Source: Bacteroidales bacterium (GTDB lineage Bacteria > Bacteroidota > Bacteroidia > Bacteroidales > P3). Taken from it: a DNA stretch of 33,274 nucleotides. This document shows positions 1 through 33,274 of this stretch, in pieces. Location: the NCBI GenBank assembly GCA_017479705.1, contig JAFVCA010000046.1:1-33274 (forward strand). The letters are read 5' to 3'. Both the position numbers and the translations under genes were made by a program. The notes beneath the pieces are model-generated. The model was not told where the DNA came from. It ran no database searches and saw nothing but the letters and a program-made list of their open reading frames with translations. Numbering within the stretch: the first letter of the stretch is position 1; each line of letters starts with the position of its first letter.

Positions 1-58
1 ACGACGGGGGGGGCTCTGCGCGCCGCCCGCTTCTGTTATCCTGTCAGGAGTGCCGTCC

Positions 59-811
59 TCAATCGGTCAGCCCTTGGAACACCAGCTCCTTCAACTGGCA
101 CACAATAGGCTCCCCCTCATGCGTGACGAGCTCCAAATGTCCGAAGCGGTTCACACCGCGAATCGTGGCACGGATAGCGGTGTTTCGATACAGATAAGGC
201 ATCTCCACGCCCAAATTCAGCAGTCGCGACTGGTAGTCCCCGTCGAGCCCGAAAGACCCTGAGACGGCCTCTTCCGCCAACTGACGATAGCGCAGGGCTA
301 TACCATCCACCACCATCTCTAACACCCTGCCCAATGGCAGTGCCTTCCCGGCGGCCTGTTTCAGCGACACCGGGTTGGGCACCCACTCCGGGAAGTCGGT
401 CTCATTGACATTGAGGCCTATCCCAACCACCGATGCCGACAGGCTCTGCCCTGCCACTCGGTTGGAAATCAGCACCCCGCACACTTTCCGTTTGCCTATA
501 TAGATGTCGTTGGGCCACTTAATCCTCACCACAGCATCGTTGGGCAGCAGCCCCTCTAACGCATCCGCAATGCCGAGCGAGACTGCCTTGGTGAGCTCAT
601 ATTGCCGTTCAAAAGCAAGAAACACAGGCTTCAACACAAGGCTGAAAGTGAGGTTCATCCCCGCTGCCGAGTGCCAGCAATTGCCCCGCTGGCCAATGCC
701 GGCCGTCTGTTCGCGAGCGCAAATTACAGTGAACTCCTCGACCTTCGACAGGTCGAGGAGTTCGCAATACTTGTTGGTCGATTCAAGTGAATCGAACAAT
801 CTCACATCCAT
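59..811 (-). CDS. birA: Biotin--[acetyl-CoA-carboxylase] ligase, catalytic-domain-only form
   Basis: This enzyme activates biotin as biotinyl-AMP and attaches it to a lysine of biotin-dependent carboxylases in the cytoplasm. The 250-residue product carries the ligase signature GIGQRGNCW (residues 38-46), the KWPND motif (98-102), and the GVLISN and VVGIGLNVNE segments of the BPL/LplA fold. It begins directly with the catalytic domain and has no N-terminal helix-turn-helix, so it should be a group I ligase without the repressor role of E. coli BirA. The frame stays open to 892, but the upstream part overlaps frr and does not look like ligase, so I chose the ATG at 811, 32 bases after the frr stop. 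It is the last gene of a pyrH-frr-birA run. Confidence 0.93.
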   Translation of the reverse strand: MDVRLFDSLESTNKYCELLDLSKVEEFTVICAREQTAGIGQRGNCWHSAAGMNLTFSLVLKPVFLAFERQYELTKAVSLGIADALEGLLPNDAVVRIKWPNDIYIGKRKVCGVLISNRVAGQSLSASVVGIGLNVNETDFPEWVPNPVSLKQAAGKALPLGRVLEMVVDGIALRYRQLAEEAVSGSFGLDGDYQSRLLNLGVEMPYLYRNTAIRATIRGVNRFGHLELVTHEGEPIVCQLKELVFQGLTD

Positions 812-843
812 CTTCTGCACTTTGCCGGTCGGACGGATGGGGA

Positions 844-1407
844 TTACACAGTCATGATTTCTTTCTCCTTGGCGGCAAAAATCTTGTCGCACTCGGCTAT
901 GAACTTGTCGGTGATGTCCTGAATCTCCTTTTCCACCTGCTTCACCTCGTCCTCCGGCACCGATTTGTCCTTCAGTTTCTTCACCTTGTCCATCACGTTG
1001 CGACGGGCATTGCGCACATTCACCTTGCTGTTTTCCACCTCAACCTTGGCGGCCTTGGTCAGCTCCTTGCGGCGCTCCTCGGTCAGCGGCGGGATGACGA
1101 TACGCAGGATGTCGCCCTCGTGGCGCGGTGTGAAGCCCAGATTGGCGTCGAGGATGGCCTTGTTGATGGTTCCCACAATGTTCTTCTCCCAAGGCTGGAT
1201 GATGATGGTGCGGGGGTCGGGAGTGTTGATGTTGGCCGTCTGGCTGATCTCTGTGGGGGTTCCGTAATAGTCAATCTTTACGCCGTCGAGCATACCGGGA
1301 TTGGCCTTGCCGGCACGGATTTTCTCCAATTCCTTCTCCAAGAAATGGATGGCGGACTGCATACTGTTTTTTGCCTCGTCGATACAGGCTTTTGATAAGT
1401 CGTTCAT
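844..1407 (-). CDS. frr: Ribosome recycling factor
   Basis: The 187-residue product is full length for RRF, which works with EF-G to split post-termination ribosomes. Family features are clear: the N-terminal helix with IRAGKANPGMLDGV, the segment YYGTPTEISQTANI, the segment PDPRTIIIQPWEK, and the C-terminal helix containing TEERRKELTKAAKVEVENSKVNVRNARR-type charged sequence. It lies 54 bases downstream of pyrH and just upstream of birA on the same strand. The pyrH-frr order is very widely conserved in bacteria, which supports co-transcription. Confidence 0.98.
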   Translation of the reverse strand: MNDLSKACIDEAKNSMQSAIHFLEKELEKIRAGKANPGMLDGVKIDYYGTPTEISQTANINTPDPRTIIIQPWEKNIVGTINKAILDANLGFTPRHEGDILRIVIPPLTEERRKELTKAAKVEVENSKVNVRNARRNVMDKVKKLKDKSVPEDEVKQVEKEIQDITDKFIAECDKIFAAKEKEIMTV

Positions 1408-1461
1408 ATTGATATTATTTTACTTGTTATTCTGATTCCGTTCTCAGTCTGCTTTGGGTTC

Positions 1462-2172
1462 TCAACCCTTCAGCACCTCGGTGCCGATGGCCTCGCCAGT
1501 AACCACTTTCAACAGGTTGCCCGGCTTGTTCATGTCGAAGACATAGATGGGCAGGTTGTTCTCCTCGCACAGCGCAAAGGCGGTGAGGTCCATAATCTTC
1601 AGTTTCTTGCCCAGAGCCTCTTGGAAAGTAAGGGTCTGATACTTGGTGGCCGTGGGGTCCTTCTCCGGGTCGGCGGTGTAGACTCCGTCCACGCGGGTAC
1701 CTTTCAAAATCACGTCGGCCTTGATTTCAATGGCACGCAGGGTGGAAGCCGTGTCTGTGGTGAAGAATGGGTTGCCTGTGCCGCCTCCGATGATGACTAC
1801 ACGTCCCTCCTGCATGGCCTCGATGGCTCTCCGACGCGACATCTCCTTGCATATCGGCTCAATGGCCAGTCCGCCCAGCAGCTCGGTCTTCAAGCCCTGT
1901 TTCTCCAACTCGGCTTGCAGTGCCATGCTGTTGATGAGGGTGGCCAGCATGCCCATATAGTCGCCTTGCACGCGGTCCATGCCCTTGGAGGCGCCACTGA
2001 GGCCGCGGAAGATGTTCCCGCCGCCAATCACTATGGCTACCTCGACGCCCTTGTTGACCACTTCTTTTATGTCGGCAGCATACTGCTCCAACATCGCCGG
2101 CGAAATGCCGTAGCTCTGCTCTCCCATGAGGGATTCGCCACTCAATTTTAAAAGGATGCGATTATATTTCAT
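1462..2172 (-). CDS. pyrH: UMP kinase
   Basis: This is a hexameric bacterial UMP kinase of the amino-acid-kinase fold, converting UMP to UDP in pyrimidine nucleotide synthesis. The 236-residue product has the expected N-terminus ([13 protein letters not shown]), the glycine-rich [10 protein letters not shown] loop, a [11 protein letters not shown] segment for UMP binding, and a [17 protein letters not shown] segment typical of the family. It is the first gene of pyrH-frr-birA. A candidate promoter lies about 70 bases upstream. Confidence 0.98.
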
Positions 2173-2481
2173 ACAACATCTATTTATAAGTTATTTATTA
2201 TAATGGACATACAGCGATGTGCCCTTTGTAAAATAATTTACTAAAGTAGCAAAAAAACTGGAATCAACAAAATTTTTTTTCTGACAGCCCCCAACAAGTC
2301 TGTCATTCATCCGGTTTTGGGCCGTTGCAGGGTCGCTCCATTCCTTTCGTTTGGCACTCACTTGTGGGAGCTTTTGCCCAATGAAGTTGGGGGAAGTGAT
2401 GGAGAAATGTTGGAGAAATGAGCGGGAAGGAGCGAGAGTGGTTCGGGGGAGCAGTTGTTCAAACTGATTCTCATTAGGGAA
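2173..2481. other. Intergenic region between comF and pyrH
   Basis: This 309-base stretch has no convincing coding sequence. The pyrH-proximal half is AT-rich and holds the candidate pyrH promoter. A short inverted repeat (TGACAG / CTGTCA, 2282-2305) is present, but its T-tract is on the wrong side for a terminator of comF. The comF-proximal part, about 2395-2435, resembles a segment at about 24171-24211 in another intergenic region and may be a dispersed repeat. Confidence 0.6.
2241..2248 (-). promoter_or_regulatory. Candidate sigma-ABfr -7 element upstream of pyrH
   Basis: Read on the minus strand the site is TACTTTAG, a 7 of 8 match to the Bacteroidetes -7 consensus TAnnTTTG. It sits in AT-rich DNA 69 bases before the pyrH start. 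It is weaker than the perfect matches elsewhere in the window, and no clear -33 element was identified. Confidence 0.4.
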
Positions 2482-3186
2482 TCACAGGGTGGTGGCGGCG
2501 AGGGCGGCAATGCTGATGCGCAGACCGGGAATGTCGCGCAGGGAAGAGTAGCAATTCTCTGTGGTGGCCCCGGTGGTGACAATGTCATCGACCAGAAGGA
2601 TGTGCCGGTCAACAAACCGTTCGGGATGCCTGACGGCAAAGACCTCCTTCATGTTGTCCATGCGGTCCTGGCGGTTCTTGTGCGTCTGGCTGGTGGTGTA
2701 GCGCCGACGTATCAGGTTCCCGGTCACCACAGGCTTGTGAAGCACTTCGGCCATGGCCTTGCAGAGCACCTCGCTCTGGTTGTAGCCACGCTGCCACTTG
2801 CGACGACGGTGCAGCGGCACGGGGACAAGGCAGTCGACATCGGCAAAGCGCCCAGAGGCCAATAACTCGCTGCCCAGCAGACGCCCAAACTGGCGGGCGA
2901 GACGGAGATTGCCGCGATACTTGATTTGGTGGACGACGGATTGCACCACGCCTCCTTGATGGAAATAGAGGAGAGCGGCAGCCGACTGGCAGGGGACGCG
3001 ACCGACGAAACGGGTCTCGACATCATTGGCGGGTGAGGCGGCATGGCGTGTCCATGTAAGCTGGGAGAGGCAAGTGGTGCACAGGTCGCGTTCGTCGCCG
3101 ACCAAAGGCTCGCCACAATGGCAGCAGAGGGATGGGTAGACGAGCTGCCTGAGTTCACGGAGGGGACGGGCACGGAGATGGGCCAT
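2482..3186 (-). CDS. comF: ComF-family amidophosphoribosyltransferase-like protein
   Basis: The 234-residue product has the two-part ComF layout. A zinc-finger-like cysteine pair set lies at residues 21-39 (CCHC ... CTTC), and a C-terminal phosphoribosyltransferase domain has the PRPP-binding motif ILLVDDIVTTGATT (about 196-209). In naturally competent bacteria ComF proteins take part in DNA uptake and processing; here competence is only a possibility. The frame is open to 3297, but that part overlaps queA. The ATG at 3186, four bases past the queA stop, gives a normal start right before the zinc finger. It is probably translated from the pssA-queA-comF message. Confidence 0.9.
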   Translation of the reverse strand: MAHLRARPLRELRQLVYPSLCCHCGEPLVGDERDLCTTCLSQLTWTRHAASPANDVETRFVGRVPCQSAAALLYFHQGGVVQSVVHQIKYRGNLRLARQFGRLLGSELLASGRFADVDCLVPVPLHRRRKWQRGYNQSEVLCKAMAEVLHKPVVTGNLIRRRYTTSQTHKNRQDRMDNMKEVFAVRHPERFVDRHILLVDDIVTTGATTENCYSSLRDIPGLRISIAALAATTL

Positions 3187-3190
3187 GGCA

Positions 3191-4405
3191 TCAAGGGAGG
3201 AACAGGCAGCTGTCGCCGTAGCTGAGGAAGCGGAACTGATGGTCGAGGGCATAGCGGTAGCACTCCTTCCAGGCATCGCCCACCAAGGCAGAGACAAGGA
3301 GCAGAAGTGTGCTCTTGGGCTGGTGGAAGTTGGTTATCAGTCCACTGATAACATGATATTTGTAACCTGGAGCAATCATCAGCTGGGTGTCTCCATCTAA
3401 ATGCTCTATACCTTTCCTGTCCATCCATTGCAGGACGTTCTGATAGGCTTGCAAGGTACTGATATTAAGACTTTCAAGCTCGTAAGGATCCCATTGCAGG
3501 ACGTGCATTGCGTCCAAGTGGGGGTTCTGGCTAAGCTTTACACCAAACCAGTAAACTGATTCTATGGTTCTTACAGTTGTTGTACCAACGGGAATGATGG
3601 GATGGCCAAGATGGTTGAGAATGGTTTCGACATTAGAACGCGCTATTTCAATCTTTTCCACATGCATCTCGTGTTCGCCGATGGTGGCGGTGCTGACGGG
3701 CTTGAATGTGCCGGCACCCACATGAAGGGTAATAAAATCGGTTGCAATACTCTTGGAACTAAGGGCTTCGAAAACTTCGGGCGAGAAGTGCAGCCCCGCC
3801 GTGGGGGCGGCTACGGAGCCTTGGTGGAGTGCATATACGGTCTGGTAGCGCTCACTGTCGCTGGGCAGGGCTTCGCGGTGCAGGTAGGGCGGCAGCGGGA
3901 TGACGCCGGCCTGGTCAATCAGTTCGGCAAAACTGAGGCCGCCGTCCCAGGCAAAGTCCACAATCCAAGCGTTGCCGACTGGTTGGCGGCGAGTGGCGGA
4001 GAGGGTGATGCGGTTGCCGTCAATGTCGAGCTCGCGAGTCAAGGGACCCTCTTTCCACTTCTTGTTGTTGCCGATGAAGCAGGTCCAGGTGCATTGCTCT
4101 GTCTGCTCGAAGGATTGGGCAACGGGCATCTGGTAGGGTTCGAGGCAGAAGACTTCGATGGTGGAGCCAGTGGGCTTGCGGAAGAAGAGACGCGCGTGGA
4201 TGACCTTGGTGTTGTTGAAGAGCAGGAGCGCGTCCGGCGGGAGGAGACCAGGGATGTGGTCGAAACGGCTTTCGGAGATGGTACCGTTCCGATAGACAAG
4301 GAGTTTTGAGTGGTCGCGCTGGTCAAGGGGAAATTTGGCAATGCGGTCGTCGGGCAGGGGGTAGTCGTAGTCGGCTATAGCAATGGTTTTGGGATTGGTG
4401 TTCAT
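3191..4405 (-). CDS. queA: S-adenosylmethionine:tRNA ribosyltransferase-isomerase
   Basis: QueA transfers and isomerises the ribosyl part of SAM onto 7-aminomethyl-7-deazaguanine at the wobble position of tRNA, forming epoxyqueuosine. The 404-residue product shows the family start (YDYPLPDDRIAKFP), LLLFNNTKVIHARL, the APTAGLHFSPEVF motif, FITLHVGAGTFKPV, and the C-terminal TNFHQPKSTLLLLVSA. The frame runs upstream to 4480, but the ATG at 4405 fits the family N-terminus. It overlaps the pssA stop as ATGA, indicating translational coupling. Other queuosine genes are not in the window. Confidence 0.96.
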   Translation of the reverse strand: MNTNPKTIAIADYDYPLPDDRIAKFPLDQRDHSKLLVYRNGTISESRFDHIPGLLPPDALLLFNNTKVIHARLFFRKPTGSTIEVFCLEPYQMPVAQSFEQTEQCTWTCFIGNNKKWKEGPLTRELDIDGNRITLSATRRQPVGNAWIVDFAWDGGLSFAELIDQAGVIPLPPYLHREALPSDSERYQTVYALHQGSVAAPTAGLHFSPEVFEALSSKSIATDFITLHVGAGTFKPVSTATIGEHEMHVEKIEIARSNVETILNHLGHPIIPVGTTTVRTIESVYWFGVKLSQNPHLDAMHVLQWDPYELESLNISTLQAYQNVLQWMDRKGIEHLDGDTQLMIAPGYKYHVISGLITNFHQPKSTLLLLVSALVGDAWKECYRYALDHQFRFLSYGDSCLFLP

Positions 4406-5136
4406 TGATGTGAGGGCTTGCGTTGGGTGAGGATGGAGAAGAGGATGTACCAAAGGATGATGAGCGAGATGGCGTACCATTGGCGGGTGAGGCCTATGAT
4501 TATGGCACAGCCCATGAGGAAGATGTATTGTGTACTATTGGTGCGCCAGGAGAGGTCTTTGAAGTTGAATTTGAGCGAGAACATGGGGAGTTCGCTGACC
4601 ATAAGGATGTCGGTGACGAGGGAGAGGAGAGCAAGACAGATGAGGGTTGTGTTGTTGAAGGGCAGCACACTGAGAGCTGAGCCACCAGGAGCGTTGAAAA
4701 GGTATGCAACACCCACCCAGACAAGGGCGCTGGATGGAGCCGGGAGGCCGAGGAAGCTGTGGCTTTGGCGGGTGTCGAGGTTGAATTTGGCCAAGCGGTA
4801 GGCGGCAAAGGCGGGCATAAGAAGAGCGATGTAGCGAAGGAAGGAGAGTGGACCGGTGATGGAACTCAGGATGCGGAAAAGAATGAGTGCCGGGGCAACG
4901 CCTGAGGTGACCACATCGGCCAGCGAGTCCAGCTCTTTGCCGACAGGCGATGCCACCCCCAACAGGCGAGCGGCAAGGCCGTCGAAGAAGTCGAGGAAGA
5001 TGCCAAGCATGATGCCAATCGCGGCCATCCACAGAAGACCCTTTGCAGCCATATAGCTGGCTATTACACCGCAGGTGAGGTTGCCAAGGGTGATGAGGTT
5101 GGGGATTTGTCGTTTTAAAGCAGTGAGGATTTTCAT
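4402..5136 (-). CDS. pssA: CDP-diacylglycerol--serine O-phosphatidyltransferase
   Basis: This is an integral membrane CDP-alcohol phosphatidyltransferase. It makes phosphatidylserine, the precursor of phosphatidylethanolamine. The catalytic signature DG(x2)AR(x8)G(x3)D(x3)D is complete at D52, G53, A56, R57, G66, D70 and D74 of the 244-residue protein. Several hydrophobic segments follow, including two near the C-terminus. The start at 5136 matches the family N-terminus (MKILTALKRQIPNLITLGN); the upstream open frame to 5409 runs into the neighbouring gene and is not coding. Its stop overlaps the queA start. Assignment to serine rather than another alcohol acceptor follows overall resemblance and is the usual call in Bacteroidales. 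Confidence 0.92.
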   Translation of the reverse strand: MKILTALKRQIPNLITLGNLTCGVIASYMAAKGLLWMAAIGIMLGIFLDFFDGLAARLLGVASPVGKELDSLADVVTSGVAPALILFRILSSITGPLSFLRYIALLMPAFAAYRLAKFNLDTRQSHSFLGLPAPSSALVWVGVAYLFNAPGGSALSVLPFNNTTLICLALLSLVTDILMVSELPMFSLKFNFKDLSWRTNSTQYIFLMGCAIIIGLTRQWYAISLIILWYILFSILTQRKPSHQ

Positions 5137-5151
5137 TGCGGTGGAGGTGTT

Positions 5152-5190
5152 AAAAAAGGATGTAGGAATAAATGATAGATTCCTACATCC
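5152..5190 (-). terminator. Intrinsic terminator after the OmpA/TPR lipoprotein gene
   Basis: On the minus strand a perfect 12-base-pair stem (GGATGTAGGAAT with ATTCCTACATCC) encloses a 9-base loop and is followed at once by six T residues. It lies 26 bases past the lipoprotein stop and 15 bases before the pssA start, so the two genes are probably separate transcription units. Confidence 0.92.
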
Positions 5191-5215
5191 GTATGAAAAA
5201 ACACAAGATTTTCGG

Positions 5216-7045
5216 TTAGTACAGTTTGATGACCAGTTTGAAGTCGGGGTCGTTCCAATAGGCTTTGAACTCAGTGTCGACAGCGGCTTTGCGCTTGTAG
5301 TCGTATTCCTGGTCAACGGAACCTTGCAGGTTCTTGAGGCAGTTCTCGCGGTCGCCAAGACGGGCATAGGCCACGGCACGGAGGTAGTAGACCTCGGCGG
5401 ACTGGTCAAGGCAGCAGTTGAGCGTGCGGATGCAGTTCTCGGTCTCGTCGTTCATGAGCTGGGCAAAGGCAAGGTTGTAGTTGCAGGAAGAGCCTTTAAG
5501 GAGTTTCTGTGCCTCTTCGTAGTTGCCGCGCTTGAGGTTCAGCAGCGGGATGTTGGCCGTGGCATCGGAACTGCCTTGGCGCTGGGCTTCCTCAAAATAG
5601 TATTTGGCAAGGGTGTAATCCTTCTGCGCCAGACAGAGAAGGCCCGTGTTGTTGAGGACATCAGGGTTGTGGGGGTTGAGGTCGCGAGCCACTTTCAAGA
5701 AACGCTCAGCCTCGCTGAAGTCGCCAAGATAGAAGGCAATGGCACCGGCATTGTTCCAGGCACCCCATTCGGCACTATGGTTCTCGGTGGCCCATTTGTA
5801 GTACTTCAGTTTGGTGTCGTAGTTGTAGTTGATGTAGGCGGCATACATGAGTTCGTCGAAAGAGAGCTTGGAGGGGTTGAGGGTGGCCTGTTTGGCGAGT
5901 TCGACATCGGTGAGACGGGCCTCGGAGTAGTAGAGGGCTATCTGGGCACGACGCAAGCTGGGGAAGATTTCGCGTTCGAGCTGGGGATAGGTCTCAGCGT
6001 AGTTGCGGATCATCTGCTCACGCTTGACAAGGTTCTGCTGGGTTTCGACCACATTGACGATGGCGTGGCGATCCTGGATGCCGCTCTCTTCGACCATGAC
6101 GACGAAGTGGACCCAGTCCTCACCGGCAGAACGTGTGGTGATGACCATCTTCTTCAATTGGTTGTGCTTGTAATACTCAATGTCCTGGGGTTTGACCTTG
6201 GCACGGCGGGCCATGGTGTTGAGAACATCGTCGAGGACACGGCGCAACTCGGCAGTTGCAATGTCGGCACGGTTTTTGGAGACACCGACGTTGGCGGTCT
6301 CTTCACCTTCGGGGGAAGCCCAACCGGTGATTGTAATCTGTTTTGGCAGACCGTTTTCGAGCATGACGCGCTTGAGGTCGTTGACGGTGTATTGGGCATT
6401 GAAACGCACATTCATATCGCATCCCCAGTCGAGGATGGAGGTACCGTTGGGGAAATAGATGTCGGCAGTCTCGACAACGCCTTGTTTCTTGTTGTAGTTG
6501 AGGGGGGCAATGGAGATGTTGCCACGGATGTCGATCCACTCGGAGGTGATGTTGACACCGTCGGAGATGAGGACGGTGGGGAAGACGACCCCTTTGTGCT
6601 GTTGGACAATCTGGTCGGCGAAAAGGGCTTCATCATCGACCGTGGAGGTTTTGTAACCTACGGGAGCAAGGGTGACCTTGCCGGTTTCCATGCCGGGTTT
6701 ATAGTCGAGCGCATCGTTGTAGGTGAAACGGCCCCCCGTAGTGTAGTTGATGGTGGTGCCGGGACCGGAAACGGACTCGCCTTTCACAGTGATGGGGTCG
6801 AGCGGAGTGGAGCCACCTTCCCATGTGAAAACAGGCTGGATGAATAATGCAACGCCCTTGTCGAAATACTTGGCAGGGACGGAAGCGGTAAAATTAACCA
6901 CCACTTTGTCGTCACGGACCTCTACGGGGTCAGGATTGGCCTGATAGCGAATTTTCTTGCTATTCGACTTCATTTTGGACAATCCGCTGCATCCCGTCAG
7001 CAGGACAACAGTGGCCATGAGGAGTGTTAATAGTGATTTTCTCAT
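5216..7045 (-). CDS. Lipoprotein with OmpA-like segment and TPR repeats
   Basis: The 609-residue product has a lipoprotein signal peptide ending in LLTGC (Cys19). An N-terminal beta-rich region follows (about 30-190). A segment resembling the OmpA/MotB peptidoglycan-binding fold (about 205-300) contains VRFNAQYTVNDL and ITITGWASPEGEETAN. A C-terminal helical region (about 350-600) carries tetratricopeptide repeats, with blocks such as WGAWNNAGAIAFYLGDFSEA and PDVLNNTGLLCLAQKDYTLA. Similar OmpA/TPR lipoproteins are common in Bacteroidales; I recall the family but no established function. It probably sits in the periplasm, anchored to a membrane and to peptidoglycan. It is transcribed alone from its own promoter and ends in a strong terminator. 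The arrangement recalls T9SS accessory lipoproteins, but I cannot equate it with PorW or PorE. Confidence 0.88.
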   Translation of the reverse strand: MRKSLLTLLMATVVLLTGCSGLSKMKSNSKKIRYQANPDPVEVRDDKVVVNFTASVPAKYFDKGVALFIQPVFTWEGGSTPLDPITVKGESVSGPGTTINYTTGGRFTYNDALDYKPGMETGKVTLAPVGYKTSTVDDEALFADQIVQQHKGVVFPTVLISDGVNITSEWIDIRGNISIAPLNYNKKQGVVETADIYFPNGTSILDWGCDMNVRFNAQYTVNDLKRVMLENGLPKQITITGWASPEGEETANVGVSKNRADIATAELRRVLDDVLNTMARRAKVKPQDIEYYKHNQLKKMVITTRSAGEDWVHFVVMVEESGIQDRHAIVNVVETQQNLVKREQMIRNYAETYPQLEREIFPSLRRAQIALYYSEARLTDVELAKQATLNPSKLSFDELMYAAYINYNYDTKLKYYKWATENHSAEWGAWNNAGAIAFYLGDFSEAERFLKVARDLNPHNPDVLNNTGLLCLAQKDYTLAKYYFEEAQRQGSSDATANIPLLNLKRGNYEEAQKLLKGSSCNYNLAFAQLMNDETENCIRTLNCCLDQSAEVYYLRAVAYARLGDRENCLKNLQGSVDQEYDYKRKAAVDTEFKAYWNDPDFKLVIKLY

Positions 7046-7136
7046 TGGTATATAATATATTTTTTATTCATAACAACGTGTGCATTATTCCTTTAGGCCG
7101 TGTTGGAGCCTAAGAGGAATCATGTTTATCAATCTG

Positions 7137-7144
7137 CAAAGATA
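7137..7144 (-). promoter_or_regulatory. sigma-ABfr -7 element for the OmpA/TPR lipoprotein gene
   Basis: The minus strand reads TATCTTTG, a perfect match to TAnnTTTG, 92 bases upstream of the ATG at 7045. AT-rich sequence precedes it. Its position implies a 5' leader of roughly 85 bases. Confidence 0.7.
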
Positions 7145-7174
7145 CAAATATTTTTTGAATGGGCGATTATTTTT

Positions 7175-9979
7175 TCACAGATTGCAAATTTCGCTGAATG
7201 GGCAGTAGGGGCACATTTTGTTGCCCGGATTGGGGAGGAAGGGGATGGCAGGATTGAGAAGGTCGGATGCCAGTTGGCATAACAGGGTCTCGAAGGTGGC
7301 AAGATGGGCAGGAGTAACAATGTCCGAGCCTTCCCAAGTGGCAGAGAGGAGCTGCGAGTTGAGGTGGCGGAGCGGGAAGATGCCGGAGATGTGGGGTTCG
7401 TGCCCGGTGTGGTTGTAGTGGAAAAGCCACTCATAGGTCATTAGTTGGAACCATTTGTCGGACACTTCATTCCAGTCGGGTATGGGGTCTGACACGTGCA
7501 GGTCACGACTGTCCACTTTGCCAGACTTGTAGTCGATAACCCGAATGGTGCCGCAGGTGAGGTCTATGCGGTCGGCTATGCCCTTGATGAGTACCCGCGT
7601 GGTACTGTCGCCCACGCGGGCGTCGATTGCATGTTCCAATGGCTGCTCAAGGCCAAGGATGTCTATGCCTCCGACGGAATTGAGGTACTTCAGTTCCGAC
7701 TTTAGGAAGTTTGTAACCTGAGTCTTGGCGACCGATTTAAAGAAATGGTTTCTGCCAGAGGAGCTGCGCCCGTGCTGAAACTGCTCGGCGAGAGCTTGGT
7801 CAATAATGGCATCAATGTCGGTGAGAGCCCGTTGCAGGGTTTCTGGCCGGACGTGGTGGTCGGTATCCTGGGAATAGATGTTTTCCAGCACGGCATGGAT
7901 ACAGCTTCCCAGTTCGTTCTGCTCCAAGTCCTCACTCACTTGGTCTGGCTCTTCCACACCCAGGACGTTCTCATAGTAAAATTTGAGTGGGCAGCCCCTG
8001 TATTTATTGAGGGCCGACGGTGACAGCCCACGGGTAACGAGCTCGTGGATGCGGGAAAGAACAGCAGGGCTTTTCTCAGCACAATCCTGTCGAGTGATGG
8101 CAGATGCCGTATTGAGAGCCGAGAGGACTTCCTCGGTCACTGTGATATTGCCAGGATATTGCTGGGAAAGCTCACGGCGGATTTGCTGGATGAAGCGGCT
8201 GGGTTCTCCTTTGCCCATACCGTCCGACTCGGTGCTGTAAAGGATATGGATGTCCTCGGCACGCTGTAGCAGACGGTAGAAATTGTAGGCATACACGGCA
8301 TCCTTCTCATGGAATGTGGGGAGCCCGAAAGCAACCTTCAAATTATATGGAATCAGGGAGTTGAAGCTTCGTGCAGCCGGAAGCGTGCCCTCATTCACCG
8401 AAAGGAGAATCAAGTGCTTGAAATCAAGGTTTCTCGTCTCGAGGACACCCAGCACTTGCAGCCCTTCGAGAGGTTCGCCATAAAACGCAACCGAACGGCG
8501 CTGGGCAAGGCGAGTGTAAATCTTTTGCAGCACGCTGAGATTTTCGACAAAATGATACTGGCTTTGAATCTGCTGGAAATGGTTCACCATCTCAAGCAGA
8601 CAGGCAAGAGCCTCACGCTCCCTCACGTTGTCGCCCAGCAGATTGTCCCCATACAAACGTTGGATAAGCTGGCTGGCTATTTGGAGGAACTCATCAACTG
8701 TGGGTGGGTTTTTGCAGAACAAGAACGACAATGACGACAGGTCGACCCCCTGCTCGTCACACAGCGCGGACAGTGTGTCGAAATCGGCATAGACAACGTG
8801 GCCGTGGTAGAGAATCCTATTCAATTTGGCATACATGTTACTTGTTCCATGTATTTTACATACGGCATCGTCCGAAAGAAGCTCCATCACTTCCTGATGG
8901 TGAAATGACGTCCCGCGACGGCTGCTGTGCAAGGCGAAAAGTTTTAACACCAACGCATGGATTGCCGTATTCGTCATCGGGAACCCCATCGTCACATTGG
9001 CTGTCCTCACCTCCTCCGGCAGACTGTTCAGCATCGGGAGCAGCAACGACTCGTCGGCTAACACAATGGCCGTGTCGCTAAGCTTGCCGTCAGGTTCCTC
9101 GCGTAAACGCTGCCGGATGACGTGGCCTGTATACTTGCACTGGAGCACACCTTCGGAACAGCTGACGATTGTAACGGTCTTGTTGCCAGCTGCGAAGTGG
9201 CTCTCATAATTGCCTATATTGGGGAACAGCTGTCGATTCCTGCGGAGGAAAAAGCCCGCCTCCTGCCCTTCGTCATCGAAATAGAACGGGTCGCCGTCCG
9301 TGTAGAGTGTCCCTATGCCCGCCGCGACGCACTCGCGGATTATCCTCTCCTCGCTCGACGAGAGGGCATTGAAACCCACAAAACAGAAATGACGGTCACG
9401 GTGTTTTTTGACAAACTCCTCGGCATTCTCCGCCACAAGCCGATACGCCATACCAGCGTAGGCACGGTGCTGCGACAACAGGCTGCCCCGAAGCCCCAAA
9501 TAAAGATGATACAATGACTGGTAGAAGTGGAGGTACTTCTCTTGGAACGGTGTCAGGCGGCCAACTTCTATATTCCATTCCCCGATGGCCTTGATATCAT
9601 GGAGATTAGAAAATAGCTTTTGGGCATCGACGCAATACAAGTCGATTTCGGAGAAATCGGCCAGCAGCATGTCCCCGAATGATATAAACTCCTCGAAAGA
9701 AGAATATTTGGCATCTGCACCAAAATGTTTATGATACACATCGAAAAGCTCGAACAGCAACAATTCATTCGGGACTATTTCCACGCCTGCCCAGTCGTGG
9801 ATTAGTTCATCCATACCAAGCGTTTGAGGCAGGAAATGCGGTGAGGCCATTGCAGCCATGAGTCTGTGTCTCAAGAAAAGGCCGGAACGGCGATTGTTAA
9901 AAACAACGGTAACCCTGTCAAGGTCTTCGGGATGGTCGGCAAGGAGCCTTTGTGCTATTTCTGCAAGGAATGATACCAT
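7175..9979 (-). CDS. AddB-like PD-(D/E)XK nuclease with iron-sulfur cysteine cluster
   Basis: The 934-residue product resembles the AddB/RexB class of recombination exonuclease subunits, which process DNA ends for RecA-dependent repair. The N-terminus (TVVFNNRRSGLFLRHRL) sits where helicase motif I would be, but there is no Walker A glycine-lysine loop. The C-terminal nuclease domain has GIADRIDL and the catalytic VIDYKSGK. Cysteines at YRGCPLKF and in CPYCPFSEIC fit the C-xn-C-x2-C-x5-C 4Fe-4S staple of AddB-type nucleases. I chose the ATG at 9979, where the protein begins MVSFLAEIAQRLL as in family members. This overlaps the preceding gene by 25 bases; the open frame extends to 10024. No AddA-type helicase is adjacent. 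Confidence 0.87.
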   Translation of the reverse strand: MVSFLAEIAQRLLADHPEDLDRVTVVFNNRRSGLFLRHRLMAAMASPHFLPQTLGMDELIHDWAGVEIVPNELLLFELFDVYHKHFGADAKYSSFEEFISFGDMLLADFSEIDLYCVDAQKLFSNLHDIKAIGEWNIEVGRLTPFQEKYLHFYQSLYHLYLGLRGSLLSQHRAYAGMAYRLVAENAEEFVKKHRDRHFCFVGFNALSSSEERIIRECVAAGIGTLYTDGDPFYFDDEGQEAGFFLRRNRQLFPNIGNYESHFAAGNKTVTIVSCSEGVLQCKYTGHVIRQRLREEPDGKLSDTAIVLADESLLLPMLNSLPEEVRTANVTMGFPMTNTAIHALVLKLFALHSSRRGTSFHHQEVMELLSDDAVCKIHGTSNMYAKLNRILYHGHVVYADFDTLSALCDEQGVDLSSLSFLFCKNPPTVDEFLQIASQLIQRLYGDNLLGDNVREREALACLLEMVNHFQQIQSQYHFVENLSVLQKIYTRLAQRRSVAFYGEPLEGLQVLGVLETRNLDFKHLILLSVNEGTLPAARSFNSLIPYNLKVAFGLPTFHEKDAVYAYNFYRLLQRAEDIHILYSTESDGMGKGEPSRFIQQIRRELSQQYPGNITVTEEVLSALNTASAITRQDCAEKSPAVLSRIHELVTRGLSPSALNKYRGCPLKFYYENVLGVEEPDQVSEDLEQNELGSCIHAVLENIYSQDTDHHVRPETLQRALTDIDAIIDQALAEQFQHGRSSSGRNHFFKSVAKTQVTNFLKSELKYLNSVGGIDILGLEQPLEHAIDARVGDSTTRVLIKGIADRIDLTCGTIRVIDYKSGKVDSRDLHVSDPIPDWNEVSDKWFQLMTYEWLFHYNHTGHEPHISGIFPLRHLNSQLLSATWEGSDIVTPAHLATFETLLCQLASDLLNPAIPFLPNPGNKMCPYCPFSEICNL

Positions 9980-10686
9980 GATTGTGCTTGTGATAATCTT
10001 TGTGGGGTTCCGACATCCATCCATTCATCTAACTGATGCAGGAAGTAACCGATACGATGCTTTTGGGCTATCCGTAAATAGCATGGGATTATTGGGTAGG
10101 GCTTGTTGCATGGTGGCAAAAGGGATAACACCTGGGGCTCAAGGATTGCAATGCCACTAAAAGCCAACGGGGTGAACGTGGGAGTTGGCACGTCCACCCA
10201 TTTGGCTTCCCCAGTCCTCCGGTTATACCATCCAATGAGCTGTTGCTTGGAGTCAAACAATAGGTACCGAGATGTTTCTCTATCGGATACAGCAAGTGTT
10301 ACAAGGTTGCCATTGTTTCTATGGAGCTGAACCATACTTGGCAAATCCATGCCTGATAAGACGTCGACATTATGGATCAATATGGGCTCGGTTGGATTGA
10401 AAAGGGGTTCGGCCTTCTTTAGACCACCGCCAGTATCGAGAAGCAGGTCTGTTTCGTCAGAGATGAGAATCTCGGTCGGCCAACTTTGTTGGGTGAGATA
10501 GTTGACAATCATGTCCGAGAAATGATGAACGTTTATGACTATCTTTGAGACACCTATGCGCGAAAGACTATTGATGGCAATTTTAAGCAGTGGCACACCT
10601 TCGACCTCGACCAAGGCTTTGGGGCGATGCTCTGTCAGTGGCAACAAGCGGGTACCCAGACCCGCAGCTGGAATAAAGGCTTGCAT
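9955..10686 (-). CDS. Sugar nucleotidyltransferase (MurU/GMP-like family)
   Basis: This 243-residue protein has the nucleotidyltransferase fold that makes NDP-sugars from sugar 1-phosphates. Visible features are the N-terminal signature FIPAAGLGTRLLPLT followed by HRPKALVEVEG, and a metal-binding HNVDVLSG segment. The closest general match is the MurU / mannose-1-phosphate guanylyltransferase-like group. The sugar cannot be fixed from sequence, and no AmgK-like kinase lies next to it. The open frame starts at 10710, but that ATG falls inside the -7 promoter element (10708-10715), so the ATG at 10686 is preferred. It overlaps the nuclease gene downstream by 25 bases. Confidence 0.86.
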   Translation of the reverse strand: MQAFIPAAGLGTRLLPLTEHRPKALVEVEGVPLLKIAINSLSRIGVSKIVINVHHFSDMIVNYLTQQSWPTEILISDETDLLLDTGGGLKKAEPLFNPTEPILIHNVDVLSGMDLPSMVQLHRNNGNLVTLAVSDRETSRYLLFDSKQQLIGWYNRRTGEAKWVDVPTPTFTPLAFSGIAILEPQVLSLLPPCNKPYPIIPCYLRIAQKHRIGYFLHQLDEWMDVGTPQRLSQAQSWYHSLQK

Positions 10687-10707
10687 ATCATTGTATGTTT
10701 TCGAATG

Positions 10708-10715
10708 CAAAGATA
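10708..10715 (-). promoter_or_regulatory. sigma-ABfr -7 element for the nucleotidyltransferase operon
   Basis: The minus strand reads TATCTTTG followed by CA, a perfect TAnnTTTG match, ending 21 bases upstream of the chosen ATG at 10686. It is one half of a divergent promoter region; the other half drives wza. Confidence 0.75.
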
Positions 10716-10910
10716 CATCTATTTTTTGGATTCAGCAGAAAACGGTTTTTATGATAAACCGTCCGGACCGGTAAAGTCCACTATTCTAAAAAGCCAGTTT
10801 CACCAAAAACACAGCCGCACATTGCCCAACTCCCAGCACCTTCACTATTCATTACTTTCATAAAAAACGACTTTTTTATAAAAAAAAGTGGTTAGACCCA
10901 AAAAAAAATG

Positions 10911-10918
10911 TATCTTTG
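10911..10918 (+). promoter_or_regulatory. sigma-ABfr -7 element for the wza polysaccharide operon
   Basis: The sequence TATCTTTG matches TAnnTTTG exactly and lies 80 bases before the wza ATG. It follows long A and T tracts (10862-10909). The implied leader is about 75 bases. No other perfect match was noticed between here and 24.4 kb, consistent with a long transcription unit, though I did not search exhaustively. Confidence 0.75.
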
Positions 10919-10998
10919 CAAAATTAGGTAGGAAACCGTTTGACAAAAACAGATTTCCAAAGCATTGATGTTGAGTAAAATGATTAATTTAGTATAAT

Positions 10999-11814
10999 AT
11001 GAAAATATTAAAATTATTATCCGGCGCAGTGCTGTTTTCACTGTTGGTAATCTCCTGTGGCCCCTCTGCAGAGATTGCATATATCCATGATGCAAAAAGA
11101 GATTCTGCTTTCGCTTTGAAAGGACAATTTTCGGGGGGAATCCAGGCTAACGACCTCCTGGGTATATACGTAGAAAGTGAAACCCCTGAGTCAACCATTC
11201 AATTCAATCAGGAGACCAACAAGATTGCCATATCGCAAGGAATAGTGATGAACCCAGGTAGTTCGGCCGTGTCTGGCTACCTTGTCAACCATGATGGAGA
11301 CATCATTTTCCCCGTTTTAGGCAAACTCCATGTAGTGGGACTTACCCACAACGAATTGGCCTCAATGATTGAAAGCAAGTTGATAAATGAGGGCCATATT
11401 ATTGACCCCGTTGTAACAGTGAAGTTAATGAACTTCAAAGTGTGCGTATTGGGCGATGTGGTTCGTCCCGGCCAGTTGGTTGTGGCAGGAGAGCGCCTGA
11501 CAATCTTTGAAGCCCTTAGTATGGTTGGGGATTTGACTATTTATGGACAGCGCCATAACGTCACCATTATCCGCGAGGAGAATGGCCTTCGCACTATTGG
11601 AGAAATCGACCTCTCCTCTCAATCTGTTTTCGACTCTCCCTATTACTACCTTCACCAGAATGATGTGATTTACGTAGAACCCAATATGCGAAAGAAGAGA
11701 AATGCCGACAGGGATCCTATGATTATGACATATATTTCAAGTGCCGTATCCATTGTATCTGTACTGTCTTCAATGTTCTACTATTACATTCTGTCTAAAC
11801 GCTATCTAAATTGA
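10999..11814 (+). CDS. wza: Polysaccharide export outer-membrane lipoprotein, Wza type
   Basis: The 271-residue product has a signal peptide ending in LLVISC (a Bacteroidota-type lipobox). A poly-export domain follows (NDLLGIYVESETP ... LVNHDGDIIFPVLGKLHVVGLT), then an SLBB-like segment (NFKVCVLGDVVRPGQLVV ... ERLTIFEALSMVG). Near the C-terminus there is a hydrophobic span (MIMTYISSAVSIVSVLSSMF), as in Wza where an amphipathic helix crosses the outer membrane. It would form the outer-membrane channel for capsule or exopolysaccharide together with the Wzc gene that starts 40 bases downstream. It is first in the operon. Confidence 0.93.
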   Translation: MKILKLLSGAVLFSLLVISCGPSAEIAYIHDAKRDSAFALKGQFSGGIQANDLLGIYVESETPESTIQFNQETNKIAISQGIVMNPGSSAVSGYLVNHDGDIIFPVLGKLHVVGLTHNELASMIESKLINEGHIIDPVVTVKLMNFKVCVLGDVVRPGQLVVAGERLTIFEALSMVGDLTIYGQRHNVTIIREENGLRTIGEIDLSSQSVFDSPYYYLHQNDVIYVEPNMRKKRNADRDPMIMTYISSAVSIVSVLSSMFYYYILSKRYLN

Positions 11815-11854
11815 TTGTTCCCAAGAAACACGTAACCTATTAATAAATTAGATT

Positions 11855-14338
11855 ATGGAAAATCTGCAACAAATACAAAACGTACAGAATCCTCAACCCA
11901 ATAAGAATCAGGATTCAGAGAGTACAATCTCATTGCGAGATCTTGTTTTTATCGTTATCAACAACTGGTATTGGTTCGCTTTATCCATATTCGTTTGCTT
12001 GTTGATAGCTGGTATTATTTTCAAAACGAAGCCAAAGGAATATGAATGTCGCTCTACCATTATGGTTCGTCAGGATTCGAACAACCGCAATGGCTACATG
12101 CGAAATATGGATGCCATTCTTAATAACGTCGGAGAAAACTTTGGAACAAACCTTCTGGAAAATGAGATGTACTTAATGAAGTCTTCGCCATTGGCCAAGA
12201 ACGTTGTAACAAAATTGAATCTTCACCAGATGTGCGACCGAAAGGGTCTCTTTACTAAGATTTCATACTATAACGATCGTCCATTAGAGATGAAGGTATT
12301 CACCCAGAACACAGACTTCACTGATGTTAATATCAATGTAAAAGTCACTCCCATTGATAAAAGCCGATACAATTATGAAGTGACCACGGTAAGCGGAGGT
12401 ACTTCCAAAAACAAAGGCACCGCGTATTTCACTGACCCCGTTTCCCTCAATAATTACATCTCATTTACGATTGATAAAACTCAATTCTTCCGGGACAAGG
12501 ACATAAACGTCACTTACAATTTGTCTGAATGCCCCGTGATGGCAAAGGCCTATCAGTTGGTTCGTCGCATGAATGTAAGCCGCTTGAACAAGAATGCCGA
12601 TGTTATCGTTATCACCTATTCTGATAACAATGAGCAGCGGGCAAAGGAAACTATCACTGCATTGGTTGAAGCCTATAATGAGGACGGCATCAACGATAAG
12701 AATTTGATTGCCCAAAAAACGGAACAATTCGTTTCAGAACGAATCGCCCTCATATCTGGTGAACTTGAGGATGTCGACAGCAAGGTTGCCCAAGTAAAAA
12801 GAAGTTCTGGCTTACCTGAGATATACAATGCCTCCGGACTCCTCCAGCAGACTGGCACACGCTATTCGGATGAAGTAACTGGACTGGAAGCAGAGTTAAT
12901 CATGATTAATGATATCAAGAATTATCTGACTGACCCCTCAAACAAGGAGGAGCTGCTTCCTGGCAACGTTGGCATTTCTGATGCAGGTGTTCAGAGCATG
13001 ATTCACCAGTATAACAGCCAATTGCTTCAGTATCAAAAGATGCTGAAATCGGCTGGTCCCAACAACCCTGGAGTCCGACAATTGTTGCAGCAGATGGAAT
13101 CAAACCGAAACGCAATCCTTGCTGCTATTGATAACCTCATTAGCTCTGTCAACATTCGCCTCCGCAGTGCCAAGTCCCAACTCTCTCGGGCTCAAGGCCA
13201 GATTTCTGCTCTGCCAACACAGTCGAAAGCTGTCGAAGAGGTTCAACGTCAACAGAAAATCAAAGAAGAGCTCTTCCTCTACTTGCTGAGCAAACGAGAG
13301 GAAAACGCAATGAATCTCGCCATCACGGTTGCCAACGCAAAAATTGTAGAGCCGGCTGTACGTTCCAATTTAGGCCCTCACCTGTCCATGCACATTCTGG
13401 TTGGTCTCATTTGTGGTGCAGCAATCCCTGCTTTGGTAATGTTCTGCATCAGTTTCTTCAATGTTAAACTGCGTACAAAGTTTGATATTGAGAAGGCACT
13501 GACTATTCCCGTTTTGGGTGAGATTCCACAGAAACCTGAAGGCCGTGAAAATGACGAAATCATTGTCACAGCCAATGGTACGGATGTGGTAACAGAGGCA
13601 TTCCGAATACTGCATTCCAATATACCATTCTTCCTGAAGGGCGATCAAAAAGTCATTCAGACTGTCTCAACAGTACCTGGCGAAGGTAAGTCTTTCGTGG
13701 CCTTAAACTTGGCCTTGTCATTGGCCTATTTGGGTAAGAAAACCATATTGGTCGACTGCGACTTCCGTAAACGTAGTCTCTCCAAGACCATTGACCGCCA
13801 TAACCGTCAGGGCTTGATTCACTACATGCTGGGTAAAGAGGAAGACCTCACTAAGATTATTATGCATAGCGAAACCTCTCCATGCCTTGACTATATAGTG
13901 TGTGAGAAAACTCCCCCGAATGCCACCCAATTGCTTCTTGGTGACAAGATGGACATTCTGGTAGCATACTTGCGCGAGCATTATGACTACATCATTCTTG
14001 ACTCCACGCCTGCTCAGATTGTTGCAGATGCCTCAATTATCAATCACTGTGCAGACCTCACCACCTACGTCATGCGTGTTGGCTATCTGAACAAGAGCTC
14101 CTTCCCCTTCATTCAGGAGTTGAATGACAAGAACAAATTCAAGAACATGGCTATCATCATGACCGACGTTCCCGTTATTAAGCACCGTTACGGTGGCTAT
14201 GGCTACGGTTACGGCTATGGTTACGGCTATGGCTACGGTTACGGCTATGGTTACGGCTATGGCTACGGTTACGGCTATGGTTACGGCTATGGCGATGGTG
14301 AAGGTGATGGTGGTAAGAAAAAGAAGAAAGAGTCGTAA
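11855..14338 (+). CDS. wzc: Polysaccharide co-polymerase / BY-type tyrosine autokinase, Wzc type
   Basis: This 827-residue inner-membrane protein controls polysaccharide chain length and export. It has a cytoplasmic N-terminus, a first membrane span (about 31-55), a large periplasmic Wzz/GNVR region with coiled coil, and a second span (about 509-535). The cytoplasmic BY-kinase has Walker A PGEGKS (about 608-613), Walker A' ILVDCDFRK (about 632-640) and Walker B IILDSTP (about 713-719). The C-terminus is an extreme Gly-Tyr repeat (about 781-812) followed by an acidic then lysine-rich end. In BY-kinases the tyrosine-rich tail is the autophosphorylation site, and cycling of phosphorylation governs export. 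The tail here is encoded by exact 30-base tandem copies. Confidence 0.95.
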   Translation: MENLQQIQNVQNPQPNKNQDSESTISLRDLVFIVINNWYWFALSIFVCLLIAGIIFKTKPKEYECRSTIMVRQDSNNRNGYMRNMDAILNNVGENFGTNLLENEMYLMKSSPLAKNVVTKLNLHQMCDRKGLFTKISYYNDRPLEMKVFTQNTDFTDVNINVKVTPIDKSRYNYEVTTVSGGTSKNKGTAYFTDPVSLNNYISFTIDKTQFFRDKDINVTYNLSECPVMAKAYQLVRRMNVSRLNKNADVIVITYSDNNEQRAKETITALVEAYNEDGINDKNLIAQKTEQFVSERIALISGELEDVDSKVAQVKRSSGLPEIYNASGLLQQTGTRYSDEVTGLEAELIMINDIKNYLTDPSNKEELLPGNVGISDAGVQSMIHQYNSQLLQYQKMLKSAGPNNPGVRQLLQQMESNRNAILAAIDNLISSVNIRLRSAKSQLSRAQGQISALPTQSKAVEEVQRQQKIKEELFLYLLSKREENAMNLAITVANAKIVEPAVRSNLGPHLSMHILVGLICGAAIPALVMFCISFFNVKLRTKFDIEKALTIPVLGEIPQKPEGRENDEIIVTANGTDVVTEAFRILHSNIPFFLKGDQKVIQTVSTVPGEGKSFVALNLALSLAYLGKKTILVDCDFRKRSLSKTIDRHNRQGLIHYMLGKEEDLTKIIMHSETSPCLDYIVCEKTPPNATQLLLGDKMDILVAYLREHYDYIILDSTPAQIVADASIINHCADLTTYVMRVGYLNKSSFPFIQELNDKNKFKNMAIIMTDVPVIKHRYGGYGYGYGYGYGYGYGYGYGYGYGYGYGYGYGYGDGEGDGGKKKKKES
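14195..14290 (+). repeat. Three perfect 30-base tandem repeats encoding (Gly-Tyr)n in wzc
   Basis: Copies at 14195-14224, 14225-14254 and 14255-14284 are identical, followed by a six-base partial copy. Each unit encodes five Gly-Tyr pairs and mixes TAT/TAC and GGC/GGT codons in a fixed order. Because the unit is a multiple of three, gain or loss of a copy keeps the reading frame and changes the number of tyrosines by five. Confidence 0.95.
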
Positions 14339-14373
14339 CATAATTTGATGTCTCACACGATAATTGAAATTAT

Positions 14374-15249
14374 ATGAAGGGAATAGTTTTAGCAGGCGGG
14401 TCTGGTACCCGCCTGTATCCCATTACAAAAGGGGTAAGCAAACAGTTGCTGCCCATCTATGACAAGCCTATGGTTTATTATCCCATATCAGCTCTTATGC
14501 TGGCTGGGATTCGTGATATTCTAATTATCTCCACCCCCTATGACTTGCCTGGCTTCCAACGCCTTTTAGGCGATGGCTCCGACTATGGTGTCCATTTTAG
14601 CTATGCCGAGCAACCCTCCCCCGATGGATTGGCCCAAGCCTTCATTATTGGGGAAAAATTCATTGGCAACGATTCTGTCTGCTTGGTTCTTGGCGACAAT
14701 ATTTTCCAAGGAAACGGTTTTGGAAAGATGCTCCGCGACGCTGTTTCTGCTGCCGAACAAGACAACAAAGCCACCGTTTTTGGCTATTGGGTCGCCGACC
14801 CCGAACGCTATGGTGTTGCTGAGTTTGACGACAATGGCAATGTTCTCTCCATCGAAGAGAAACCCAAACAGCCCAAATCCAATTATGCCGTTGTTGGACT
14901 TTATTTCTATCCCAACAAAGTAGTCTCAGTAGCAAAAGGTATCAAGCCTTCAGCACGGGGAGAATTAGAAATCACATCGGTCAACCAGCGTTTCCTTGAA
15001 GATGGCGAGTTGAAAGTCCAGCTTCTTGGGCGCGGGTTTGCATGGCTTGACACCGGCACTCACGACTCCTTGGCCGAAGCCTCAACCTTCATCGAAGTAA
15101 TCGAAAAACGCCAAGGACTGAAAGTCGCCTGCCTTGAAAGCATTGCTTACGAAAAGGGATGGATTTCTGCTGACGACCTCCGCCGTATAGCTCAGCCCAT
15201 GCTGAAAAACCAGTATGGGCAGTATCTCATGAATCTCATCAAAGACTAA
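14374..15249 (+). CDS. rmlA: Glucose-1-phosphate thymidylyltransferase
   Basis: RmlA makes dTDP-glucose from glucose 1-phosphate and dTTP, the first step of dTDP-L-rhamnose synthesis. The 291-residue product has the signature [18 protein letters not shown], the [17 protein letters not shown] segment, the VLGDNIF metal-binding motif and [15 protein letters not shown] near the C-terminus. Its length is normal for the family. It starts 35 bases after wzc and ends one base before rmlC. The classical pathway also needs RmlB, which is absent from the window. Confidence 0.97.
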
Positions 15250-15250
15250 T

Positions 15251-15805
15251 ATGGAAATCATTAAGACTGAACTTGAAGGAGTGTATATCATCGAGCCACG
15301 CGTGTTTGGTGATGCTCGAGGCTATTTTTTTGAAAGCTTTAATGCCCGTGAGTTTGCAGAGAAATCAGGATTGGACATCACCTTCGTTCAGGACAACGAA
15401 TCCATGTCACACTATGGTGTGCTCCGCGGTCTTCATTTCCAGTGCCCTCCTTTTGCTCAAAGCAAGCTTGTGCGTGTCGTCAAGGGGAGAGTTCTCGATG
15501 TGGCGGTAGACATCCGCAAAAACTCTCCTACGTACGGACGGCATGTTTCCGTCGAGCTCTCCGGTGAGAACCATCGTCAGTTCTTTATGGCGAAAGGGTT
15601 CGCTCACGGCTTCTCCGTCCTCAGCCCGGAAGCCATCTTCCAATATAAATGCGACGAGTTCTACGCCCCTCAAAGCGAGGGTGCCATAGCGTGGAACGAC
15701 CCTGACTTAGGCATCCAATGGGGAATCCCCGAAGACCAGACTATCCTTTCCGAAAAAGATAAACATCATCCACTGTTCAAAGACTTTCAAACACCTTTCA
15801 TTTAA
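15251..15805 (+). CDS. rmlC: dTDP-4-dehydrorhamnose 3,5-epimerase
   Basis: RmlC epimerises C3 and C5 of dTDP-4-keto-6-deoxyglucose. The 184-residue cupin has the expected N-terminus (IIEPRVFGDARGYFFESFN), FVQDNESMSHYGVLRGLHFQ with the active-site histidine, VRVVKGRVLDVAVDIR, and FAHGFSVLS. It is packed between rmlA (one base away) and rmlD (eight bases away), clearly one operon. Confidence 0.97.
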   Translation: MEIIKTELEGVYIIEPRVFGDARGYFFESFNAREFAEKSGLDITFVQDNESMSHYGVLRGLHFQCPPFAQSKLVRVVKGRVLDVAVDIRKNSPTYGRHVSVELSGENHRQFFMAKGFAHGFSVLSPEAIFQYKCDEFYAPQSEGAIAWNDPDLGIQWGIPEDQTILSEKDKHHPLFKDFQTPFI

Positions 15806-15813
15806 TCTCACTC

Positions 15814-16719
15814 ATGAATATCCTTGTCACTGGCACCAACGGTCAACTGGGCAGTCACATCCGACTTTGCAGCGCACAATCGCAGCACAACTACCTGTAC
15901 ACAGATATCAACGAGCTTGATATCACCAATCGCGCTGCCGTAGAGCGTTTTGTCCAGACCAACCAAATCAACGTGATTGTCAATTGCGCTGCTTACGTCA
16001 ATGTTGACCAAGCTGAGAGTGATAAGGAAACTGCCGACAAGCTGAACCATATTGCCGTGGGGTATCTGGCCGACATAATGTCTGCAACAAATGGCCTTCT
16101 CATCCATATCTCCACCGACTACGTCTTTGGGGGCAACAAGAACAACACCCCTTGTACCGAAGCCGAGCCCACCAATCCAACAGGAGCATACGGGCGCACC
16201 AAGCTGGCCGGCGAACAAGCCATTCTGCAATCCAGCTGCCGTCACATCATCCTGCGAACCTCTTGGCTGTACAGTGAGACGGGAAAGAATTTCTGCAAAA
16301 CGATGCTCGCACTGACGGCATCAAAACCCTCCATAAAGGTGGTTTTTGATCAGGTTGGCACACCCACCTATGCCGGCGACCTCGCAAAGGCCATCTTCAC
16401 CATTCTTGAAAGGGGTCTCTATGAGGGCAACGAAGGCACTTATAACTTCAGCAACGAAGGCGTGTGCAGTTGGTACGACTTTGCCAAGGAGATTGCCCGC
16501 CAGTCCAACCAGCTCGGATGCGACATCCAGCCTTGCCACAGCAACGAGTTCCCGAGTCCCGTCATACGGCCCAGCTATTCCGTTCTGGACAAAACAAAGT
16601 TCAAAGAAACCTTCGGCATGGCCATCCCTTATTGGGCCGACAGCTTAGCCGTCTGCCTCTCCAATTTGGGCTATAGAACAGCTGGCACTTGTAACGGGCA
16701 GGAGTTGAGCGTTCCCTAA
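15814..16719 (+). CDS. rmlD: dTDP-4-dehydrorhamnose reductase
   Basis: RmlD reduces dTDP-4-keto-L-rhamnose to dTDP-L-rhamnose. The 301-residue short-chain dehydrogenase/reductase has a GTNGQLG dinucleotide-binding loop at the N-terminus, NCAAYVNVDQAE, STDYVFGG and the catalytic YGRTK. The C-terminal part contains PVIRPSYSVLDKTKF, common in RmlD. It ends 29 bases before the acetyltransferase gene. Confidence 0.96.
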   Translation: MNILVTGTNGQLGSHIRLCSAQSQHNYLYTDINELDITNRAAVERFVQTNQINVIVNCAAYVNVDQAESDKETADKLNHIAVGYLADIMSATNGLLIHISTDYVFGGNKNNTPCTEAEPTNPTGAYGRTKLAGEQAILQSSCRHIILRTSWLYSETGKNFCKTMLALTASKPSIKVVFDQVGTPTYAGDLAKAIFTILERGLYEGNEGTYNFSNEGVCSWYDFAKEIARQSNQLGCDIQPCHSNEFPSPVIRPSYSVLDKTKFKETFGMAIPYWADSLAVCLSNLGYRTAGTCNGQELSVP

Positions 16720-16748
16720 TTTCATTTTGAATCCAATAATCAGATACA

Positions 16749-17315
16749 ATGAGCAAAGCATATATTCACGAAAGCAGTTATGTTGATGACGACGTTGTGA
16801 TTGGCGACGACACCAAAATATGGCATTTCTGCCACATACAAAGAGGAGCCCGCATCGGCGAGCGCTGCTCAATGGGGCAGAATGTGAACATTGGCAACAA
16901 CGTCAAGATTGGCAACGGCGTCCGCATCCAGAACAACGTCTCCGTCTACGAAGGAGTCGAGATAGAGGACAATGTCTTTTGCGGTCCCAGTTGTGTTTTC
17001 ACCAATGTCACCACCCCCCGTGCCCATTTCCCGGTTCATGGTCTTTATGCCAAGACGGTGGTCCGTGAGGGTGCCTCGCTGGGTGCCAACAGCACCGTTG
17101 TGTGTGGCCACAATGTGGGTCGCAGTGCCCTCGTTGCAGCGGGTGCTGTGGTGACCCACGACGTGCCTGATTATGCGCTCATGGCCGGTGTTCCAGCTCG
17201 ACGTATTGGCTGGGTATGCGAGTGTGGGCAACGTTTGGATGATAAATTGTGTTGCTCCTGCGGACGACATTACAGACTCGTTTCCGGAGAAACCCTTATT
17301 CAATGTGAACAATGA
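16749..17315 (+). CDS. Left-handed beta-helix N-acetyltransferase, WbpD/WlbB-like
   Basis: The 188-residue product is made mostly of hexapeptide repeats (VVIGDDTKIWHF, IGERCSMGQNVNIGNNVKIGNG, and so on), forming a left-handed beta-helix acetyltransferase. It has the WbpD/WlbB pattern FTNVTTPRAHFPV, then VREGASLGANSTVVCGHNVG, and ends with a CECG ... CSCG cysteine set resembling a small zinc ribbon. WbpD/WlbB acetylate the 3-amino group of UDP-2-acetamido-3-amino-glucuronate to give the diacetylated sugar. The partner dehydrogenase and aminotransferase (WbpB, WbpE) are not in the window. The substrate is inferred from family resemblance. Confidence 0.87.
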   Translation: MSKAYIHESSYVDDDVVIGDDTKIWHFCHIQRGARIGERCSMGQNVNIGNNVKIGNGVRIQNNVSVYEGVEIEDNVFCGPSCVFTNVTTPRAHFPVHGLYAKTVVREGASLGANSTVVCGHNVGRSALVAAGAVVTHDVPDYALMAGVPARRIGWVCECGQRLDDKLCCSCGRHYRLVSGETLIQCEQ

Positions 17316-17337
17316 TACTAATTATCAACGATTGGCA

Positions 17338-18150
17338 ATGAAATATCATATACTATTCTTCCTGTTTGTGGCCATGCTTTTCCAGTGTCAGGCCAAGAGG
17401 GAACCCGCCTGGATGCGCGAGCTACCCAAGCCAGGCAATGAGACCTACATCTACGTGCGCGAGTCCGGCGAAGGTTCCACCGTCAACAGTGCCCTTGCCC
17501 AGGCCATGGTGAGAGTGTTCCAAAGCACTGCCAACCGCTTGGGGCAGCCCTTCGATGCACAGAAGGTGGCCGAGGCTCTCAATGCCGGCACAGACTATCA
17601 GACCATCTCTAAGGAGTACGCAGTGCCCGTAAACCGTGTGGGCATCTACTCTACCCAACTTACCAATGGCAATTGGTGGGTCTACGTGCTGTGCCAGGTG
17701 GCTGCCATGGGCAACGTCGAACCCGTCTGGGACCGCCTGGGCCTCACCTCCACAGCTGAAAATTTCGTCGCTCTTGCCAAATCCGTCTTCGTGCCCGGAT
17801 GGGGCCAAATGAGCAAGGACCATGTTGCCGAAGGCCTCCTCACCCTTGCCGGTGAAGCGGTGCTGATTGGGGGTGGAGTAGCAACCTACCGTGTTGCCCA
17901 GCAGCAGCTCTCCATCATGCGTGCCAACAACGGCGATGTGGCCGAGTTCGCAAAGGCCACCCAGACCTACAACACCATGCAGACCCTCTCCTACGTGGCA
18001 TGGGGCATGGCCGGCACGCTCTACGTCTTCAACATTGTCCGTGCCATCACCGTTCAGCCCAAAACTCCTTTCGACCTGACTCTTGCACCCTCGCTCATTG
18101 CCACTCCGCAAACAGCTGTCCCCACCTTCGGTTTAACCCTTAGATTCTGA
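17338..18150 (+). CDS. DUF5683-like predicted envelope protein
   Basis: The frame is open from 17173, but the start at 17338 gives a clean signal peptide (MKYHILFFLFVAMLFQCQA). The upstream part is a shadow of the acetyltransferase gene. The 270-residue product has an N-terminal region with MRELPKPGNETYIYVRESGEG, then a segment FVPGWGQMSKDHVAEGLLTLAGEAVLIGGG. The latter resembles the GxGQ-type membrane hairpin of DUF5683 proteins, and two or three hydrophobic spans are predicted by eye. No enzyme motif is visible. It lies 22 bases after the acetyltransferase, so it is probably co-transcribed. Function unknown. Confidence 0.75.
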   Translation: MKYHILFFLFVAMLFQCQAKREPAWMRELPKPGNETYIYVRESGEGSTVNSALAQAMVRVFQSTANRLGQPFDAQKVAEALNAGTDYQTISKEYAVPVNRVGIYSTQLTNGNWWVYVLCQVAAMGNVEPVWDRLGLTSTAENFVALAKSVFVPGWGQMSKDHVAEGLLTLAGEAVLIGGGVATYRVAQQQLSIMRANNGDVAEFAKATQTYNTMQTLSYVAWGMAGTLYVFNIVRAITVQPKTPFDLTLAPSLIATPQTAVPTFGLTLRF

Positions 18151-18216
18151 ATTCAAATCGAATTGTGGGCATGATTCCTGAGTTCAAACAAACGAATTAA
18201 CACATAACGAATTTCT

Positions 18217-19470
18217 ATGCGCCGTAAAATATATCTATTGTTCATCGCCTTGTCGGTCTTGACGCTGGGTCTCCAATCGTGTGTCAAAGACTTGGTGCAG
18301 GAGGGCATCTACGTGACCACACGCTACTATGGCGTGATACAGGACATGCACACCCTCCAGCCGCTTGCCGGCATGAAGGTCGTCTCCACCAATGGCGACA
18401 ACGTGAAGGAAACAGTCTATACGGACTACGACGGCTCCTTCTCCATCAATATGACAGTCCAACAACTCAACGAGGGCTATTTCCTCTCCATCCAGCCCGA
18501 CTCCCTCTACCAAGGCCAGAACATCTACTTGGACCGTGTCTCATTGGGAGTAGAAAGCTACAATATCGGTGTCATCAAAATCAAAGGCCCCACAGTGCCC
18601 GTACTCACCACCGGGAATGCGACGGACATCACCGCATCGTCTGCCCGTCTGCACGGCAGCGTCTCGGCCAACGGCAACGCTACCATCAGTGAGTGCGGCT
18701 TTGTGTACGACGTGGTGCAGTATCCCACCATCGAGAACCACAAGGTGGTCTCCTCCATCAACAATGGCAGTATCGATGCCCAGGTACAGCTTCTCCCCAA
18801 CACCACTTACTACGTGCGTGCCTTCGCCCGCAACAGCATCGGCATAGGCTATGGCCAACAGATTGCTTTCCGCACCCTCGACGGGCTGCCCACCATTGCC
18901 AACACCACCGTCTTCAACATCAAGTCCACTCGTGCCACCTGTTCCGGCAGCTTCCTCTCCGACGGAGGGTTTGCCATCACTGCCCGCGGCATCTGCTGGA
19001 GCACTTCCCCCGACCCCACTGTCGACAACCTTCACATCAACCTGGGCACAGGCATCGGCGACTTCGAAACCGACCTGACCAACCTGCAGCCCAACACCAC
19101 CTACTACCTCCGTGCCTACGCCCGCAACACATCGGGCATCGCCTACAGCGAACCCTGCATCTTCACCACCCTGAACGGTTACCCCACGGTTGTCACCACC
19201 CTTGTCTCCGACATCACAAGCCAGAGTGCCATCGCGGGCGGCAACGTCACCGACGACGGCGACTTCCCCATCCTCCAACGCGGCGTATGCTTCAGCACCT
19301 CGCCCCTTCCCACCACGGCCGGCAACCACACCACCGACGGTGCTGGCACAGGCTCCTTTGTCAGCCACCTGTCCAACCTGAGCCCCGGCACCACCTACTA
19401 CTACCGTGCTTACGCCACCAACATCATTGGCACCACCTACGGCGAACAGTTCATCTTTGTTACCCAATAA
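18217..19470 (+). CDS. Surface lipoprotein with carboxypeptidase-regulatory-like and FN3-like domains
   Basis: The 417-residue product has a lipoprotein signal peptide ending in GLQSC. Residues about 38-125 resemble a carboxypeptidase-regulatory-like beta domain (YYGVIQDMHTLQPLAGMKVV ... YTDYDGSFSINM). Three FN3-like modules of about 95-100 residues follow. Each ends in a motif of the form L-x-P-(N/G)-T-T-Y-Y-x-R-A-(F/Y)-A-x-N, for example LQPNTTYYLRAYARN and LSPGTTYYYRAYATN. No catalytic motif is visible. It probably sits on the cell surface or in the periplasm and serves in adhesion or display. It ends 18 bases before the giant BspA-like gene. Codons strongly favour C at the third position, as in that neighbour. 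Confidence 0.85.
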   Translation: MRRKIYLLFIALSVLTLGLQSCVKDLVQEGIYVTTRYYGVIQDMHTLQPLAGMKVVSTNGDNVKETVYTDYDGSFSINMTVQQLNEGYFLSIQPDSLYQGQNIYLDRVSLGVESYNIGVIKIKGPTVPVLTTGNATDITASSARLHGSVSANGNATISECGFVYDVVQYPTIENHKVVSSINNGSIDAQVQLLPNTTYYVRAFARNSIGIGYGQQIAFRTLDGLPTIANTTVFNIKSTRATCSGSFLSDGGFAITARGICWSTSPDPTVDNLHINLGTGIGDFETDLTNLQPNTTYYLRAYARNTSGIAYSEPCIFTTLNGYPTVVTTLVSDITSQSAIAGGNVTDDGDFPILQRGVCFSTSPLPTTAGNHTTDGAGTGSFVSHLSNLSPGTTYYYRAYATNIIGTTYGEQFIFVTQ

Positions 19471-19488
19471 TCGATAAGCCCATCCACA

Positions 19489-22400
19489 ATGAAGAGAAGT
19501 ACCATTGTCAAGACCCTGCTGTTGCTGCTTTTTGCAGCAGCCCAACATAATCTCTCTGCTGCCGATTTCTCCGCCGTTTGCAGCAGCGGACAGCGTATAT
19601 ACTACAACATCCTATCCGACTCCACAGTAACCGTCACCTACCCGCGGCTCTCCAACAACAACTATTACTACGGCTACACCAAACCCTCTGGCAGCATGAC
19701 CATTCCCGCCACCGTTGTCCACGGTTCCACCACCTATCGTGTCATCTCCATCGGGGCCAATGCCTTCCACACCTGCACCAACCTCACCTCCGTCTCCATC
19801 CCCACCTCCGTCACCGTCATCAGCGACGGAGCCTTCAACCATTGTAGCGGCCTCACCTCCATCGCCATTCCCCAAACCGTAATTACCATTGGCGTAGGAG
19901 CCTTTCAGGGTTGCAGCGGCCTTGTCACCGCCCAGCTGGGTGCCAACATCGGCATCATCGGCAGCGTTGCCTTCGAGGGCTGCACCTCCCTCCGTGCGGT
20001 CACCATCCCCAACTCCGTCACCATTCTTGGCAACTGGGCTTTCAGCAACTGCTCCTCGCTCGACACACTCACCATCGGAACCTCCCTCAGCCAAATATCC
20101 CACAGCGTCTTTGCCGGCTGCAACAACGTGCGCCGCATCCACTACAACGCCGTCAACGCCGTCTGCAGCTACATGACCAGTGGCGGCTACCAGTCCTCAC
20201 TCCCCGTCAGCTCTCTCCACTCCCTTGTTATTGGCGACAGCGTGCAAACCCTCCACTCCTACTCTTTCACCAACGCCACCCTCCTCGACTCCGTCACCAT
20301 CGGCCTCAGCCTCACCACCATCGACACCTGTGCCTTTGTCGGATGCAGCAATGTCCATCACCTCAGCTACAATGCTGTCAACTGCTCCGATGCCTCTTTC
20401 TGCTCAACGCAAGGCAGCACCCCTTCCCATGCCTTCCGCCCCTTCACCCAACTCTCCTCGTTAGCCCTTGGCAGCAGTGTGATCCGCGTCCCCTCCTACG
20501 CCTTCTACGGCATGACGGGCCTCACCTCCCTCCTCCTCCCGCAATCCCTCCAGGCCATTGGCAACCACAGTTTCGCCCAGTGCCACAATATCAACACCCA
20601 GCTCCTTCTGCCCAACGCCCTTGCCTCCATTGGCAGCTATGCCTTCCAGGGCTGCTCCCGCCTCAACTCCACACTCCAGTTCCCCGCCAGTCTGACCACC
20701 CTCGGCACCGGGGCTTTCCGCGACTGCGACAGCATCTTCTTCCTCAACACCGGCACCTCCCCTGCGGCCATCCCCGCCGAAGCCTTCTATGGCTGCGACC
20801 GCCTGTTCCAAATCACCATCGGCAACAACACACCCTCCATCGGCGACTCCGCTTTCTTCAACTGCACGCGCCTCACCTCCGCCACTCTTGGCAGTGCGCT
20901 CGCCGCCGTTGGCAACAACGCCTTCCGTGGCTGCTACCGTCTTGTCACGCCCCTTTTCCCTCACTCCCTCGCCACCATCGGCTCCAACGCCTTCTATGGC
21001 TGCTCCCTCTTGGGTGGGCAACTGACGTTCCCCGCCTCCGTCTCCTACATCGGCAACGGGGCCTTCACCAACACTGCCGAAATCGCCACCATCACCATGC
21101 TGGGCAGCACACCTCCCACCATCTCCTCCGGCACCTTCGGCTCCGCCTCCGCCTCCACCCATGTTTTTGTCCCCTGCGGCGCACTCCTTGCCTACTTCAT
21201 GGCCGACTACTGGGAAAACTTCACCAACCTCACCGAAACCTCGCCCTACAACCTCACCCTCTACGTCAACAACTCCATCATGGGCAGCGCCGCTGTCACC
21301 CAGCAGCCCAGCTGCACCAGCTCCGTCGCCATCATACAGGCCACAGCCAACACCGACTATCACTTCCTCCGCTGGAACGACGGCAACACCGCCAATCCCC
21401 GCACCCTCAACATCAATTCCGACACCACCTTCACGGCCCACTTCGTCTCCGACTACTCCTACATCACCGTCACCTGCAACGACTCCACCCGTGGATCCGT
21501 CTCCGGCACCGGCCTTTACAGCTACAATGCCACGGCCACCCTCACCGCCACTCCGCTTGCCGGCTTCCATTTCCAGCGTTGGACCGACGGCAATACCGAC
21601 AATCCGCGCCTCGTCACCGCCACGCAGGATTCGCTCTTCACCGCCATCTTCCTCTCCAACAACTCCACCATCACCGTCCTCAACAACAACCCCGCCATGG
21701 GTACCGCCAGCGGCGGCGGCAACTACTACTACCAGAACCAAGCCGTCATCTCCGCCACACCCTTCGCGGGCCATCATTTCACCTTCTGGAACGACGGTGT
21801 CACCACCAATCCCCGCACCATCGTCGTCTCGCAGGACTCCACCTTCACTGCCAACTTTGCCGTCAACCTCTACACCGTCACCGCCACCAGCAACAACAAC
21901 ACCATGGGCTCCGTCACCGGCGGTGGCAGCTACAACTACCTCACCACCGTTGAACTCACCGCCACAGCCTTCTTTGGCCATCATTTTGTTCAATGGAGCG
22001 ACGGCATCACCACCAATCCCCGCTCATTCCAAGTCACGGCGGACACCGCCTTCACCGCCATCTTTACCCCCAACACCTACACCGTCCAAGTCCTCTCCAA
22101 CGACACCTCCATGGGCGTCGTCTACGGCGGTGGCACCTACAATTATGGAGCCACGGCAAACCTCTCCGCCACGGCCGTTTACGGATCCCATTTCGTCCAG
22201 TGGAGCGACGGCAGCACTGACAATCCCCGTTCCCTCACCGTCACCGGCAACACCACCCTCACAGCCATGTTTGCCGTCAACACCTACTCCCTCACCGTGC
22301 TCAGCAACAACAACACCATGGGCACCGTCTCCGGCTCAGGCACCTACGCCCACAACACACCCGTCAACATCACCGCCCAGGCCAACTACGGCTACCACTT

Positions 22401-23961
22401 TGACAGCTGGAACGACGGCGACACCAGCAATCCGCGCCTCATCACCATGACCCACGACGCCACCTACACCGCCCTCTTCGCCCTCAACACCTATACCGTC
22501 ACCGCCATCAGCGCCAACAGCGCCTATGGCACCGTCAGCGGCAGTGGCACCTACAACTATAATTCGCCCGCACTCATCTCTGCCACACCCTTCTACGGCT
22601 ACCACTTTGTCCAATGGAACGACGGCAACACCGACAACCCACGTACCATTGTCGTCACCGAGGACATGGGCTTCACCGCCCTCTTTGCCATCAACACCTA
22701 CACCGTCACCGCCAACAGCAACTCGCCCGTCCGCGGCTCCGTCACCGGTGGCGGCTCCTACAACTACCAGTCCGTCGTCACCCTCACCGCACTGCCCGCT
22801 GACCACCACCACTTCCTCCAGTGGGACGATGCCGACACCAACAACCCCCGCACCCTTACCGTCATTTCCGACACCTCCTTCACTGCCCAGTTTGTCATTG
22901 ATTCCTACTACGTTGCCGCCACCTCCGTCGACAGCCTCCGCGGCCATGTCGAAGGGGCGGGCACCATAGCCTACGGCACCACCGCCACCCTCACCGCCGT
23001 GCCCAACTACGGCTACTACTTCTCCTCCTGGTCCGACAGCGTCACCCAAAACCCGCGCCCCGTCCTCGTCACCTCCGACACGGCCTTCTCCGCCATCTTC
23101 CTCCCCAACATCTATCAGATCTCCGTCCTCCCCGCGGACACCCTCCAGGGTTCCACCTGCGGCTCCGGCATCTACGAATACGGCACGGAAATCACCATCC
23201 AGGCCTTCGCGGCACCCCACAACTACTTTACCGGCTGGAACGACGGCGTCACCACCAACCCCCGCGTCATCAACGTCTCACGCGACAGCAACATCATAGC
23301 CCTCTTCCAACGTGAGCCCACCTACACCATCACCGTCAACAGCAACGACATCACCATGGGCTCCGTCACCGGCTCCGGCACCTATCTGGCCGGACAGGAA
23401 ATCACCATCACCGCCACCCCCACGCAACACCACCTCTTCAAATATTGGAGTGACGGCAATACCGACAACCCCCGCACCGTCCGCGTGCTGGGCAACACCA
23501 CCTACACAGCCATCTTCGCCCTGCAAACCTTCACCATCCGCGCCACCCCCAACAACACTGACATGGGAGCCGTCTACGGTGCGGGCACCTACAACTTTGG
23601 CGAGCATGCCACCCTGCTGGCACGCCCCTTCCCGGGATTTGCTTTCCGGGAATGGAGCGACGGCAACACCAGCGAGGAACGCTCCATCCTTGTAGACCGC
23701 AACATCACCCTCCAAGCCATCTTCTACAACGCCGTCGGCATTGACCCGGCCGAGACGGAAGGCATCACCGTCCTGACCAATGGGTTGGACATCACCGTCA
23801 ACGGGGCCGAAGGCCGCCGCATCAGCCTGTACGACATCATGGGCCGCCGCATTGCCAGCCAGTCCGCCACCGCCAATGTCCTCAACCTCCGCGTCCCGGC
23901 CGCAGGCATCTATATGCTCCACGTCGACGGCTCCGCCGCCCGCAAGATAGTGGTTCGCTAA
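19489..23961 (+). CDS. Giant BspA-like leucine-rich-repeat and InlB B-repeat surface protein, T9SS cargo
   Basis: The 1490-residue product begins with a Sec signal peptide (KTLLLLLFAAAQHNLSA). Residues about 70-575 carry many BspA-type LRR_5 repeats of the form (T/S)IGxxAFxxCxxLxxxxxP, such as VITIGVGAFQGCSGL. Residues about 585-1412 hold twelve tandem modules of about 69 residues of the divergent InlB B-repeat type, with core HFxxWxDGxTxNPRxxxV and ending TFTAxF. Residues about 1415-1490 form a T9SS type A sorting domain (SLYDIMGRRIAS ... AAGIYMLHVDGSAARKIVVR). It should be exported by T9SS and anchored on the surface, where LRRs of this class typically bind host or bacterial ligands. Function is inferred. 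A strong terminator follows. Confidence 0.9.
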   Translation: MKRSTIVKTLLLLLFAAAQHNLSAADFSAVCSSGQRIYYNILSDSTVTVTYPRLSNNNYYYGYTKPSGSMTIPATVVHGSTTYRVISIGANAFHTCTNLTSVSIPTSVTVISDGAFNHCSGLTSIAIPQTVITIGVGAFQGCSGLVTAQLGANIGIIGSVAFEGCTSLRAVTIPNSVTILGNWAFSNCSSLDTLTIGTSLSQISHSVFAGCNNVRRIHYNAVNAVCSYMTSGGYQSSLPVSSLHSLVIGDSVQTLHSYSFTNATLLDSVTIGLSLTTIDTCAFVGCSNVHHLSYNAVNCSDASFCSTQGSTPSHAFRPFTQLSSLALGSSVIRVPSYAFYGMTGLTSLLLPQSLQAIGNHSFAQCHNINTQLLLPNALASIGSYAFQGCSRLNSTLQFPASLTTLGTGAFRDCDSIFFLNTGTSPAAIPAEAFYGCDRLFQITIGNNTPSIGDSAFFNCTRLTSATLGSALAAVGNNAFRGCYRLVTPLFPHSLATIGSNAFYGCSLLGGQLTFPASVSYIGNGAFTNTAEIATITMLGSTPPTISSGTFGSASASTHVFVPCGALLAYFMADYWENFTNLTETSPYNLTLYVNNSIMGSAAVTQQPSCTSSVAIIQATANTDYHFLRWNDGNTANPRTLNINSDTTFTAHFVSDYSYITVTCNDSTRGSVSGTGLYSYNATATLTATPLAGFHFQRWTDGNTDNPRLVTATQDSLFTAIFLSNNSTITVLNNNPAMGTASGGGNYYYQNQAVISATPFAGHHFTFWNDGVTTNPRTIVVSQDSTFTANFAVNLYTVTATSNNNTMGSVTGGGSYNYLTTVELTATAFFGHHFVQWSDGITTNPRSFQVTADTAFTAIFTPNTYTVQVLSNDTSMGVVYGGGTYNYGATANLSATAVYGSHFVQWSDGSTDNPRSLTVTGNTTLTAMFAVNTYSLTVLSNNNTMGTVSGSGTYAHNTPVNITAQANYGYHFDSWNDGDTSNPRLITMTHDATYTALFALNTYTVTAISANSAYGTVSGSGTYNYNSPALISATPFYGYHFVQWNDGNTDNPRTIVVTEDMGFTALFAINTYTVTANSNSPVRGSVTGGGSYNYQSVVTLTALPADHHHFLQWDDADTNNPRTLTVISDTSFTAQFVIDSYYVAATSVDSLRGHVEGAGTIAYGTTATLTAVPNYGYYFSSWSDSVTQNPRPVLVTSDTAFSAIFLPNIYQISVLPADTLQGSTCGSGIYEYGTEITIQAFAAPHNYFTGWNDGVTTNPRVINVSRDSNIIALFQREPTYTITVNSNDITMGSVTGSGTYLAGQEITITATPTQHHLFKYWSDGNTDNPRTVRVLGNTTYTAIFALQTFTIRATPNNTDMGAVYGAGTYNFGEHATLLARPFPGFAFREWSDGNTSEERSILVDRNITLQAIFYNAVGIDPAETEGITVLTNGLDITVNGAEGRRISLYDIMGRRIASQSATANVLNLRVPAAGIYMLHVDGSAARKIVVR
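21241..23725 (+). repeat. Twelve tandem InlB B-repeat-like modules (about 207 bases each)
   Basis: The modules start at about residue 585 of the BspA-like protein and run back to back without linkers. Conserved positions are an initial Tyr-x-Val/Leu-x-V, then MGSVxGxGxYNY, HFxxWxDG, NPR, and the end TxFTAxF. The first and last copies are the most divergent; copies 3-8 are the most alike. This looks like expansion from inside the array. Confidence 0.88.
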
Positions 23962-23997
23962 ACGGTAGCCATCCCGTCGGCAGAACCCGCCCCGCCA

Positions 23998-24040
23998 TAT
24001 CCCGCAACAGGCCTCAACCCCCTGTTGCGGGATGCTTTTT
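23998..24040 (+). terminator. Intrinsic terminator after the BspA-like gene
   Basis: A perfect stem of 13 base pairs (ATCCCGCAACAGG with CCTGTTGCGGGAT) encloses a 9-base loop and is followed by GC and five T residues. It lies 37 bases past the stop codon and should end the long transcript that starts at wza or at an internal promoter. Confidence 0.92.
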
Positions 24041-24428
24041 CGCAGCCCCACACCCCGCCGCAAATGTTTCCATCCCCAATCCGTCCAACCTGTTCCCTTC
24101 CCCTCCCCTCGCTCGTTCGTGTACAGACATCCCTCGCCTCGCACACCATTCCTCCAACCTGGAAGGAAGAAATGATGGTGAAATGTCCGGCAAATGACCC
24201 CGGCGGAGCGTATGAAGAGCGACGGTGGAACCGGTTTGAAGTGGAGCACCGCCGGACGCACGACGGGCAATGGCATAAAAAGCACTGAAAAAGGGGTAGT
24301 GCGGAGACCTCCGCAAAGCTTGTATGCAACACAGTGACAACCCTGTATGCGGCCCGACACGGCTGCCTGGGACAGAGGGCGGAGGGGGAAGAGGGCGGAC
24401 GGTATCATGCTAATCAAAAAAAAACATG
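24041..24428. other. Intergenic region before the patatin gene
   Basis: About 390 bases without a convincing gene. Open frames of about 100 residues on the minus strand look like shadows and lack family features. The segment at about 24171-24211 is 30/41 identical, without gaps, to 2395-2435 in the comF-pyrH gap. The last bases are A-rich and lead into the patatin promoter. Confidence 0.55.
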
Positions 24429-24436
24429 TATCTTTG
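24429..24436 (+). promoter_or_regulatory. sigma-ABfr -7 element for the patatin-like gene
   Basis: TATCTTTG followed by CAG is a perfect TAnnTTTG match, 20 bases before the ATG at 24457, following an A-rich tract. It implies a very short leader. Confidence 0.75.
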
Positions 24437-24456
24437 CAGTCTAAAATGTAATTGCG

Positions 24457-25383
24457 ATGAAACAGTATAAGAAACATCATCTTAGACATTTCTGCGGGCT
24501 TTTGGCGGCTGTGCTGCTGTACATGCCCCTGTATGCCCAAAGCGACGAAGCTGACTACAGCCTCGCGGTGCAGCGGCTGAACGGCAGTGGGAAACAACTG
24601 GGTGTGGCCCTGTGCGGGGGCTCGGCCTTCGGCTATGCGCATTTGGGGTTCCTACAGGCCTTGGACGAGGCCGGGGTGGAGGTGGACCGCATCAGCGGCA
24701 CCTCTATGGGGGCCATAGTGGGCATGTTCTATGCCGCAGGCTATTCGCCACGGGAAATCGTGAACATCGTCAAGCAGGAGCGCATGCTGAGAAAGACGAA
24801 CATTTTCCGTCTCAATTTCCGGCACGACGGCGGTCTGGCGGACTACGGGCGGATGCGGGAGATGATGCTGAAATATGTGCCGCACAACAGTTTCGACTCG
24901 TTGGAGATTCCCTTCTACTGCTGCGTGGCGGACATGAACCACCTGAAACCCGTCTATGTGTCGACCGGCGGGAAACTGCGCGAGTTTGTCAGCGCGTCGG
25001 CCTCGGTGCCGCGGGTGTTCGCCCCGGTGATGATTGACAGCGTGTACTATGTGGACGGCTATATCTTCAACAATCTGCCTGTCGAGCCCCTGATTGAGGC
25101 GGGCTGCGACGTGACCATCGGCCTTTATATACAGCGCGACACGGTGATGGAGCGCATTGACGATCCGAGCATTGTGGCGTCGAGGGCCTTTGCTGTGAAT
25201 TCCAACCTCTGCACGCTGGACCACGTGCCGCTGTGCACGTATGGCGTGGCCATCAAGGTCGGAGACTTGGGGAAGCTGGATTTCGACAAAATCGATGCAT
25301 TTTTCGAGTACGGCTACCAAGCGGGAAGAGAGTTTCTGGAGGGGCTGTGCGACGTGGGGCTGCCGAGAGAGGTTAAGGATTAG
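24457..25383 (+). CDS. Secreted patatin-like phospholipase
   Basis: The 308-residue product has a signal peptide (residues about 1-28, ending LYAQ) and one patatin domain. The nucleophile elbow is GTSMG with Ser83. The catalytic aspartate is Asp200 in VDGYIFNNLP. The oxyanion-hole loop reads CGGSAFGYAHLG, whereas typical family members have GGGARGxAHxG, so the usual arginine is missing. The serine-aspartate dyad is intact, so lipid acyl hydrolase activity is likely. It lacks the C-terminal POTRA and beta-barrel of PlpD-type enzymes. It has its own promoter and is flanked by intergenic DNA on both sides. Confidence 0.9.
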   Translation: MKQYKKHHLRHFCGLLAAVLLYMPLYAQSDEADYSLAVQRLNGSGKQLGVALCGGSAFGYAHLGFLQALDEAGVEVDRISGTSMGAIVGMFYAAGYSPREIVNIVKQERMLRKTNIFRLNFRHDGGLADYGRMREMMLKYVPHNSFDSLEIPFYCCVADMNHLKPVYVSTGGKLREFVSASASVPRVFAPVMIDSVYYVDGYIFNNLPVEPLIEAGCDVTIGLYIQRDTVMERIDDPSIVASRAFAVNSNLCTLDHVPLCTYGVAIKVGDLGKLDFDKIDAFFEYGYQAGREFLEGLCDVGLPREVKD

Positions 25384-25394
25384 ACAGATGTGCG

Positions 25395-25422
25395 GACGTG
25401 GCAAAAAAATATTTGCCATGTC
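25395..25422. repeat. Inverted repeat between patatin gene and riboswitch promoter
   Basis: GACGTGGCAAA and TTTGCCATGTC form an 11-base-pair stem with one G-U pair and a 6-base loop, 12 bases after the patatin stop. The right arm contains the TTTG that serves as the candidate -33 element of the next promoter. The sequence after it is AT-rich but not a clean T-tract. It may be a weak terminator or an operator. Confidence 0.5.
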
Positions 25423-25442
25423 GGAAATAATTTGTATTTTTG
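25412..25442 (+). promoter_or_regulatory. sigma-ABfr promoter for the cobalamin-riboswitch transcript
   Basis: TTTG at 25412-25415 and TATTTTTG at 25435-25442 are separated by 19 bases, matching the Bacteroidetes -33/-7 arrangement. Transcription would begin near 25449, just at the 5' edge of the riboswitch. Confidence 0.75.
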
Positions 25443-25448
25443 CATTCG

Positions 25449-25625
25449 ATTTGGTCGCCCTACGGGGCGTGAAAAGGGAATCAGGTGAGAGTCCTGAACA
25501 GTCCCGCTGCTGTGAGTTCAGTAGTTTGCGAATCAACGACAGTGCCACTGCACACCGCCGCAGATGTGTGGGAAGGCCGATTCGCAAAGAACGAGTCAGA
25601 AGACCTGCCAGATCATACAATATCG
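25449..25625 (+). promoter_or_regulatory. Cobalamin (B12) riboswitch
   Basis: The leader contains the conserved elements in order: GGGAATCAGGTGAGAGTCC, then CAGTCCCGCTGCTGTGA, then the B12 box GCCACTG ... GGGAAGGC (about 25542-25578), then GAGTCAGAAGACCTGCC (about 25593-25609). These are the hallmarks of cobalamin riboswitches, which bind adenosyl- or other cobalamins and usually lower expression when the ligand is plentiful. The only gene before the next strong terminator is the large surface protein starting at 25789. Exact boundaries are approximate. Confidence 0.95.
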
Positions 25626-25650
25626 GCTCACTTTCGAGGAAAAAGTGTCC

Positions 25651-25704
25651 GAGAAACAGATGTGGCAGGGTGCGGAGTGGAACGTTCCCGCAGTGCTGTT
25701 TCTC
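25651..25704 (+). promoter_or_regulatory. Candidate riboswitch expression platform hairpin
   Basis: GAGAAACAG (25651-25659) pairs perfectly with CTGTTTCTC (25696-25704). The enclosed part contains the palindrome GGAACGTTCC. A pyrimidine-rich stretch (TTTTCTCCTCTTT) begins a few bases later, at about 25713. This may act as a ligand-dependent terminator, but the T-tract is interrupted. Confidence 0.5.
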
Positions 25705-25788
25705 CGTATGGTTTTCTCCTCTTTATGTGTCGCCGATACTGGATGGTAGAGTAATAGAATTTATTAACTATTAAAACAGTATCATAAA

Positions 25789-28700
25789 ATGGTAAAAAAA
25801 CTATTAGTGCTAATTGCAAGTGTAGCCATGGGATGGAGCCTCGCGGCCCAGCATCCTGTTGACGCTACAATTGACACCAGCGACATCCTGTACTGGGTGG
25901 GTACGGGTAGCAATCGGGCTGTACTGATTGTGAACTGGGCCGACCCCGACACGGCGCTGGCCTGGGGTTTCCGTTTCAACGGGACCGTGTCGGCACAGAC
26001 CATGGTGGACAGCATCGAGGCTGCCGACCCGCGGTTCTGGACCGTTGGCTCGCCTTCCTATAATGGCGACATCCACTTCCTGCTGTCCAATGGCGACACC
26101 TTAGGATTGGTGGACGGCTCGACCCTCCCGTTGGGTTTTAACTTCTGGTGGACCAACATCAATGGCGTGAGCGCCGGCAGCGGGGCTGCCACCTCACTGC
26201 ACAACGGCGATGTGTTCAAATATGGCGACCAGAGCAATGGCGTCGGCTGGGACCCCATGGGAACATACTTCATGGAGTATGCCTGGCTGAAGACTCCCAC
26301 ACCTGTGCCCGTGCCTGGCAGCGACACTGAGACACCCACCGATGCCACTATCGACACTGCCGACATCCTTTACTGGGTGGGCACTGGCAGCAACAAGCTG
26401 ACCTTTGTGGTGAACTGGGCGGACACCGCCTTAGCTTGGGGCTACCGCTTCAACACCGAGAGCGTTACCATGCCCACGGTGATCAACGACCTGGCTGCCG
26501 CCGACCCCCGTCTGACCTTTGGCACAACGGGTATGCTGGACGACATCTGGTTTGTCGAAAACAACGACACCCTGAAGCTTACTCCCGGCAACTACTGGGA
26601 GCACTCCCTGAATGGCCTCATGTCCGCCGGAATGGGCACAACGATGCATGACGGCGATTTCAGCCGCTGGGCCGACCCCGCTGGCGGCGTGGCCGTGGAC
26701 AGCTTCTACTATGACGGCTGGGGATGGTTCTACACCTATGCCTATCCCGCCACTATCTACCCCGTTTCCATCCCCTCTAACGATCCCCCTGTTGAGGATG
26801 CCACTATCGACACTGCCGACTTGGTGTACTGGGTGGGCACTGGCAGCAACGCGCTGACCTTTGTGGTGAATTGGGCGGACACCGCCCTGGCTTGGGGCTA
26901 CCGCTTCAACTCCGACAGCGTGCGGCTGAGCACGGTAATGAATCATATTGCCGCAGTTGACCCCCGTTTCAGCTACACAGGTACCAGCATGGTGAGCGAC
27001 ATCAACTTTATTGCAAACGGCGACACGCTGGGCATCACCCCCGGCAACTGGTGGAGCCATTATCTGAACGGCACCACATCGGCCGGTATGAACCAGTGGA
27101 TGCACAATGGCGACTTCAGCCGTTGGGCCGACCCTGCCGCCGGCGTGGTGGTGGACAGCGTCTACCACGAGGAATGGAACGGCTGGATGGAATACATCTA
27201 TGTCTATCCGCAGACCATTACCCCCGTCAACAAGGCCGTTTCCCCTGTTGATGCTTTAAGACCCGAGGACATCCGCTTCTGGGTAGGTGAGGGCGATAAA
27301 GAAATCATCCTCGCTGTGAGCTGGCCCGACACATCATTGGCCTGGGGCTACCGCTATAGTACAGACCGTGATATCACCTACGACCATGAATTGACAGTCA
27401 GAAATGGCGACACCCTTATTTCTATCAATTATATTATTGAAGAAATTGATAGAGTCGATTCTCGTTTCTTCTCTCGCTGGCCAAATGGTCGTGGCGGTGG
27501 CGTCAATCCTCCCGAACGTCCTTATGTTATCGCTCATAAAATCCCTGCTGGTCCTCCTCCATTTGGAATTAATCCTCCTTACCATCCTCGTTTTGATCGA
27601 AAAGATGGTGGTAATGTGGCACAATATGGTTTATTCTTTGTCGAGAATGGAGATACCTTGTCTGGCAGTGCCATGAATGGCTCTTCTTGGGAAGTGAAAG
27701 TAAATGGATATGATGCTAATTTCGAACCTTATGTGCCCATAAATGAAAAAAATCAACTTGACCTTGGTTGGGCTGTTTACTATGCCTATGCGAGAGAAGG
27801 CTCAATAATACATTGTTTTGATACCTCTACCATTGGCCGAGTGATGCATGATTCCATTGGCCAAGAAGTATATTACTTCCCGCAAGAGGTTACCCCTGTG
27901 GCTCCCACCAACGCTGCTATCACTTCTAACGAGATTGAATACTGGATTGGCGAGGGCGAGAACAAGGTTATCTTCGTGGTGAACTGGGCCGACACGGCTT
28001 TGGCTTGGGGCTACCGCTTTGCAAGCGACAGCGTGACACTGGCCACGATGATGGACGACATCGCTGCTGCCGACAGCCGCTTCAGCTACAGTGGCGAGGG
28101 GATGGTGAACGACATCAACTTCATCGAGTATGGCGACACCCTCGGCATCACCCCCGGCAACTGGTGGGAACACTCCATCAACGGCATCTCCTCTATGGGC
28201 ATGGGCCAGTGGTTCCACAATGGCGACATGAGCCGTTGGGCCGACCCCGCAGCCGGAATCGTTGTGGACAGCTTCTACTATGACGGCTGGGGATGGCTCT
28301 ACACGTATGTATACCCCCGCATGATTCACCCCGTGAGCGACCCCAACGCCGAAGGCCCCTTCTGCGGCATTGTTGGCACTGAGGGCTGCACGGCCATTGC
28401 CTTGGACGACAGCCGCATCAAGGCTTGGGCTACGGGCTGCACCGTGGTGCGCGGTTCGAGCAACCTGAGCGACCCTGACGCTGCCGATGTTTCATACGGC
28501 GAAGAGTCCGCCGGTGTGGGTCCCGCCTCGACGAGCACCCTTGATGCCGTCAGCTTGGGCGACGGCGGCATGGCCACCCTCACCTTTGACACTCCTATTG
28601 CCAATGGTTCCGGATTCGACTTTGCCGTGTTTGAGAACTCGTTCGACGACTATTTCTTAGAGCTGGCTTTCGTAGAGGTGAGCTCCGACGGTGAGCATTT

Positions 28701-29277
28701 TGTCCGCTTCCCCGCCACATCGCTCACCCAGACCCGCGCACAGATTGGCGGTCTGGGCCGCGTGGATGCTACCTATATCAACAACCTGGCCGGTAAATAC
28801 CGCGTGGGCTACGGCACTCCGTTCGATCTGGAAGAGCTCCGCGACAGCGCCAACCTCGACATCAACAGTATCACCCATGTGCGCATCATTGATGTGGTGG
28901 GCAGCATCGACCCCCAGTACGGCACCTACGACGCTTTCGGCCACATCATCAACGACCCCTTCCCCACAATCTCCCACAGCGCCGGTTTCGACCTGGAGGG
29001 TGTCTGCGTCCTGAACCAGCACGGAGTAGGCATCAACGACGTTGAGGCCACTACGCTGAACCTCTACCCCAACCCTGCCCGCAACGTGGTCAGCCTCACC
29101 CTGAAGGCTGAAGCCGCTGGCACCGTGGCCGTCTACGACATGACGGGCCGCCAGGTGCTGACGCTCCCCGTGCAGGCCGGCACCTCCACCGTCCGCATCA
29201 ACACCGCTGACATGCCCAACGGCGTGTACATGGTGAGCTTCGGAAACCATGTGGAGAAACTGGTGGTACGCCACTAA
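25789..29277 (+). CDS. Cobalamin-riboswitch-controlled T9SS cargo protein with five repeated domains
   Basis: The 1162-residue product has a signal peptide ending LAAQ. Five related domains of about 150 residues follow (starting near 25, 185, 337, 487 and 706). Each opens with the pattern YWVGTGSNxxxxVVNWADTALAWGYRF; most contain PGNxWxHxLNG and end with an aromatic stretch such as YDGWGWFYTY. Domain 4 is divergent and longer. Residues about 858-1080 form a distinct beta-rich domain (FDFAVFENSFDD ... LAFVEVSSDGEHFVRFP), recalling jelly-roll carbohydrate/ligand-binding folds. Residues about 1083-1162 are a T9SS type A sorting domain (NLYPNPARNVVSL ... MPNGVYMVSF). I infer a surface-anchored protein made when cobalamin is scarce, possibly capturing corrinoids. 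No TonB receptor is adjacent. Function is not established. Confidence 0.85.
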   Translation: MVKKLLVLIASVAMGWSLAAQHPVDATIDTSDILYWVGTGSNRAVLIVNWADPDTALAWGFRFNGTVSAQTMVDSIEAADPRFWTVGSPSYNGDIHFLLSNGDTLGLVDGSTLPLGFNFWWTNINGVSAGSGAATSLHNGDVFKYGDQSNGVGWDPMGTYFMEYAWLKTPTPVPVPGSDTETPTDATIDTADILYWVGTGSNKLTFVVNWADTALAWGYRFNTESVTMPTVINDLAAADPRLTFGTTGMLDDIWFVENNDTLKLTPGNYWEHSLNGLMSAGMGTTMHDGDFSRWADPAGGVAVDSFYYDGWGWFYTYAYPATIYPVSIPSNDPPVEDATIDTADLVYWVGTGSNALTFVVNWADTALAWGYRFNSDSVRLSTVMNHIAAVDPRFSYTGTSMVSDINFIANGDTLGITPGNWWSHYLNGTTSAGMNQWMHNGDFSRWADPAAGVVVDSVYHEEWNGWMEYIYVYPQTITPVNKAVSPVDALRPEDIRFWVGEGDKEIILAVSWPDTSLAWGYRYSTDRDITYDHELTVRNGDTLISINYIIEEIDRVDSRFFSRWPNGRGGGVNPPERPYVIAHKIPAGPPPFGINPPYHPRFDRKDGGNVAQYGLFFVENGDTLSGSAMNGSSWEVKVNGYDANFEPYVPINEKNQLDLGWAVYYAYAREGSIIHCFDTSTIGRVMHDSIGQEVYYFPQEVTPVAPTNAAITSNEIEYWIGEGENKVIFVVNWADTALAWGYRFASDSVTLATMMDDIAAADSRFSYSGEGMVNDINFIEYGDTLGITPGNWWEHSINGISSMGMGQWFHNGDMSRWADPAAGIVVDSFYYDGWGWLYTYVYPRMIHPVSDPNAEGPFCGIVGTEGCTAIALDDSRIKAWATGCTVVRGSSNLSDPDAADVSYGEESAGVGPASTSTLDAVSLGDGGMATLTFDTPIANGSGFDFAVFENSFDDYFLELAFVEVSSDGEHFVRFPATSLTQTRAQIGGLGRVDATYINNLAGKYRVGYGTPFDLEELRDSANLDINSITHVRIIDVVGSIDPQYGTYDAFGHIINDPFPTISHSAGFDLEGVCVLNQHGVGINDVEATTLNLYPNPARNVVSLTLKAEAAGTVAVYDMTGRQVLTLPVQAGTSTVRINTADMPNGVYMVSFGNHVEKLVVRH
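25862..28350 (+). repeat. Five-copy repeated domain region in the riboswitch-controlled gene
   Basis: Copies begin near 25862, 26341, 26797, 27248 and 27904. Copies 2 and 3 are nearly identical in DNA across their first 110 bases or so (26341-26454 against 26797-26910), and copies 2 and 5 share a near-identical stretch at the end (about 26698 and 28267). Copy 4 differs strongly in sequence and in base composition. Confidence 0.85.
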
Positions 29278-29312
29278 TTAACAAGAAGTCTCATTATCAA
29301 CCATTAATGCCG

Positions 29313-29345
29313 AGCGGTCGCTCGTGAGAGCGACCGCTTATTTTT
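29313..29345 (+). terminator. Intrinsic terminator between the riboswitch-controlled gene and nrdD
   Basis: A perfect 11-base-pair stem (AGCGGTCGCTC with GAGCGACCGCT) with a GTGA tetraloop is followed by a T-rich run (TTATTTTT, counting the last stem bases). It starts 36 bases after the stop codon, so it should separate the B12-regulated gene from nrdDG. Confidence 0.93.
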
Positions 29346-29393
29346 AAAAAAGACAAACCTTTAATCAGTAAGCAACACAACTCAAATACATCT

Positions 29394-31484
29394 ATGGAAA
29401 CAGTTCCTTTCAGCATTACCAAGCGCGACGGCCAGCAAGCACGTTTCTCCTTAGACAAGATTATGAATGCCATCATCAAGGCCTTCCAATCTGTCGAGGA
29501 GCCCGTGGACCTCTCCACCCTCAACAAGATAATTACCCACCTCGACATCTACGAAGGAATTACCGTTGAGGACATCCAGAACCAGGTGGAAGTGGCCCTG
29601 ATGAAGGAGGGACACTACCGCGTGGCCAAGTCGTTCATGCTCTATCGCCAAAAGCACACCGAAGACCGTGAGACTATGGAGAAGCTGAACTTCTTGGTGG
29701 AATACTGCAAGGCCGAGAATGCCGCCACGGGCAGCAAATACGACGCCAATGCCAATGTGGAACACAAGAACATAGCCACCCTGATAGGCGAGTTGCCCAA
29801 AGCCAGCTTCATCCGCCTGAACCGCCGTCTGCTGACCGACCGCATCAAGAAACTCTACGGCAAGGAACTGGCCACACAGTACCTTGACCTGCTGACCCAC
29901 CATTTCATCTACAAAAACGATGAGACCTCCTTGGCCAACTACTGCGCCAGCATCACTATGTACCCCTGGCTCATCGGCGGCACCGCATCTATCGGTGGCA
30001 ACTCCAAAGCCCCCTCCAACCTGAAAAGCTTCTGCGGCGGCTTTGTCAACATGGTGTTTATGGTCTCCAGCATGCTCAGCGGTGCATGCGCCACGCCGGA
30101 GTTCCTGATGTATCTGAACTACTTCCTCGGACTTGAGTACGGCAAAACGTACTGGCAGGAGCCCGACCGGGTGGTAGACCTCTCCGTCAAGCAGCGCACC
30201 ATCGACAAGATGATAACCGACTGCTTCGAGCAGATTGTCTACACCCTCAACCAGCCCACCGGCGCCCGCAACTACCAAGCCGTGTTCTGGAACATTTCCT
30301 ATTACGACCGCTACTATTTCGAGAGCCTCTTCGGCGACTTCGTCTTCCCCGATGGCAGCCATCCCGACTGGGAGGGCCTCTCTTGGCTCCAGAAGCGCTT
30401 CATGAAATGGTTCAACAAGGAGCGCACCCGCTCCCTGCTCACCTTCCCCGTGGAGACCATGGCACTGCTTACCGAAAACGGCGAGTGCCGCGACCGCGAG
30501 TGGGCCGACTTCACCGCTGAGATGTACGCCGAAGGCCACTCCTTCTTCACCTACCTGAGCGACAATGCCGACTCCCTCTCCTCCTGCTGCCGACTGCGCA
30601 ACGAGATTACCGACAACGAGTTCAGCTACACCCTCGGTGCCGGCGGGGTCTCCACCGGCTCCAAGAGCGTCCTTACCGTCAACCTCAACCGCTGCATCCA
30701 ATACGCCGTCAACAACAATATCCCCTACATCAAATACCTCTCCGACATCGTCGACCTCTGCCACAAAGTGCAGATTGCCTACAACGAAAACCTCAAGGAG
30801 CTGCAAAGCCACGGCATGCTGCCCCTCTTCGATGCCGGATACATCAACATCAACCGCCAATACCTCACCATCGGCGTCAACGGCCTCGTCGAAGGAGCCG
30901 AATTCCTCGGCATCCCCATCAACGACAATGACCAATACCGCGACTATGTCCAGTCCGTCCTCGGCGTGGTGGAGAAATACAACAAGCAGTACCGCACCGA
31001 CGAACTCATGTTCAACTGCGAAATGATTCCCGCCGAAAACGTAGGCGTCAAGCACGCCAAATGGGACCGCGAAGACGGCTACTTTGTGCCCCGTGACTGC
31101 TACAACAGCTACTTCTACATCGTCGAGGACGACTCCCTCACCATCCTCGACAAATTCAAGCTCCACGGCGCCCCCTACATCCAGCACCTCACCGGCGGCA
31201 GTGCCCTTCACCTCAACCTGGACGAGCACCTCACCAAAGAGCAGTACCGCCAACTGCTGCGCGTAGCCGCCACAGAGGGATGCAACTACTTCACCTTCAA
31301 CATTCCAAACACCATCTGCAACGACTGTGGCCACATTGACAAGCGCTACCTCAAGGAGTGTCCCGTCTGCCACAGCAAAAACGTCGACTACATGACCCGC
31401 ATCATCGGCTATCTGAAACGCATCAGCAACTTCTCGCAAGGCCGACAAGAAGAAGCCCACCGCCGCTACTACCACAATGCTTAA
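29394..31484 (+). CDS. nrdD: Anaerobic (class III) ribonucleoside-triphosphate reductase
   Basis: NrdD reduces ribonucleotides to deoxyribonucleotides using an oxygen-sensitive glycyl radical and does not need B12. The 696-residue product begins with an ATP-cone (KRDGQQARFSLDKIMNAIIKAF). It contains the cysteine-rich active-site region SLSSCCRLRNEI and a zinc site at C642, C645, C656 and C659. The radical site is Gly672 in RIIGYLKR. No frameshift is seen. It begins 48 bases after a strong terminator, so its promoter should be very close; TATTTTTA (29339-29346) is a 7 of 8 match to TAnnTTTG but overlaps the terminator. It overlaps nrdG by 8 bases. Confidence 0.97.
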   Translation: METVPFSITKRDGQQARFSLDKIMNAIIKAFQSVEEPVDLSTLNKIITHLDIYEGITVEDIQNQVEVALMKEGHYRVAKSFMLYRQKHTEDRETMEKLNFLVEYCKAENAATGSKYDANANVEHKNIATLIGELPKASFIRLNRRLLTDRIKKLYGKELATQYLDLLTHHFIYKNDETSLANYCASITMYPWLIGGTASIGGNSKAPSNLKSFCGGFVNMVFMVSSMLSGACATPEFLMYLNYFLGLEYGKTYWQEPDRVVDLSVKQRTIDKMITDCFEQIVYTLNQPTGARNYQAVFWNISYYDRYYFESLFGDFVFPDGSHPDWEGLSWLQKRFMKWFNKERTRSLLTFPVETMALLTENGECRDREWADFTAEMYAEGHSFFTYLSDNADSLSSCCRLRNEITDNEFSYTLGAGGVSTGSKSVLTVNLNRCIQYAVNNNIPYIKYLSDIVDLCHKVQIAYNENLKELQSHGMLPLFDAGYININRQYLTIGVNGLVEGAEFLGIPINDNDQYRDYVQSVLGVVEKYNKQYRTDELMFNCEMIPAENVGVKHAKWDREDGYFVPRDCYNSYFYIVEDDSLTILDKFKLHGAPYIQHLTGGSALHLNLDEHLTKEQYRQLLRVAATEGCNYFTFNIPNTICNDCGHIDKRYLKECPVCHSKNVDYMTRIIGYLKRISNFSQGRQEEAHRRYYHNA

Positions 31485-31944
31485 ATACCTCAACACCGAC
31501 ATCGTCTTTCAGGAAGTCCCCGACGAGACCTCTTTAGCCATCAACATCACAGGCTGTCCCTGCCGGTGCCCTGGCTGCCACAGTCCCCACCTATGGGGCG
31601 ACACTGGGCTCCCGCTCGACACCGAAGCCATCGACAACATGATGGCCTCCCAAGGCCAAAGCATCACCTGCGTCTGCTTCATGGGCGGCGACGCCGCACC
31701 CCACCAAGTGGCCTCCCTCGCCGCATACATCCACCTGCACTACCCGCACCACAAAGTGGCGTGGTACAGCGGCCGGCAATACATCCCCCACAACGTCGAC
31801 AAACAGCAGTTCGACTACATCAAAGTGGGCCCCTACATCGCCCACCTCGGCCCCCTCAAATCGTCCCACTGCAATCAGCACATGCTCAAACGCCAACCCG
31901 ACGGCACCTTCGCCGACATCACCTCCCGTTTCCGCTCCCACTGA
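31477..31944 (+). CDS. nrdG: Anaerobic ribonucleotide reductase activating protein
   Basis: NrdG is a radical-SAM enzyme that generates the glycyl radical on NrdD. The 155-residue product has the CxxxCxxC cluster motif in GCPCRCPGCHS near residue 27, followed by FMGGDAAPHQV (the GGE-like SAM-binding segment) and VAWYSGRQ. Length is normal for the family. Its start lies inside the end of nrdD, showing translational coupling. Confidence 0.96.
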   Translation: MLKYLNTDIVFQEVPDETSLAINITGCPCRCPGCHSPHLWGDTGLPLDTEAIDNMMASQGQSITCVCFMGGDAAPHQVASLAAYIHLHYPHHKVAWYSGRQYIPHNVDKQQFDYIKVGPYIAHLGPLKSSHCNQHMLKRQPDGTFADITSRFRSH

Positions 31945-32033
31945 CCATCCCCCGCCGCCAGACGGAAAGCAAAGGATGCCTGCAGGGGATGCCTTTCGGT
32001 GTCTCTGCTTGCGGGGTGCGCAGGGGTTGCAGC

Positions 32034-32879
32034 CTACCGGGACTGGGGCTCCGTGGCGGCGGCGCGGCTTGGCTGGCGGGCGAAGCCCGTCCGCAGGGCT
32101 ACGGCGGCGCCTTCGGTGCAGGTCAGTTCCATGGCCGTGACGGCCTCGACGGCGAGGCCGTCGGCAGCATCCAGCGTGCAGGCGTAGCTCTCCACGAGCA
32201 GGGGGCTGTCAGCGTGCATCGTCCAGCCGGGGGCCACGGGCAGCCAGCAGTCGCCGGTGGATACAAGACCCAGCACTCCGCCGACGAACGGGGTGTAGGG
32301 GAACACTGCGCGGTCGGCATAGGCCCACTGGCTCTCGTCGATGTCCGCCAGCTGCTGCGCCATGCTGATGTCCGCGCTGAGGAGTCCGTCGGTGAACAGG
32401 CGGTAGACGGTGTTGCCCACGGCAAAGAGGCCGTTGGTGTCGGCCACGTAGCGCAGGGGGGTCTTGTGCCAGCGGGGGACCACGACCACGACGCCGCCGC
32501 AGTGCAGGGTGTCGACGCGGCCGCGGTTGCGGCGGTAGAAGTCGAGCACCGCCGCGCGGTCGGTGAAGCTGGCGGGGTCGGCGGCGCGGCAGAGTTCGTC
32601 CGACGCGCAGCCCGCCGAGCGGTGTCCCGTGGCGGCCTCGCGGGCCAGGAGCTGGGGTAGCGAGTCGAGTGCCATTATGGTGCGCAGCTCGGCCTTCAGC
32701 TGCGCGGGGGTGCCGTAGTGCGGGAAGGGCAGCGGGGTGTCCTTGCTGTAGGCTGTGTGTGATGAGGTCCGCGCCGTGGCGGGCATGGCGTCCTCCTTCT
32801 GGCAGGAGGTGGCTGCCGCTGCGGCCAGTGTAACAAGGGCTGCAACGGCGGCGACTGTGTGAAATCTTGCATTCTTCAT
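32034..32879 (-). CDS. Hypothetical lipoprotein
   Basis: The 281-residue product has a lipoprotein signal peptide with Cys26 in AAATSC and an unusually alanine-rich hydrophobic core. I do not recognise the family. Visible segments include LPFPHYGTPAQLKAELRTIMALDSLPQLL, then a region with FYRRNRGRVDTLHCGGVVVVVPRW, and a C-terminal part rich in small residues. The gene is GC-richer than the left part of the window. It converges with nrdG and lies 175 bases downstream of an outer-membrane protein gene on the same strand. The coding call rests on the signal peptide and the plausible composition. Confidence 0.7.
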   Translation of the reverse strand: MKNARFHTVAAVAALVTLAAAAATSCQKEDAMPATARTSSHTAYSKDTPLPFPHYGTPAQLKAELRTIMALDSLPQLLAREAATGHRSAGCASDELCRAADPASFTDRAAVLDFYRRNRGRVDTLHCGGVVVVVPRWHKTPLRYVADTNGLFAVGNTVYRLFTDGLLSADISMAQQLADIDESQWAYADRAVFPYTPFVGGVLGLVSTGDCWLPVAPGWTMHADSPLLVESYACTLDAADGLAVEAVTAMELTCTEGAAVALRTGFARQPSRAAATEPQSR

Positions 32880-33054
32880 GTTGAGAGTTTTGTTTGTTAT
32901 ATACTGACGCTCGTTTTTGTGGGGCGGCGGCGCAGGTTGTGACGCCTTGGACTCATGCCTCCGCCCCGGGTCCTTGATGTTTCGTTGTTTGTTTAAGTGG
33001 GCGGATTCCAGATGTTTGCCTTGAACACTTCCGCCCCGAGCCGACCGCTCGCGG

Positions 33055-33274
33055 TCAGAAGCGCACGGTCACGCCGCCGTGCAGTTGCAGGTGGGCGGGG
33101 TTGTCGCGCACGCCGGTCTGCATGAAGAAGGCCTTGCCCCAGCCCGTCTCGACAAACAGGCCCCACATGGGGGTGATGAAATACTCGGTCCCGATGCCGA
33201 GGCTGTATTCGAAACGGAGTTTGTCGGCCAGGCCTAAGCCGGCCCTCGCCGCGGCATAGCCGTTCCAGCCGGTG
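33055..33274 (-). CDS. Outer-membrane beta-barrel protein, C-terminal fragment (cut by window edge)
   Basis: I translated the minus strand by hand from the right edge. The 72 or so residues read as alternating beta-strands, including FRLKD-free segments such as FEYSLGIGTEYFITPMWGLF and VETGWGKAFF. They end in HLQLHGGVTVRF with a terminal phenylalanine before TGA, the usual last strand of a Gram-negative outer-membrane barrel. The start lies outside the window. It may be co-transcribed with the lipoprotein gene 175 bases downstream. Confidence 0.75.
   Translation of the reverse strand, partial: TGWNGYAAARAGLGLADKLRFEYSLGIGTEYFITPMWGLFVETGWGKAFFMQTGVRDNPAHLQLHGGVTVRF

Follow-up and report, generated by a model that had tools for sequence, protein, structure and literature searches.

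Several surface B12 binders of Bacteroidota, namely BtuG, BtuH, BtuJ, and BtuK1, are already in print. DUF4465 is a family with experimentally shown B12 binding (PMC12751083, PMC13398666), DUF4465 proteins with T9SS tails have been described (PMC12751083), and the prediction of transcobalamin-like bacterial proteins dates from 2007. In the literature searched, which covered few subscription papers, no account was found of transcobalamin-type repeats or of BtuH-like domains on T9SS proteins. The locus described here lies in a stretch of 33,274 nt of Bacteroidales DNA (the window) and encodes a 1162-aa protein combining both modules with a T9SS tail. Because of its domain folds and conserved operon context, surface corrinoid capture is the probable function of this protein (probability about 0.83), as judged from sequence and structural models. 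The features of the locus are as follows.

25412–25442, plus strand: Bacteroidota-type promoter, TTTG-N19-TATTTTTG (pattern match)
25435–25626, plus strand: cobalamin riboswitch aptamer, RF00174 (cmscan, 109.3 bits, E 9.2e-27)
25627–25788, plus strand: leader, presumed expression platform, folded (minimum free energy)
25789–29277, plus strand: surface protein gene, open frame of 1162 codons, for five repeats, BtuH-like domain, and T9SS tail
25789–25848, plus strand: signal peptide-like N-terminus, residues 1–20 (by eye)
25861–26307, plus strand: repeat R1, transcobalamin beta-domain-like (fold inferred from the R5 model)
26335–26787, plus strand: repeat R2, likewise
26794–27246, plus strand: repeat R3, likewise
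27247–27882, plus strand: repeat R4, divergent, with an insertion, residues 487–698
27892–28344, plus strand: repeat R5, transcobalamin beta-domain-like (AF2 model)
28354–29019, plus strand: BtuH-like domain, residues 856–1077, about 220 residues
29062–29259, plus strand: T9SS type A sorting domain (Por_Secre_tail), residues 1092–1157 (PF18962, E 2.5e-11; TIGR04183, E 9.6e-11)
29312–29339, plus strand: terminator-like hairpin, 12-pair stem followed by a T-run

An earlier note on this DNA had described a cobalamin riboswitch with its own promoter preceding a single gene, and its main elements were borne out. The riboswitch matched RF00174 over its full length (1–189), well above the gathering score of 31.5 bits. 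The promoter, called from the Bacteroidota promoter consensus, overlaps the 5′ end of the riboswitch; its -7 part, TAnnTTTG, stood 120–260 nt ahead of the B12 box in every one of the 68 box-bearing related loci, as compared with 2 of 68 control segments, and the two-box pattern was complete in 33 of those loci. The leader (25620–25788) had a minimum free energy of -55.5 kcal/mol, a raw value without shuffle comparison. A patatin-like gene lies upstream of the locus, and nrdD/nrdG, encoding the class III (anaerobic) ribonucleotide reductase, lie downstream of the hairpin, which sets the surface gene apart as a single gene under the riboswitch. Since the terminator scan as a whole gave 2 terminator-like sites versus 4.8 in shuffles, the terminator call rests on hairpin length and position; the region 29295–29350 folds at -24.4 kcal/mol. 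Repression by cobalamin has been measured for riboswitch promoters of B. theta (PMC12751083), and by analogy the surface gene would also be repressed by cobalamin.

The predicted protein has a signal-like N-terminus and the T9SS sorting domain, both as noted earlier; apart from this tail, searches of the whole protein against Pfam, NCBIfam, and PDB sequences gave nothing above noise. With a sorting domain in the protein and T9SS genes in the genome, which carries two PorP-family genes and 12 further T9SS-tail-like matches, the protein is by sequence a T9SS type A cargo. The five repeats claimed, of about 150 residues each, were found, four of them clear; R4 is divergent, retaining W-x4-NG and missing the GD after it, and only its first part matched in the repeat search. 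Profile searches of PDB with alignment A1 (the window protein and 65 of the 80 named loci) and alignment A2 (four window repeats, without R4, and 88 of 102 repeats kept by the redundancy filter) gave no credible match; alignment A4 comprised 9 rows from the genus and 14 others, picked by hand. The reading frames of loci L086 and L127 are split, and both loci entered the analysis unaltered.

The fold of the repeats, unrecognised in the earlier note, came from the structure prediction that the note had proposed for one copy. R5, the sole copy modelled, gave a pLDDT of 94.5, and in a VIA-align comparison its best matches were animal B12 carriers, with ranks 1 to 14 all of the transcobalamin beta-domain fold. 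From the R5 model, the repeats are assigned the transcobalamin/intrinsic-factor beta-domain fold. Pfam PF14478 (DUF4430) matched neither the window protein nor the repeat consensus, and 12 of the 92 aligned repeats at E<=1. DUF4430 itself is rare, with one of the 296 genomes of the phylum sample matching at E<=1e-6 (G215), where it is unlinked to the riboswitch of that genome. A 262-aa lipoprotein with one repeat was seen in G270 (L192) and had no credible PDB match; it offers a lead on a possible kinship of the repeat with B. theta BtuK, of which BtuK1 is a binder, or with BtuL, a non-binder.

The C-terminal domain, likewise modelled as the earlier note had suggested, was predicted to be mostly beta and BtuH-like, with BtuH2 of Bacteroides thetaiotaomicron (BT_1956, PDB 7biz) as the best structural match; its fold is that of the B12-binding C-terminal globular domain of the BtuH family. 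Comparison by hhalign supported sequence homology to BtuH, with E 6.5e-5 (64%) and 2.9e-5 (74%) in local alignments of 39 and 51 columns, respectively. All 22 extra matches of a BtuH profile fell on records bearing this domain, but these were only 22 of 154 such records, the window copy not among them. Among eight named BtuH2 contacts, Asn399 and Phe401 were aligned and the other six lay outside the aligned part. The lipoprotein signal of the BtuH family is lacking, as the N-terminus has no lipobox cysteine (by eye) and the protein ends in a T9SS tail instead; the domain is BtuH-like, and the protein is not classed as a BtuH. Out of 66 C-terminal domains, 16 matched Pfam DHQ_synthase (E 2.3e-4 at best). 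This assignment was rejected because the match is short and partial, spanning 48 profile positions for the window copy, and because the domain was modelled as mostly beta, with beta-sandwich proteins as its matches. No homology of the domain to DUF4465 was detected in the one protein compared (E 0.065), and PF14717 (DUF4465) matched neither the window protein nor its genome (74.7% complete); within the genus, DUF4465 occurred in only one of 25 genomes.

The survey of homologues, also proposed earlier, tied the protein to the riboswitch. Homologues were present in 31 of the 41 genomes searched, namely in every one of the 25 from the genus, the own genome among them, and in 6 of the 16 from elsewhere in the order; in 29 of the 31 a cobalamin riboswitch lay upstream on the same strand (this count and those of 11/16 and 5/6 below were made by hand from coordinates). 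The other two, G006 (at a contig end) and G019, had no upstream riboswitch on the matching contigs. In G020, the best homologue copy lies at a contig end and the riboswitch-linked copy is a weaker match. A B12 box was found upstream in 68 of the best 80 of 380 candidate loci, which overlap the 41-genome set, including several identical contigs, so that the two counts are not independent; Rfam confirmed the riboswitch in all 10 box-bearing loci tested. Among the 12 loci without a box, the open reading frame of seven is cut by the contig edge, as is the frame ahead of L082, and L096 begins at a contig end. Rfam searches of four boxless loci gave a weak riboswitch in L060 (36.6 bits) and none in L082, L111, and L118; L111 and L118 therefore lack one in the available DNA. 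Within these loci, a box within 700 nt upstream was found for 42 of 65 surface-protein frames versus 21 of 569 other frames; the 21 would include first genes of the same operons. The sample names of many named relatives refer to rumen, omasum, deer, yak, or horse.

Each module was also found apart in the phylum sample of 296 genomes. The C-terminal domain occurred in 17 (own included), and in 11 of the 16 others a same-strand riboswitch lay no more than about 5 kb upstream, weak in G244 (37 bits) and G260 (35 bits), while G063, G057, G328, G315, and G327 had none upstream. The repeat occurred in six genomes (own included); outside the own genome, 5 of 6 repeat loci had a riboswitch within 6 kb upstream, and the sixth lies 1.5 kb from a contig end. 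A repeat match in a 5582-codon frame (G016:C2) had no riboswitch on its contig.

The absence of an adjacent transporter, emphasized earlier, holds for the window, where no transporter gene lies beside the surface gene, but not for relatives, where homologues adjoin btuB and BtuG-type genes. In L103, the riboswitch is followed by btuB, a BtuG-type lipoprotein gene, and the homologue, and in L099 by the latter two (both by Pfam); L109, L122, and L124 resemble L099 by eye. In L084, L075, L120, and L126, the riboswitch precedes a protein that consists of repeats and a T9SS-like tail, and then a T9SS protein with only the C-terminal domain (by eye). In G194, G214, and G061, it precedes btuB-like and BtuG-type genes and then the C-terminal-domain protein (names by eye). 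In G027 and G034, the riboswitch precedes one protein that has DUF4465 (E 5e-54 and 1e-53) as well as the C-terminal domain and a T9SS tail, followed by btuB-like and BtuG-type genes (by eye); in G040 and G038, it precedes a DUF4465 lipoprotein and then the C-terminal-domain protein. In G305 and G250, the order is riboswitch, btuB, BtuG-type, BtuH-like, and a T9SS-tailed protein that carries a single repeat together with a DUF5074 propeller (Pfam for G305 only). The own genome has two further cobalamin riboswitches, one before a btuB-like TonB receptor gene and a DUF5074/YncE-type (BtuG-type) lipoprotein gene and the other before an acetyl-CoA hydrolase/transferase gene.

A surface corrinoid trap is the simplest reading because the best structural relative of each module binds B12, because both modules are riboswitch-tied across families, also when apart, and because the BtuH-like domain is fused to DUF4465 in two families; here, the trap would most simply have moved away from the transporter operon. 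At low intracellular cobalamin, the riboswitch, whose aptamer is evident, would permit expression of the surface gene. The protein would then cross the outer membrane via the T9SS and stay on the surface, as its tail and the PorP genes suggest. There, five beta-domains (one degenerate) and the BtuH-like domain may bind cobamides, with each domain holding its own or with adjacent domains enclosing a single molecule between them. The ligand may then be passed to the BtuB/BtuG-type system, whose genes lie at a different site in the genome, behind one of its other cobalamin riboswitches. That the repeats confer true multivalency is as likely as not. The wider proposal, at similar even odds, is that Bacteroidota of the gut carry intrinsic-factor-type domains in series on T9SS proteins, which would serve at the surface as multivalent corrinoid traps, each protein holding several cobamides, and which in animal hosts might rival host carriers that share this fold.

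Among the alternatives, it is possible, though somewhat doubtful, that a repeat pairs with its neighbour, or else with the BtuH-like domain, to sandwich one corrinoid, so that fewer corrinoids than domains are held. Animal carriers hold one B12 between two domains (PMC1796856), BtuH2 has the lower ligand toward the protein and leaves the upper ligand uncontacted (PMC8941943), and the two modules adjoin in the window protein; against this, the modules are separate proteins of one operon in some relatives, and for the human transcobalamin beta-domain in isolation there is a structure with cyanocobalamin (5np4). It is unlikely that the BtuH-like domain alone binds corrinoid while the repeats form a stalk or spacer setting surface reach, or bind something else. 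Such a role would suit the size range of host proteins (about 330 to about 2550 aa, with varying repeat number), the C-terminal domain as a separate protein in L084 and L126 and without these repeats in distant genomes (by eye), and the degenerate R4, but the repeats share the beta-domain fold of B12 carriers and, outside the genus, still stand behind cobalamin riboswitches in the 5 of 6 loci. A B12-regulated surface protein reusing these folds for another role, such as adhesion or vesicle release, is quite improbable, given that for each of two different modules the best structural match binds B12, and that G027 and G034 have the C-terminal one fused to DUF4465. Finally, B12-independent ribonucleotide reductases are known targets of B12 riboswitches, and only 116 nt separate the surface gene stop from nrdD, but a riboswitch serving nrdDG by read-through, with the surface gene as passenger, is very improbable in view of the 12-pair hairpin between them and of the riboswitch accompanying the surface gene across families.

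If the corrinoid-trap reading is correct, the protein would extend the means by which Bacteroidota capture B12 by a new architecture, a tandem array of the animal-carrier beta-domain plus a BtuH-like domain exported by the T9SS, in which two B12-binding inventions, of transcobalamin type and BtuH type, are joined in one polypeptide. It would also suggest a function for a protein family present in each of the 25 genomes of the genus that were searched, and would open the multivalent storage of a scarce vitamin at the surface to direct test.

Compared with known systems, the repeats share their fold with the beta-domain of transcobalamin, intrinsic factor, and haptocorrin and with bacterial DUF4430 (the transcobalamin-like SLBB clade), but differ from these in forming a tandem array within a T9SS protein, in having extra C-terminal strands, and in sequences mostly below Pfam detection; unlike transcobalamin, the window protein has no alpha/alpha toroid domain by Pfam. 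BtuG proteins, which are beta-propeller lipoproteins of DUF5074/YncE-like type, are encoded in the same operons as relatives of the window protein, and in G305 a single T9SS-tailed protein unites a transcobalamin-like repeat and a DUF5074 propeller, with look-alikes in G250, G246, and G285 (by eye), whereas no propeller was found in the window protein by Pfam. BtuJ/DUF4465 proteins (IPR027828) are secreted or surface cobalamin binders, many with T9SS tails (PMC12751083, PMC13398666), and join the BtuH-like domain by fusion (G027, G034) or in the same operon (G040, G038). The proposal of a surface corrinoid-capture protein of a different kind is supported by folds and operon context, but the protein is not wholly unlike BtuH, given its C-terminal domain. 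BtuH2 and this domain have a common SLG-GG...DF-V..N-F core, the window domain being shorter, and both proteins belong to the B12 regulon; BtuH2, however, is a lipoprotein with PKD domains (other BtuH proteins have a beta-propeller or none), whereas the window protein combines the domain with transcobalamin-like repeats and a T9SS tail.

The features referred to here, with strand where assigned, are as follows.
Window 19489-23961, + strand: a 1490-aa protein with BspA-type leucine-rich repeats, InlB B-repeat and DUF6383.
L005 (own genome) 14414-15727, - strand: an acetyl-CoA hydrolase/transferase gene, preceded by a cobalamin riboswitch (15892-16083).
L171 (G016:C2) about 18000-21957, - strand: a very long frame, reported as 5582 codons.
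L173 (G035) 71-469: a small DUF4430 protein.
L192 (G270) 9373-10161: a 262-aa lipoprotein with one transcobalamin-like repeat.

In the leucine-rich-repeat protein, the InlB B-repeat stretches numbered nine and were divergent, and DUF6383 was located at the C-terminus. The riboswitch ahead of the acetyl-CoA hydrolase/transferase gene was the third of its kind in the genome, and this gene may be linked to B12-dependent propionate or succinate metabolism.

The L171 frame possessed at its start a transcobalamin-like repeat matching DUF4430, the bacterial transcobalamin-like family; no cobalamin riboswitch was found on its contig. In G035, a relative from the same order, the small DUF4430 protein headed a cobalamin-assembly gene cluster, the cob genes being named by eye.

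The BtuH-like domain of the window protein matched the LIC_13355 lipoprotein model weakly (E 0.011). Divergent BtuH-like proteins were encoded downstream of cobalamin riboswitches in other families of the phylum (L154, L153, and L152 of G046, G319, and G165, respectively), adjoined, as judged by eye, by BtuG-type or TonB-receptor genes. At L146 and L148 (G244 and G260), the cobalamin riboswitch scored weakly (35-37 bits); after it came a 190-220-aa protein, by eye resembling an ECF transporter substrate-binding component and possibly a different B12 importer partner, and then a BtuH-like protein. The gene order in G270 was riboswitch, btuB, BtuG type, BtuH, and the one-repeat lipoprotein, which may be related to BtuK or BtuL.
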